From assembly GCF_001021165.1 (NCBI RefSeq), contig NZ_AZAY01000017.1:1-55149 (forward strand): 55,149 nucleotides of DNA. Reading direction: 5' to 3'. Both the position numbers and the translations under genes were made by a program. This document shows, piece by piece, positions 1 through 55,149 of this stretch (position 1 is the first letter of the stretch; each line of letters starts with the position of its first letter). Source of the stretch: Marinitoga sp. 1197. GTDB lineage: Bacteria > Thermotogota > Thermotogae > Petrotogales > Petrotogaceae. The notes below the pieces were generated by a model. That model was not told the origin of the DNA and did not search any database. It was given only the letters and a program-made list of their open reading frames with translations.

Positions 1-280
1 TTTGTGCTTTTGAAAATATTACTACTGTCTTGTTTGAATAATTTTTTACCAATATCAATGAGTTGCTTTTGTCATACATGAATGCATCTTTTGGTATGTT
101 TGCATTAAATTCCATTTCTATTGCTGATGAATTCACTTGAGAATACACATCATAATTCGTTGAAAGATCTACTCTAATATCTTCTGTGTTTAATTTACCA
201 ACTGGTACCGCTTTAAAACAACTTGTTAATATTATTAGTAGCAATAAAACAATTATTATATATAAATATTGTAATCTCAT
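1..280 (-). CDS. Partial lipoprotein, runs off left edge
   Basis: The reading frame opens with ATG at 280 on the minus strand and stays open for 93 codons to the window edge. A GAGG ribosome binding site sits just upstream. The N-terminus has one basic residue, a hydrophobic stretch of about 15 residues and a lipobox ending ILTSC (Cys21), so the product is expected to be an exported lipoprotein. The visible mature part is polar and I do not recognise a family. It starts 82 bases downstream of the stop of the large lipoprotein gene on the same strand and may share its transcript. The C-terminal part lies outside the window. Confidence 0.7.
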   Translation of the reverse strand, partial: MRLQYLYIIIVLLLLIILTSCFKAVPVGKLNTEDIRVDLSTNYDVYSQVNSSAIEMEFNANIPKDAFMYDKSNSLILVKNYSNKTVVIFSKAQ

Positions 281-362
281 ATATATATTCCTCATTTCTT
301 TTAATTTCATTTCATTTATTTTTCTATAAATATATCGACTATTATATATGTATAATTTAAAT

Positions 363-3300
363 CTATTGAATTGTGATTATTCCAATATCTGAGATATCAA
401 TATTTAATTTTTTTCCATCACGATTCAAAATTTGTGTGTTATTTGTAAACCTTAACTTTGTGCTGCCAGATTGTCCTATTGATGTAAAAGTTATTTTTAT
501 AATATCACTATTATTAATATTAAATGAAGAAAAGGATAATAATGTTATTTTTAATGTCCCATTTTTTATACTTACAATAGGACTTCTACCGCTTAATTCC
601 CCAATAAATTGAACACTATTTTCTGAAACACTTAGTTTTGTTTTGTCATAACTTACTTCAATATCAAAGGCTATAACATTTTCTATTTTTTGACCATGTA
701 TTATTACATCACCCTGATCCCCTGAAGGAATTACTGTATCTTTAAAATATAATTTTGGAGTCAATGGATCTATTGCTTCTGTTACTGTAAATTTATAGAC
801 ATCACTTGAATTCTCACCGCCTTTACCATCTTTCGCTACTACTTTCCAATAATACGTTGTTCCTAATTCTAAATTCGATACGAACAATGAAGTTAACGTT
901 AATCCTGTTCTATATGGTGATGTTAAATCTGGCGTTTTTGATAAGTATAAATCGTAGGTTAAACTATCTCCATCTGGATCTGTTGCGCTCCAACTTAAGG
1001 TAACATCTGGTTCTATATTGGTAGAATTATTTAACGGCTCTATTAATATAGGTTTATTCGGAGGATTATTTACTTTCTCTGACGTTGTAAACGAATATAT
1101 ATCACTTGACGTCTCACCACCTTTACCATCTTTTGCAACTATTTTCCAATAATATGTTTTATTCTCATCTAAAACAATAGAATATATTGTTCCATTATAA
1201 TTAGTTTTCACTGGGATAGATAACATTGGTTCTGAATTTATATAAATATCATAAGTTAAAGAATCACCATCCGGATCGGAACACTGCCATTTTAAAACAG
1301 CATTATTTGATACATTATTAGCATTATTTACTGGTTCTAACAACACAGGTTTTAACGGTGGATTGTTTTCTGCAGCTGATTCTGTTACTGTAAAACTCCA
1401 CAATTCGCTTTTGGAAATATTTCCATAGTTATCATATGCTTCAACATACCAATAATATGTACCTGGAATTAAATTTGTAATTTTATACGAATTTTGTGAA
1501 ATATCACTTGCTACTTTTTGTTGATTTATATTATCTCCCAGATATAGGTTATAATAAACATTGTCTCCATCTGGATCAGATGATTCCCAAGTTAATGTTA
1601 TAGTTGACACAGAAATATCACTATTATCTGCTGGATATGGATTATATGGTTTTAACGGAGGTCTATTTGTTGGAACAATTATGTTTTCCCCGTTTATATT
1701 CCCTGTATGTCTTTTATCACCTAAATAAATTGGCCATGCTGAATTTCTTAATTTATTTGTATCACCATATATCCCATACAAAAAGCCCTCTGTAGTTCCA
1801 AAAATTATTACTCCATTATTATCAATATTAGGAGAATATCTTACTTTTCTATATTCATCATACCATCTTAATTCTCCATTATATACTATAAACTTATCTT
1901 TTGTTGTTATATATTTTATCCCATCCATTAATATTAAGGTATATGGTTTCTCATTCAATTGTATTTTTTCAAGAGATTTTCCTAAATAATAATATCTATA
2001 CAAATTTCCTTCTAAAGTTTCAAAAATTATGGCATTATCATTATCTATAAATATTGTTCCTATCACTTTTTCACCTATATCTTTTTCAAATTCAACATCT
2101 CCAAATTCATTAATTGAATACACTTTATTTCCTATAGCAAAATATACATTTCCATATTCATCAATAGACAAATCTGTTGAAATAATATTATTAAACGACT
2201 TTTCAAATCTAATATTTCCCAGATCGTCTAAACTATATAGATGATTATCCATACCGAAATATATGTTATTATCTTTATCAACCACAATATTTGTGGTTGG
2301 ATTGCCTCTTAATTCTTTTTTCCATATTTGTTCTCCAAAAAATGATAGTTTATATATATTTCCAATATCTGTAATTACAAATATTTCACCATTTTTTCCT
2401 AATGATACAGGAATACTTATTGACCCGTCCAAAATAATTTTATTAGATAACATTCCATTTGAATTTATTATATATAATTCTCCATTTTCATTTCCTACAA
2501 TCACTTGATTTAATGGATTTAAAACTACTGATGATTTTATAAATCCAATTGTATTATATTTCCATATTATATCTCCATAAGTATTATATGAATATATATT
2601 TCCTGAACTTGTTGAAAAATAAATTATATTATCTTCTGAAATTGCCGGAGAATATATAGTTGCTCCTTCCACTTTTACTTTAAATTTTTCTTCTGCCGGC
2701 GGTGGGATTGCTGTGAAACTATACAAATCACTTTCTGTTGAAAATTCACCATCTCCAACTATTACTTTCCAATAATATTTTTTATCGTTTTCTAAATTGA
2801 CTTCATACGAAGTTGATTGTGTAGTTGCAACTAATTCTAAATTATCTCCTTCACCTAAATATATACTATAGGTTAATTCATCATCTTCCATATCTTCACA
2901 CTGCCACATTAATTTTATTTTAGTTGGTATTTCAACACTTTGATTTTGAGGATATATTAATTCTGGTTTTTTTGGTGGTGTATTATTTCTTACATAAGAT
3001 GTTCTATTTTTATTTATATTTTTTCCAAAAACATACCAATCGTTGTTGAATGTTTCCTCATCATCTATCGATAATGCGTACAATTTAGCTTCTGATGCAA
3101 AATATAACAACCCATCATTTAATAAAGCATATGTTTTTATATCTTCAAAAGCGGCTATGTTTATCTCATTATTTCCCTTTATTAATCCTATATTATTAAC
3201 AGCAATTATATTCTTATCTTTTGATATTAACATTGTTTTAGAAAATATATTATTTGAAGAATAAGTATCTACCAAATTTCCATATTTATTTATCTTGAAA

Positions 3301-5231
3301 ATAGCATTGTTTCCAGATGCATAAAAGTATTCACCATCATATAATATTTCACCATTTATTTCTTCTGACACACTTAATTCCCAACGTTTAACTCCATTTT
3401 TATCATAACTATAAATAAAGTTCCCTATAGCAAAATATATATAGCTTTCTTCATCATTTATTACAAATGATGAAAGTGGTTGAATCAAATTAATTTCTTT
3501 ATAAATTTCCCCTTTAGGTTTCGCAATTATAATCTTCCCAGAATTCCCATATTCCCCAAAAATAACTATATACCCATTTTCAATTATAAGAATAGATGAT
3601 GATGGTGTTATTTCATAGTTCTTTTGCCATTTTAAAATAAAATTATCTATATCATATACATATAATATACCTTCTGAAGTTATTATGTATAATTGTTTTA
3701 CACCTTTATAATCCTCATTTGCTGTGAGCCCCACAACATTTCCACCAATATTGATTGTATTTTTTAATTCAAAAATATTTAAATCTATAATACTAATATC
3801 TCCATTAGTTTCTACAACATATAACTTATCTTGGTAAATTATGCTATTGCCTATTATGTTATTCAAATCAATAACTTTGTCAATTGTCCCATTTGTATTT
3901 AATCTATAAACACTCTCATTTGTTATAACTATTAATTGATCATTATACATAAAAATATCTTTGATATTGGTAATATCTTTTACCCATTGAACATTATTCA
4001 CTTCTTTTTTTGTTCTAAACTCTATTTCTTCGCTTGATTTAATACCACCATAATTATCTTTTGCTACTATTTTTAAGAAATATTCTGTATCATCATTAAG
4101 AGATACATCATATTTGTTATTTTCAATTAAGGTTGCAATCTTTGTATAATTTTTTGATCGTGTCCCTAAATATATATCAAACTTTAATTGATCATTATCT
4201 AAATCTATACAATTCCATTCTATCTGAAAATTTTTTGGCACAATAGAATTATTTTTTGGATATACTATTTGTGGTTTTTCAGGATTTCTATTAACATCTT
4301 TAACAATAATATTCAATGTTCCACTAACATTTTCTTTTGTATCTGAAACTATTATTATTTCACCTATTTTCTTTTGAGAAGCCGGATGACTTACAAAATT
4401 ATAATCAGGTTTAAATATATACTTACTTCCCTGAATAATTGCACCATTATTTGTATTTATCTGATATTCGAAATAATTATCCTCCATATCAGATACATAA
4501 TTTTTTAAATCAAGGTTAAATTCTTCTCCTTCACTAACAATGAAGTCTTCTTTTGGAAAATCTATCATTGGTGGAGTATTATCTAATGTTTTAAATGTCC
4601 ATGTTTCTGATACTTCTGATGCACCAAAAGAATCGTAAGATTCAATTTTCCAAAAATATGTTGTGTCTAATTTTAACTTTTTAATTGTATATTCAGTATT
4701 TGTTAAAGCTGATGCAATTGGTGTGTTTAAAGGTGTTGATTCTGATAAATAAAGGTTATAAAAAACCTGATCTCCATCAAAATCTATACTTTTATACCAT
4801 TCAAATTTTAAATCATAAGGATTAACCCCTTTATTATTATTTTCTGGATATCTGAGTATAGATTTAATAGGCTCTGAATTTATATAATTAGTTTCAAAAG
4901 AAACTTCTCCTTTAGTTCTATTACCACTTATATCTATTACCTCTAAAACCCAATCATATTTTGTATTTTCTTCTAAATTTACTTTCAAATTATTAGAGGC
5001 AAGATCTTCTGCTTTATATTTTAATTGGCCATTAGAATATAAATAAAAATTATATATCAACATCTTTTTTTCAGGATCTTTAGCTGACCAACTGAAAGCA
5101 ACTCCACCTGGATTAATTTTTTCACCATTCGATGGATTCATACTTTCTATAATAGGAGGTTGATCCTTAAATATACAACTTTGTAATAAAAATATAATTA
5201 TCAGAAAAATTAATATATTTATTTTTTTCAT
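363..5231 (-). CDS. Giant multidomain surface lipoprotein: FN3-like repeats, two beta-propellers, cohesin-like C-terminus
   Basis: I place the start at ATG 5231 because AGGTGGT lies at the right distance upstream; the longer GTG start at 5243 overlaps that site. The product is 1622 aa. A signal peptide ends in the lipobox LLQSC, so it is probably lipid-anchored outside the cytoplasmic membrane. Rough order: two FN3/Ig-like repeats (25-215), a cadherin-like stretch (220-315), an FN3-like repeat (320-410), a PQQ-type propeller with recurring Y-x-x-D/N-x-x-G blades (415-760), an FN3-like repeat (770-855), a second propeller (860-1180), three FN3-like repeats with WxxxDPDGDxxxYxxYL cores (1185-1480), and a cohesin-like beta-sandwich (about 1490-1622). 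No catalytic residues are evident. A role as a large adhesion or scaffold protein of the cell envelope is inference. Confidence 0.8.
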   Translation of the reverse strand: MKKINILIFLIIIFLLQSCIFKDQPPIIESMNPSNGEKINPGGVAFSWSAKDPEKKMLIYNFYLYSNGQLKYKAEDLASNNLKVNLEENTKYDWVLEVIDISGNRTKGEVSFETNYINSEPIKSILRYPENNNKGVNPYDLKFEWYKSIDFDGDQVFYNLYLSESTPLNTPIASALTNTEYTIKKLKLDTTYFWKIESYDSFGASEVSETWTFKTLDNTPPMIDFPKEDFIVSEGEEFNLDLKNYVSDMEDNYFEYQINTNNGAIIQGSKYIFKPDYNFVSHPASQKKIGEIIIVSDTKENVSGTLNIIVKDVNRNPEKPQIVYPKNNSIVPKNFQIEWNCIDLDNDQLKFDIYLGTRSKNYTKIATLIENNKYDVSLNDDTEYFLKIVAKDNYGGIKSSEEIEFRTKKEVNNVQWVKDITNIKDIFMYNDQLIVITNESVYRLNTNGTIDKVIDLNNIIGNSIIYQDKLYVVETNGDISIIDLNIFELKNTINIGGNVVGLTANEDYKGVKQLYIITSEGILYVYDIDNFILKWQKNYEITPSSSILIIENGYIVIFGEYGNSGKIIIAKPKGEIYKEINLIQPLSSFVINDEESYIYFAIGNFIYSYDKNGVKRWELSVSEEINGEILYDGEYFYASGNNAIFKINKYGNLVDTYSSNNIFSKTMLISKDKNIIAVNNIGLIKGNNEINIAAFEDIKTYALLNDGLLYFASEAKLYALSIDDEETFNNDWYVFGKNINKNRTSYVRNNTPPKKPELIYPQNQSVEIPTKIKLMWQCEDMEDDELTYSIYLGEGDNLELVATTQSTSYEVNLENDKKYYWKVIVGDGEFSTESDLYSFTAIPPPAEEKFKVKVEGATIYSPAISEDNIIYFSTSSGNIYSYNTYGDIIWKYNTIGFIKSSVVLNPLNQVIVGNENGELYIINSNGMLSNKIILDGSISIPVSLGKNGEIFVITDIGNIYKLSFFGEQIWKKELRGNPTTNIVVDKDNNIYFGMDNHLYSLDDLGNIRFEKSFNNIISTDLSIDEYGNVYFAIGNKVYSINEFGDVEFEKDIGEKVIGTIFIDNDNAIIFETLEGNLYRYYYLGKSLEKIQLNEKPYTLILMDGIKYITTKDKFIVYNGELRWYDEYRKVRYSPNIDNNGVIIFGTTEGFLYGIYGDTNKLRNSAWPIYLGDKRHTGNINGENIIVPTNRPPLKPYNPYPADNSDISVSTITLTWESSDPDGDNVYYNLYLGDNINQQKVASDISQNSYKITNLIPGTYYWYVEAYDNYGNISKSELWSFTVTESAAENNPPLKPVLLEPVNNANNVSNNAVLKWQCSDPDGDSLTYDIYINSEPMLSIPVKTNYNGTIYSIVLDENKTYYWKIVAKDGKGGETSSDIYSFTTSEKVNNPPNKPILIEPLNNSTNIEPDVTLSWSATDPDGDSLTYDLYLSKTPDLTSPYRTGLTLTSLFVSNLELGTTYYWKVVAKDGKGGENSSDVYKFTVTEAIDPLTPKLYFKDTVIPSGDQGDVIIHGQKIENVIAFDIEVSYDKTKLSVSENSVQFIGELSGRSPIVSIKNGTLKITLLSFSSFNINNSDIIKITFTSIGQSGSTKLRFTNNTQILNRDGKKLNIDISDIGIITIQ

Positions 5232-5370
5232 GAATACCACCACCTATTTCGTCTATTTGAAAATTTAGTTCATAATATTATCGTGTTATTTTTCTATAAA
5301 GATTAACAAATAACCTATCTGTTTAGTATTTTATAATCTTTATATTTTTGTTTTTGTAATATTCTCTTAA

Positions 5371-5399
5371 TTGAAATTATTATAAATGTGTAGTACAAT
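5371..5399 (+). promoter_or_regulatory. Promoter of the NADH oxidase gene
   Basis: TTGAAA at 5371-5376 and TACAAT at 5394-5399 are separated by 17 bases, a close match to the vegetative -35/-10 pattern. They lie about 70 bases upstream of the start codon. Confidence 0.5.
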
Positions 5400-5468
5400 T
5401 AATTTTGAAAAAAGCGTACTTTAAATATAAAAGTTAAAAAAATAACAATCAGAGAGGGGCGTTTATAT

Positions 5469-6800
5469 ATGAAAATAGTAATTATAGGTTGTACACATGC
5501 AGGAACAGCAGTGGCTATTAACTCAGCAAAATTATATAAAAATGCGGAAATCACAGTATATGAAAGGAATGATAATATTTCATTTTTGTCCTGTGGTATT
5601 GCATTACATGTTCAAGGTGTGGTAAAAGATCCAAAAGGACTATTTTATTCATCTCCTGAGCAATTGAGAAATATTGGTGTAAATATAAAAATGCGTTATA
5701 ATGTGAAAAATGTTGATTTAAAAAATAAAAAAATTGTTGTAGAAAATCTTGAAACAAAAGAAGAATTTGACGATACATTTGACAAATTAATAATCACAAC
5801 AGGTTCATGGCCAATTGTTCCAGATATTAAAGGAATACATATGGAAAATATTTTGTTATCAAAAAACTTTTATCATGCGCAGGATATAATTAAAAAAACA
5901 GAACAAGTTAAAAATATTATTGTTATAGGAGCAGGATATATAGGTGTTGAACTTGTTGAAGCTTTCAGGGAACACGGAAAAAATGTTACGCTTATAGATA
6001 TAGAAGATAGAATATTAAGCAGATATCTTGATAAAGAATTTACAGATGTTGCAGAAAAAGCTCTATTAGAAAATGGAGTAAAATTAGCTATTGGAGAAAA
6101 AGTTATTAAATTTGAAGGTAAAGATAATAAAGTAAGAAAGGTAATTACAACTAAAAATGAATATAAAACAGATATGGTTGTATTAGCTATGGGATTTAAC
6201 CCAAACACTGCCCTGTTTAAAGGTCAATTGGATATGCTTGAAAATGGTGCAATTATTGTAGATGAATATATGAGAACAAGCGTTAATGATGTATTTGCTG
6301 CAGGAGATTCATGTGCTGTATATTATAATCCAGATGGCAAATACAGATATATTCCTCTTGCAACAAATGCTGTAAGAATGGGGACAATAGCAGCATACAA
6401 TTTAGCAAAACCAACATTAAAATATCCTGGAACTCAAGGAACATCAGGAATAAAAATATATGGTAATAATTTTGCTGCAACTGGTTTAACAGAAAGTATG
6501 GCTAAATCGCAAAATTTGAATGTTGATTCTATTATTATTACAGAAAATAACAGACCAGAATTTATGCCAGAATATTATTCTTTAACATTCAAAGTTGTAT
6601 ATGATAAAAACACAGAGAGAATATTGGGAGCTCAAATAGTATCAAAAGCCGATTTAACACAATCTATAAACACAATGTCTGTTGTTATTCAAAATAAAAT
6701 GACAATAAAGGATTTGGCGTTCATAGATTTCTTTTTTCAACCACACTTTAATAAACCATGGAATTTCTTAAATATTGCAGGATTAGAATATATTAAATAA
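5469..6800 (+). CDS. nox: Water-forming-type NADH oxidase (FAD-dependent, CoA-disulfide reductase family)
   Basis: 443 aa, the usual length for this family of FAD flavoproteins. The N-terminal GxxHAGT FAD-binding motif is followed by the redox cysteine C42 in a SFLSCGIAL context typical of Nox-2 enzymes. A second dinucleotide fold (GAGYIGVE, about 155-162) binds NADH, and there is a C-terminal dimerisation domain. Family members reduce O2 to water with NADH through a cysteine-sulfenic acid; some relatives reduce CoA disulfide or polysulfide instead. A GAGAGGGG ribosome binding site precedes the ATG. It is a single gene converging on the purine-type operon. In an anaerobe, oxygen detoxification is the likely role; substrate preference cannot be read from sequence. 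Confidence 0.85.
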   Translation: MKIVIIGCTHAGTAVAINSAKLYKNAEITVYERNDNISFLSCGIALHVQGVVKDPKGLFYSSPEQLRNIGVNIKMRYNVKNVDLKNKKIVVENLETKEEFDDTFDKLIITTGSWPIVPDIKGIHMENILLSKNFYHAQDIIKKTEQVKNIIVIGAGYIGVELVEAFREHGKNVTLIDIEDRILSRYLDKEFTDVAEKALLENGVKLAIGEKVIKFEGKDNKVRKVITTKNEYKTDMVVLAMGFNPNTALFKGQLDMLENGAIIVDEYMRTSVNDVFAAGDSCAVYYNPDGKYRYIPLATNAVRMGTIAAYNLAKPTLKYPGTQGTSGIKIYGNNFAATGLTESMAKSQNLNVDSIIITENNRPEFMPEYYSLTFKVVYDKNTERILGAQIVSKADLTQSINTMSVVIQNKMTIKDLAFIDFFFQPHFNKPWNFLNIAGLEYIK

Positions 6801-6824
6801 AAATATGGCGCATGCGCCATATTT
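6801..6824. terminator. Bidirectional terminator between nox and preA
   Basis: A perfect self-complementary stretch centred on GGCGCATGCGCC, flanked by A-run and T-run. It lies between two convergent genes and ends four bases before the stop codon of preA. Confidence 0.75.
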
Positions 6825-6827
6825 TTA

Positions 6828-7919
6828 TTATATAACCCCACTAATTGCTTTAACAGGACATCTACTCTGGCATAAACTACAACCAAAACATTTGCTTTCA
6901 TCAACTATAACTTGTTTATTTTCTTTGTCTACAGTAATTGCCCAGTATGGACATACCATTTCACATAATTTACAGAAAGTACATTTGTTAAGATCTATTT
7001 GTGGATATTTTGGTTCAAATATAACTTCCTTTTTCTTTAATCCAACCTTTTTTACCTCTTCTATACTACTAAACCCATATTTTTCAAGAGCTTTAGGTAA
7101 TTGATCAACTATAGTTTTGTATAGCTGTTTTCCTCTGATCAATGCTGCTGATAGCATTTGAACAGCATCTGCTCCAGCCAATAAGTATTCTAAAACATCA
7201 TCAGCAGATGCAATTCCACCTACACCTATTACTGTAATTTCAGGAACAGCTTCTTTTATTGTATTTACAAGTGCAAGTCCAAGGTTTTTAATTACAGGGC
7301 CTGAAATCCACACCTGCCCTTTGTCATTACCTATTAGATTTGTTCGGTTTTTTAAATCTACAAGCATAGTTGGACCTAATGAATTTATTGCAACAATACC
7401 TGTTCCCCCATTTTCGAGAACCATTTTAGCAAACGCTATAGGATCTGGAATATGCGGGCTCATTTTCATGAATATCGGCTTATCTGTGTGAGACCTTATT
7501 GTTCTAACTGTTTCTGCAATTGTATCTAAATTTTTTCCAACATAATGCGTGGAAATTTCAAATGCATCTGCAAATTTATCCAGCTGTGGAATCAAAATTT
7601 CCATATCTTCTTTGGTGTAACCTGCGCTGACTATTAAAGGTAAATCAAGTTCTTGTTTTAATTTTGGTAATATTTCATTTATCCACTTTTCCGGTGGTAA
7701 TTCAGACCATAATTCTGCATTTACAATATAATTATTAGTGCCGTATATACAAGGCCTTGGAACTTCTGCAGCCTTAGTTGATATAGTTTTGGTAACCATT
7801 CCTCCAACGCCAAGCCTTGCAAGGTATAGCATCTTTTCATCATCACCAACTAACGGACCAGATGCTGGCATTAAAGGATTCTTCAATTTTATCCCTGCAA
7901 ATTCTGTACTTAAATCCAT
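6828..7919 (-). CDS. preA: PreA-like dihydropyrimidine dehydrogenase / DHOD-family flavoprotein with ferredoxin domain
   Basis: The start is set at ATG 7919, preceded by GGGGGGAG, rather than an upstream in-frame ATG at 8000 that would overlap ssnA by 65 bases. The product is 363 aa. Residues 1-300 form a dihydroorotate-dehydrogenase-type FMN TIM barrel. The C-terminus carries two CxxCxxCxxxCP motifs (C313, C316, C319, C323 and C344, C347, C350, C354) for two [4Fe-4S] clusters. In bacteria PreA works with the FAD/NAD subunit PreT to reduce uracil or thymine; no preT is present here. The gene is last in an operon with ygeY, ygeW, hydantoinase and ssnA genes. It may therefore supply a redox step in purine or pyrimidine ring metabolism rather than classic uracil reduction. 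Confidence 0.8.
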   Translation of the reverse strand: MDLSTEFAGIKLKNPLMPASGPLVGDDEKMLYLARLGVGGMVTKTISTKAAEVPRPCIYGTNNYIVNAELWSELPPEKWINEILPKLKQELDLPLIVSAGYTKEDMEILIPQLDKFADAFEISTHYVGKNLDTIAETVRTIRSHTDKPIFMKMSPHIPDPIAFAKMVLENGGTGIVAINSLGPTMLVDLKNRTNLIGNDKGQVWISGPVIKNLGLALVNTIKEAVPEITVIGVGGIASADDVLEYLLAGADAVQMLSAALIRGKQLYKTIVDQLPKALEKYGFSSIEEVKKVGLKKKEVIFEPKYPQIDLNKCTFCKLCEMVCPYWAITVDKENKQVIVDESKCFGCSLCQSRCPVKAISGVI

Positions 7920-7935
7920 AATCTCCCCCCTATTA

Positions 7936-9225
7936 TCATAATTTCCTCCACAAGTTTTCGGCAATTTTTTTTGCTTCATTATAAATTTTTTCAACTTCAA
8001 ATTTTACTTCTCTATCTTTCATTAAAAATTCACCATTAACAATAGTATCAGCAACATCCAGATTATCCCATATCCCAAAAAATACATGCCCTAAAATATT
8101 ACTTTCATCAATAGGTGTAAATGGTTTATACTCAAAAGATATCATATCAGCCTTGTATCCTTCTTTTATTCTTCCGAGTTTTATTCCAAGCATTTCACCA
8201 ACAAGATTATAAACATTATCTATATTTCTTTTCAAATCCTCAAAATTAAAGAATAATGGATCATTATATCTATATTTTTGGGTAAAATATAGATTTAAAT
8301 ACTCTCTTGTAATGTTATATCCTAAACCATCATTACCCACAATAGTATTTATTCCTTTTTCTTTTAATAATTTATAATTTGGTAATCCCACAGCATTATT
8401 CATATTTGATGTTGGATTTAAAGCCACATATATACCATATTTAGACATTATCTCAGCTTCTTTTTTATCAATATGTACACAATGAGATAATATAGAATTT
8501 TTTGTTAGTAAATTAAATTCTTCCAATCTTTCAACTACTCTTTTTCCGTATTTATTTATAGAATCTTCCTCATCTTCTATACTTTCAGCTACATGAATAT
8601 GTATAGGTGCGCCATTTAAATTTTCCGATACTTTTTTTAATGTTTCGTTTGATAATGAAAGTGATGCATGAAGTCCAAACATACCTGCATATTTTTCTGA
8701 AGAATTTTTTAGAAATTCACTGTTTTCTTGTATACATTCATCTACATCAAATCTATCACTTGTTTCAAAACAAAAAATCCCTCTTATTCCTATTTCATCG
8801 CTTAATCCTTTTTTTAATTTATTTAATGTGCCTTTTATTGATATTCCACTGGAGTGATGATCTATTACAGAAGTAATTCCATTTTTTATAAGCTCAATGC
8901 CACTGATTAAAGAGCTATAATATGTTATTTCTAAGTCTATTTTCGAATCCATTTTCCACCATAATTGTTTTAATATATCAGAAAAACTTTTTGGGTTAAA
9001 TTCTACGCTCATTCCTCGAGCAAATGTTGAATATATATGAGTATGACCGTTAACAAATCCTGGCATTATGAGTTTTCCTTTAAAATCTATAATCTCTTCA
9101 TTATCTTTTTTCTCAAAATTTTCCATTGAACCTACTTCTAATATTTCTTTATCAAATCTGATATACTGATTTTTTTTATATGTTTCATAATCAAAGATAT
9201 TACAATTAATAATGGTCTTTACCAT
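7936..9225 (-). CDS. ssnA: SsnA-type amidohydrolase (putative purine-ring aminohydrolase)
   Basis: 429 aa, full length for SsnA. The amidohydrolase metal site is visible: the HTH motif (H61, H63), a HIHVAES segment, a SHCVHI segment and the late Asp in VGNDGLG. The LWWKMD and SVIDHH segments are characteristic of SsnA. Relatives deaminate or hydrolyse heterocycles such as guanine and oxopurines. The gene overlaps the end of the hydantoinase gene by seven bases, and the GAGGTAAG ribosome binding site lies inside that gene, so the two are translationally coupled. In gut anaerobes ssnA belongs to a cluster needed for urate/purine degradation. The exact substrate here is unknown. Confidence 0.8.
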   Translation of the reverse strand: MVKTIINCNIFDYETYKKNQYIRFDKEILEVGSMENFEKKDNEEIIDFKGKLIMPGFVNGHTHIYSTFARGMSVEFNPKSFSDILKQLWWKMDSKIDLEITYYSSLISGIELIKNGITSVIDHHSSGISIKGTLNKLKKGLSDEIGIRGIFCFETSDRFDVDECIQENSEFLKNSSEKYAGMFGLHASLSLSNETLKKVSENLNGAPIHIHVAESIEDEEDSINKYGKRVVERLEEFNLLTKNSILSHCVHIDKKEAEIMSKYGIYVALNPTSNMNNAVGLPNYKLLKEKGINTIVGNDGLGYNITREYLNLYFTQKYRYNDPLFFNFEDLKRNIDNVYNLVGEMLGIKLGRIKEGYKADMISFEYKPFTPIDESNILGHVFFGIWDNLDVADTIVNGEFLMKDREVKFEVEKIYNEAKKIAENLWRKL

Positions 9226-10532
9226 CTTACCTCTTCCCTTCTTAAAAAACGTCCTCTAATTCTGCTTCCTACAAGATTTTCATCCTTTATAACAAACCTT
9301 CCTCTTGAAATAGTTGTTATAACTTTTCCTTTAATCTTTATATTCTCATATACTGTATAATCTGCATTTGAATGATGCGATTCTATAACCCATTCCTTTT
9401 CTGGATCAAATATTACAATATCTCCATCAGCTCCTGGTAACAATGTTCCTTTTTGTGGATATAACCCATAATACTTTGCAACATTCTTTGTGAATTTATC
9501 AATTACTTCATTTCCAAACAACGTGTACATTAACGAGAATGAAAATTCAACCCCACCAATGCCCATAGGCATAATATTTGTGTATTCTTTTTTCTTTTCT
9601 AATGAATTAAAGGGGCAATGATCGGTACCAATCGTTTGTAAAAATTTTATATTTTCAATTAATTTTTTCCTTTCTTCTTCACTCCTCAATGGTGGCGTCA
9701 TTGAGTATAAATATCCATTTTTTTGTGCAAATTTTTCGTCATTAAAATAGAAATAGTGAGGACAGCTTTCCAACACAAGATTTTTTCCTATAATATCTTT
9801 GAATCTTTTTTTTAATGTTTCAAGAGAATATCCACTTGAAAGATGTACTATATATAATTGCCCATTATAATATTCCGATATCTCTGCAAGCTTTACCACC
9901 TCAGTTACCTCGGAAAGTGTTGATCTAACTTTAGAATGTTCTTTCATCGGGATATCTTTTGAGTCTTCTATTAATTCATTATTTTCAGCGTGAACTGTTA
10001 CAACAATTCCGTATTCTTTTGATAATTTCAAAAGTTTTGATATATATTTATCTCCTGTCATTCTTGGACCATAGGTTGTAAATAATTTTATACTTGATAT
10101 ACCCAACTCTTTACATTTTACTATAAGGTCCTCTGGTTCAATAGTTGGATTTGAAATTGTAGCATGAAATGCGTAATCTGTCAAACTCTTTTTAGCAAGA
10201 GTTTTTCTTTTTTCAAATGCTTTTTCAAGTTCTTCTAAGTTTTTTATTGGATCAAGAAAGTCTATATAAGATGTAATTCCACCAAAAGCAGCTGACGTTG
10301 AACCGGTTTTAAAATTGTCAACAGATGTATATTTGCCAACTGTTAATTCAAAATGGACATGAGGATCGATAAAACCGGGAAGTATAAACTTCCCGGAAAC
10401 ATTATATTCTTTTTTTGATTTTAGATATGAAGAGGAAATATCTTTTATTTTTCCATTTTTAATGTATATATTTCCCTCTATAAATTCATTATCAATATAA
10501 ATCTTTCCATCCAGTACGGCTAAATCAAACAT
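9219..10532 (-). CDS. hydA: Dihydropyrimidinase / hydantoinase family amidohydrolase
   Basis: 437 aa. Cyclic amidohydrolase with the expected binuclear metal ligands: H58 and H60 in DPHVH, the probable carbamylated lysine K149, H181 in VHAEN, H230 in IVHLSSG and D304 in GTDHCPF. The family opens cyclic ureides such as dihydrouracil, hydantoins or ring-reduced purine intermediates. AGGAAGTGAT precedes the ATG. It sits 17 bases downstream of ygeW and overlaps ssnA, so it belongs to the five-gene unit. E. coli carries a homologue (hyuA/ygeZ) in the equivalent ygeW-ygeY region. The specific ring opened here is inferred only from neighbours. Confidence 0.82.
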   Translation of the reverse strand: MFDLAVLDGKIYIDNEFIEGNIYIKNGKIKDISSSYLKSKKEYNVSGKFILPGFIDPHVHFELTVGKYTSVDNFKTGSTSAAFGGITSYIDFLDPIKNLEELEKAFEKRKTLAKKSLTDYAFHATISNPTIEPEDLIVKCKELGISSIKLFTTYGPRMTGDKYISKLLKLSKEYGIVVTVHAENNELIEDSKDIPMKEHSKVRSTLSEVTEVVKLAEISEYYNGQLYIVHLSSGYSLETLKKRFKDIIGKNLVLESCPHYFYFNDEKFAQKNGYLYSMTPPLRSEEERKKLIENIKFLQTIGTDHCPFNSLEKKKEYTNIMPMGIGGVEFSFSLMYTLFGNEVIDKFTKNVAKYYGLYPQKGTLLPGADGDIVIFDPEKEWVIESHHSNADYTVYENIKIKGKVITTISRGRFVIKDENLVGSRIRGRFLRREEVRW

Positions 10533-10549
10533 ATAAGATCACTTCCTAA

Positions 10550-11545
10550 TTATCTTCCACCCATTAACAATGTCATAACAGCTTTTGCTGTATGGATTCT
10601 GTTTTCTGCCTCGTCAAAGATTATAGAGTGTGGCCCATCAATAACTGAGTCAACAACTTCCTTACCTCTATCTGCTGGTAAGGCGTGCATATATACAGAA
10701 TCAGGTCTTGTTAATTTCATTTTTTCTTCATCACATATCCAGTCTTTATGTTTTGCTGTTTCAGCTTTAATTTCTTCAGAATCGTTTGAGACAAAGAATC
10801 CTCCCCAATTTTTTGGGATAACAACATGTGCATCTACAAAAGCATCTTCCATTTTATGAGAAATATTCAATTTTCCTCCATATTTTTCCGCATTTTCCTG
10901 TGCTTGTTTTACTATATCTGGCATTAAATCAAACTTTTCAGGATATGCTAATGTTACATCCATACCCAATCTTGTAAATAATAATATCTGTGATTGAGGT
11001 ACAGACAATGGTTTTAAATGACTTTCTGCATATGCCCAGCTAATTCCAACTTTTAAACCTCTTAAGTTCTTTCCAAATCTTTCCTGCATTGTCATAACAT
11101 CTGCTAAAACCTGGAATGGATGATAAATATCATCCTGTAAATTCATAACAGGAACCTGAGATACAGAAGCCATACCTCTTAAATATTTGTTTCCTTTTCC
11201 AAATTCACAGGCTCTAACCGCAATACCATGCCCCATTCTTGCAAGAACTCTCGCTGTATCTTCAGGTGTTTCACCGTGAGAAAGTTGCATCATGCTTGGG
11301 TTTAAGAAATTAGCATGCCCCCCTAATTGTGCGATACCTGCTTCCATTGAATTTCTTGTTCTTGTTGATTGATCGAAAAATATTAAAAATAATGTCTTAT
11401 ACAATAAATATGGTGTTGGTATATTAGAAGCCATTTTAATTTTCAAATCTCTTGCGAGATCCAACATCATTTCTATCTCTTCATTTGTAAAATCCTGTGT
11501 TGTTATGAAATGTCTACTTTTTTCTGTTTTGAAAAATGCTGACAT
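10550..11545 (-). CDS. ygeW: YgeW-family knotted carbamoyltransferase
   Basis: 331 aa. The carbamoyl-phosphate motif STRTR (residues 60-64) and HPFQ (142-145) are intact. The long insertions and the C-terminal half match the YgeW group rather than ornithine or aspartate carbamoyltransferases. YgeW enzymes occur in purine-breakdown clusters, where they are thought to move a carbamoyl group off a ureido intermediate and so allow ATP formation through carbamate kinase; that role is from family knowledge and my recall of recent work. AAGGGGG precedes the ATG. The gene lies 57 bases downstream of ygeY and 17 bases upstream of the hydantoinase gene. No carbamate kinase gene is in the window. Confidence 0.85.
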   Translation of the reverse strand: MSAFFKTEKSRHFITTQDFTNEEIEMMLDLARDLKIKMASNIPTPYLLYKTLFLIFFDQSTRTRNSMEAGIAQLGGHANFLNPSMMQLSHGETPEDTARVLARMGHGIAVRACEFGKGNKYLRGMASVSQVPVMNLQDDIYHPFQVLADVMTMQERFGKNLRGLKVGISWAYAESHLKPLSVPQSQILLFTRLGMDVTLAYPEKFDLMPDIVKQAQENAEKYGGKLNISHKMEDAFVDAHVVIPKNWGGFFVSNDSEEIKAETAKHKDWICDEEKMKLTRPDSVYMHALPADRGKEVVDSVIDGPHSIIFDEAENRIHTAKAVMTLLMGGR

Positions 11546-11602
11546 AATGTCTACCCCCTTGATATATTTTTATGAATTTAAAAATTTTATGTATATAATT
11601 AT

Positions 11603-12796
11603 TTATTTTATTTTTTCCACCAATGTTTTTGGGAAATTAGCATAAAATGCTGCTGCTTTTACAAGATGTTCGATCTTTACTTTTTCATTTGGAGCATGTG
11701 CATATTTTTCATCGCCTGGACCAAAACCAACTGTTGGAATATTATAAACACCAGCTGTAGCTATACCATTTGTGCTAAATGTCCATTTATCTATTAATGG
11801 TTCTTCGCTAAATGTCTTAACATATGCTTCTTTTGCTACTTGTACAACATCTGAATTTTCTTCAAGTACCCATGTTGGAAAATACTTTTCAACAGGATAT
11901 TCAATTCCGGTATATGCTGGTTTTGAATATGTCAATTCTACTATTTCTGCATCAATTCCTGTTTTTTTAAATATTTCTCTTATTTCTTCAAATGCACTTT
12001 CCTTTGTTTCGCCAGCTGTAAGTCTTCTATCAATGTGAATTACACACTCATCTGGAACAGCATTGTGTGAAGGTGATTTAAAGAATATTTGAGAAACAAC
12101 TATAGTCCCTTTTCCAAGAAATGGATCATAATGAAGTTTTTCATTTAATTTTTCTATTTCATTTATAATTTTTGCCATTTTATAAATAGCATTATCTCCT
12201 CTTTCTGGAGCACTTGCGTGTGCAGAAAGACCTACAGTTTTTATCCTGAATTCTATTCTTCCTCTATGCCCTCTATACACATTCAAACTTGTTGGCTCTG
12301 TAATAACTACAAAATCCGGTTTTATTTTATCTTCTTCGACAATGTATCGCCAGCATAATCCGTCACAATCTTCTTCCATAACTGTCCCGGTTACATAAAT
12401 GGTAAAGTCATCTAATAAATTTAATTCTTTTAAAATTTTCATTCCGTATACCATGGAACACATACCTGCTTTTTGGTCAGATGCTCCTCTTCCATATACC
12501 CATTCATCATCCCAATCGCCACTAAATGGGTCTTTATCCCATAAATCCGGGTTACCAACTTCAACAGTATCAATATGTGCATCCATTGCAATAACTGTTT
12601 TACCATTTCCTATTCTTCCAAGTATATTGCCTAATCCATCAATTTTCACTTCATCAAATCCTACCCTTTCCATTTCTTCTTTAATAACCTGTATAACTTC
12701 TTTTTCTTCTCCAGAGTAACTCCTTGCTTTTATCAATTTGCTCATAAACTTAACAATGTCTTCACGGTATTTTTCTGCTAATTCTAATGTTGTCAA
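11603..12796 (-). CDS. ygeY: YgeY-type M20 peptidase / ureido hydrolase
   Basis: I choose the TTG at 12796 as start because GGGAGGGAT is correctly spaced before it; the ATG at 12814 would place that site inside the coding region. The product is 397 aa. M20 metal ligands are visible: DAHIDTV, GRGASDQK, the catalytic EED in MEEDCDG and the late H in KYAHAPNE. M20 enzymes cleave peptides, N-acyl or N-carbamoyl amino acids using two zinc ions. In E. coli and gut anaerobes ygeY is next to ygeW and ygeX, and its substrate is thought to be a diaminopropionate-derived intermediate. It is the first gene of the five-gene set and is divergent from amt. Confidence 0.8.
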   Translation of the reverse strand: MTTLELAEKYREDIVKFMSKLIKARSYSGEEKEVIQVIKEEMERVGFDEVKIDGLGNILGRIGNGKTVIAMDAHIDTVEVGNPDLWDKDPFSGDWDDEWVYGRGASDQKAGMCSMVYGMKILKELNLLDDFTIYVTGTVMEEDCDGLCWRYIVEEDKIKPDFVVITEPTSLNVYRGHRGRIEFRIKTVGLSAHASAPERGDNAIYKMAKIINEIEKLNEKLHYDPFLGKGTIVVSQIFFKSPSHNAVPDECVIHIDRRLTAGETKESAFEEIREIFKKTGIDAEIVELTYSKPAYTGIEYPVEKYFPTWVLEENSDVVQVAKEAYVKTFSEEPLIDKWTFSTNGIATAGVYNIPTVGFGPGDEKYAHAPNEKVKIEHLVKAAAFYANFPKTLVEKIK

Positions 12797-13099
12797 ATTT
12801 ATCCCTCCCTGCATAAACTTTATAAAATTATATAACTTTTATTTTAAAATTAAAAACTTGTACAATTCTCATTAACACTATTTTATCAATTAGAATTTGA
12901 AATATGGTTGATTATCTTGTTTATTTATAATATTCCTCTTGATAACACTATTTTTATAATGAAATATGTCATTATATTTAATGTTTTATATATAATATTT
13001 GTATTAAATTATTATTTGATAATATGTATATTTCAGTTGTTTGTATGTGATACAAATTATTTATAATAGATAGAATCTAAAATTCTTTTATTTTCAAAT
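12797..13099. other. Divergent intergenic region between ygeY and amt
   Basis: This is the ygeY-proximal part of a 379-base gap. It is very AT-rich and has no convincing ORF. A TATAAT on the minus strand (12826-12831) with only a poor -35 may start ygeY. No clear inverted-repeat operator was found. Confidence 0.4.
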
Positions 13100-13128
13100 T
13101 TGATATTTTTTTTTGATAGAGTTATAAT
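13100..13128 (+). promoter_or_regulatory. Promoter of amt
   Basis: TTGATA at 13100-13105 and TATAAT at 13123-13128 are spaced by exactly 17 bases. The start codon is 47 bases further on. Confidence 0.65.
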
Positions 13129-13175
13129 TTTTAACATCTTGGGGGAATGGGTAATTAAATTGAAGGGGTGAAAAA

Positions 13176-14384
13176 ATGTTTGATACCGGAAACACAGCAT
13201 TTATGCTTCTTGCAACAAGTCTTGTTATGCTTATGACACCTGGACTTGCTTTCTTTTATGGTGGATTAGTTGGTAGAAAAAATGTTCTAACTATTATGAT
13301 GCAGAGTTTTGTTTCTATGGGATGGACTACTATTTTATGGGTAACTTTTGGATTTACTATGAGCTTTGGTAATGATATTTTAGGGATAATTGGAGATTCA
13401 AAATATTTATTTCTTCATGGTATTTCTATAAATACACCATTTGGTGCAAATACAGGAATACCAATGATTGTATTCGTTGCATATCAGATGATGTTTGCTA
13501 TAATCACACCGGCTTTAATAACAGGTGCATTTGCAGACAGAGTAAAGTTCAAAGCTTATATGATTTTTTTAACTGTTTGGCTTATTTTTGTTTATTTTCC
13601 TCTTGTTCATATGGTTTGGGGAGGAGGATTGTTTCAAAAGTGGGGAGTTTTAGATTTCGCAGGAGGTATTGTGGTTCATGCAAGTGCTGGTGCAGCTGCA
13701 TTAGCTTCGGTATTTTTTGTAGGTAAAAGAAAACAAAAGAATGTAAAACCACATAGTATTCCACTTGTTGCATTAGGAACCGGATTATTATGGTTTGGAT
13801 GGTATGGTTTTAATGCTGGTAGTGAGTTAAGGGTAGATGCTGTAACTGCAAATGCTTTTTTAAATACTGATGTTGCGGCCTCATTTGCTGCTATTACATG
13901 GTTGATTTTAGCTATAATTTTTGAAAGAAAACCTAAAATACTTGGTATGCTTACAGGAGCTGTTGCCGGTTTGGCAACAATTACACCAGCTGCTGGTTAT
14001 GTAACAGTTCAAACCTCAATGTTAATAGGAATAATCGCTTCTATTGTTAGCTATGCTGCTGTATTATATAAAAACAAAAAAGGCTGGGATGATGCTTTAG
14101 ATGTATGGGGAGTACATGGTGTAGGTGGATATCTCGGCATAGTTCTATTAGGATTATTTGCTACGAAAAGTGTTAATAGCAATGGGGCTAATGGTTTGTT
14201 ATACGGAAATGCAGGGTTTTTCTGGAAAGAATTTATAGCAGTAAATTTAGTTTCAATTTATGCTTTTATTTTTACATATATCGCATTATGGCTTATAAAT
14301 AGAATCACACAAGTTAGAGTTAGCGGTGAAGCTGAAATTGAAGGATTGGATAAAAACGAATTTGGTGAGGAAGCTTATTTATAA
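13176..14384 (+). CDS. amt: Ammonium transporter (Amt/AmtB family)
   Basis: 402 aa with about eleven membrane helices. The twin pore histidines are in place (H168 in VVHASAG and H314 in WGVHGVGG), as is the GWYGFNAGS family motif. It forms trimeric NH3/NH4+ channels in the cytoplasmic membrane. GAAGGGGTG precedes the ATG. No glnK (PII) gene follows, unlike many amt loci; a terminator comes directly after. It is divergent from a putative purine-nitrogen catabolic operon, which would release ammonia, so the two may share a nitrogen signal. That link is inference from position. Confidence 0.92.
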   Translation: MFDTGNTAFMLLATSLVMLMTPGLAFFYGGLVGRKNVLTIMMQSFVSMGWTTILWVTFGFTMSFGNDILGIIGDSKYLFLHGISINTPFGANTGIPMIVFVAYQMMFAIITPALITGAFADRVKFKAYMIFLTVWLIFVYFPLVHMVWGGGLFQKWGVLDFAGGIVVHASAGAAALASVFFVGKRKQKNVKPHSIPLVALGTGLLWFGWYGFNAGSELRVDAVTANAFLNTDVAASFAAITWLILAIIFERKPKILGMLTGAVAGLATITPAAGYVTVQTSMLIGIIASIVSYAAVLYKNKKGWDDALDVWGVHGVGGYLGIVLLGLFATKSVNSNGANGLLYGNAGFFWKEFIAVNLVSIYAFIFTYIALWLINRITQVRVSGEAEIEGLDKNEFGEEAYL

Positions 14385-14403
14385 AAATGATAATATATGT
14401 TTT

Positions 14404-14430
14404 AGTGACTCCTTATGGAGTCACTTTTAT
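14404..14430 (+). terminator. Rho-independent terminator after amt
   Basis: The nine-base stem AGTGACTCC / GGAGTCACT with a TTAT loop is followed by TTTAT. Confidence 0.8.
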
Positions 14431-14507
14431 TAAATTATATGTTTTTATATAAGAAATTATGATTAAACTTTGTTTTTTTATTTAAGAATGAAATATAATT
14501 ATTTTAA

Positions 14508-15146
14508 TCACTTTTTATCCTGGTAATAATTGCAAAAAGTTTTTATAGGACAAATTTCACATTCTGGTTTTCTTGCTTTACAAATATTTCTTCCATGATA
14601 TATTAACCAATGATGAGCTTTTCCCCATAACTCTTGTGGAATGTTTTTCATCAAATCTTCTTCTGTTTTTTTTACATTTTTTCCATTTGCCAAACCTATT
14701 CTATTTGCAACTCTAAAAACATGTGTATCCACAGCAATAGCATCTTTCCCAAACGCAACGCTTAACATTACATTTGCGGTCTTTCTTCCAACTCCAGGTA
14801 ATTTTATTAGTTCTTCTCTTGTTTCTGGTATTTTTCCATTATATTTTTCTAATAACATCTTACACGTATTTATTATATTCTTACTTTTTGTTTTATATAA
14901 TCCCACACCCTTTATATACTTTTCCAGTTCTTCTGGTTTTAATTTAGCAAAATCTTCTGGTGTTTTAAATTTCGAAAACAATGTTGGAGTTACTTTGTTT
15001 ACTTGATTATCTGTAGTTTGAGCCGATAATATTACAGCAATTAATAATTCAAATGTGTTTTTATATTTTAGTGCTGTAGTGGAATTAGGATATGTTTTTT
15101 CTAATATTTCCAGTATTTTTTTTATTTCTTTTTTGCTTTTTTTCAT
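14508..15146 (-). CDS. nth: Endonuclease III (DNA glycosylase/AP lyase)
   Basis: The start is taken at ATG 15146, downstream of AAAGGATGAT, giving 212 aa as usual for Nth. The helix-hairpin-helix LPGVGRKTA contains the catalytic lysine K122, and D140 lies in AVDTHVFRV. The C-terminal [4Fe-4S] loop is complete (C189-x6-C196-x2-C199-x5-C205). It removes oxidised pyrimidines and nicks abasic sites in base excision repair. It is monocistronic and divergent from the polysaccharide operon. Confidence 0.93.
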   Translation of the reverse strand: MKKSKKEIKKILEILEKTYPNSTTALKYKNTFELLIAVILSAQTTDNQVNKVTPTLFSKFKTPEDFAKLKPEELEKYIKGVGLYKTKSKNIINTCKMLLEKYNGKIPETREELIKLPGVGRKTANVMLSVAFGKDAIAVDTHVFRVANRIGLANGKNVKKTEEDLMKNIPQELWGKAHHWLIYHGRNICKARKPECEICPIKTFCNYYQDKK

Positions 15147-15268
15147 TATACATATCATCCTTTCGATTATATCATTTCTTAAATTATATCATATCTCTAT
15201 TATTTAATTTGAGAGTTTGAATTATTTTAGAACATTATGTGTAGGTAATGTGTTAATTAAAAATATGT

Positions 15269-15274
15269 TATAAT
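15269..15274 (+). promoter_or_regulatory. Candidate -10 of the polysaccharide operon
   Basis: A perfect TATAAT lies 41 bases upstream of the first glycosyltransferase gene, but the -35 region is weak. It could start the whole plus-strand operon. Confidence 0.35.
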
Positions 15275-15314
15275 TATTATGTATATATAAATTTTACTAA
15301 AAGGAGATTTTTAT

Positions 15315-17921
15315 ATGAAAAAAAAGGAATTAATTTTAAACTTAATTAACCAAAAAAAATTTGATGAAGCTGAAACATTAATTGAAAATATAAATGATAT
15401 AGTTCAAAAAAATAATTTAAATGGATTGTTATATTTCAATAAAGGTGAAATTCAGAAAGCAAAAAACTTTTTTGAAAAAGCTTTAAAAGTTGATCCTAAG
15501 AATGATGACGTTTTGTTTAATTATGCGTATATACTGAAATTAATGAATAAAGATTTAGATTCTTGGAGATATTTAATGAGAATAAAAAATAAAGATTGGG
15601 CAACGCACGATTTGTTAGGAGATATAGAAATAAACAATAGAAGTAAAGCTGCTGGTATTAAAAATTATTATATTGCGTCAACTCTAACAAAAGATATGTC
15701 TATGAAAGAAAAATATGATCTTGCTAAGAAAACTTTTTTTAAAAATATAAAAATAGCTTTTTTATGCTTACCTGGTCTTGATACTTTCATAAAACCCATT
15801 TATGAATATATATCATTTTTATATCCGTCTAAACTTGTAATATCAAATAATAGTGAAGAATTGAAAAATGCTGTCAAATGGGCAGATGTTATATGGTTAG
15901 AATGGGCTAATGAAGTAGCTAACTTTGTTACAAATAACATCGATTTAAAAGAGAAAAAAGTTGTATGTAGATTACATGGATATGAAGTTTTCACAAATAT
16001 TCCAGACCAAATAAATTGGAATGCTATTGATCATCTTTTTTTTGTTGCAAGGCACAAAAGAGAAATATTTTTTAAAAGATTCGGTGAGAAAATAAATATT
16101 AAAAAAACAAGTATTTTAAGAAATGGAATTGATTTAAGTAAGTTTCAATATCTTAATAAAAAAACTCCCGGAAAAAAACTTGCAATAATAGGAAATATTA
16201 ATTATAGAAAGGGTTTTGAAATCTTATTATGGGCTTTTTATGAATTAATAAAAAAAGATGACGAATATAGATTATTTATTAGAGGAGATTTTCAAGATAT
16301 ACGTTATAAAATAGCTATAGAAACAATGATTGAAGAATTAAATCTAAAAAAATATATAAAGTTTGTTCCAAGAGTTGAAAACTTATCTATGTGGTTAAAA
16401 GATATAGATTATATTATATCATCTTCAATAGAAGAGTCTTTTCATTATACAATTGGAGAAGCTATGGCTATGGGAATAAAACCTGTAATACATGCTTGGA
16501 AAGAAAGTAAAGAAATATGGCCAGAAAAAAATATTTTTAGAAACATTGAGGAGTTTTTAGATATTATATTAAACCAAGAATATAACTCAGAAAATTATAG
16601 ACTTTTTGTAGAAGATAAATATCCTATAGAAAAACAATTGTTTGAAATTGAGAAATTACTTGATAGTTTTGAAAAAGACTTAAATAACTCAGAAAATTAT
16701 ATACTAAATAATAATAGAATTTTAAGATTTAATTATTCAAAAACATCAGAAAATAAATATATATGGTATTTAATGAATGAATTTGGAAGATTTCAATATG
16801 GCGGTGGTGAAAGAGTTTTAGTATCTTTTTCAAAAGAGGCTAAAAAATATGGATATAAACTTATTTTTATTTCAAATAATTATACAAAAAAATCTTTGGA
16901 TATTTTAAAAGATCTTGGATTTGAAGGAGAAATATTGATTATAAATACACCTTTAACAGAATATCCCAGAGATTTTATTAAAATTAGAAATTTTATTGAA
17001 GAATTATCTTCTATAAAAGATAAATATCCGCCAGATTTAGTAATAGGACATCCAGTAACTGCAAGTATGTGGTTAGAGGAAGCAAATAAGGTTTTAAAAT
17101 TAAATGTGAAACATTATTTGATTACTATAGTTAATTTCCTTATTGGAGATATATCCCAAAACATCAAATTTTATAAAGAATCCATAAATAACATATTGCA
17201 TATAGACGCATTAACAAAAGAGTATCTTGAATTAAGATTAAAAGTTAATAATTTTAATCTTAATGAATATAATTACGTAGGAGTTCCTTATTTTACAATT
17301 GATAAATTAAAAAATATAAGATTAAATAATAATTTTGATAGTAAAATTCGAATTATAATGTATCCACGTTTTACCTATACAAAATCCTTTGTATTAAATG
17401 CAGTGGAAGATATGGCAAAACTTATTAATAATGGTTATGAGTTTTATGTGAATATAGTAGGTGTTGGTGGATTCAGTAATACTATAAAAGAAATTATAAA
17501 ATTTCATAATGTTGAAAAGTATATAAAAATAATTCCACTTGAAAAAATTGATTTTAGATTTGTAGCAATACATGATCTTGCAGTAAATACAGGGGTTTCT
17601 GCAAGCGAAACATCATATCTTGGAATTCCAACGATTTTTGCAGATACTACACTGTGGTTTAATTTCGTCTCTCAATATACAGGATATATTAATCCAAGAG
17701 GAATATTAGGGAAGGACTTTAATCTTGAAGATCCATATTTTGATTTTTATAGTTATAATACATATTATGATATAGTAAAAAGCATATTAGATCTAGAGAA
17801 TCCCAAAAGATATTTAAGAACTTTGGGAGAAGATTTAAGAAATTATACTAAAGAAGCGTTGAAATTTTATAATGAAGAAAGTGTTTTTAAAAGAATACTT
17901 AAATTTTCTGGTATTTTATAA
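15315..17921 (+). CDS. Double glycosyltransferase with N-terminal TPR
   Basis: 868 aa. Residues 1-110 hold TPR-like helices with a canonical KALKVDPKNDDVLFNYAY repeat. Residues about 140-440 look like a GT4/GT1-type GT-B glycosyltransferase, with the donor-site E-x7-E in EESFHYTIGEAMAMG. Residues about 480-868 look like a second GT-B unit, with YGGGERV near its start and a GVSASETSYLG donor-site segment. Two transferase units in one chain suggest sequential addition of two sugars to a surface glycan. AAGGAG precedes the ATG. It opens the operon, 11 bases upstream of the cytidylyltransferase gene. Donor and acceptor are unknown. Confidence 0.75.
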   Translation: MKKKELILNLINQKKFDEAETLIENINDIVQKNNLNGLLYFNKGEIQKAKNFFEKALKVDPKNDDVLFNYAYILKLMNKDLDSWRYLMRIKNKDWATHDLLGDIEINNRSKAAGIKNYYIASTLTKDMSMKEKYDLAKKTFFKNIKIAFLCLPGLDTFIKPIYEYISFLYPSKLVISNNSEELKNAVKWADVIWLEWANEVANFVTNNIDLKEKKVVCRLHGYEVFTNIPDQINWNAIDHLFFVARHKREIFFKRFGEKINIKKTSILRNGIDLSKFQYLNKKTPGKKLAIIGNINYRKGFEILLWAFYELIKKDDEYRLFIRGDFQDIRYKIAIETMIEELNLKKYIKFVPRVENLSMWLKDIDYIISSSIEESFHYTIGEAMAMGIKPVIHAWKESKEIWPEKNIFRNIEEFLDIILNQEYNSENYRLFVEDKYPIEKQLFEIEKLLDSFEKDLNNSENYILNNNRILRFNYSKTSENKYIWYLMNEFGRFQYGGGERVLVSFSKEAKKYGYKLIFISNNYTKKSLDILKDLGFEGEILIINTPLTEYPRDFIKIRNFIEELSSIKDKYPPDLVIGHPVTASMWLEEANKVLKLNVKHYLITIVNFLIGDISQNIKFYKESINNILHIDALTKEYLELRLKVNNFNLNEYNYVGVPYFTIDKLKNIRLNNNFDSKIRIIMYPRFTYTKSFVLNAVEDMAKLINNGYEFYVNIVGVGGFSNTIKEIIKFHNVEKYIKIIPLEKIDFRFVAIHDLAVNTGVSASETSYLGIPTIFADTTLWFNFVSQYTGYINPRGILGKDFNLEDPYFDFYSYNTYYDIVKSILDLENPKRYLRTLGEDLRNYTKEALKFYNEESVFKRILKFSGIL

Positions 17922-17932
17922 GGGGGAATAAG

Positions 17933-18706
17933 ATGAAAGTTGTAATTTTGGCAGGCGGTTATGGAACACGGTTGGAAGAAGAAACAATAAGAATCCCTAA
18001 ACCTATGGTTGAAATAGGTGGAAAACCGATACTATGGCATATTATGAAAATATACTCTTACTATGGTTTTGATGATTTTATAATTTGTCTTGGTTATAAA
18101 GGATATGTTATAAAGGAATATTTTACCAATTATTATAATCATATGAGTGATATGACAGTAGATTTATCTACAGGAGATATAGAAATACATAATAGTTACT
18201 CTGAGAAATGGAAGGTTACATTGGTTGATACGGGATTAAATACAATGACTGGCGGGAGAATAAAGAAAATAAAAAAATATTTAAATAATGAAAGATTTAT
18301 GCTTACTTATGGTGATGGGGTTGGAAATGTAAACATTAAAAAACTTGTTGAATTTCATGAAAAACATAATAAATTGGCAACTATTACAGTTGTTCAACCA
18401 ATAGGAAGATTTGGTGTTTTGAATATAGATAAAGATAATTCCGTTAAATCATTTATAGAGAAACCAAAAAGTGAAAATTCGAGAATTAATGCGGGTTTTT
18501 TTGTTTTAGAACCACAAGTTATTGATTATATAGTCGATGATAATACTGCGTGGGAAGATGGGCCGCTTGAAAAATTGGCAAAAGAGAGTAACTTAATGGC
18601 TTTTCATCATGATGGATTTTGGAAGCCAATGGATACTTTAAGAGATAAGCATGAGCTTGAAAGATTATGGAACACCGGAAAAGCTCCATGGAAATTATGG
18701 GAATAA
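17933..18706 (+). CDS. rfbF: Glucose-1-phosphate cytidylyltransferase
   Basis: 257 aa, full length. The nucleotidyltransferase signature begins at residue 6 (AGGYGTRL), followed by IPKPMVEIGGKPI. The TYGDG metal site and the EKP segment are present, and the C-terminal WKPMDTLRDK is typical of RfbF/DdhA. It makes CDP-glucose from CTP and glucose-1-phosphate, the entry step to CDP-linked 3,6-dideoxyhexoses. The next two steps are encoded in the same operon (CDP-glucose 4,6-dehydratase at 28817 and 3-dehydrase at 29899), which supports the call strongly. GGGGGAA precedes the ATG. Confidence 0.93.
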   Translation: MKVVILAGGYGTRLEEETIRIPKPMVEIGGKPILWHIMKIYSYYGFDDFIICLGYKGYVIKEYFTNYYNHMSDMTVDLSTGDIEIHNSYSEKWKVTLVDTGLNTMTGGRIKKIKKYLNNERFMLTYGDGVGNVNIKKLVEFHEKHNKLATITVVQPIGRFGVLNIDKDNSVKSFIEKPKSENSRINAGFFVLEPQVIDYIVDDNTAWEDGPLEKLAKESNLMAFHHDGFWKPMDTLRDKHELERLWNTGKAPWKLWE

Positions 18707-18718
18707 GGAGGAACTACT

Positions 18719-20242
18719 ATGATTGAATTGTTTAAAAAACCATTATTTGTTTTTGAAATGGCAAACAACCATCAGGGAAATGTTGAGCATGGAAAAAGAA
18801 TTATTCGAGAAATAAAAAAAGTTATTAAAGAATTTGAAGATATATTTGATTTTGCATTTAAATTCCAATATAGGGATTTAGATACGTTTATTCACCCTGA
18901 TTATAAAAATGATTTTTCTTACAAATATATAAAACGTTTTTCGGAGACAAAATTAAGTGAATCTCAGTTTTTAGAGTTAAAAGATGAATTAGAAAAAAAT
19001 GAATTTATAACAATGTGTACACCCTTTGATGAGAATTCCGTTAAAAAAGTTATAAAGCATAATTATGACATAATAAAAGTAGCGAGTGCATCTTTTACTG
19101 ATTGGCCATTGTTAGAGGAAATTTCAAAATATGATAAGCCAATCATTGCTTCAATAGCTGGCGCAACATTAAATGAAATAAGAAATGTTATATATTTCTT
19201 TAAACATAGAGGCAGAAATATTAATATTATGCATTGTGTTGCTGCATATCCTACAACAGACGAAAAATTAGAATTAAATCAGATTGATTTGTTGAAAAAT
19301 GAATTTCCTGACATTAATGTAGGTTTTTCAACGCATGAAAAACCAGATAATTTTGATGCTATAAAAATAGCTATTGCAAAAGGGGCTACCATATTTGAAA
19401 AACATGTTGGAATTGAAACAGATAAAATAAAATTAAATGCATATTCTGCTAATCCAGAACAAGTTTATAAATGGTTAAAGTCGGCAAAAAAAGCATATAT
19501 AATGTCCGGAGTTCGAGGAAAAAGATATTCATTTTCAAAAGGAGAACTTACATCCTTAAAAAATCTAAGAAGAGGTATATTTGCATTAAAAAACATTTCA
19601 AAAGGTCAATGTATAACTATGAATGAAGTTTTTTTTGCCATACCAAGACAAAATGGGCAATATGCATCTAATGATATGTCTAAATATAAAAAGTTTGTAG
19701 CCAAAAAGGATATTAAAGCATATGAACCGATTTCTGAAAACAATGTTGAGATAAAAGATTTATATCCTCAGATAAAAGAATATGTGAGAGAAATTCTCGA
19801 TATTGTTAGGAAAAGTAATGTTGTAATTCCAGAAAATAGTGTCTGTGAGCTTTCACATCATTATGGATTGGATAATTTTAAAAACTTTGGAGCAGCAATT
19901 ATAGACATAATAAATAGAGAATATTGCAAAAAAATAATTATATTACTTCCTGGACAAAAGCACCCTGAACATTATCATAAACAAAAAGAAGAAACATTTA
20001 ATGTATTATATGGAGATTTTATAATAAATATAGATAGTCAAGAAAGAGTTTATAAAACCGGAGATATTATAATAGTGGAAAGAAATAAAAAACACTCTTT
20101 TTATAGTGAAACAGGTGCAGTTATTGAAGAAATTTCAACAACACATTTCAAAAATGATTCATTCTATAGTGATAAAAAAATCCAATCTAACAAACACAGA
20201 AAAACACAAATTTATTTAACAGAAGATATGTTATCTTATTAG
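18719..20242 (+). CDS. NeuB-family sialic-acid-type synthase with SAF and cupin domains
   Basis: 507 aa. Residues 1-260 are a NeuB TIM barrel (EMANNHQGN near the start, FKFQYRD, KVASAS, EKHVGIE). Residues about 275-345 are an antifreeze-like SAF domain. Residues about 385-490 form a cupin with a HPEHYHKQKEE metal motif and a second His in NKKHSF. NeuB enzymes condense phosphoenolpyruvate with an amino sugar to give a nonulosonate. The appended cupin may bind or isomerise a sugar. No CMP-nonulosonate synthetase or UDP-GlcNAc epimerase is in the window, so the product is unknown. AAGGAGG precedes the ATG. Confidence 0.8.
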   Translation: MIELFKKPLFVFEMANNHQGNVEHGKRIIREIKKVIKEFEDIFDFAFKFQYRDLDTFIHPDYKNDFSYKYIKRFSETKLSESQFLELKDELEKNEFITMCTPFDENSVKKVIKHNYDIIKVASASFTDWPLLEEISKYDKPIIASIAGATLNEIRNVIYFFKHRGRNINIMHCVAAYPTTDEKLELNQIDLLKNEFPDINVGFSTHEKPDNFDAIKIAIAKGATIFEKHVGIETDKIKLNAYSANPEQVYKWLKSAKKAYIMSGVRGKRYSFSKGELTSLKNLRRGIFALKNISKGQCITMNEVFFAIPRQNGQYASNDMSKYKKFVAKKDIKAYEPISENNVEIKDLYPQIKEYVREILDIVRKSNVVIPENSVCELSHHYGLDNFKNFGAAIIDIINREYCKKIIILLPGQKHPEHYHKQKEETFNVLYGDFIINIDSQERVYKTGDIIIVERNKKHSFYSETGAVIEEISTTHFKNDSFYSDKKIQSNKHRKTQIYLTEDMLSY

Positions 20243-20250
20243 GTGGAATT

Positions 20251-21387
20251 ATGGATAAATTTAAAGAATTAGAAGATTGATTAAAAAAACAATATATTTC
20301 ATATTCTGAACAATTTTCTTTATATCATTTAGTAAAAGGAAAAAAAATATTGTTATATGGTTGCGGAAGTGGATGTATAACCTTTTTTTCAATAGTATTA
20401 GATAGGTATAATGATATAAAAATAGATGGAATTATCGATAAAAGAGCAGAAAATGGAGAAAAGTTTAGAGATATTCCTTTATTTAACCCAGAATCTTTAA
20501 ATATACATGACACTGAGAATTATGTAGTAATAATAACTGTTGGAAAGAAAGAATATTATAATGAAATTTTCAATATACTTAAACAAAAGAATTTTAAAAA
20601 TATTATTTTAGCAAATCAAATATATGAATATCATCTTCATTTTACAAGTCATGAAATAGAGAAAATGAGTTTTTCATATTATAAAAAGCAAAAGGATAAA
20701 ATATTAAAAGTTTTCACATTATTTTCGGATAAATTAAGTATAGATATTTACTTAAAATATTTAAAAACACATAATATATAAATGCCTCAAGAATTACCTT
20801 GTGAAAGTGTGGAAAAGCAATACTTTCCTGATGATATAATTATGAATTACTCGAGGTTTATTAATTGTGGTGCATATAATGGAGATACTATAAGAAATCT
20901 TGTAAAATACAAAGGAAAGCAAGAGTCTGTAGTTTGTTTTGAACCAGATTTAATTAATTATAGTAAATTGATTAAATATATTAATAACAATAAAAAAGAT
21001 ATAGCGGATGCAATTTTCGCATATCCATGTGGAGTATATTCTAAAACAACACAAATTTTCTTTTCATCAGGAAATAATACCAACAGTAAAATATCAGCTA
21101 ATGGAAAAGATCTTATACAAACAGTAAAATTAGATGATGCGTTGATTAATTATTCTCCAACATTTATTCAGATGGATATAGAAGGAGCTGAAATAGAAGC
21201 AATAAAAGGTGGTTCCATATTGATCTCTACGTATAAACCTGATTTAGCTATTTGTGTTTATCATAGTGCGGAACATATATGGGAATTTCCATTAATGCTA
21301 AATAAATTAAATCCTGATTATAAATTTTATTTAAGAAATTATACTGTATATATAAGTGAAACTGTATTATACGCTAGGAGTGAATAA
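20251..21387 (+). pseudogene. Broken FkbM-family methyltransferase gene (two in-frame stops)
   Basis: GGTGG precedes ATG 20251, but codon 10 is TGA (20278-20280). The same frame continues through a Rossmann-like segment (LLYGCGSG...GIIDK) and is stopped again by TAA at 20779-20781. It then continues without a frame change through an FkbM methyltransferase domain (NCGAYNGDT, CFEPD, QMDIEGAE). Read through both stops, the order Rossmann module, linker with QYFPDD, FkbM domain matches a standard single-chain architecture of about 378 aa. The ATG at 20782 has no ribosome binding site. I conclude that two nonsense mutations inactivated one gene; sequencing error in both places is less likely. Confidence 0.7.
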
Positions 21388-21907
21388 ATGAACGATTTCA
21401 AACCGTTAAAAACTATTCAAGGAATGAGTATAAAAGATTTAAAAAATTTTATAAATGAAAAAGACGTATTTATATGGGGTGTTGGGAAATTAGGGAGAGT
21501 TATAAAAAAGAATCTTGAAAAATAAAATACATATAAAAGGATTTTGTGATTCAGATACAAAAAAAGTGGGAACCATAATTGAAGATAAAAGAGTTTATTC
21601 TTCAAATAAAGCGATTGAATTGGCAAAGAAAAAAAAGGCTGTTTTAATTTTGGCTGCAGCACAATATAAACATGAGATGGAACAAATATGTAAAGAATTT
21701 GGATTAAAAAAGAAGATTGATTATATAACTTATATAAATATTAGACGCCCAGAAGCTGTTGTGGAAATATCGGGGATATGTAATTTAAATTGCGTATTTT
21801 GTCCGCAAGGAAATATGAAAATAAAGAAAGGAATAATACCTTATAGAATATATAAGGGAGTGGCACCTAAAACTATTTTACCAGAGGTAAAATTTAAAAA
21901 CAAGTAA
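21388..21907 (+). pseudogene. Remnant 1 of a radical SAM gene with N-terminal Rossmann-like module
   Basis: ATG 21388 follows AGGAG. The frame encodes 45 residues including IWGVGKLGRV and ends at TAA 21523. The protein clearly continues in the +1 frame from about 21515 (KGFCDSDTKKVG...), so a base is missing from the A-run near 21517-21524. The continuation reaches the radical SAM cysteine motif CNLNCVFC and then diverges and stops at 21907, before most of the TIM barrel. The gene therefore has both a frameshift and a 3' truncation. Its closest match in the window is the next remnant. Confidence 0.7.
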
Positions 21908-21991
21908 ATAATACATCAAGTAAATAATAAACAATAAAAAATTCTCAACAAAAAACTATTAATATTAAAATATATAGCTAAAGATACTTAA

Positions 21992-23079
21992 ACCAATATA
22001 ATATATTCACTTTTCAAAGAGCATAATAATAATAATAATAATATAATTATTAATAATTATTCTATACTAATTATACGAGGGAGAGGTTTTTTAAAAGCGT
22101 TGGAAAGAAACGGTTTTAAAATAGAAGCTTTTTTAGATAGTTCTCCAAAACTTATTGGAGAGTATTATGAAGGGATACCTATTTTAGATCCGAAAGAAAT
22201 TTTTGAAGACAAAAATAAATTAAACAATGCTTTTATACTTACGGCAAGTGTAGATAAAAAAAATAAAGAAATGTTTAAAATATGTGAAAAATATGGATTA
22301 GAGAAAGGTAAAGATTTTATAAACATCCAAAGGTTTACACCATATTATCCAGTAATTGAAATTTCCGGTTCTTGTAATTTAAGTTGCATTAGCTGTCCAA
22401 GAGGGGATTTTAAAAACAGGTTTAAAAAGACTGGGTTTATGAATATAACAGATTATGAAAGAGTAATAAAAAAACTGATTGCCGAGATGCCTTTTTTATA
22501 CTTGGTAGATTTATATGTTTGGGGAGATCCTTTTTTACACCCTAAACTCCCCGAAATTATAAAAATAAATAATAAATATGGAATTGCTGGTGGTATATCG
22601 ACTAATCTAAATTATGGAAATAATATTGAAGAAATTATAAAATCAAAACCTCCACAAATAAGAGTTTCAGTTTCAGGATATGGTTCGGAACATTATGAAA
22701 TAACCCATAAAAATGCAAAATGGGATATATTCAAACTGGAAAATTACCAACTAATGCTCAAAAAGGTGCGGATATAATGTTAGTATCACTTGATGATATG
22801 CTTAAAAATGCGAAGAAAGAAAAAGATAAGAATTGCCTTTTAAAAAGAATTGTGCCTGTAATAAATTGGGATTTATCTGTAATGCAGTGTTGTAATTACA
22901 CATATAGAAAATTAGCAGATAATTATCTTGATATAACATTTGAAGAAGTAATTAAATTAAGAGAAAACCACCCTTTATGCAAAACGTGTCAAAAATATGG
23001 ATTACATAGATATTTTAATCCTTTATATTATTCTGATTATATTGATAATTTATTAAAGGTGGAGATAAAAAATGAATAA
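21992..23079 (+). pseudogene. Remnant 2 of a radical SAM/SPASM gene
   Basis: An open frame begins after a stop at 21989-21991 but has no ATG, GTG or TTG until 22100. It reads through an (AAT)n run encoding about seven Asn, then the Rossmann-like module (FLKALERNG...FLDSS) and the radical SAM motif CNLSCISC, and ends at 22777. The C-terminal part, with SPASM-like cysteines (MQCCNY, LCKTC), continues in another frame from about 22720 to 23079. The join skips what should be roughly 50-60 residues of barrel, so there is an internal deletion plus frameshift as well as a damaged start. It overlaps the next gene by eight bases. Confidence 0.65.
22023..22045 (+). repeat. (AAT)n microsatellite inside radical SAM remnant 2
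   Basis: A run of about seven AAT units in a coding-like frame, expected to give poly-Asn. It lies between the remnant's first residues and the glycine-rich loop. Just upstream, 21901-21913 and 21917-21929 are a 13-base direct repeat (CAAGTAAATAATA). Confidence 0.7.
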
Positions 23080-24187
23080 ATGTCGTGTGTGTGGTGGAGA
23101 AGTTGAAACACTATATAGTATTGAAAATTTACCAGCAAAATCCCAATTTTTCCCTGATGAACATAGTTTAAGAAAAGATAAAAGTATATCTTTAAATATT
23201 GCTCAATGTACATCATGCGGGCTCATACAATTGATTAATGAGCCCGTTTCATATTATAAAACAGTAATTAGGGCTACATCTGTATCAAGTGAAATGAAAA
23301 AATTCAGATTAAAACAATTAAAACAGTTTTTTGAGAAATATGATTTATATAATAAAAAGTGTATAGAAATAGGAAGTGGAAATGGTGATTATTTAAGTAT
23401 ATTAGCAGAAATTAGCAAAAATGTATATGGTTTTGAATATTCTAGTGAGAATATAAAATATATAAAAGAAAAAGGCTTAAAAGCTATTCAAGGATATATA
23501 GATACTGAAAAATATGAATTACCAGATAAACCATATGATGCCTTTTTTATGTTTAATTTTTTAGAACATGTGCCAGAGCCAGTAACCTTTTTAAGAGGTT
23601 TATCAAATAATTTAAATGATAACGGAATTGGTATAATAGAGGTTCCAAATTTTAACATGATAAAAAAAGAAAAAATGATTTCAGAATTTACCATAGATCA
23701 TCTATCTTATTTTACAAAAGAAACGTTTGAAATAACTTTAAGAATAAGTGGATTTGAGATAATTGAAATAAATGAAATATGGAATGACTATATAATATCA
23801 GCAATAGTAAAAAAAAGAAAGAAATTAAATTTCTCTGGATTTCAGGCATTTCAGGAAACATTGAAGAAAAATATTTATGATTTTATTAACAAATATCCAG
23901 ATTTTGCAATTTGGGGAGCTGGGCATCAAGCATTATTTGTAATGGCTGCTTTGAATTTAGGAGATAAATGTAGATATGTTATAGATTCTGCAAAATTTAA
24001 GCAAAATAAATATACTCCAGCAACGCATATTAAAATAGTATCCCCTAACTATTTAAGAGAAAACCCTGTTAAGGCGATTATTATAATGGCGGGAAGTTAT
24101 TCCCATGAAATAAAACAAAAATTATTAGAAGAATATCCTGAAATAAAAATAGCGATTTTAGAAAAGAATAAATTGAAAATAATATAA
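23072..24187 (+). CDS. Sugar C-methyltransferase-like SAM methyltransferase
   Basis: 371 aa. The N-terminal zinc ribbon (C4, C7 in CRVCG, and CTSCG near residue 50) precedes a class I methyltransferase domain with EIGSGNGDY and a FLEHVPEP loop. The C-terminal third is a Rossmann-like module (AIWGAGHQALF...VIDS). This three-part order matches C-methyltransferases that act on NDP-4-keto-6-deoxy sugars (TylC3/NovU type). GGTGGAG precedes the ATG, which lies within the end of the preceding remnant. A C-3 branch on the CDP-4-keto sugar made by this operon is plausible but unproven. Confidence 0.78.
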   Translation: MNKCRVCGGEVETLYSIENLPAKSQFFPDEHSLRKDKSISLNIAQCTSCGLIQLINEPVSYYKTVIRATSVSSEMKKFRLKQLKQFFEKYDLYNKKCIEIGSGNGDYLSILAEISKNVYGFEYSSENIKYIKEKGLKAIQGYIDTEKYELPDKPYDAFFMFNFLEHVPEPVTFLRGLSNNLNDNGIGIIEVPNFNMIKKEKMISEFTIDHLSYFTKETFEITLRISGFEIIEINEIWNDYIISAIVKKRKKLNFSGFQAFQETLKKNIYDFINKYPDFAIWGAGHQALFVMAALNLGDKCRYVIDSAKFKQNKYTPATHIKIVSPNYLRENPVKAIIIMAGSYSHEIKQKLLEEYPEIKIAILEKNKLKII

Positions 24188-24197
24188 CGGAGGTAAG

Positions 24198-25331
24198 ATG
24201 ATGAAGAAAAAAATTGATTATAAAGTTCAAGAGAGCGAAGATTTAAAAAGGAATGAATTAAAAGAGAAAAAACCTTATGTTTATGAAAAAATTTTAAAAT
24301 TTGAAGAAAAAGTAAAGCGTGGAGAAAGCATTGCTATAATACAATTTCAGTATAATTATGCATGTAATTTTAATTGTGTTCACTGTGGTATTTCGCAACT
24401 AAGAAAACCCGGTGCAAGGAGTTTTACACCAGAAGATGTCAAGGAATTATCTAGACAAGCTGATGAAATGGGTTTAGCCCATTTTGTTATAACTGGTGGA
24501 GAACCATTGGTTTTTCCAGATTTAGATGAGGTAATAAAAGCCATAGATCCACAGAAATTTTATATATCCCTTGATACAAATGGATGGTATTTTGATGAAG
24601 AAAAAGCTTTTCATTTGAAAGAATTGGGAGTTGACAAAATACAATTAAGTCTTGATAGTTTAAATGAAATAGAGCATGATGAATTTAGAAAGAAAAAAGG
24701 TTCTCATGCAAGAGCATTAAGAGCTATAGATGCTGCAAAAAAAGCAGGGTTAAACATTATAATTCAAACAGTAGTTACCAAACAAAGGGTTTATTCTGAA
24801 GAGTTTGAAGAATTTTTGAAATTTTTAAACAGCAAAGATGTAGGTGTTTTTGTAACTTATGCAAAACCTGTAGGAAACTGGGAAGGAAACTATGATGTAT
24901 TAGTAACTAAAAAGGATATGGATTATGTTAGAGAACTTGAAAAGAAATATAATGTATTTACACATTTAACTCCTGGATATGGTTTGGATCTTGGATGCAT
25001 TGCAGTAAAAAGAATGATATCAGTTACTCAATATGGCGATGTTATGCCATGTCCATATATACATGCATCGTTAGGAAATGTGTTTGAAGAACCATTAAAA
25101 GATATCATTGAAAGAGGATTAAAGATAAAATGGTTCGGAAAATATGTTGATACATGCTTAATTGCAGAAGACAAACACTTTATAGAAGAATACGATTCGA
25201 AAAGAATATATGGGAATAAACCATTACCAGTACCGTGGTTTAAAGTTTTTGATGAGAACGACTACATAAAAGATGAAGAAAAACTCAAAACAGAGAAAAC
25301 AAAAAATGGGTATTTAAGATGGAGGAAATAA
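24198..25331 (+). CDS. Radical SAM protein with SPASM-like C-terminus
   Basis: 377 aa. The [4Fe-4S] motif CxxxCxxC is at C56, C60 and C63, followed by the GGEP SAM-binding motif (ITGGEPLVF). The C-terminal part has CIAVKRMISVTQYGDVMPCPY, a SPASM/Twitch-like segment with further cysteines. Such proteins modify peptides, proteins or small molecules by radical chemistry. The position inside a deoxysugar operon, two bases before the SDR gene and eleven after the C-methyltransferase gene, points to a sugar or glycan substrate. I cannot name the reaction. GGAGGTAAG precedes the ATG. Confidence 0.75.
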   Translation: MMKKKIDYKVQESEDLKRNELKEKKPYVYEKILKFEEKVKRGESIAIIQFQYNYACNFNCVHCGISQLRKPGARSFTPEDVKELSRQADEMGLAHFVITGGEPLVFPDLDEVIKAIDPQKFYISLDTNGWYFDEEKAFHLKELGVDKIQLSLDSLNEIEHDEFRKKKGSHARALRAIDAAKKAGLNIIIQTVVTKQRVYSEEFEEFLKFLNSKDVGVFVTYAKPVGNWEGNYDVLVTKKDMDYVRELEKKYNVFTHLTPGYGLDLGCIAVKRMISVTQYGDVMPCPYIHASLGNVFEEPLKDIIERGLKIKWFGKYVDTCLIAEDKHFIEEYDSKRIYGNKPLPVPWFKVFDENDYIKDEEKLKTEKTKNGYLRWRK

Positions 25332-25332
25332 G

Positions 25333-26385
25333 ATGAAACTAAATCAAAGATTTGAAGAAGACCTTGATTTTATTTTGAAAGAATTAAAAGAAGAATTTAA
25401 AAAAATAAAAAATGAAAAAATTTTTATTACAGGTGGAACAGGATTTTTTGGTAAATGGTTTTTAGGAAGTATATTAAGAGCTAATGAGAAATTGAATACA
25501 AATATAAAAATTGGTGTATTGTCAAGAAATCCAGAAAAATTTAAGAAAAATTTTCCGTACTTAAGTAATGAAAAATATGTAAATTTTTATAAAGGAGATA
25601 TTAGAAATTTTGATTTTCCAAATGAAAAATTTTCATATATTATACATGGAGCCAGCGCTTCTGCAGAAGGATGGTTCAAAGGTGAAAATCAAATTATCAG
25701 AATTGAAACTATAACTGCTGGCACAAAAAGAATTTTAGAATTTGCAAAGAAAAACAAAATAAAAGGTTTTTTATATATGAGTTCCGGTAAGGTTTACGGA
25801 ACTCATTCTGATATTTACGAAAAAATTCCTGAATACTATTGTGGAAATTTATGTTTTGAAGATCCGAATGCGGCATTATCAATCGGGAAAAAGATGGCTG
25901 AATTTTTAACTTTAGAATATTCGAAAAACTATAATATTCCAGTAAAAATAGCCAGGGGATTTGCTTTTGTAGGACCTTATTTGCAATTGAATTTGCATTA
26001 TGCTATTGGAAATTTTATTAGAGACGCCTTGAAAGGAGGTCCAATAGTAATAAAGGGAGATGGGAAAGCATTAAGATCATATTTATATGCAGCAGACGCA
26101 ATAATATGGTTTTTTAAGATATTGATAAATTCAAAAAATAGATCAATATATAATGTTGGATCAGAAAATATTGTATCAATAAAAGAAGTAGCTGAATTAA
26201 TCAATTCCGTATCTAATAAAAAAATGGAAATTATAATTCAAAAAAAGGAAATTTCAAAAAAAGTAGATAAATATATACCGTCAACGAAAAAAATAAAAGA
26301 AGAACTTGGAGTGAGAGAGTATACATCTTTAAAAGATGCAATAATAAAAACTATAGATTTTTATAGAAAAGAGGGATTAAAATGA
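25333..26385 (+). CDS. Extended SDR (NAD-dependent epimerase/dehydratase family) lacking the catalytic Tyr
   Basis: 350 aa with a long N-terminal extension before the dinucleotide motif GGTGFFGKW (about residues 34-42). SSGKVYG marks the catalytic Ser region. The usual YxxxK is L182-S-I-G-K186: the lysine is kept but the tyrosine is leucine (TTA at 25876-25878). The rest, including ARGFAFVGPY and LRSYLYAAD, matches CDP/dTDP-sugar reductases and epimerases. It sits directly before the TPP-enzyme gene; in yersiniose synthesis the reductase YerF accompanies the TPP enzyme YerE, so a similar pairing is possible. The lost Tyr makes a normal reductase mechanism doubtful. Confidence 0.75.
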   Translation: MKLNQRFEEDLDFILKELKEEFKKIKNEKIFITGGTGFFGKWFLGSILRANEKLNTNIKIGVLSRNPEKFKKNFPYLSNEKYVNFYKGDIRNFDFPNEKFSYIIHGASASAEGWFKGENQIIRIETITAGTKRILEFAKKNKIKGFLYMSSGKVYGTHSDIYEKIPEYYCGNLCFEDPNAALSIGKKMAEFLTLEYSKNYNIPVKIARGFAFVGPYLQLNLHYAIGNFIRDALKGGPIVIKGDGKALRSYLYAADAIIWFFKILINSKNRSIYNVGSENIVSIKEVAELINSVSNKKMEIIIQKKEISKKVDKYIPSTKKIKEELGVREYTSLKDAIIKTIDFYRKEGLK

Positions 26386-28178
26386 TGAAACTTTCCGATT
26401 ATGTTTTTAATTTTATTGCAAATTTAGGGGTAAAACATGTGTTTATGCTTCCAGGTGGAGGTTGCATGCATCTTGTAGACTCACTGGGAAAAAATAAAAG
26501 ATTAAAATATATAACCAATTTAAATGAGCAAGCAGTTTCTATTAGCGTTGAGTCATATGCTCAGGCTACAAATAATATAGGGGTGGGCTTAGTAACCACT
26601 GGACCTGGAGGAACAAACGCAATAACTGGAGTTGCTGCTGGATGGGTTGATTCAACTCCTATGTTAATAATTTCCGGACAGGTTAAAACTAAGGATATGA
26701 TTAAAGATTCAAAATTAAGGCAAAAAGGTTTTCAAGAAATTGATATAATATCTTTAGTAAAACCAATTACAAAGTATGCAGTAACGATAACAGATGCAGA
26801 AGACATTAGATACCATCTTGAAAAAGCTGTTTATCTTGCAACTACAGGACGACCAGGACCAGTATGGATCGATATTCCATTGGATATACAGGCTGCGATT
26901 ATAGATGAAAAAAAATTAAAAGGTTATATTCCACCAAAATCAAATTTTGATGATGATATAGATAAAAAAATTGAGTTATTAATTGAAATGATAAAAGAAT
27001 CAAAAAAGCCAGTAATACTTGCTGGAAATGGCATAAGATTAGCAAAAGCGGAAAAATTATTTTATTCAGTTATTGAAAAATTAAATATTCCAATATTATT
27101 AACTTGGAAAGCTATAGATTTTCTTGATGAAAATGATCCATTAAATTTTGGAAGACCTGGAGCTATCGCCTCAAGATATGCCAATTTTATACAACAAAAG
27201 TCCGATCTTTTTATTTCTATTGGTGCAAGATTAGATACAGGGCAAACAGCATATAATCATAAAAATTTTGCACCATATGCAAAAAAAGTCATAGTAGATG
27301 TGGATAAAAATGAAATAGATAAATTAGAAATGGATATAGAGTTAAAAATTGTAAGTGATGCATATAGATTTTTAGATATATTAAATAGAAAAATAAGAAA
27401 AATAGAATTTAAGAGAAAAGATAAATGGTTAAGTTTCTGTAAATCATTAAAAAACAAATATCCTATTATAAAAGATGAATATTATAAAATGAAAGATTTT
27501 GTAAATCCATATGTATTAATAGATATTTTGTCAAAAAAATTAAGCAAGAATGATGCAATTATTCCAGGAAGTTCAGGATTATGTAGCGAAATTACTATGC
27601 AATCATTTAAAGTAAAAAAAGGACAAAGAGTCTATAATAATGAAGGATTTGGAGCTATGGGATTTGGATTACCTGCTTCAATTGCAGGAGCTATTGCATT
27701 AAACAGAAGAACCATATGTATTACAGGAGATGGCGGAATTCAAATGAATATACAGGAATTAGAAACGTTAAGAAGATTGAATATACCTTTAAAATGTTTT
27801 ATTCTTGACAATAAAGGATACGGTTCTATTGTAAATACACAAAATAACTATTTTAATGGAAATTATGTGGGCAGTAATGAAAGTAGTGGATTAACTTTAC
27901 CTGATATGAAAAAAATAGCGCATGCATATAGTTTGAAATTTTATGAATTAAGAAATAATAAAGACTTAATTAATAAAATAGACGAAATACTTGATTATGA
28001 GGGACCTGTAATTTGTAATGTTAAAATTCCTGAAATTTATACAACTATTCCAAGAACAAAATCAAAAATAGAAAATGGGAAAATAATAACTCTCCCTATG
28101 GAAGATCTGTGGCCGTATTTGGATAGAGAAGAATTTAATAATATCATGTCAGAAAAAGAGGGATATTATGAAATATAA
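26382..28178 (+). CDS. Thiamine-diphosphate enzyme, acetolactate-synthase-like (YerE-like candidate)
   Basis: 598 aa. The ATG overlaps the stop of the SDR gene (ATGA). Three ThDP domains are seen: the PYR domain with catalytic E49 in NLNEQAV, a central domain (about 195-345), and the PP domain with the GDGG motif at about residue 449 followed by LDNKGYGS. No regulatory subunit (ilvN) is adjacent, and the gene lies inside a CDP-deoxysugar operon. This argues against ordinary branched-chain amino acid synthesis. YerE of Yersinia is a homologue that adds a two-carbon unit from pyruvate to CDP-3,6-dideoxy-4-ketoglucose; the same role is my preferred inference. Confidence 0.8.
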   Translation: MMKLSDYVFNFIANLGVKHVFMLPGGGCMHLVDSLGKNKRLKYITNLNEQAVSISVESYAQATNNIGVGLVTTGPGGTNAITGVAAGWVDSTPMLIISGQVKTKDMIKDSKLRQKGFQEIDIISLVKPITKYAVTITDAEDIRYHLEKAVYLATTGRPGPVWIDIPLDIQAAIIDEKKLKGYIPPKSNFDDDIDKKIELLIEMIKESKKPVILAGNGIRLAKAEKLFYSVIEKLNIPILLTWKAIDFLDENDPLNFGRPGAIASRYANFIQQKSDLFISIGARLDTGQTAYNHKNFAPYAKKVIVDVDKNEIDKLEMDIELKIVSDAYRFLDILNRKIRKIEFKRKDKWLSFCKSLKNKYPIIKDEYYKMKDFVNPYVLIDILSKKLSKNDAIIPGSSGLCSEITMQSFKVKKGQRVYNNEGFGAMGFGLPASIAGAIALNRRTICITGDGGIQMNIQELETLRRLNIPLKCFILDNKGYGSIVNTQNNYFNGNYVGSNESSGLTLPDMKKIAHAYSLKFYELRNNKDLINKIDEILDYEGPVICNVKIPEIYTTIPRTKSKIENGKIITLPMEDLWPYLDREEFNNIMSEKEGYYEI

Positions 28179-28812
28179 GCATTTATTTTTTGATATGGAC
28201 GGTACTTTATTTGACACATCAGAAGGTATTATATTTTCTATGCAAGAAGCATTTAAAAAAAATAACTTAGAACCTTTATCAAGAGACGAAATACTAAAAC
28301 TTATAGGTCCAACGTTAGATGAGATTATGGATATAATCTTTGGAATTGAGGATAACCCTTTAAAGTTTAAAATTAGAAAAGATTTTAGAGAGTTATATGC
28401 AGAAAAAGGGGTATATATGTTAAATTTATACCCATATGTACTGGAAACATTAGAAGAATTATACAATAAAAATAATAATATGTATATTATAACGTCAAAA
28501 CCAGAAATTTTTGCCAACAAAATACTAAAAAAGTTTAAGATGGATAAATATTTCAAAAAAGTTGTCGGAGTTCCTTTAGAAGGTAATGTTTTACCAAAAA
28601 AAAATAGATTGAAAAAATTAATTACAGAACTTGAAATATCTTCAAATAGTAGTGTGATGATTGGAGATACAAAAAGTGATATTGATGCGGCAAAATATAA
28701 TAACATTGACATGATATGTGTTTCTTATGGTTTTTGCCAAAACAAATCAAATTTTAATAATTGTACTGTTGTTATAAATAAATTTAATGAATTACTTAAG
28801 ATCGTGGAGTGA
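28168..28812 (+). CDS. HAD-family phosphatase (Gph/PgmB-like)
   Basis: 214 aa. Motif I DMDGT (Asp nucleophile near residue 8), motif II in YIITSKP, a lysine in the following segment and motif IV GDTKSDIDAA are all present with a helical cap of the phosphoglycolate-phosphatase type. It overlaps the TPP-enzyme gene by eleven bases and is followed five bases later by the CDP-glucose dehydratase gene. A sugar-phosphate or repair phosphatase acting in the glycan pathway is likely. The substrate is unknown. Confidence 0.8.
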   Translation: MKYKHLFFDMDGTLFDTSEGIIFSMQEAFKKNNLEPLSRDEILKLIGPTLDEIMDIIFGIEDNPLKFKIRKDFRELYAEKGVYMLNLYPYVLETLEELYNKNNNMYIITSKPEIFANKILKKFKMDKYFKKVVGVPLEGNVLPKKNRLKKLITELEISSNSSVMIGDTKSDIDAAKYNNIDMICVSYGFCQNKSNFNNCTVVINKFNELLKIVE

Positions 28813-28816
28813 TAAT

Positions 28817-29896
28817 ATGAATCAATTCTATAAAAACAAAAAAATATTAATAACAGGACACACAGGATTTAAAGGTTCATGGCTTTCATTGTGGTTATTA
28901 AAAATGGGAGCAAAAGTAATAGGTTATGCTTTAGATCCTTATACTCAAAGAGATAACTTTGTATTATCAAATATTTCAAAAAAAATAATAGATATACGTG
29001 GGGATATAAGAGATTATAATAAATTGAAACAAGTTTTTGAAGAATATAAGCCAGAAATTATTTTTCATTTAGCAGCGCAACCATTGGTTAGATTATCATA
29101 TGAAACTCCACGAGAAACAATAGAAACAAATGTAATGGGAACAGTAAATGTATTAGAAGCGTTTAGAAATACAAGCGAATCCAAAATATTAATTAACATT
29201 ACATCAGATAAATGTTATGAAAATCAAGAATGGATATGGGGATATAGAGAAAATGATCCAATGGGTGGATACGATCCATATAGTGCAAGCAAAGGAGCAA
29301 GTGAAATAGTTTCAAGTGCATATTTAAGATCATTTTTTAATCCTAAAGAATTTGAAAAACATAATAAGGTCATAGCCACAGTAAGAGCAGGAAATGTAAT
29401 AGGTGGCGGAGACTGGGCAAAAGATAGAATAATTCCTGATTGTATAAAAGCATTAGAAGAAAATAAACCAATAGAAATTAGAAGTCCTCATGCAATTAGA
29501 CCTTGGCAACATGTACTTGAACCGTTAAGTGGATATTTACTTTTAGGTACAAAGTTAATGGAAAACCCGGAAAAATATAGTGGCCCATGGAATTTTGGCC
29601 CACATTTAAATTCAATAGTAACAGTAAAAAAAATAGTAGAAAAAGTTATAAAATACTATGGAAAAGGTAGATGGAAAGATTTATCAAATAAAAATCATCC
29701 ACATGAAGCAAAATTATTGAATTTAGATATTAGTAAAGCTAAGTTTTATCTTAATTGGGAACCAACATTAAATATAGATGAAACAATAAAACTAACTGTG
29801 GAATGGTATAAAAATTATAAGAAAAATGATGTATTTGATTTATGTATAAATCAAATAGAATATTTCGAGAATAAAATAAAGTGGTTGGAGGATTAA
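28817..29896 (+). CDS. rfbG: CDP-glucose 4,6-dehydratase
   Basis: The start is placed at ATG 28817 behind GTGGAGTG; an upstream frame extension to 28787 would overlap the HAD gene. The product is 359 aa, normal for RfbG/DdhB. The NAD motif GHTGFKGSW, the TSDKCY catalytic segment and YSASK (Tyr/Lys pair) are intact, and the [13 protein letters not shown] and [10 protein letters not shown] segments are specific to this enzyme. It converts CDP-glucose to CDP-4-keto-6-deoxyglucose. It lies two bases before the rfbH gene and in the same operon as rfbF. Confidence 0.93.
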
Positions 29897-29898
29897 AA

Positions 29899-31200
29899 AT
29901 GGAAGAAATAAGAAAAGAAATAATAGAACTTACAAAAAAATATGCAAAAAATAAAATAAAAAAAGAATTTATACCTGGAAAAACAGTAATACCATTTGCT
30001 GGAAGAGTATTTGATGAAGGAGAATATATAAATCTTGTTGAAGCATCACTTGATGGATGGCTTACAACAGGAAGATTTGCAGAAAAATTCGAATATGAAT
30101 TTGCAAAATTTTTTGGAGTAAAAAGTGTAACGTTGGTAAATTCTGGCTCCTCCGCAAACTTGTTAGCATTATCTGCATTAACATCAAAAAAACTTGGAGA
30201 AAGAAGAATAAAGCCTGGCGATGAAGTAATAACAGTAGCGGCTGGATTTCCAACTACAGTAAATCCCATAATACAAAATGGAGCAATACCAGTTTTTATA
30301 GATGTTGATATACCAACATATAACATAAAAGCAGAAGAAATAGAATCTGCTATTACAGAAAAAACAAAAGCTATAATGATAGCTCATACATTAGGGAATC
30401 CTTTTAATTTATATGAAGTAATGAGAGTAGCTAAAAAATACAATTTATGGGTAATAGAAGATATATGTGATGCAGTTGGTTCAACATTTAACGGGAAATT
30501 AGTAGGAACTTTTGGAGATATAGCAACAGTAAGTTTTTATCCTGCACATCACATCACAATGGGTGAAGGCGGAGCAATACTGACAAACAACCTACAATTA
30601 GAAAGACTGGTAAAATCATTTAGAGATTGGGGAAGAGACTGTTATTGCGAACCAGGGTTCAGTAATACATGTGGAATGAGATTTAAACAACAACATGGAA
30701 CATTACCTTTTGGATATGATCACAAATATGTATATTCACATATAGGATATAATTTAAAATTAACAGATATGCAAGCTGCGGTAGGAGTTGCACAATTAAA
30801 AAAATTACCAGAGTTCATAGAAAAAAGAAAACGAAATTTTAGATTGCTGAAAGAAGGACTTAAAAAATATGAAGAATATCTTATATTACCAGAACCAACA
30901 CCAAAAAGTGATCCATCATGGTTTGGGTTTCCAATAACTGTAAAAGATAATGACAAATTTTCACGATGGGATATAGTAACTTATTTAGAAGAAAATAAAA
31001 TAATGACAAGAATGTTATTTGGAGGAAATTTAACAAGACAACCGGCATATGAAGATGTGAAATATAAAATTCATAAAGAGCTAATAAATACCGATATAAT
31101 AATGAATAATACGTTTTTTATAGGTGTATATCCTGGTATTACAAATGAAATGATTAATTATATAATAAATACATTTGAAAAGTTTTTTGAGAATTATTAA
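29899..31200 (+). CDS. rfbH: CDP-4-keto-6-deoxyglucose 3-dehydrase (PMP-dependent E1)
   Basis: The start is ATG 29899, preceded by TTGGAGGA. The product is 433 aa. The fold is that of an aspartate-aminotransferase-type sugar aminotransferase, but the usual PLP lysine is replaced by H217 in [14 protein letters not shown]. That is the hallmark of RfbH/DdhC dehydrases, which use PMP to remove the C3 hydroxyl. C248, C250 and C258 lie where these enzymes bind a [2Fe-2S] cluster; a fourth ligand is not obvious. The partner reductase (E3, ddhD) is not in the window. It is the last gene of the operon. Confidence 0.92.
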
Positions 31201-31269
31201 TTAGCTTTATTAATAAGACACTCTTTCTATTAATAAATATATTAAAACTTAAATATATCTATATATTTA

Positions 31270-31361
31270 ATCATATAATTAGCTTCGCTAATTTGCACAT
31301 CAATCCTTTATGATTTGAATATATATAATTATCATATAATTAGCTTTGCTAATTATATGAT
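31270..31361. repeat. Duplicated hairpin repeat in the rfbH-tldD gap
   Basis: Positions 31270-31293 and 31331-31354 are 23/24 identical. The second copy is part of a perfect 14-base stem with a three-base loop (31331-31361); the first has only a seven-base stem (AATTAGC/GCTAATT). No T-run follows, so terminator function is doubtful. The 206-base gap has no gene. Confidence 0.7.
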
Positions 31362-31374
31362 AATGTGATATAAT
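31346..31374 (+). promoter_or_regulatory. Promoter of tldD, overlapping a hairpin
   Basis: TTGCTA (31346-31351) and TATAAT (31369-31374) are 17 bases apart. The -35 lies inside the perfect palindrome 31331-31361, so a protein bound there would affect initiation. Confidence 0.45.
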
Positions 31375-31406
31375 ATTATTAAACTGACAATTTCGGGGGT
31401 GAAATA

Positions 31407-32795
31407 GTGTTAAGCAAGGAATTAGTAAATGAAGTAATCAGGACCGTATTAAAATACGGTGGAGATTTTGCTGAAGTATTTGTAGAAAAAAGATATACCA
31501 ACACATTTGAAATGAAAAATGGAGACTTAGAAAATGCATCATCTGGCAATACTTTTGGTGTTGGTATAAGAGGATTTTTAAATACTCAAGCAGTATATGC
31601 ATACACAAATGATTTAAGTAGGGAAAGTTTATTAAATGTAGCAAAAAGAGTTGGAGAAGCTCTTGGCGAAATAAAAATAAAGGATTTAACTTTAAATCTA
31701 ACAGAAAAGAAATTTGACAATAAGCATGTAGTATTATTATATCCTGAAGATATAACAAAAAAGAAAAAAGTTGATGTTATGAAAAGATCATATAGTTCAG
31801 CGAAAAACTATTCTGATTTGATAAAACAAGTAGTTGTTAGATATTGGGAATATAATCAAAATATTTTGGTTGCAAATTCAGAAGGTGTTTTTGCAGAAGA
31901 TAATAGAGTTAGAACAAGGTTAATGATTTCAGCAGTAGCTGAAGATAATGGAGTAATGGAAACGGGATTTTATGGTCCAGGAGCAGGCATGGGGTTTGAA
32001 TTTTTCGATAGAATAGATGTAGAGGAAGTAGGTAAGTTAGCAGCAAGAACTGCAGTGAAAATGGTAAAAGCAGAACCTGCACCTGCAGGGAAATTGCCAG
32101 TTGTAATTGCAAATGAATTTGGAGGAGTTATTTTCCACGAAGCTGTTGGCCATGCACTTGAAGCAACCTCTGTTGCAAAAGGTGCATCTGTTTTTGCTGG
32201 TAAATTAGGACAAAAAGTAGCTGCAGAATGCGTTTCTGCTGTTGATGATGGAACAATACCAAATGCATGGGGTTCAACAAATATAGATGATGAAGGAACA
32301 CCGACAAGAAGAAATTTGTTAATAGAAAAAGGCGTATTAAAAGGATATATGATAGATAAATTAGGCGGAAGACGAATGAATATGGAACCAACAGGTAGTG
32401 CAAGAAGGCAGAATTATACATTTGCTCCAACATCGAGAATGACTAATACTTTCATTTTGCCTGGAGATAATTATCCTGAAGAAATTATTGCTAACACAGA
32501 ATACGGATTATATGCAAAAAGAATGGGTGGAGGATCTGTAAATCCTTCAACAGGAGAATTTAATTTTGCTGTAAATGAAGGTTATTTAATAGAAAATGGA
32601 AAAATAACAAAACCAGTTAGAGGTGCAACATTAATAGGAAAAGGATATGAAATAATACAAAAAATAGATATGGTTGGAAATGATATAGCCAGAGGTCAGG
32701 GAATGTGTGGATCTATTTCTGGTAGTATTCCAGCGGATGTTGGACAACCTACTATAAGGGTTTCTGAAATAATTGTTGGGGGGCGAAATAAATGA
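31407..32795 (+). CDS. tldD: TldD-type metalloprotease subunit
   Basis: 462 aa, starting with GTG after GGGGGTG. The active-site motif HExxxH is H244-E245-A-V-G-H249, with the downstream region around GSARR and the C-terminal MCGSISGSIP motif typical of TldD. TldD forms a heterodimer with TldE/PmbA; the complex degrades unfolded or modified peptides and matures some bacterial peptides. It overlaps pmbA by four bases (ATGA), consistent with equal production. Confidence 0.92.
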   Translation: MLSKELVNEVIRTVLKYGGDFAEVFVEKRYTNTFEMKNGDLENASSGNTFGVGIRGFLNTQAVYAYTNDLSRESLLNVAKRVGEALGEIKIKDLTLNLTEKKFDNKHVVLLYPEDITKKKKVDVMKRSYSSAKNYSDLIKQVVVRYWEYNQNILVANSEGVFAEDNRVRTRLMISAVAEDNGVMETGFYGPGAGMGFEFFDRIDVEEVGKLAARTAVKMVKAEPAPAGKLPVVIANEFGGVIFHEAVGHALEATSVAKGASVFAGKLGQKVAAECVSAVDDGTIPNAWGSTNIDDEGTPTRRNLLIEKGVLKGYMIDKLGGRRMNMEPTGSARRQNYTFAPTSRMTNTFILPGDNYPEEIIANTEYGLYAKRMGGGSVNPSTGEFNFAVNEGYLIENGKITKPVRGATLIGKGYEIIQKIDMVGNDIARGQGMCGSISGSIPADVGQPTIRVSEIIVGGRNK

Positions 32796-34108
32796 CATAT
32801 AATGAATTTAAAGATAAAGTATTTAAATTAGCAAAAGAAAAAGGTTTTGAAGCTCAAATAACATATTCTAAAAATTACGAATTTTCAATAAGACTGGCCA
32901 ATGGAAATATGGATGAATACAAAGATGCAAATAATAGTTCAATCTCTTTAAAAGTATTGAAAAATGGGAAAATTGGATCCGCTTCAACTACAATTTTTGA
33001 TGCTCCCGAAAGATTGTTGGAAGAAGCAATAACAAATTATGAAATAATTGATTCAGAAGAGGAAAACTTTTTTTATGATGGTAAAGGCGAATATCCTGAT
33101 ATAAAATCATATTATGGAGAATTTGAAAAATTAAGTGTAAAAGAAAAAATGGAAAAATTAAATAAAATGCATGAAATAGCTTCAAAAGATGAAAGTATAA
33201 TGATGGTTCCTATAACTGTATTAGGCCATCAGGTTACGGAGGTTTCAATGGCTAACACTTTAGGCCTTGAAAAATCATATAAAGGTGACGGTGGATATGC
33301 ATATATTTCAGTAGTGGCAAAAGATAAATCTCCGAGATCAGGATTTTGGTATGGTCTTACAACAAAACCGGAAAATTTAAATGTTGAAGAAATAAGTCAA
33401 AAAGCAGTTGAAGAAGCTAAAGCAAAAATCGGGGCTAAATCTGTTAAAAGCGGAAAATATAGAGTAATTTTTAGAAAAGATGAGTTTGCATCACTAATAT
33501 CTACTATGTTAATACCTATGATTTCTGCAGAAAACGCACAAAAAAATATGTCACCTTTAAAAGAAAAAATAGGAGAAAAAATAGGTAGTGATATATTAAA
33601 AATAAAAGATGTGCCATATTATGAAGGATCATTATCAAATGCCGCATTTGATAATGAAGGTGTTCCTACAAAAGAAAAAAATATCATAGAAAATGGGAAA
33701 TTTAAAACATTTTTATATAATTTAAAGACAGCAAAAAAAGATGGAAAGGAATCAACTGGCAATGCATCAGGAAGAGGAATTGCTCCAATTAATTTGTTAG
33801 TTGAACCAGGAGAACTAAACTTTAATGAATTAATAAAAAAATTAGATAATGGAATAATTATTACATCATTAGAAGGATTGCATTCTGGAGCTAACCCAAT
33901 TTCAGGGGAATTCTCATTAGGAGCACAGGGATTAAAAGTAGAAAATGGAGAAATTGTTGGTGGTGTTGAACAAATCACAGTTTCAGGTAATTTTCTCAAC
34001 ATTTTAAAAAATATTGAAGCTATTGGAAATGATATGTGGATTTCATTTGGAGGCGCAATTTCGCCATCTGTTATTGTTTCTGAAATAGATATTGCAGGTA
34101 ATGAATAG
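32792..34108 (+). CDS. pmbA: TldE/PmbA subunit
   Basis: 438 aa. PmbA homologue without the HExxxH motif, as expected for the non-catalytic partner. LHSGANPISGEFSLGA and the terminal SPSVIVSEIDIAG are family signatures. It is coupled to tldD by ATGA and lies eleven bases before the HEPN-type gene, so the four genes from 31407 may be one transcript. Confidence 0.9.
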   Translation: MTYNEFKDKVFKLAKEKGFEAQITYSKNYEFSIRLANGNMDEYKDANNSSISLKVLKNGKIGSASTTIFDAPERLLEEAITNYEIIDSEEENFFYDGKGEYPDIKSYYGEFEKLSVKEKMEKLNKMHEIASKDESIMMVPITVLGHQVTEVSMANTLGLEKSYKGDGGYAYISVVAKDKSPRSGFWYGLTTKPENLNVEEISQKAVEEAKAKIGAKSVKSGKYRVIFRKDEFASLISTMLIPMISAENAQKNMSPLKEKIGEKIGSDILKIKDVPYYEGSLSNAAFDNEGVPTKEKNIIENGKFKTFLYNLKTAKKDGKESTGNASGRGIAPINLLVEPGELNFNELIKKLDNGIIITSLEGLHSGANPISGEFSLGAQGLKVENGEIVGGVEQITVSGNFLNILKNIEAIGNDMWISFGGAISPSVIVSEIDIAGNE

Positions 34109-34119
34109 GAGAGATTTTT

Positions 34120-34545
34120 ATGGCATTAGATATTAGCAGTCTTGAAAAAGCTATAAATTCTCTGGATACGCTTATCCAAAAAACAAATGATAATGAATTT
34201 ATGGAATCTCTTGATGTAACATTTAGATATGGAATTAAAGCTGGAGTTATACAGAACTTTGAATTTACATATGAATTATGTTGGAAATTTATGAAAAGAT
34301 GGCTTGAAGAAAATATAGGGAAAATTTATGTAGATGGCATACCAAGAAAAGAACTCTTTAGATTAAGTTATGAAAATAAACTTATAGATAATGTTCAAAA
34401 ATGGTTTAAATACCATAAATATAGGAATTTAACGTCTCACACATATAATATTGAAATTGCAGAAGAAGTTTTTGAAGTATCAAAAGAATTTATAAATGAT
34501 GCTAAATTTTTATTAGAGAGGCTTAAGGAAAAAAATGACTTTTGA
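34120..34545 (+). CDS. HI0074-type HEPN-domain protein (nucleotidyltransferase partner / toxin candidate)
   Basis: 141 aa, all-helical. It contains the RX4H motif RNLTSH near residue 107 and matches the HI0074/HepT-like nucleotidyltransferase substrate-binding family. Related HepT proteins are RNases that are AMPylated and silenced by a MntA nucleotidyltransferase. The next gene encodes that type of partner and overlaps by eleven bases. AGGAGAG precedes the ATG. A toxin role in this organism is inference. Confidence 0.78.
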   Translation: MALDISSLEKAINSLDTLIQKTNDNEFMESLDVTFRYGIKAGVIQNFEFTYELCWKFMKRWLEENIGKIYVDGIPRKELFRLSYENKLIDNVQKWFKYHKYRNLTSHTYNIEIAEEVFEVSKEFINDAKFLLERLKEKNDF

Positions 34546-34834
34546 TATTAAAGAGGAATATTTTAATTTAATTATAAAAATTCTAAAAAAACATATACAG
34601 AGTTGTACAATAATAATTTTTGGTTCCAGAATTACTGGTAAATCAAATGAAGCTTCAGATCTTGATATTGCTATTGATTGTGGAAAAAAGTTAGATTTAA
34701 TAACTTTGTTTGAAATTGAAGAAGATTTCCAGGATTCTAATTTGCCTTTTAGAGTTGATCTCATTGATTGGCAAAGAACTTCCGAAAGTTTTAAAAATAT
34801 TATATTAAATAATTGCATGAAAATAAAAATATAG
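34535..34834 (+). CDS. MNT-type minimal nucleotidyltransferase (antitoxin candidate)
   Basis: 99 aa. It has the polymerase-beta-like signature GSR...SDLDIAI (G-S and D-x-D) and a third acidic position in RVDLID. This is the HI0073/MntA partner of the upstream HEPN protein. It is translated from within the end of the upstream gene, consistent with a tight two-component module. The stop codon lies in the stem of the following terminator. Confidence 0.82.
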   Translation: MTFDIKEEYFNLIIKILKKHIQSCTIIIFGSRITGKSNEASDLDIAIDCGKKLDLITLFEIEEDFQDSNLPFRVDLIDWQRTSESFKNIILNNCMKIKI

Positions 34835-34857
34835 CGACTTTGTGTCGCTATATTTTT
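34831..34857 (+). terminator. Terminator after the HEPN/MNT pair
   Basis: Stem ATAGCGAC / GTCGCTAT with a five-base loop, followed by ATTTTTT. Confidence 0.8.
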
Positions 34858-34875
34858 TAGAGAATTTATATTTTC

Positions 34876-34922
34876 ACAAATTGCCAAATATGTTGCAAAT
34901 TTGCACATATTGGCAATTTTGT
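34876..34922. promoter_or_regulatory. Long imperfect palindrome upstream of ohyA (candidate operator)
   Basis: Arms of 24 and 23 bases (34876-34899 and 34900-34922) pair almost completely apart from three single-base offsets. The centre TGCAAATTTGCA is perfect, and TTGCCAA pairs with TTGGCAA further out. It ends three bases before the -35 of ohyA and has no T-run. A regulator site is the simplest explanation; the TetR gene at 36856-37419 is a candidate binder. Confidence 0.55.
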
Positions 34923-34925
34923 TTA

Positions 34926-34954
34926 TTTACAAACATAAAAAAAAGGTTTATACT
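34926..34954 (+). promoter_or_regulatory. Promoter of ohyA
   Basis: TTTACA (34926-34931) and TATACT (34949-34954), 17 bases apart, 37 bases before the start codon. Confidence 0.6.
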
Positions 34955-34991
34955 TAATCATGTCAGAAAAATTTGAAGGAGGTTATGAAGG

Positions 34992-36695
34992 ATGAGCGTT
35001 TATCAAAGAGAATACAATCCAAAAAAACCAAAAGGAATCGAAAATAAAAAAGCCTATCTTGTAGGTTCAGGTATAGCATCTTTAGCAGCAGCATTTTATT
35101 TAATAAGAGACGGTCATATAGATGGAAAAAATATTACAATTTTCGAAAGAAAAGATATAAATGGTGGTGCATTAGATGGTATTGGTGATCCAGAAAATGG
35201 TTATATCATTCGTGGCGGTAGAGAAATGGAAGAACATTATGAATGCACCTGGGATATGTTTGCAGATATTCCATCACTTGAAGATCCAAACAAAACAGTA
35301 CTGGATGAAATGAAAGAAATAAATGACTGGGATCCCAACGTATCAGCCCAAAGGGTAATTAAAAGTGGTGGTGAAAGAGTACCCGTTAAAACACTAGGGT
35401 TAGAAGAAAAGCATATAAAACAATTAACAAAACTATTTTTAATGAAAGAAAAAGATTTAGGAGCAATGACTGTTGAAGAATTTTTTGATCCATCATTTTT
35501 AGAAACAGATATGTGGTTATTATGGAGAAGTATGTTTGCATTTCAAAATTGGCATAGTGTAGTAGAAATGAAAAGATATATGGAAAGATTTATTCATCTA
35601 TTACCTGGTATGACAGAATTAAGAGATATTTTATTCTCAAAATATAATCAATATGATTCTTTTGTAATACCATTAATAAGATGGTTAGAAAAACATGGAG
35701 TTAATTTTGTAAATAACACACAGGTTATAGATCTTGATATAGATATAACAGAAAAAGAAAAAGTTGTAACTGGGATACATCTAATTCAAAATGGAGAAAA
35801 GAAATATATAAAAACAACAAGGGATGATTTAGTATTTGTAATAAACGGGTCAATGACAGAAAATTCGACATTAGGTAGCATGGATAAAGCTCCTGAATTA
35901 AATACAGAATTAGGCCCTGTATGGAGCTTGTGGAAAAATATAGCTGCAAAAGATCCTGCATTTGGAAGGCCGGAAGTTTTTTATGAAAACATTGACAAAA
36001 CAAAATGGGAATCATTTACAATGACATTTAAAGATTCAAAAATGGCAGATGTTCTTAGAGATCTTACAGGAAGAGATCCATATTCTGGAAGAGTTGTAAC
36101 AGGAGGTATTGTAACAATAAAAGATTCAAATTGGTTAATGAGTGTTACATGTAGTAGACAGCCACATTTTGCAAACCAGCCAGATAATGTCTTGGTATTA
36201 TGGGCATATGGTTTATTCCCAGACAATGAAGGTAATTATATAAAGAAAAAGATGAGCGAATGTACTGGCGAAGAATTATTAAGAGAATTATTATATCATC
36301 TTGGTGTAGAAGGAGATTTAATGGAAGAAATTGTGGATAGTGCAATTGTAATTCCAGCAATGATGCCACATATTACGAGTCAATTTATGCCACGTGTAAA
36401 AGGAGATAGACCAGAAGTTGTACCAGAAGGAAGCGTTAATTTGGCATTCTTAGGACAATTTGTAGAAATAGAAAATGATTGTGTATTTACTGTAGAATAT
36501 TCTGTGCGTTCTGCTATTATAGCTGTTTATAAATTATTAAATCTCGATAAGAAAGTTCCTGAAATTTATCCAAGTAAATATGATATCAGACATGTAATAA
36601 ATGCAACTAAAACTCTATATAGTGGAAAACCTTTACCTGGAGAATTTTTTGTAAAAAAGCTTTTAAAAGATACATCACTTGAAGATTTAATGTAA
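34992..36695 (+). CDS. ohyA: Oleate hydratase (MCRA family, FAD-dependent)
   Basis: 567 aa, typical length. The N-terminal FAD motif GSGIASLAAAF and the FERKD acidic end are followed by GGALDGIGDP and GGREMEEHYECTWD, signatures of the myosin-cross-reactive-antigen family. These enzymes add water to the cis-9 double bond of unsaturated fatty acids, giving 10-hydroxy acids, often as protection against toxic fatty acids. TTGAAGGAGG precedes the ATG. It is monocistronic, with its own promoter, palindrome and terminator. The family is best known from Firmicutes, so lateral acquisition is possible. Confidence 0.93.
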   Translation: MSVYQREYNPKKPKGIENKKAYLVGSGIASLAAAFYLIRDGHIDGKNITIFERKDINGGALDGIGDPENGYIIRGGREMEEHYECTWDMFADIPSLEDPNKTVLDEMKEINDWDPNVSAQRVIKSGGERVPVKTLGLEEKHIKQLTKLFLMKEKDLGAMTVEEFFDPSFLETDMWLLWRSMFAFQNWHSVVEMKRYMERFIHLLPGMTELRDILFSKYNQYDSFVIPLIRWLEKHGVNFVNNTQVIDLDIDITEKEKVVTGIHLIQNGEKKYIKTTRDDLVFVINGSMTENSTLGSMDKAPELNTELGPVWSLWKNIAAKDPAFGRPEVFYENIDKTKWESFTMTFKDSKMADVLRDLTGRDPYSGRVVTGGIVTIKDSNWLMSVTCSRQPHFANQPDNVLVLWAYGLFPDNEGNYIKKKMSECTGEELLRELLYHLGVEGDLMEEIVDSAIVIPAMMPHITSQFMPRVKGDRPEVVPEGSVNLAFLGQFVEIENDCVFTVEYSVRSAIIAVYKLLNLDKKVPEIYPSKYDIRHVINATKTLYSGKPLPGEFFVKKLLKDTSLEDLM

Positions 36696-36713
36696 TATAG
36701 ATTGAGGTAAATA

Positions 36714-36751
36714 AAACAATAAACCGAGGTAAAACCCTCGGTTTATTGTTT
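36714..36751. terminator. Strong terminator after ohyA
   Basis: A 16-base stem (AAACAATAAACCGAGG and its complement) with a six-base loop, running into T-rich sequence. The A/T flanks make it usable from both sides, between convergent genes. Confidence 0.8.
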
Positions 36752-36855
36752 TATCATTAACGGATTTTCAAAATTTGTTTTTATAAAACATATATGTAAT
36801 TTTATTCCATTTCTTTCTTCCTCCTATTTGCGTTTCTGTATATACTTTTCCATCT

Positions 36856-37419
36856 TCACCTTCTACTTTTTTCAAATTTCTTTAATGCTCTTTTAATGTC
36901 ACCTTCAATAATTTTATTTAATTTGTAAGTTAATATTTCCGGGTCCTCATCCATTTTATTTTTTATCCAATCTATAATCATCCCAGTAAGGGCTATTTCA
37001 TAAAATTTCACAACATAATTTTTATCCTCAATTGAAACATTTAATCCTTTCGATAATTCTTCAACAACATCATAAATAAATTTAGCAACTGTATCATACA
37101 AATGTAATTCCAAACGATCTCTATCTATTGAATGATATGCATTTAAAACAATTTTTTTGTTATTTTTTAAATAATATAAAAGATTTAAAAATCCTTTTTG
37201 CCAGTTCTCATAATGTTTATTTTCTCCAACAGCTTCTAATATGTCTGTGATGAAAATCCATTCTAATAAATCATAAATATCATGAAAATAATAATATAAT
37301 GTTCTTCTATTTAGCCCACAATCTTTTACTACATCATTAACGGTTATTTTTGACAAAGGTTTTTCTTTCATTAATTTTTTTAATGAATTTGCTAAAGCTT
37401 TTTTTGTTATTTCAGACAT
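36856..37419 (-). CDS. TetR/AcrR-family regulator
   Basis: 187 aa. The N-terminal helix-turn-helix (KITVNDVVKDCGLNRRTLYYYF, about residues 20-41) is typical of TetR. The C-terminal ligand domain resembles the DhaS/TetR_C_8 group. AAAGGAG precedes the ATG. The gene starts two bases after the aminotransferase gene, so the two form an operon. It faces ohyA, whose promoter has a large palindrome, so ohyA and its own operon are both possible targets. Confidence 0.85.
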   Translation of the reverse strand: MSEITKKALANSLKKLMKEKPLSKITVNDVVKDCGLNRRTLYYYFHDIYDLLEWIFITDILEAVGENKHYENWQKGFLNLLYYLKNNKKIVLNAYHSIDRDRLELHLYDTVAKFIYDVVEELSKGLNVSIEDKNYVVKFYEIALTGMIIDWIKNKMDEDPEILTYKLNKIIEGDIKRALKKFEKSRR

Positions 37420-37421
37420 AC

Positions 37422-38585
37422 TTATTCTCCTTTAATAGCCTTTTCAATTCTTCTGCACGCTTCTATTATATTGTCTCTTGAAGTTGCAATATTCATTCTC
37501 ATAAAGCCTTCTCCGTTAGTTCCAAAAGTAATTCCATTATTTAAACCAATTTTAGCTTTTTTTTCAAGTAAATCTTTTAATTCATCCTGAGATAAATTTA
37601 ATTTTCTAAAGTCTAACCAAACTAAAAATGTTCCTTCTGATTTTATTACTCTTACTTCAGGTATATTTTTTTCAAAATATTCTCTAACAAATTTATAATT
37701 TTCTTCGATATATTCCATAGTTTCTATTAACCAATTTTTTCCGTATTTGTAAGCAGCATTTGCTGCAACTAAACCAGCTATATTATGTAAAAATAATCCG
37801 CTTTGTTTAATCCAGTTTTTAAATTTATTTTTTAATTTTATATTTTTTATTACAGCAAAAGCATAATGAAATCCTGCTATATTAAAAGTTTTACTTGGTG
37901 CCATTAAGATTATTGTGTTATTTGAAACTTCTTCTGAAATAGAAGCAATTGGTATATGCTTAAAATTTTTAAAAGTTAAATCAGCATGTATTTCGTCAGA
38001 TACAATTAAGACATCGTTTTTTAGACAAATCTCTGCCATTTTTTCTAATTCGTCTTTTTTCCACACTCTTCCTATAGGATTATGAGGACTACATAAAATA
38101 AACATTTTAGCATTTTTTGTTTTTCTCTCAAAGTCATCAAAATCTATTTCATAATGATTATTTTCTAATTTTAATTCATTAATTAAAAGTTTTCTATTAT
38201 TATTTTTTATTGAACTCATAAATGGTGGATAAACTGGAGTTTGAATTAAAATATTATCCCCAGGATTTGTGTATAATTGAATTGAGAAATTTAAAGCGGG
38301 AATAACTCCATGCATGGATAATAGCCAATCTTTTTTTATTTCCCAATTATGTTTATATTTTAACCAATTTATTATATTATCTTTTAAATCAACTGGCTCA
38401 AAAGTATACCCGTACACCCCATGTTCTATTCTTTCATTTAATGCATGTATAACTTCTTTAGGAGCTTCAAAATCCATATCAGCTACCCACATTGGTAAAA
38501 CATCTTTTTCTATAAAAAGATGTTTATTCCATTCATACCAGTCCCATTTTATAGAATCTGTGTTTTTTCTATCGATATACTTCAT
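37422..38585 (-). CDS. patB: PatB/MalY-type PLP aminotransferase (C-S lyase)
   Basis: The start is ATG 38585 behind AGGAGG; the frame extends further upstream but lacks a signal. The product is 387 aa. Fold-type I PLP enzyme with MWVADMDF near the N-terminus, CSPHNPIGR, SDEIHADL and the PLP lysine in SKTFNIAG, all typical of MalY/PatB. These enzymes mostly cleave cystathionine or other cysteine S-conjugates to release a thiol, pyruvate and ammonia. It is cotranscribed with the TetR gene. The repeat element 38644-38830 lies just upstream and may hold its promoter. Confidence 0.82.
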   Translation of the reverse strand: MKYIDRKNTDSIKWDWYEWNKHLFIEKDVLPMWVADMDFEAPKEVIHALNERIEHGVYGYTFEPVDLKDNIINWLKYKHNWEIKKDWLLSMHGVIPALNFSIQLYTNPGDNILIQTPVYPPFMSSIKNNNRKLLINELKLENNHYEIDFDDFERKTKNAKMFILCSPHNPIGRVWKKDELEKMAEICLKNDVLIVSDEIHADLTFKNFKHIPIASISEEVSNNTIILMAPSKTFNIAGFHYAFAVIKNIKLKNKFKNWIKQSGLFLHNIAGLVAANAAYKYGKNWLIETMEYIEENYKFVREYFEKNIPEVRVIKSEGTFLVWLDFRKLNLSQDELKDLLEKKAKIGLNNGITFGTNGEGFMRMNIATSRDNIIEACRRIEKAIKGE

Positions 38586-38643
38586 GAAAATTCCTCCTGC
38601 TTTTAACAAATCTGGATAATTTGCCTTTTTATTTTTAATAGGG

Positions 38644-38830
38644 TGTCCAATTAGTAAAGCAAGCGAAAACTCGCAGATTGTCCGAAAAAATAGTGAATAA
38701 AGCCGGTCAATTTTGCACGGATGCAAAATTGAGTGAAGCCGAACATGGATGTGAGTCTGATACGACCGGCGAGAATGAGCTATTTTTGAGGATTAACAAT
38801 CAAGGTTTGAGCAACTTTACTTTTTGGACA
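38644..38830 (-). repeat. Structured TIR-bounded repeat element, copy 1 (187 bp)
   Basis: The ends are inverted repeats: the left begins TGTCCAATTAGTAAAG and the right, read on the minus strand, begins TGTCCAAAAAGTAAAG (14/16). Inside, GCCGGTC (38702-38708) pairs with GACCGGC (38764-38770) and encloses a CAATTTTGCA / TGCAAAATTG hairpin. Read on the minus strand it aligns along its whole length with the element at 50540-50729. No ORF. It fills most of the 358-base gap between patB and oraE; the remainder (38831-38912) shows nothing I recognise. Confidence 0.75.
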
Positions 38831-38905
38831 TCGTATTTTTAATTTTATTAATTTTGTTATTATAATAAATTATACCATATTTTGATGTATATGGTTCAAA
38901 TTGCA

Positions 38906-38937
38906 AAAAACAACTCCTCTGCAATGTGCAGAGGAGT
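38906..38937 (-). terminator. Terminator of the ornithine operon
   Basis: An eleven-base stem ACTCCTCTGCA / TGCAGAGGAGT with a three-base loop (38913-38937). On the minus strand it is followed by TGTTTTTT, just after the oraE stop. Confidence 0.85.
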
Positions 38938-38943
38938 CTAATA

Positions 38944-41139
38944 TTAATCTCCCAGCATTTCTTTCAATTTTTTAGCGATGAATGTTGCAACGTGTGCTCC
39001 TTTTGTTCCCCTTCCAAATCCAGCATCCATTCCATTTTCTTTTGCTAAATCATCATTTAATTGAGTACCACCAACAATTAATAGTATTTTATCTCTTACA
39101 CCTTTTTCTATTGCAAGTTGATGTAATTTTTTCATATTCTCAACATGGACATCATTATGTGTAACAATCATTGAAGCAAGAATCGCTTGAGCACCAAATT
39201 CAATTGCAGCATCTATAAGCTTTTCTGGTGGAACACTTGTGCCAAGATATTCATATTTTATACCGTATTTTTCAATTCCGCCATGTTTTATATCAAGTAT
39301 TTCCCTTATACCAACATTGTGTTCATCATTTCCAACTGTTCCCGCAACAACTTTAACCTTATTTTTAGCAAAGAATTCGAATAATTCATCGTCTGACATT
39401 ATTTCTGCTTTTTTAGGTAATGTTAATTCATCTTTCTTTATAGCAAATGGCACTTTAGCTTTTAACTCAACATATGTTGCCTCTGTTGGATGAAGTATTG
39501 TTTTTGAAATTACCTGAGCATCTTCTAAACCCATTCTTTTACATATTTCAAGAGCTGCTGCTTCTGCATATTCTGGTGATTCAGGAATTGTCATATCAAG
39601 TTGTATATATCCATCATAACTCCATTCAACTTCTGGTTTTATTAAATTATTTTCTCTATATTCTTTTATTTTGTTTAATCTCTTATATACATTATCTTCT
39701 TCGTCAAGTTCATCGATATATTGTATTTTGTCTGGATTACATAATGTACATCCATTTATTAAATCACATGGTTTTTCTAAATTTTCTGGAAGATTATTAT
39801 ACCCAAAATGATGACATACTGGAGCCATATAGTCTTTATCTCTTGGGACAACTGAACCTGCTCCTATACCACCATCTTTCTTTCTAACAATACCATCACC
39901 CATTCTTTCTGGATATTCACCATTATCAACAAACATTCCATTTTCAACTGCTTCGAAATATCCACCCATTTCTACTATTTCTTCTAACATTAATATTGCT
40001 CTCATTTTTAATTCTCTAACTTTTTCCCTTACATTATCCCAATTTATCTGAACCATTTCTTTAATTCCATCTAAAGCAATTAATGTATGTTTTGCAGTTT
40101 CTACACCACGTATTGAATTAATATGCCATGGCACATTTCTTCCTTCGTCTGGTGTAATTGTTGATTGTATATCTGCTTTTGTTAATCTAGAAATTAATGT
40201 GTCAAGCACATGTATTCTTGTTGCGTCAAAGAGATCAGATTCTATATATCTTGTATTCATTTGAGCTCTAAATTTATAATCTTTAAACAATTCTCTTATT
40301 GTTATTGCATATACAAAGTTTAATCTAAATTCTGGTGTTGGTGAAACAATTGGGGGAACAGTAGATAGTGCAATATTTTCTTTTTTCATTCCTGCTTTAA
40401 CAGAATATAATGAGTTTATAGCATGTTGCACCAATAATTCTGGCATAACTTTCCATGCGAATTTTGCTGATGCATTTGCATTATGAGCACCATCAATTTG
40501 AAGCATATCTACTGATGCCATTATTTTTTTAGCGACTGCAGCATCGACAAATGATCTAATCATATTTATTCCTCTATATAATACATTATATTGAGGATCC
40601 TGATGCGCTCCATTTACCCCTTCTTCAGCAAATAATACTGCAACTTCTGGACCTGCAACACCAGAAACATAACTATGAAAATTAATAGGTCTTCCTACTT
40701 CTTCTTCTATTAAATCAAGGGCTTTTCTTGAAGCTCTTAATTGCTTTCTAGTAATTGGAATTCCACCTATTCCTTCTGGTGTTCCCTCTATTAACCCATC
40801 CATATGGCTTTGGCCTAATGTTCTGATAACCATTATATGATCTGCACCATGCCATGCAGCCATTCTCATTCTTCTAATGTCTTCTTCAAATCTACCAGAT
40901 GCAATTTCTGATGTTATAACTTCTTGAGGTTGAGGATCTATATTGTTAAAGTAATGAGCAGCTGGTAATGCAACAAAATTTTTTAAAGGTTCGCTTATCT
41001 CATAATATTCAAAGTTACCAATTTTTGTTCTTGGAGGTAATTTTTTTCTCCATGTCCACCCTTTTCTTTTTGGTCTATATTTATCTAAATCTTTTAATAT
41101 TTCTTCTACATTTAATTTTTTGTTAGGCTCTAATTTCAT
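38944..41139 (-). CDS. oraE: D-ornithine 4,5-aminomutase, large B12/PLP subunit
   Basis: 731 aa, full length for OraE. The TIM-barrel part is followed by a cobalamin-binding Rossmann domain with DxHxxG at D605-E-H607-N-V-G610; H607 should be the lower cobalt ligand. The C-terminal IVGGTQL segment is also conserved. With OraS it converts D-ornithine to 2,4-diaminopentanoate using adenosylcobalamin and PLP. Its start overlaps the oraS stop by one base (TAATG). It is the last gene of the operon. Confidence 0.95.
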   Translation of the reverse strand: MKLEPNKKLNVEEILKDLDKYRPKRKGWTWRKKLPPRTKIGNFEYYEISEPLKNFVALPAAHYFNNIDPQPQEVITSEIASGRFEEDIRRMRMAAWHGADHIMVIRTLGQSHMDGLIEGTPEGIGGIPITRKQLRASRKALDLIEEEVGRPINFHSYVSGVAGPEVAVLFAEEGVNGAHQDPQYNVLYRGINMIRSFVDAAVAKKIMASVDMLQIDGAHNANASAKFAWKVMPELLVQHAINSLYSVKAGMKKENIALSTVPPIVSPTPEFRLNFVYAITIRELFKDYKFRAQMNTRYIESDLFDATRIHVLDTLISRLTKADIQSTITPDEGRNVPWHINSIRGVETAKHTLIALDGIKEMVQINWDNVREKVRELKMRAILMLEEIVEMGGYFEAVENGMFVDNGEYPERMGDGIVRKKDGGIGAGSVVPRDKDYMAPVCHHFGYNNLPENLEKPCDLINGCTLCNPDKIQYIDELDEEDNVYKRLNKIKEYRENNLIKPEVEWSYDGYIQLDMTIPESPEYAEAAALEICKRMGLEDAQVISKTILHPTEATYVELKAKVPFAIKKDELTLPKKAEIMSDDELFEFFAKNKVKVVAGTVGNDEHNVGIREILDIKHGGIEKYGIKYEYLGTSVPPEKLIDAAIEFGAQAILASMIVTHNDVHVENMKKLHQLAIEKGVRDKILLIVGGTQLNDDLAKENGMDAGFGRGTKGAHVATFIAKKLKEMLGD

Positions 41140-41510
41140 TATTTATCGCCTCCATGAACAAAAATTCTTTCAACATCTTCCCAATATTTTCCAGCAATTA
41201 ATTCTCTTCCAGCCTGTATATAATCGATATTGTGCTCTTTAGCAATTGTATACACAATATTTCCTGCACCTTTACCAAGAATATGCTTTTCGAAGAATTT
41301 ATCAACTAAAGCTTTCGCTTCCATGCTATTAAAACCCATTCTGAGTAATACAGATCTTTCAACAGAAGGTGATGTATGTGTAGAAGCTAAATCAATTAAA
41401 GGATCTACAACTTTTTCTACTAATTCCCAGAAATATTTATCTAATTCTTCATCTGTCATGTTTTTAAGACGTTTTGCTCTTTCTTCAAAATCAGATTTTC
41501 TTGGCTCCAT
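41139..41510 (-). CDS. oraS: D-ornithine 4,5-aminomutase, small subunit
   Basis: 123 aa, normal for OraS, helical, with the family segment RSVLLRMGFNSMEA. It overlaps ortB by one base and oraE by one base, so translation of the two aminomutase subunits is coupled. The small subunit is required for the activity of OraE. Confidence 0.93.
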   Translation of the reverse strand: MEPRKSDFEERAKRLKNMTDEELDKYFWELVEKVVDPLIDLASTHTSPSVERSVLLRMGFNSMEAKALVDKFFEKHILGKGAGNIVYTIAKEHNIDYIQAGRELIAGKYWEDVERIFVHGGDK

Positions 41511-42922
41511 TATGAGATAACCTCCTTAATGAGATTTTTAACTTCTTCAATTGATATAGAAAGGTCCTCTGCTATAAACTTCAATTCATTGTTTGTGAAG
41601 TCTTTTTTTCCATAACGTTTTTTTAATTCTTTTATATATGACTTTCTTAATTTTTCTAATGGGTATTTTATTACCTTTATTTTTGATGGATGATCAGGCA
41701 ATACTATATTTTTACCAGGAATATCTTCATTTATTGGATCGCCGAACTTTATTTCAATTCCATTTTCCTTTGCAAAAGTTAATTGTGCTGAAGGCAATTT
41801 CCCAGCACCTGTATATTCGGTTTCGTTAACTACTATTATTTGATCTTCATCCATTTCCATCGCCAATGCGAATGCAGCAGCTAATGAAGTGTTTCCAGCT
41901 GGCCCTCTTTGCATACCTTCAATATTTGCAAGCATTTCTGTTATATAAAATACTTCTCCCTGGGTTACTAAAACGTATTCATCCATATATCTTAAGGGTC
42001 TAGCTGCATTTCTTGGTACATCTGACCTATCCGGAAACGTTGCAAATGGAATTCCAAATCCTGTATGGCCTGTTGTAAATGATTTTTTATTAAAGTCTTT
42101 ATCCGATGCCATATGCAATCCATGTAAATCAACACTCGCGCCTATCACTTTTGTGTTTTCAGCACCGGCCTTTTTTAACCCTCTTGCAGTTCCTGTTAAG
42201 TTTCCACCACCAGCATGTGTGATAACTACAGCATCAGGATATTTTCCGAATTGTTTTATTGATTGCTCAGCTATTTCATATCCAAGCGTTTCAACACCTG
42301 CAATTCCAAAAGGTGTATACAATGATGCATTAAAATACCCTGTTTCTTCCAGTAATACTAAAAAATAATAAAATAGCTCAGGACCCACACTTAATTGAAC
42401 AACTTCAGCTCCATACGCTTCACAGGCTCTTGCTTTTTCTAATATTTCTGGTTGTCCAATCCCTTTACTGTCATAACATTCCTGAACAATTATCGATTTT
42501 AAACCTCTTTTTGAGGCTTGAGAAGCAACAGCAGCACCATAATTACCACTTGTTGCTGCCATAATTCCTTTATATCCCATTATTTTTGCTCTATATGCAC
42601 TTACCGAGGCTCTTCTATCTTTAAAAGATCCGGAAGGATTTGTCGCTTCATCCTTTACAAATATCCTTGCTCCTTTACCCTTTGGCGCTAATTTTCTTAT
42701 CAATTTATTTATATTCTTTAGTTCTACCAATGGTGTATTTCCTACACCTGTTTCCAGCTGTATTTTTTTTATTTCATCAATTGTATATCCAGCATCTTTC
42801 ATCATTGTTTCATAATCAAAGGCAATTCCTTCTATTTCATATTTTGTATAATCAACACCTACAGATTTTTTCATTATTTCATTTTTTCTCAACATTACTG
42901 CATCATAACTCATATCATTCAT
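41510..42922 (-). CDS. ortB: 2-amino-4-ketopentanoate thiolase, beta subunit (PLP)
   Basis: 470 aa. Fold-type II PLP enzyme with the Schiff-base lysine K101 in NPSGSFKDRR and a SGNYGAA phosphate-binding segment, resembling threonine synthase. With OrtA it cleaves 2-amino-4-ketopentanoate with CoA to acetyl-CoA and alanine. The ATG overlaps the ortA stop (ATGA). Another in-frame ATG three codons later is possible as start. Confidence 0.93.
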   Translation of the reverse strand: MNDMSYDAVMLRKNEIMKKSVGVDYTKYEIEGIAFDYETMMKDAGYTIDEIKKIQLETGVGNTPLVELKNINKLIRKLAPKGKGARIFVKDEATNPSGSFKDRRASVSAYRAKIMGYKGIMAATSGNYGAAVASQASKRGLKSIIVQECYDSKGIGQPEILEKARACEAYGAEVVQLSVGPELFYYFLVLLEETGYFNASLYTPFGIAGVETLGYEIAEQSIKQFGKYPDAVVITHAGGGNLTGTARGLKKAGAENTKVIGASVDLHGLHMASDKDFNKKSFTTGHTGFGIPFATFPDRSDVPRNAARPLRYMDEYVLVTQGEVFYITEMLANIEGMQRGPAGNTSLAAAFALAMEMDEDQIIVVNETEYTGAGKLPSAQLTFAKENGIEIKFGDPINEDIPGKNIVLPDHPSKIKVIKYPLEKLRKSYIKELKKRYGKKDFTNNELKFIAEDLSISIEEVKNLIKEVIS

Positions 42923-43224
42923 TCCTGATCACCTTCGATCATTTCTCTTAATTGTTTTCCAATTTGTAGTAATTCAATTACCGGTTTTCCAAAATTATGT
43001 TTGTATTTTGGATAAATCTCTTCAAGTTTTCCTTTTACAATTCTTCCAACAGGAGTTTCTATTTCAACTTCGTCTCCTATTTCTGCTTTATCTGCCAATA
43101 AAAAACCTTTTATACGTATTTCCAGAGGAACACGTTTGGTATCCTCTGGAAGATTATTAGCTCGCTCTTCTGGAGATAACCCAATAAAATATATTTGAAC
43201 CCAATCATTTTTTTTAGCAATCAT
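42919..43224 (-). CDS. ortA: 2-amino-4-ketopentanoate thiolase, alpha subunit
   Basis: 101 aa, the usual small size for OrtA. It has a conserved WVQIYFIGLSPEERA N-terminus and a GRIVKGKLEEIYPKYKHNFG segment. It lies ten bases after ord and overlaps ortB by four bases, exactly as in clostridial ornithine loci. Confidence 0.92.
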   Translation of the reverse strand: MIAKKNDWVQIYFIGLSPEERANNLPEDTKRVPLEIRIKGFLLADKAEIGDEVEIETPVGRIVKGKLEEIYPKYKHNFGKPVIELLQIGKQLREMIEGDQE

Positions 43225-43234
43225 CTCATCACTC

Positions 43235-44248
43235 CTATAATGTTAAATCACCTATTAATGCTCTTGGTACAGGCAAATCTGCCATTGATAATAATCCAGA
43301 TTCTGCTTCTATTACAGATGGAATCATATTTGTTGCAACAGCAATTGTTCCTTTTCCTCCAGGAATTTCAGGTTTTATTGATAGATTCAAATTTGGATCT
43401 CCTATGATTTCTATATAATCTCCAGTATCAACATTTTCCAATTCTGGTCTTACCTGTTGAGGATGTTTTAATTCTATAACTAATTTTCCGTTCATATATG
43501 CTCTGGCTATATGATTACATCCTGCAACCATTCCTGGTTCCACTTTGACATATTTAGTTTCTCTTAATACATTCGATACTATTGGTTCTCTTGTTTGTTC
43601 AATTTTATCGATATTCCATCCTAAAGCATCTGCTATCATATATATTGATTGTTCAAAACCAATATGTCCCACGATTTTCCCTGTTTTAATTCCTTCTTCA
43701 AATTCTTCAACAGTTGTTCCGACTCCTTGTGTTTCCATAACAGTTGGACCAAATGGAGATAAATCATTAATTCTTGCTGCCTTTATTTGTTCTACATTGA
43801 GTGCAGCACCAGATAAAGCCAAAATTAATGTATCCAATACAAATCCTGGATTAATACCTGTTCCTAAAATTGAAACACCATATCTCCTGGCTAAACTATC
43901 CATTTCTTCTGCTTCGTCTGGATGAGTATAAAACGGATATGCCATTTCTTCAGCAATTGTAATTACATTAATATGTTTTTTTACAGCCAAGATAATTTGT
44001 TCTTTTACAACTTCAACAAAAGAATTTGTTGCAATAATAACCAAATCAGGATTTGTTTCATCAAGCATTTTTTCTGGAGAGTCATAAACTTTCAAACCTA
44101 TTTCCCCAATTTCTAATAATTCACCAACATCTTTACCAACATATCTTGTATCATGAACTCCAACCAGTTCTAATTCATATTTTGACATTATATTTCTTGC
44201 TATCCCACTTCCCATTGCTCCAAATCCCCATAATGCTACTCTATACAT
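43235..44248 (-). CDS. ord: 2,4-diaminopentanoate dehydrogenase
   Basis: The start is ATG 44248 behind AAAGGAGGCG; an upstream ATG at 44293 lacks such a site. The product is 337 aa. The N-terminal dinucleotide motif GFGAMGSG and a DapB/dihydrodipicolinate-reductase-like C-terminal half match Ord. It oxidises 2,4-diaminopentanoate to 2-amino-4-ketopentanoate with NAD(P)+, releasing ammonia. It is the first gene of the operon. Ornithine racemase (orr) is not in the window, so D-ornithine must come from an unlinked gene. Confidence 0.93.
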
Positions 44249-44353
44249 AGTAACGCCTCCTTTAAAAAATATTAAATTTGTTGTGATTTTCATAACAAAA
44301 AAGATTCCTTTTTTTCATGTTCTTTTTTTAAAGTTGTAATTTTATACATAGTA

Positions 44354-44382
44354 ATTTTATGAAATTTTTTTCATATAGTCAA
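44354..44382 (-). promoter_or_regulatory. Promoter of the ord operon
   Basis: On the minus strand TTGACT (44382-44377) and TAAAAT (44359-44354) are 17 bases apart, about 105 bases before the ord start. Two direct repeats TTTGAGTATGC (44398-44388 and 44427-44417) lie immediately upstream with 29-base periodicity. Confidence 0.55.
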
Positions 44383-44485
44383 ATACGCATACTCAAACAT
44401 ACTTATATATAAATGAGCATACTCAAAACAATTAAGTATAAATAGTTATAATCAATTAATTTTATGTTTTTTAAGTAGTTTTAAA

Positions 44486-44513
44486 AAAATGAGACGCTAT
44501 GCGTCTCATTTTT
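44486..44513. terminator. Bidirectional hairpin between the UMF1 transporter gene and the ord upstream region
   Basis: Stem GAGACGC / GCGTCTC with a TAT loop, flanked by an A-run on one side and a T-run on the other, starting at the transporter stop codon. Confidence 0.75.
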
Positions 44514-45747
44514 ATATATAATTTTCTTCTTTTACTCTTATTAAAATCAGTGCACCAATTATAAATAATATGGAAATACTCAATACGCCAAATCTTGAAC
44601 TCTTTGTAATTTGAGAAAAAAACCCAACCAAAAATGGACCTATTATTGCCGCAAATTTTCCAAATATATTATAAAAACCGAAAAATTCTGCCGATTTTTC
44701 TTTAGGTATTAATTTACCATACATGGATCTGCTCAATGCTTGAAGCCCTCCTTGTGAAGTAGCCACCAACATTGCAAGCACCCAAAAGTCAAATGCTGAA
44801 TCTAAAAAATAGCCATATATTGTAATTATAAAATAGACAATTATTCCTACAAATAGCATAATCTTTACATTGAATTTTTGAGCCAGTTTACCGTAAATTA
44901 ATGCAAAAGGAAAAGCGACAACCTGAGTTGCGAATAGTGCAAGTAATAGCTGAGTACTACTTATTCCAACATCTTTCCCATATACCGTTGCCATTTTTAT
45001 AATAGTTCCTACACCATCAATATAAAAGAAATAAGCTATTAAAAATAAAAATATGTTTTTATAATTTTTTATTTCTTTAAATGTTTTCCAGATTCTATTA
45101 AAACTATCTTTTATTGGTGTTTTAGACGGTTCAATATAGTGAATTTGTTTCACATTTTTTAGTAAAGGTAATGTAAATACTCCCCACCATAATCCTGTAA
45201 TTAAAAATGCGAGTTTCGTTGCTGTTAATGTGTTTGATATTCCTATAATATCAGGTTTCATTATAATAGCCATACTTATAATAAATGGAATTGTGCTACC
45301 AATATATCCCCATGCAAATCCACTTGAAGAAATCCAATCCATTCTTTCGTTTGTAGTTACATCAACCAGAAAAGAATCATAAAATATGTTGGCACCAGCA
45401 AACCCAATAGCCGAAAAAACATATATAATTATACATTTCAGCCAGTCACCTTCATTGACGGTCATCAAGGAAATTGTTGATATTATTCCAATTAACCAGA
45501 AAAACGTAAGAAATCTTTTTTTGAAATTTTTGTAATCGGCAATTGTTCCAAGAATAGGTGCCAATAATGCTACAATTATTGTAGCAAAAGTATTTCCATA
45601 TCCCCAATAAGCAGTTGACAAATAATTTTCAACCCCTTTTGCAGCTACTTCTTTAAAGAAAATAGGTAAGATAGCAGTAGTAATAACAAGAGAATAGGCA
45701 GAATTCGCCCAATCATACATAACCCAGCTTTTTTCTGTTTTTGTCAT
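44512..45747 (-). CDS. MFS transporter, UMF1/Atg22-like
   Basis: 411 aa with about 12 membrane helices. The N-terminal [13 protein letters not shown] and the [10 protein letters not shown] segment are characteristic of the UMF1 (vacuole effluxer Atg22-like) group; a second-half motif is [15 protein letters not shown]. Eukaryotic relatives export amino acids from the vacuole, but bacterial substrates are not established. CAGGAGGGG precedes the ATG. The position near the ornithine operon allows an amino-acid role, as inference only. Confidence 0.82.
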
Positions 45748-45782
45748 TATTCCCCTCCTGAAATTATAATTTTAATTCTAGG

Positions 45783-45811
45783 CTGTCTGAGTGAATTTGA
45801 CTTTTTAGACA
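45783..45811 (-). repeat. Collapsed 29-bp copy of the structured repeat element
   Basis: Identical over 29 bases, in inverted orientation, to the left end of the full element (50540-50568). It lies in the 146-base gap between two minus-strand genes. After the shared stretch the sequence continues with CCTA, the same bases that follow the right end of the full element. Confidence 0.75.
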
Positions 45812-45893
45812 GTCTTATTTTAATTTTATTATTACTTTATCATTATCGAATACAAATGTATCTATATAAGTGTTTTGGGTAAAAAAGTTTCCT

Positions 45894-46193
45894 TTAATAT
45901 AAAATATATATTTTATTTTTGTCTATTAATATATTTTGAGGTAATTTATTTTTATTTATCAAATATATGGGTAAATTATGCTCGAATTCATAAACGCCTG
46001 AAAGGGTAAAAGGTATTTTATGAATTTTTATATAATATTTAAGAAGAAATACTTTAATTTCTATAGAATTCTCTTTAAAACTTATTTTTGTGGACGCATT
46101 AAAAATTTTTCTTATAAAATCTGATGAAGTATATTTTATAAATTTATTTAATAAATCCATTATCATTTTTTTATCTATTTTTATTTCCAGCAT
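45894..46193 (-). CDS. Small protein of unknown function, related to its upstream neighbour
   Basis: 99 aa. GAAGGTG precedes the ATG. No signal peptide or membrane helix is seen. The segment IHKIPFTLSGVYEFEHNLPI resembles IKEIPYTLTKGNLKFSISG in the 46675 protein, so the two appear to be paralogues; the alternating hydrophobic pattern suggests beta structure. I do not recognise the family. It is the last gene of the 50421-45894 operon. Confidence 0.6.
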   Translation of the reverse strand: MLEIKIDKKMIMDLLNKFIKYTSSDFIRKIFNASTKISFKENSIEIKVFLLKYYIKIHKIPFTLSGVYEFEHNLPIYLINKNKLPQNILIDKNKIYILY

Positions 46194-46228
46194 TTTTGCA
46201 CCTTCATACTTATATTTTCAGATTTTAT

Positions 46229-46675
46229 CTATTCTATATATTTTAATTTTAATAAAAGTTCGCTATTTTTGATTTCAAAACTATCTAACTTAAGTGATTC
46301 TAATAACAATTTTAATTTTTCGTTGTATTCCATTTTTGATAAATCTATACTTATTTCGTTATTAGTAATGGCTATTCCATTTATAAATCTTGAAAAAACA
46401 TATATAATTCCTTCAATTATACGTTTAATTCCATCGTCTCCAGAAATTGAAAATTTTAAATTTCCTTTGGTTAAAGTGTAGGGAATTTCTTTTATCTCTA
46501 TTAAAAATTCAAATAATCCATCTTTGTTAAAAAGGTTAGCTATAAACTGAAAATGAATTTTTGTATCTATCATTTTTATATTTAACTTCTTTATTCTATG
46601 TACGTTATCTCCAATTAATTTATTAATTATTCCATTTATAAACATTTCATTAATTCTAATAGTTAGTCCAGACAA
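46229..46675 (-). CDS. Small protein of unknown function, possible lipid-binding-like beta fold
   Basis: I favour TTG 46675 as start because GGAGTG is well placed before it; longer starts would overlap the TPR gene. That gives 148 aa. The sequence alternates hydrophobic and polar residues (ISIDLSKMEYNEK, LNIKMIDTKIHFQF), suggesting a beta-rich cytoplasmic protein without a signal peptide. It shares an IPYTLTKG-type segment with the next gene. It follows the acidic TPR gene almost directly. No function can be assigned. Confidence 0.6.
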   Translation of the reverse strand: MSGLTIRINEMFINGIINKLIGDNVHRIKKLNIKMIDTKIHFQFIANLFNKDGLFEFLIEIKEIPYTLTKGNLKFSISGDDGIKRIIEGIIYVFSRFINGIAITNNEISIDLSKMEYNEKLKLLLESLKLDSFEIKNSELLLKLKYIE

Positions 46676-46680
46676 CGTAA

Positions 46681-48588
46681 TCACTCCGTAAATACCCATT
46701 GATATTTTTGTTTAATCTCTGGAATGTATGATGACAATTTCTCTATAGTCTTTTTCAAGTTTTTCATATATTTTATAGAGTTATCTTCATATAATTTTTC
46801 ATATAATTTTAAAGCATCTTCAAAATATTTTCTAGCTTTTTCAGCTTCTACTTTTTCCTGATATAATATTCCTAAATTAAATAAAAGCATAGCTTTATCT
46901 TCTGAAGGTATTTTATCATTTAACAGTGAAAAAGCTTCATTCAAATGAATTTCAGCGCTTTCTAAATTTCCTAAGCGCATTTCTAAACTTCCAAGGTTAT
47001 TTAAAGAATAAAATAGATGTATATCATATTTCCCATTAACCTTTTCTTTTAAATTACGTCTTATATTTAAAGATAATTCAAGGTATTTTTTTGCTAAATC
47101 ATTTTTCTTCAATTCCGCATACATAGTACCCAGATTATTTTGAATAACAGATGTATTAAATTGCATGTCAATAGATTTATTATTTTCGCAAAAATCCAGC
47201 GCTCTGAGATATGCTTTTTCAGCTTCACTATAGTTTTCAACTTCTGTATACAAATTTCCCAGAATATGATATATCACATAATGGTTTTGTTCAGGAATTT
47301 TCTTCTTTAAGCTTTCAGTTAATGTAATTAAAAACGTAATATTTTTTCTGGATAAATTCAATTGATTTTTTATTTCTATTAAAGCCTTTAACAATTCTGA
47401 GGTATCTCCAAAAGCGATAGATACCATATTTTTTAATAAAGAAATAAAAGCTCTTTCCATTGCTTCGAATTTTGAATTATATAATTTTAATTTATTTTTT
47501 AATTCGTTATTTTCTTCTTTTAAATTTTCTATGACTTTTCCATATTCACTTAGTTTGTTATTTAATCTTGATTCGAACATTTTTAATTTTTCATCTAAAG
47601 CTAAATCTTTGGTTTTAATATCAGGCATAATTAATTCATCTTCTGTTTTTTGTGTGGCTTCATTTTCATTGATTGGTTGTGTTGATTCAGGTATAACTTG
47701 AGATGTATTTCCCTCCTCGATATTTTGAGGTGTGATTTCAGAATTTTCATCAATTTCTAATTCAGGGATATTTTCTTCTTCTGCTGAAGTCGTTATTTCA
47801 GGGTTTTCCGTTATAGTAGGTTCAGAAACTTTCTCTTGCTTAGGTGTTTCTGCAATATGTGCTACTTCCTCAAGTGGTGTTTCGGAAACATTTTCGACAC
47901 TTTCATCTAATTCCAACTCAGGGATGTTTTCTTCTTCTGCCGAAGGTGTTATTTTAGGGTTTTCTATTACAGTGGATTCGGAAACTCCCTCTTGTTTAGG
48001 TGTTTCTGCAATATGCGCTACTTCCTCAAGTGGTGTTTCAGAAATATTTTCAACATTTCCTTCTAATTCCAACTCAGGGATGTTTCCTTCTTCTGCCGAA
48101 GGTGTTATTTCAGGGTTTTCTATTACAGTGGATTCGGAAACTTCCTCTTGTTTAGGTGTTTCTGCAATATGCGCTACTTCCTCAAGTGGTGTTTCGGAAG
48201 CTTTTTCACTATTTCCTTCTAATTCCAATTCAGGAATGTCCTCTTCTTCTGCCATAGGTGGTATTTCTGCGCTTTCTGTTATAGTAGGTTCAGAAATATC
48301 TTTCTCCTGATGTAATTCATCAGGAATTACTTCTTCTTTAGTTATATCTTCCAGGCTTTTATCCAGGTTTTCACCCATTTTTTCAACTGTCGAAACATCA
48401 ATATTATCTAATAATTTCAGATCTTCCAAATTTTCAACATCTTCTTCAATTTTTTTATTTTCCAGATTTGATGATTCCGTATTACTTTCTAAATTTTCTA
48501 AATCCATTAAATCATTGATTTCATCAACATCATTTAATAAATCATTTAAATCCAAATTTTCTTCTTTTTTTTCTTTTTCTTCAGACAT
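46681..48588 (-). CDS. Acidic repeat protein with coiled coil and TPR domain
   Basis: 635 aa. Residues 1-95 are very acidic and low-complexity. Residues about 96-286 consist of 3-4 copies of a 52-residue repeat with an EVAHIAETPKQE core and IPELEL. Residues about 320-380 are a predicted coiled coil (LDEKLKMFESRLNNKL...). Residues about 425-605 carry four or five TPRs (SEAEKAYLRALDFCE, NNLGTMYAEL, NNLGSLEMRL, LGILYQEK). There is no signal peptide. GGGGGGAT precedes the ATG, eleven bases after the response-regulator gene. A scaffold role is inferred; TPRs of this kind bind partner proteins. Confidence 0.8.
   Translation of the reverse strand: MSEEKEKKEENLDLNDLLNDVDEINDLMDLENLESNTESSNLENKKIEEDVENLEDLKLLDNIDVSTVEKMGENLDKSLEDITKEEVIPDELHQEKDISEPTITESAEIPPMAEEEDIPELELEGNSEKASETPLEEVAHIAETPKQEEVSESTVIENPEITPSAEEGNIPELELEGNVENISETPLEEVAHIAETPKQEGVSESTVIENPKITPSAEEENIPELELDESVENVSETPLEEVAHIAETPKQEKVSEPTITENPEITTSAEEENIPELEIDENSEITPQNIEEGNTSQVIPESTQPINENEATQKTEDELIMPDIKTKDLALDEKLKMFESRLNNKLSEYGKVIENLKEENNELKNKLKLYNSKFEAMERAFISLLKNMVSIAFGDTSELLKALIEIKNQLNLSRKNITFLITLTESLKKKIPEQNHYVIYHILGNLYTEVENYSEAEKAYLRALDFCENNKSIDMQFNTSVIQNNLGTMYAELKKNDLAKKYLELSLNIRRNLKEKVNGKYDIHLFYSLNNLGSLEMRLGNLESAEIHLNEAFSLLNDKIPSEDKAMLLFNLGILYQEKVEAEKARKYFEDALKLYEKLYEDNSIKYMKNLKKTIEKLSSYIPEIKQKYQWVFTE
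47730..48300. repeat. 156-bp in-frame tandem repeat
   Basis: The string GGTGTTTCTGCAATATG recurs at 47843, 47999 and 48155, exactly 156 bases apart. The flanking unit covers about 3.6 copies. The two most upstream units are the most alike. The period is a multiple of three, so copy number can change without breaking the frame. Confidence 0.85.
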
Positions 48589-48599
48589 AAAATCCCCCC

Positions 48600-49919
48600 T
48601 TAATTTTTCATTTTCTTTAATTTAGAAAATAATGTCATTTTTGATATCCCAAGGATATTAGCAGCCTGTGTTTTATTATTATTTGTAAATTCCAGAGTTT
48701 TTTGTATATACCTTTTCTCTACTTCTTCAAGTCTTAGTCCAATAGGAATTTTCACATATTCAATATCTTCACTGTTTTTTATATTTTCTGGAATAAATGA
48801 TTTATCCAATATATCTTTTGTTGCCACTGCAACCATTGAATAAATAACATTTTTAAGTTCGCGAACATTTCCTACCCATATATGTTTTTTTAAAATTTCC
48901 AATGCATCTGGATTTATACCCTTTATTTTAGTTCCAAATTCTTCATTGGCTTTATGTATAAAATAATTTACCAAAAGAGGTATATCCTCTTTATGATTTC
49001 TAAGAGGTTCTACTTCAATTTGAAAAACTGACAATCTAAAGTATAAATCTTCTCTGAATTCACCATTCTCAACCATCTTTTTAAGATTACTATTAGTAGC
49101 GGCTATGATTCTAACATTAATCTTTTTAGATTTTGTAGCTCCAATTCTTTCTACTTCTTTATTTTCAAGAACTCTTAACAATTTTACTTGCATGTTTTTA
49201 GGTAATTCGCCAATTTCATCAAGAAATAATGTTCCATTATGTGCCAGCTCGAATTTTCCAGGTTTTTCCTGTTCAGCCCCTGTAAAAGCACCTTTTTCAT
49301 ATCCAAACAATTCGCTTTCAAATAATTCAGGTGGAATTGCACCACAATTTACCGCAACAAATTTTTTTCTGTTACTGGTTTTGTGTATTATTTGGGCTAT
49401 AATATCTTTACCAGTACCACTTTCACCTGTTATTAACACAGGAATATTTTTTTCCGCAATTAAATTTATTTTATTTTTTATTTGCTCGATAAATCTTGAT
49501 TTTCCTATTAATTCAGGATATTCATTTAATCTATCTTTTAACTCCTTAATTTCTTTTTTTAATTTAATAGTCTCTAATGCTCTATTAACTTCATTAATTA
49601 AAACTTTTAAATCTACCGGTTTTTCAAGAAAATTATATACTCCTAATTTCATGGCTTTTACAGCATCTCCAATATCGCCATGAGCAGTAATTACTATTAT
49701 TTCTTCGGTATATTTTTTCAGTCTATCAATCAAATCCATTCCATTTATATCTGGTAAAAATAGATCTAAAATAATTAAATCAGGGATTTCCGATTTAGCC
49801 ATATCAAGGCCTTCCAATCCCCTCATTGCGCATATTGTTTTATAATCGAATTTACTTAAAAAATCACACATTGTCTTATTTAAAATTTTATCATCTTCAA
49901 TTATCAAAATTTTAAACAT
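48600..49919 (-). CDS. Sigma-54-dependent response regulator (NtrC/AtoC type)
   Basis: 439 aa. The receiver domain has EDD (8-10) and the phospho-acceptor D52. The AAA+ domain has Walker A GESGTGKD (165-172), the sigma-54 contact loop GAFTGA (210-215) and LFLDEIGELP. The C-terminal Fis-type helix-turn-helix is NKTQAANILGISKMTL. It should activate sigma-54 promoters when phosphorylated. No sensor kinase is adjacent. Its start overlaps the end of the Mpv17-like gene by eight bases and it lies upstream of the acidic TPR gene. Confidence 0.92.
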   Translation of the reverse strand: MFKILIIEDDKILNKTMCDFLSKFDYKTICAMRGLEGLDMAKSEIPDLIILDLFLPDINGMDLIDRLKKYTEEIIVITAHGDIGDAVKAMKLGVYNFLEKPVDLKVLINEVNRALETIKLKKEIKELKDRLNEYPELIGKSRFIEQIKNKINLIAEKNIPVLITGESGTGKDIIAQIIHKTSNRKKFVAVNCGAIPPELFESELFGYEKGAFTGAEQEKPGKFELAHNGTLFLDEIGELPKNMQVKLLRVLENKEVERIGATKSKKINVRIIAATNSNLKKMVENGEFREDLYFRLSVFQIEVEPLRNHKEDIPLLVNYFIHKANEEFGTKIKGINPDALEILKKHIWVGNVRELKNVIYSMVAVATKDILDKSFIPENIKNSEDIEYVKIPIGLRLEEVEKRYIQKTLEFTNNNKTQAANILGISKMTLFSKLKKMKN

Positions 49920-50421
49920 TTTCAGCTTCCTTTGGTTTTTTTAAATTTGCAAAAATACCCAAAATTAATCCAAGAACAAAACTCCAAACGGCAGCTAATG
50001 TAATTTGCCATTCTACAGGCAAAGAAAAAGTTACTGTATGAGCAGGCACCCAGAACCATAATAATGTAAATAAAGCACCTTTTAATCCATCTTTTGGGAT
50101 TTTGAATTTTGGAAGATTATCCAGAAATCTATGAATTATTATTAACCACGGTCCAAAAAAAGCATTTGTAAATAATGATTTAAAAAAAGCCTGATATATT
50201 TTTTCTGACGGCAAATAATTGTGTTCAACCAATTCCTTGACAAATCCGTTAAATCCTGTGAATGCAAATTTTATAATTACTCCCAAAATCGCCCAAACTA
50301 TAGCTGAATAAATGACTTTAAAAACTGAAATTTTGTTTTTTGTTAGCAACTTTGCAACTATCTCACCAGCTGTACCTAAAATAGCGAATTGAATCATTGC
50401 TGCGATTAAAGGGTTTTCCAT
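49912..50421 (-). CDS. Mpv17/PMP22-like membrane protein
   Basis: 169 aa with about four or five hydrophobic segments. The C-terminal half (GPWLIIIHRFLDNLP, FWVPAHTVTFSLPVEWQ) resembles the signature region of Mpv17/PMP22 proteins, known mainly from eukaryotic organelles where they may form channels. The match is by eye and moderate. AAGGAGGT precedes the ATG. It is the first gene of the operon with the sigma-54 regulator. Confidence 0.55.
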   Translation of the reverse strand: MENPLIAAMIQFAILGTAGEIVAKLLTKNKISVFKVIYSAIVWAILGVIIKFAFTGFNGFVKELVEHNYLPSEKIYQAFFKSLFTNAFFGPWLIIIHRFLDNLPKFKIPKDGLKGALFTLLWFWVPAHTVTFSLPVEWQITLAAVWSFVLGLILGIFANLKKPKEAENV

Positions 50422-50472
50422 TTTATAACCTCCTTAAAAATATAACTTTTTTATATCTTTACTACTATAAAT

Positions 50473-50501
50473 ATTATAGCACTTTTTTATAATATTTTTA
50501 A
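50473..50501 (-). promoter_or_regulatory. Promoter of the Mpv17-like/regulator operon
   Basis: On the minus strand an extended -10 TGCTATAAT (hexamer 50478-50473) has a weak TTAAAA -35 at 50501-50496, 17 bases apart. It is of vegetative type, not sigma-54 type. Confidence 0.45.
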
Positions 50502-50539
50502 TATGGTATAATATATAATAGATTGTTTAATATTTATAT

Positions 50540-50729
50540 TGTCTAAAAAGTCAAATTCACTCAGACAGCTCAATTGCTAATCCTTAAAATTATTCATTCT
50601 CAGCCGTCGCTCAAACAATACATCGTGTATTGTTTCGCTCAAAATTACGTCCATGTAATTTTGACGGCTTTCATTCATAATTTTAAGGGCAATCTTCGAG
50701 TCTTCATTTCATTTGAGACTTTTTAGACA
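50540..50729 (+). repeat. Structured TIR-bounded repeat element, copy 2 (190 bp)
   Basis: The 13-base ends TGTCTAAAAAGTC (50540-50552) and GACTTTTTAGACA (50717-50729) are perfect inverted repeats. Inside, CCTTAAAATTAT (50582) pairs with the segment ending at 50688, GCCGTC (50603-50608) pairs with GACGGC (50663-50668), and two hairpins (AACAATACA/TGTATTGTT and CAAAATTAC/GTAATTTTG) sit in the core. No ORF. It occupies most of the 360-base gap between the Mpv17-like gene and the membrane protein at 50782. Confidence 0.78.
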
Positions 50730-50732
50730 GCC

Positions 50733-50738
50733 TATAAT
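50733..50738 (+). promoter_or_regulatory. -10 box abutting the repeat element
   Basis: TATAAT begins three bases after the right end of the repeat. The only -35-like sequence (TTGAGA at 50713) is inside the element and spaced 14 bases. It could start the gene at 50782. Confidence 0.35.
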
Positions 50739-50781
50739 ATTGTTATTATCAAAAATGGATATTTTTGAAGAGGTGATAAAT

Positions 50782-51507
50782 ATGGAAGAAACTTTAGCGT
50801 CAACTCTATCAACCATTGTCCAACAAAGTACAGAATCTTTACAGATTTTATATTCATATTCAAATTCCTGGTATATAATTCTTCCAGTATCTTTAATTTC
50901 TGTGCTTTTTGCGAAAAAAGTTTCAAAAGTCATTTTTTTTATTCTTGGTTTTTTAAGCAGTTATGTGTTTATAATTCCATACTTACAACAATTCGATTTT
51001 GTTAATAAATTGTTGAATCAGATAAAAGTAAAACAGGAAATTTCTTTTTTGATTTTCTCTGTTATAATTGGTATTTTAACTTATACTTTCTTTAAATCTT
51101 CTGCACAAATTGCAGGTTTTATATTAGGCGGTATTGTTGGAATAGAAATCTATGGCGTTATTTCAAATTTTTATCCTGGATTTTTTGAAAATTTAAACAT
51201 TTTAAAAAACATAGATAAAGTATATATACCCTGGATTTTTGTTGTAATATTTGGAATAATAGTATCAATACTAATTACTAAAAGTTTCGATAACGTTGTA
51301 TCTATTTTGACAATACTTATTTCTTCAGCTATTGCCGGATTTTTTACTTTATACGCTTTAGAATATTCGCTTTCACTAAAAATTGGAGAAAACACTTTAT
51401 TAAAACATAATACAAATATTAGTGATATTGAATTAATAACAATAATTGTTTTTTCAATTATATATATAATTTTAGGATTTAAATTTAATTTCAAAAAATC
51501 TAAATAA
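50782..51507 (+). CDS. Polytopic membrane protein of unknown function
   Basis: The start is ATG 50782 behind GAGGTG, giving 241 aa. Six or seven hydrophobic helices are evident, with repeated glycine-containing segments (GFILGGIVGIEIYG). The pattern is reminiscent of the DUF4203/TMEM198 type, but I cannot confirm it. It precedes the uridine kinase gene by 16 bases and is probably cotranscribed. Confidence 0.65.
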   Translation: MEETLASTLSTIVQQSTESLQILYSYSNSWYIILPVSLISVLFAKKVSKVIFFILGFLSSYVFIIPYLQQFDFVNKLLNQIKVKQEISFLIFSVIIGILTYTFFKSSAQIAGFILGGIVGIEIYGVISNFYPGFFENLNILKNIDKVYIPWIFVVIFGIIVSILITKSFDNVVSILTILISSAIAGFFTLYALEYSLSLKIGENTLLKHNTNISDIELITIIVFSIIYIILGFKFNFKKSK

Positions 51508-51523
51508 GTAGGGAGTGTTATTT

Positions 51524-52132
51524 ATGTATGTTATTGGCATTGCTGGCGGCACAGGATCGGGAAAAACAACTGTTGCATATAAAATAAGAGAAACTCTGGG
51601 AACACAAAATTGTGAAATATTGCCAATGGATAATTATTATAGAGATTTAAGCCATGAAACTCTTGAACAAAGAAAATTACATAATTATGATCATCCAAAT
51701 ATGATTGAAAATGAATTGATGTTTAAGCATATTAATGATTTAAAAAATGGTAAAATTATTGATTTACCAGAGTATGATTTTTCACAATTTACCAGGGTTG
51801 GTACAATGAGCTTTGAACCAAAACCGATAATAATCGTTGAGGGTATTTTTGCTTTATATTACGAAGAATTGAGAAATCTTTATGATCTTGCTATATATGT
51901 TGATACAGAAAATGATATAAGATTTATAAGGCGACTTGAGAGAGATATAAAAGAAAGAGGAAGAAATCTAGATTCTATAATAAATCAATATACAAATACT
52001 GTAAAACCCATGCATGACGCATACGTTGAACCAACAAAAAAGTATGCGGATATTATTATTCCAGAAGGAGGATTCAATGAAAAAGCTATTCAGGTTGTAG
52101 TTAATTATATTTTCAGAAAGATGTTAAAATAG
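51524..52132 (+). CDS. udk: Uridine kinase
   Basis: The start is ATG 51524 behind AGGGAGTG. The product is 202 aa. Walker A GGTGSGKT is at residues 8-15; MDNYYRDL, YDHP and EGIFALYYEEL are family signatures, as is RRLERDIKERGR near residue 140. It phosphorylates uridine and cytidine in pyrimidine salvage. The gene ends in the stem of a strong terminator. Confidence 0.93.
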   Translation: MYVIGIAGGTGSGKTTVAYKIRETLGTQNCEILPMDNYYRDLSHETLEQRKLHNYDHPNMIENELMFKHINDLKNGKIIDLPEYDFSQFTRVGTMSFEPKPIIIVEGIFALYYEELRNLYDLAIYVDTENDIRFIRRLERDIKERGRNLDSIINQYTNTVKPMHDAYVEPTKKYADIIIPEGGFNEKAIQVVVNYIFRKMLK

Positions 52133-52160
52133 AACTACTATTTTAACATCTTGGTTTTTA
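52118..52160 (+). terminator. Terminator after udk
   Basis: A 15-base stem (52118-52132 with 52138-52152), five-base loop, followed by GGTTTTTA. It separates convergent genes. Confidence 0.8.
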
Positions 52161-52664
52161 TTTCTTCTTTTTTGATAAAGCTATACTCAAAGCAGTTGTT
52201 AATTTTAATATATTTTCATTTAAATTTTCTATTCTATAGCTTAGTGTAGATGCTATTTTTTTCATTATTTTATATCCAATATCTGGTCTTTTTTCCGCCA
52301 GATTTTCAAAATCCTTTTTTGATATTTCATATAATTCACATTCACTAATAGCCTTGATTGTAGCAGAACGAAGAGAACCAGTTACAAGCGACATTTCTCC
52401 AAAAAAACTGATTTTTTCATCATCTAAAATAGCCATAGATTTTTCACTCTCTTCCCAATGGTGAGAACCAATTTTTAGGGTTAATTGATGAGTGATTTGA
52501 ACCTTACCTTTTTTGAAAATATACATGGTATCTCCTTTTTCACCCTCGGAAATTATAACTTCCCCTGCTTTAAAATTAATAGGTTTTAAAATTTTAGAAA
52601 TTTCATTTAATTGTTCATCGGTTAATTCCTTAAATAAAGATATATTTTTCAAAAATTCTTCCAT
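52158..52664 (-). CDS. Cyclic-nucleotide-binding-domain protein without HTH
   Basis: 168 aa. A Crp-type beta-roll (GEVIISEGEKGDTMYIFKKGKVQI, then FFGEMSLVTGSLRSATIKA, which corresponds to the phosphate-binding cassette) is followed by a helical tail and a lysine-rich end. There is no C-terminal DNA-binding domain, so it is not a transcription factor. GTAGGTG precedes the ATG, which lies eight bases after the potassium-channel gene. Many K+ channels carry such a domain in cis, so here it could be a regulatory subunit in trans; that is inference. Confidence 0.82.
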   Translation of the reverse strand: MEEFLKNISLFKELTDEQLNEISKILKPINFKAGEVIISEGEKGDTMYIFKKGKVQITHQLTLKIGSHHWEESEKSMAILDDEKISFFGEMSLVTGSLRSATIKAISECELYEISKKDFENLAEKRPDIGYKIMKKIASTLSYRIENLNENILKLTTALSIALSKKKK

Positions 52665-52672
52665 TTTTTCAC

Positions 52673-53809
52673 CTACTTTATTATAAATGCATAAGTATCA
52701 TTTTCAGAAATTATATATGAATCATCAGGGTTTAACTTTAAATCATAATCATTTTTCTTTTCTTCATCAAAAAAATCTTCTTCGGCTTCTTCAAATTTCT
52801 GCCTTATAAAATTGTCTATAGAACTATCTGAAGATAAAAAATCATTTATAGTAAATTCTTTTTTCATACTCACCAATCCTATAGTTATAGCATGTTCTTC
52901 TTTTTTTATATAATCAAAAAATTCTTTAAAATTTTTGCCTATAAATATTTTTGGAATAGAAATTAATTTTACTCTCATATTTTCTAATGATGCTATTTCC
53001 CTTAATAACATATGATAAGCAGGAGATAATAATGCTGAAGACAATAATACAGAATTAAATTCACTTCCTAAAATTATATCATCAGCTCCTGCTCTTAAAA
53101 CATACTTGGCTTTCTCTTCCTTTACAACTTCTGCATATATTTTTGCAGTATCATTAAGTGTTCTTATTAATAAGATACTTATTAATGTTCTTTCATCACA
53201 TTCTTCTAGACTTTTTCCACCATAAGTATCTGATAATATAATAATATGTTTTGCCTGTGAAATATTTGCCCTTTTTAAAACATTTTCTTTAGTAAAATCA
53301 CCATGTATAAATTTTATATTTAAGTCAGCAAATCTGGATCTAAAATTTTCGTAATCTTCTTCATCAGCTTGATTTACCAGAACTATATGATAATCTTCCA
53401 AATTTATGAATTTATTCATAGCCTCAAGTGTTTTTTCAAGATGATTATTCCATCCCAGTATAACAATATGATTTTTAAATTTCACTTTTCCCAACCCCTT
53501 CCTTTCTTTTATTCGCCATTCAACCAACAATGATGCTATACTACCGGAAATAAGCGAGAATAGTGTAACTCCAAGCATTATAATTATTATTCCTATAATT
53601 TTTCCTATAATTGTTCTTGGGACTATATCTCCATATCCAACTGTTGCTATAGTTACAATTAACCACCAGAATGCATCAAATAAGGAATTAATATCAGGAT
53701 TTTTCCCAAATTCTGATATATATAATAGCAATCCTATAATGAGCAAGAAAATAAAAATTAATAAAAGTAGTTTATTTATCGGATCCTTAAAAATATGTTT
53801 TATTTTCAT
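52673..53809 (-). CDS. Two-helix potassium channel with RCK (TrkA-N) domain, MthK-like
   Basis: 378 aa. Helix 1 is about residues 12-31, the pore helix and selectivity filter TVGYGD lie at 56-61, and helix 2 is about 68-97. The cytoplasmic RCK domain starts at about 114 (HIVILGWNNH, a degenerate Rossmann motif as in MthK) and is followed by a second RCK subdomain to the C-terminus. Such channels are tetramers gated by Ca2+, other cations or nucleotides. AGGTGG precedes the ATG. It is cotranscribed with a cyclic-nucleotide-binding protein. Confidence 0.9.
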   Translation of the reverse strand: MKIKHIFKDPINKLLLLIFIFLLIIGLLLYISEFGKNPDINSLFDAFWWLIVTIATVGYGDIVPRTIIGKIIGIIIIMLGVTLFSLISGSIASLLVEWRIKERKGLGKVKFKNHIVILGWNNHLEKTLEAMNKFINLEDYHIVLVNQADEEDYENFRSRFADLNIKFIHGDFTKENVLKRANISQAKHIIILSDTYGGKSLEECDERTLISILLIRTLNDTAKIYAEVVKEEKAKYVLRAGADDIILGSEFNSVLLSSALLSPAYHMLLREIASLENMRVKLISIPKIFIGKNFKEFFDYIKKEEHAITIGLVSMKKEFTINDFLSSDSSIDNFIRQKFEEAEEDFFDEEKKNDYDLKLNPDDSYIISENDTYAFIIK

Positions 53810-53846
53810 AATTCCACCTGATTTTCATATACTTATACTTATATAT

Positions 53847-53875
53847 ATTATATCATATAGGCTGTATTCTCTAAA
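53847..53875 (-). promoter_or_regulatory. Promoter of the K+ channel operon
   Basis: On the minus strand TTTAGA (53875-53870) and TATAAT (53852-53847) are 17 bases apart, 37 bases before the start codon. Confidence 0.5.
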
Positions 53876-53934
53876 AATACTTTAATATAGCAAAAATCCT
53901 CTTTTAAATTATTAAAATCAATATAATCATTTTT

Positions 53935-53963
53935 TTGAAAATTAATATATCATGTGATATAAT
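53935..53963 (+). promoter_or_regulatory. Promoter of the chemotaxis receptor gene
   Basis: TTGAAA (53935-53940) and TATAAT (53958-53963) are exactly 17 bases apart, 30 bases before the ATG. Confidence 0.65.
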
Positions 53964-53993
53964 AATTTGAAAAAAAATACTGGAGGTAAAAAA

Positions 53994-55149
53994 ATGAAAT
54001 TGAAAGGAAAGATTCTTCTTTTATTTGTAGTGACATTATTGATTGTATTAATGTCTTTTTTCACAATTAGCATATCAAATTCTCAGAATTCATTAAAAAC
54101 AAGTTTTTTAGAAAAACTAATCGTAGCAAGAAATTTGAAGATGAATTTTATTTATAATTTATTAAAAGAAACTGAATCAGATCTAACTTATATCAAAAAC
54201 TTTGAAAAAATAAAGGACGCTTTCTTTACCTCCTCCAATTTAATGGAAGATTTCCAATCTTCTATGAATATGAATACTATACTAACAACATTAAGAAAAA
54301 TTTATATTGATAATAACCCTTATAAAGACAAATCACAATTATATGATTATTACTATGATGAAAATTTCAAAAAAGAAAATTTTGAAGATAATATAATGAG
54401 TATATTTTATGATTATAGTGTTTTGCATTCAGAGTTGCAAATGGATTTCAGAGAGTTTATACACATAAAAGATTATGCAGATATGTTACTCATATCTCCA
54501 AAAGGAATTGTTGTATATTCTGTTAGTAAGTATAATGATTTTGCTACAGATCTAAATAATGAAAACACTATATTATCCAGACTTTATAAATTATTAAAAG
54601 AAAAAAATGATAATAATGTACATTTTTCTGAAATAGGAAAATATTTAGGTGGAATTGGCCTTTTTGCCGGCGTAAAAGTAGAAGATAAAGATTTCGGATT
54701 ATATGGATATCTCATATTCCGAATTCCTATAGATAAAATAAATAAGATTCTTCTTGACAAAAGTGGAATGGGAGAAACAGGAAAGACATATATAGTAAGT
54801 GAAGATAAAATAATGAAAAACAATCTACCAGGAGAAGAAACGATATTAAAACAAAAAGTAGAAACAGATTATGTAGAAAAGGCATTATCAGGGGAAACAG
54901 GATGGGAAATAGGGAAAAATTACAAAGGTGAAAAAGTAATAGTGGCATATGCGCCATTTAAATACAAAGAAATAAAATGGGCATTTATATCAGAAGTATC
55001 GACAAAAGAAGCATTTCTAGCATCAGAAAAGATAAAAATAGTGTTGATAATAACCTCGATAATAATATTAATAATATCGATAATAATATCAATAATATTC
55101 GCCAGAAAAATATCAAAACCATTAATGGAATTAAGCAAAAAAGTAGACA
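53994..55149 (+). CDS. Methyl-accepting chemotaxis protein, N-terminal part, runs off right edge
   Basis: 385 codons are visible from ATG 53994 behind TGGAGGTAAA. A membrane helix at about 7-25 is followed by a large extracellular sensor (about 30-340) of the Cache type, with a GMGETGKTY segment and FKYKEIKWAFISEV before the membrane, as in dCache receptors. A second helix (about 345-368) consists almost wholly of Ile and leads into KISKPLMELSKKVD, the start of a HAMP domain. The signalling domain lies beyond the window. A histidine kinase or cyclase with the same front end cannot be excluded, but a receptor is the most frequent match. Confidence 0.8.
   Translation, partial: MKLKGKILLLFVVTLLIVLMSFFTISISNSQNSLKTSFLEKLIVARNLKMNFIYNLLKETESDLTYIKNFEKIKDAFFTSSNLMEDFQSSMNMNTILTTLRKIYIDNNPYKDKSQLYDYYYDENFKKENFEDNIMSIFYDYSVLHSELQMDFREFIHIKDYADMLLISPKGIVVYSVSKYNDFATDLNNENTILSRLYKLLKEKNDNNVHFSEIGKYLGGIGLFAGVKVEDKDFGLYGYLIFRIPIDKINKILLDKSGMGETGKTYIVSEDKIMKNNLPGEETILKQKVETDYVEKALSGETGWEIGKNYKGEKVIVAYAPFKYKEIKWAFISEVSTKEAFLASEKIKIVLIITSIIILIISIIISIIFARKISKPLMELSKKVD

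Follow-up and report, generated by a model that had tools for sequence, protein, structure and literature searches.

A Rossmann-like domain of ~90 residues, the module, is carried by four neighbouring enzymes of one sugar-making cluster in Marinitoga sp. 1197, where it is likely to be an exchangeable handle that grips the nucleotide portion of an NDP-sugar and lets unrelated catalytic domains act on that sugar. The sugar is probably a hexose linked to CDP, of the 3,6-dideoxy or the branched-chain type. The four enzymes are an FkbM-type methyltransferase, two radical SAM proteins (rSAM-A and rSAM-B) and a C-methyltransferase (C-MT). In the window, that is, the whole analysed stretch of 55,149 nucleotides, the locus reads as follows:

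17933..18706, +, RfbF, glucose-1-phosphate cytidylyltransferase (TIGR02623 412 bits, cut-off 300)
18719..20242, +, NeuB-like synthase with cupin domain
20281..20778, +, FkbM-type methyltransferase, N-terminal piece with module, ending at the in-frame stop 20779-20781
20782..21384, +, FkbM methyltransferase catalytic domain, same frame past the stop (PF05050 E 2.4e-12; TIGR01444 E 1.5e-15)
21388..21904, +, rSAM-A remnant (frame 1 21388-21522, frame 2 21506-21904)
21838..22083, +, repeat insert in place of ~2.1 kb
22078..23076, +, rSAM-B remnant, radical SAM with Cys-rich C-terminus (PF04055 27.5 bits, cut-off 29.5)
23072..24187, +, C-MT, intact, TcaB9/MtmC type, with zinc-binding, SAM and C-terminal domains
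24198..25331, +, third radical SAM/SPASM protein
25333..26385, +, NAD-dependent epimerase/dehydratase-type SDR
26382..28178, +, TPP enzyme (best PDB match 8rph, thiamine pyrophosphate-binding protein)
28787..29896, +, RfbG, CDP-glucose 4,6-dehydratase (TIGR02622 517 bits, cut-off 278)
29881..31200, +, RfbH, dehydrase (NF011936 748 bits, cut-off 423)

RfbF, RfbG and RfbH each score over their equivalog cut-offs, and RfbH is the dehydrase of the CDP-3,6-dideoxyhexose pathway. The TPP enzyme appears to be YerE-like, judging from its gene context and from its match to 8rph, which we take to be JanthE. JanthE has been termed YerE-like (PMC12247030), in a text from which the entry code 8rph is absent. 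As a YerE-like enzyme it would attach a C2 branch to CDP-3,6-dideoxy-4-keto-glucose. The FkbM catalytic piece exceeds the TIGR01444 cut-off (57.9 vs 37.7 bits). Both radical SAM remnants fall below the PF04055 cut-off, whereas the intact rSAM-A and rSAM-B1 of a family relative (G007) reach 45.2 and 50.7 bits. The module was located with a profile of 15 modules, several of which are the window's own copies; the profile gave no match in the third radical SAM/SPASM gene. The four copies are:

20338..20607, +, copy 1, N-terminal in FkbM (E 9e-23; this sequence is itself in the profile)
21458..21733, +, copy 2, N-terminal in rSAM-A (E 7.6e-16; over two frames and interrupted by one TAG and one TAA)
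22076..22327, +, copy 3, N-terminal in rSAM-B (E 7e-23; the match starts at profile position 12)
23897..24157, +, copy 4, C-terminal in C-MT, Methyltransf_14 (PF08484 E 4e-9, 36.9 bits vs cut-off 23.5)

The shared pattern runs from a hydrophobic strand through W/Y-G-x-G, a helix, D-S/D-K and P-x-x-L to II..Y..EI. A sequence-only reading of this DNA had described the module as N-terminal in three enzymes and C-terminal in the fourth, and the profile matches show exactly this. It had also placed a WGxG-like loop in all four; the pattern holds in general and in intact relatives, but not in the rSAM-B remnant of the window, where the insert has displaced strand 1 and the greater part of the Gly loop. 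C-MT is the only intact gene of the four. The FkbM gene lies in one frame and is broken by the single stop, whereas the rSAM-A gene is frameshifted and truncated, with its module spread over both frames; rSAM-A-like sequence stops near 21837, shortly past the CX3CX2C motif. The insert is a 240-bp repeat, of which a copy elsewhere in the genome is identical except for the length of the AAT run. It replaced the end of rSAM-A, an Fe-ADH gene and the start of rSAM-B, including the start of its module, and the rSAM-B remnant further carries a 193-bp deletion and a frame change near 22725. Sequencing error is an unlikely origin of the rSAM-A and rSAM-B breaks because of the 2.1-kb replacement by the repeat and the 193-bp deletion; the single FkbM stop may still be such an error. 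The M. lauensis copy of the locus has frame breaks too, and intact versions of the broken genes are found in G007 and in distant MAGs.

The modules are homologous. In a cross-search of 707 stop-to-stop ORFs from the window and seven related loci, with HMMs built from one family each, the FkbM HMM finds rSAM-B of M. lauensis (E 6e-7) and the rSAM-A HMM finds rSAM-B (E 2e-22). The C-MT HMM is weak, yet all five of its non-self matches with E < 1 are modules; as judged from these sequences, the cross-family matches are more than chance. Consistently, hhalign gives 69-99% for the FkbM, rSAM-A and rSAM-B modules against one another. For the C-MT module, the most distant of the four, it gives 77% with rSAM-A, 38% with rSAM-B and 2.7% with FkbM, and 95.5% and 90% with two bridging module sets. 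The module of a Petrotogales regulator is over the Methyltransf_14 cut-off (28.2 vs 23.5 bits) and scores 92-98% with the FkbM and rSAM modules, and therefore ties C-MT to the other three. TcaB9 and MtmC were not recovered at E <= 1 by a profile made from the rSAM and FkbM modules alone. Profile comparison bears out the proposal that the four enzymes have a module in common.

The best explanation of the family scores and predicted fold is that the module belongs to the PglD-N / Methyltransf_14 / Rex / CapD-N superfamily. All three non-C-MT modules match the N-terminal part of TIGR03570 (NeuD/PglB/VioB) below cut-off, with E values of 1.5e-5 to 1e-3 in the window and 1e-6 to 1.4e-4 in intact G007 proteins; the best of the window matches, FkbM to NeuD_NnaD (E 1.5e-5), covers residues 22-109. 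PglD_N (PF17836, cut-off 23.4 bits) gives 13.9 bits for the FkbM module of the genome itself and 15.4 bits for G007 FkbM, and no PF17836 match is listed for G007 rSAM-A, rSAM-B1 or C-MT. Methyltransf_14 (PF08484) has no match on the FkbM and rSAM copies, whether in the window pieces (searched to E <= 0.1) or in the G007 proteins (to E <= 0.5). Pfam cut-offs overlook most scanned non-C-MT copies. The FkbM model has a beta-alpha-beta fold with the Gly loop and an Asp ending strand 2 (module pLDDT mostly 90-95), and the predicted FkbM and rSAM-B modules have a nearly identical order of secondary-structure elements (pLDDT mostly at least 90). The comparison for unrelated folds, proposed with the sequence-only reading, was run for these two modules, and their predicted folds are not unrelated. 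The FkbM module model matches PerB with GDP-perosamine (4ea7, Z 9.9), UDP-bound Pcryo_0637 (7l7y, Z 8.7) and 4m99; TcaB9 and MtmC are absent among the matches listed for it. The VIA list for rSAM-B is filled by the radical SAM domain and is uninformative on its module.

The Asp ending strand 2 is the sole invariant column among 15 diverse modules. It is kept in 16 out of 16 rSAM proteins examined, and each of the three CX3CX2C cysteines is present in 15 of these 16. According to PMC8040287, the equivalent domain of Pcryo_0637 is a platform for UDP: Asp40 and Ser11 lie close to the ribose, Asp41 contacts the uracil, and the PglD counterparts are Ser13/Asp35/Asp36. By analogy, the diphosphate would sit at the Gly-rich loop after strand 1, while the ribose hydroxyls would be held by the invariant Asp and the base by the residue following it. 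The sugar would then project into the active site of the fused catalytic domain, where FkbM might carry out O-methyl transfer, rSAM-A and rSAM-B radical chemistry and C-MT C-methyl transfer. Among the functions offered by the sequence-only reading (carrier, nucleotide-sugar or docking), the nucleotide-sugar one is best supported because of the PglD/VioB/PerB and C-MT family matches, the invariant Asp and the CDP-sugar cluster. The carrier function is unsupported and was rejected: an attachment-site motif was not seen in the aligned modules, which have the fold of a nucleotide-binding domain.

Several observations count against the handle, among them that Rex uses the same fold to bind NAD(H), that Rex scores as high as VioB, that PF17836 stays below its cut-off, that the rSAM and FkbM profile misses TcaB9 and MtmC, and that the direct C-MT vs FkbM comparison gives only 2.7%. 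The module might instead bind NAD(H), NADP(H) or CoA, as do Rex and succinyl-CoA synthetase, and act as a redox or cofactor-sensing input. We consider this unlikely, even though Rex and succinyl-CoA synthetase match the predicted fold as well as PglD-type domains do, and the Rex profile matches the modules as well as VioB does. Moreover, many rSAM proteins have GxGxxG and then Asp, a typical NAD pattern, and G007 rSAM-B1 is just over the CoA_binding cut-off (PF02629, 22.6 vs 22.3 bits; G007 FkbM has 13.4 bits, and G007 rSAM-A and C-MT are not listed). However, the third Gly is missing in the FkbM and C-MT modules, the three catalytic chemistries have no common need for NAD or CoA, and C-MT, the PglD-type acetyltransferases and the cluster are all NDP-sugar-related.

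It is equally improbable that the module serves for docking or dimerisation, as a scaffold uniting pathway enzymes, with ligand binding secondary or lost. Such a scaffold would fit a Nitrospirae MAG in which the module is found in 10 out of 15 consecutive genes (rSAM, GT2, SDR and FkbM proteins) at either end. It would also fit a Proteobacterial rSAM-A (L033) that retains the module while its CX3CX2C motif is gone, which is at odds with a pure substrate handle. On the other hand, a scaffold does not require the strand-2 Asp kept in all rSAM proteins examined, and nine of 14 modules share <25% identity with the sequence in the top alignment row and therefore have little conserved surface. The least probable is generic Rossmann resemblance among four modules with no special relation. 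The direct C-MT vs FkbM score is at background and the many-module profile also matches other module-like proteins, CapD-like ones included, across Thermotogota, but this explanation is already disfavoured by the regulator bridge and by the three other Rossmann domains of the cluster (SAM-methyltransferase, FkbM-MT and SDR), which score <=3.2% against the module sets when module pairs reach 99%.

Gene context bears on the NDP-sugar handle in both directions. In its favour, among nine other genomes with rSAM-A/B, six have an RfbG relative (at least 46% identity) and six have C-MT; against it, clear CDP-sugar genes were not found in the examined DNA of two of the nine loci (G043 and G402), and the 12.9 kb of G313 show none. 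The rSAM-module fusion is sporadic across 398 Pseudomonadota and 148 Nitrospirota genomes: it occurs in five of the former, G042 included, and four of the latter matched at E <= 1e-20, with module-spanning matches only in G041. PF17836 was rejected as a marker, being weak and unspecific (at E <= 1 it matched 13 of 14 control genomes and only two places in the genome itself). Profile A2, which includes many of the sequences that it finds, was rejected as a genome-wide marker as well: it also matches ~220-aa regulators and ~620-aa CapD-like proteins across Thermotogota, so its raw match counts are not counts of enzyme-borne modules. In the loci that were read, the ~220-aa proteins are not Rex but winged-helix regulators that carry this module at the C-terminus. 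We tentatively raise the possibility that one portable NDP-sugar handle has been shuffled, to either terminus, onto rSAM, FkbM, C-methyltransferases, SDR, GT2 and a MarR-like regulator. The logic of such a modular system would be similar to that of carrier-dependent assembly lines, except that the nucleotide serves as carrier. If so, these rSAM enzymes act on CDP-sugars.

FkbM and C-MT fusions to the module are already known, and no relevant report of an rSAM-module fusion was found in the open-licence PMC literature searched. If the handle reading is right, the module could be a sequence marker by which rSAM, FkbM and other unassigned enzymes are recognised as acting on sugars that are still nucleotide-linked, ahead of glycosyl transfer; the cluster would offer a concrete set of candidate rSAM reactions in CDP-branched-sugar biosynthesis. 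The PglD-type N-acyltransferases (PglD, VioB, PerB, Pcryo_0637; PF17836, TIGR03570) have the same fold, Gly loop and strand-2 Asp, and share the N-terminal domain position and the setting in nucleotide-sugar pathways. Their partner, however, is a left-handed beta-helix acetyltransferase in place of rSAM, FkbM or C-MT, and the modules described here are below both family cut-offs. The window C-MT is a member of Methyltransf_14 (PF08484; TcaB9, MtmC), which likewise puts a C-terminal Rossmann-like domain on an NDP-sugar enzyme; the C-terminal domain of TcaB9 anchors the dTDP-sugar. By contrast, the rSAM and FkbM copies are N-terminal and are unreported by PF08484. Alignment of the intact FkbM model with an FkbM protein of Methylobacillus flagellatus (2py6) spans 332 residues and takes in the N-terminal domain (Z 18.9), but the rmsd is 5.1 A and the sequence match is confined to the catalytic half. 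The Rex C-terminal domain and the CapD-type N-terminal domain (3nkl) belong to the same superfamily by profile and fold, although Rex binds NAD(H), regulates transcription and has other partner domains. Finally, the yersiniose-type CDP-branched-sugar pathway (YerE) has RfbF/G/H and a YerE-like TPP enzyme, as does the cluster, in which rSAM-A, rSAM-B, FkbM and Fe-ADH are additional.

End-to-end alignment of the extracted modules, together with profile comparisons, bears out the claim of the sequence-only reading that one Rossmann-like segment is shared by the FkbM methyltransferase, two radical SAM proteins (rSAM-A and rSAM-B) and the C-methyltransferase (C-MT). Among 707 stop-to-stop ORFs from the window and seven related loci, single-family HMMs of FkbM and rSAM-A both found rSAM-B (E 6e-7 and 2e-22, respectively), that of rSAM-B found the window FkbM (E 1.6e-6), and that of C-MT retrieved its own family followed by five weak matches below E 1 (0.008 to 0.99), each of which is a module. 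Pairwise hhalign comparisons, in which E-values refer to a database of one, gave 99.4% for rSAM-A and rSAM-B, 94.8% for FkbM and rSAM-B and 68.6% for FkbM and rSAM-A. The C-MT module scored 77.4% with rSAM-A, 37.7% with rSAM-B and 2.7% with FkbM, 95.5% with other modules of a Nitrospirae locus and 89.8% with the module of a winged-helix regulator, which in turn gave 92-98% with the FkbM, rSAM-A and rSAM-B modules. At the level of sequence, the C-MT module is thereby joined to the others through bridges, namely, the Nitrospirae-locus modules and that of the winged-helix regulator. The module sets gave at most 3.2% throughout with three other Rossmann domains from these proteins and this cluster (the C-MT SAM domain, the FkbM catalytic domain and the SDR epimerase), and up to 97% with a known relative, the CapD-like N-terminal domain. 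By sequence, the module profile also reached 3nkl, Rex, VioB and the C-terminal region of MtmC (4rv9); without the C-MT rows it again reached 3nkl, Rex and VioB, with MtmC and TcaB9 absent at E <= 1. Over its first 235 residues, C-MT is a relative of TcaB9 and MtmC; C-terminally it carries Methyltransf_14 (36.9 bits against a cut-off of 23.5).

The winged-helix regulator (~216 aa; L039:1153-1800) is found in several Petrotogales loci and carries the module C-terminally. It scores above the Methyltransf_14 cut-off (28.2 bits), weakly resembles TIGR04176 MarR_EPS regulators and, judging from these matches, is possibly an NDP-sugar-sensing switch for exopolysaccharide genes. Because of its length and matches, we infer that a 221-aa frame of the own genome (G000:C12:45852-46100) is the same regulator.

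In the window, which is an entire contig (GC 28%) of an AT-rich 2.27-Mb genome, pieces of the four genes lie within 20281-24187:

20779-20781, in-frame stop in the FkbM methyltransferase gene
near 21510, frame change in the radical SAM gene rSAM-A, whose homology stops near 21837
21838-22083, ~240-bp repeat with an AAT run, in place of ~2.1 kb of the operon
near 22725, frame change in the second radical SAM gene, rSAM-B, which starts inside its own module
23072-24187, C-MT gene, intact

Compared with Marinitoga lauensis, the ~2.1 kb gone comprises the rSAM-A end, a dehydrogenase gene and the rSAM-B start, and a further 193 bp is missing from rSAM-B. All four genes are intact in the complete genome of a relative from the same family (G007), where rSAM-A and rSAM-B are separated by a gene that we take to encode an iron alcohol dehydrogenase (Fe-ADH) and rSAM-B is duplicated. 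The tandem copies (L029:13710-16450) share 93% identity over their whole length, with no differences across the module and past it, which suggests a recent duplication or conversion. The repeat has a second copy (G000:C50:1960-2201) differing in AAT-run length only; it also shows partial identity to C1:65927-66047 of the same genome, and its right part has relatives in several contigs of genome G005. In M. lauensis (L028, G003:C9), frame changes also break the GT, FkbM, rSAM-A, C-MT and SDR genes of the same cluster; long-read assembly errors may partly underlie these breaks, the record title containing 'quiver'.

In a Nitrospirae MAG (L035:2398-20308), it occurs at either end of 10 out of 15 consecutive gene products: two FkbM, rSAM-A, rSAM-B, four other radical SAM proteins, one GT2 and one SDR. 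Genome-wide profile searches (E <= 1e-4) placed 10 of the 13 matches of this MAG within 17 kb, four of six in the own genome within 4 kb, five of seven in G007 within 7 kb and all five in genome G292, whose rows are outside the profile, within 9 kb. The distribution of the radical SAM fusion is sporadic: it was found in 5 out of 398 Pseudomonadota genomes (starting genome G042 counted) and in 1 out of 39 from the phylum of a Riflebacteria MAG (that MAG itself), and module-spanning matches among 148 Nitrospirota were confined to the Nitrospirae MAG. Among 41 Thermotogota, the rSAM-B piece gave E < 1e-30 in the own genome, M. lauensis and G007.

The window RfbF, RfbG and RfbH score above equivalog cut-offs, and the top PDB match of the TPP enzyme is 8rph, presumably JanthE. 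Excerpts of PMC12247030 describe JanthE as YerE-like and YerE as joining activated acetaldehyde to CDP-3,6-dideoxy-4-keto-glucose; yersiniose is also treated in excerpts of PMC4753412. Because of the Rfb equivalogs and the YerE-like match, the substrate line is likely a CDP-linked branched 3,6-dideoxyhexose. In nine further genomes that contain rSAM-A/B relatives, each examined over 13 to 58 kb, RfbG (at least 46% identity), the TPP enzyme, C-MT (in G292 decided by Pfam) and FkbM (broken in M. lauensis) are each found in six, and RfbF and RfbH (>50% identity) each in five. Genomes G043 and G402 have no clear CDP-sugar genes within the DNA examined; the 12.9-kb contig of G313 has the TPP enzyme and C-MT, with RfbF/G/H not seen there. 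Inside the CDP-dideoxysugar cluster of the window, a NeuB-type synthase is fused to a cupin domain (18719-20242), with relatives over both parts in M. lauensis, G007 and the Nitrospirae and Proteobacterial loci.

Structure prediction supported a common fold of the FkbM and rSAM-B modules, which displayed nearly identical element order. The model of the intact Nitrospirae FkbM (six-row alignment; mean pLDDT 68.6, module region mostly 90-95) has the module order E-H-E-E-E-H-E-H-E, and residues 28-119 of M. lauensis rSAM-B (nine rows; mean pLDDT 88.7) form E-H-E-E-H-H-E-H-E. The best folds for the radical SAM part of rSAM-B include DesII, BlsE, MoaA and viperin, but also peptide maturases; such model-based matches are compatible with a nucleotide or nucleotide-sugar substrate, though not proof of one. 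The top match of the FkbM model is the FkbM methyltransferase 2py6 (332 residues, Z 18.9, rmsd 5.1 A), which by sequence is matched over the catalytic half only (E 4.5e-37); thus, the FkbM-module fusion already has a solved representative. The next matches are uncharacterised 2g6t (Z 10.8), GDP-perosamine N-acetyltransferase (4eaa/4eab/4ea7; Z about 10), CapD-like 3nkl (9.7), succinyl-CoA synthetase (9.7), Rex (9.6) and UDP-bound Pcryo_0637 (7l7y; 8.7). Since these Z values are near one another, fold alone does not decide the ligand.

Rex and succinyl-CoA synthetase use the same fold for NAD and CoA, and the module might serve these cofactors, which we consider improbable. A docking device is equally doubtful, although one Proteobacterial rSAM-A (L033:7458-8738) speaks more for a scaffold than for a substrate handle: it has lost CX3CX2C, retains the module and C-terminal Cys residues and is, from its sequence, a dead radical SAM enzyme and perhaps a scaffold. 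The reading that we favor as probable is an NDP-sugar handle, in which the module would grip the nucleotide. This proposal rests on the UDP platform of Pcryo_0637, the corresponding residues of PglD, a conserved aspartate, matching spacing and TcaB9, whose C-terminal domain reportedly anchors the dTDP-sugar. The Asp closing strand 2 is the only invariant column in 15 aligned modules and is present in 16 out of 16 radical SAM proteins from nine genomes, followed by Ser in 14.

Searches of an open-licence library yielded no paper on a radical SAM-module fusion or a pathway-wide shared handle; the FkbM (2py6) and C-MT (Methyltransf_14) fusions are already known. According to excerpts of PMC8040287, the N-terminal domain of Pcryo_0637 is a UDP platform with Ser11 and Asp40 near the ribose and Asp41 on the uracil, the PglD residues being Ser13, Asp35 and Asp36. 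The strand-2 Asp of the module is taken to be homologous to the ribose-side Asp of both. In intact rSAM-B, it lies 22 residues (counted by eye) from the third residue of the loop, the same spacing as that given by the residue numbers of Ser13 and Asp35 in PglD.
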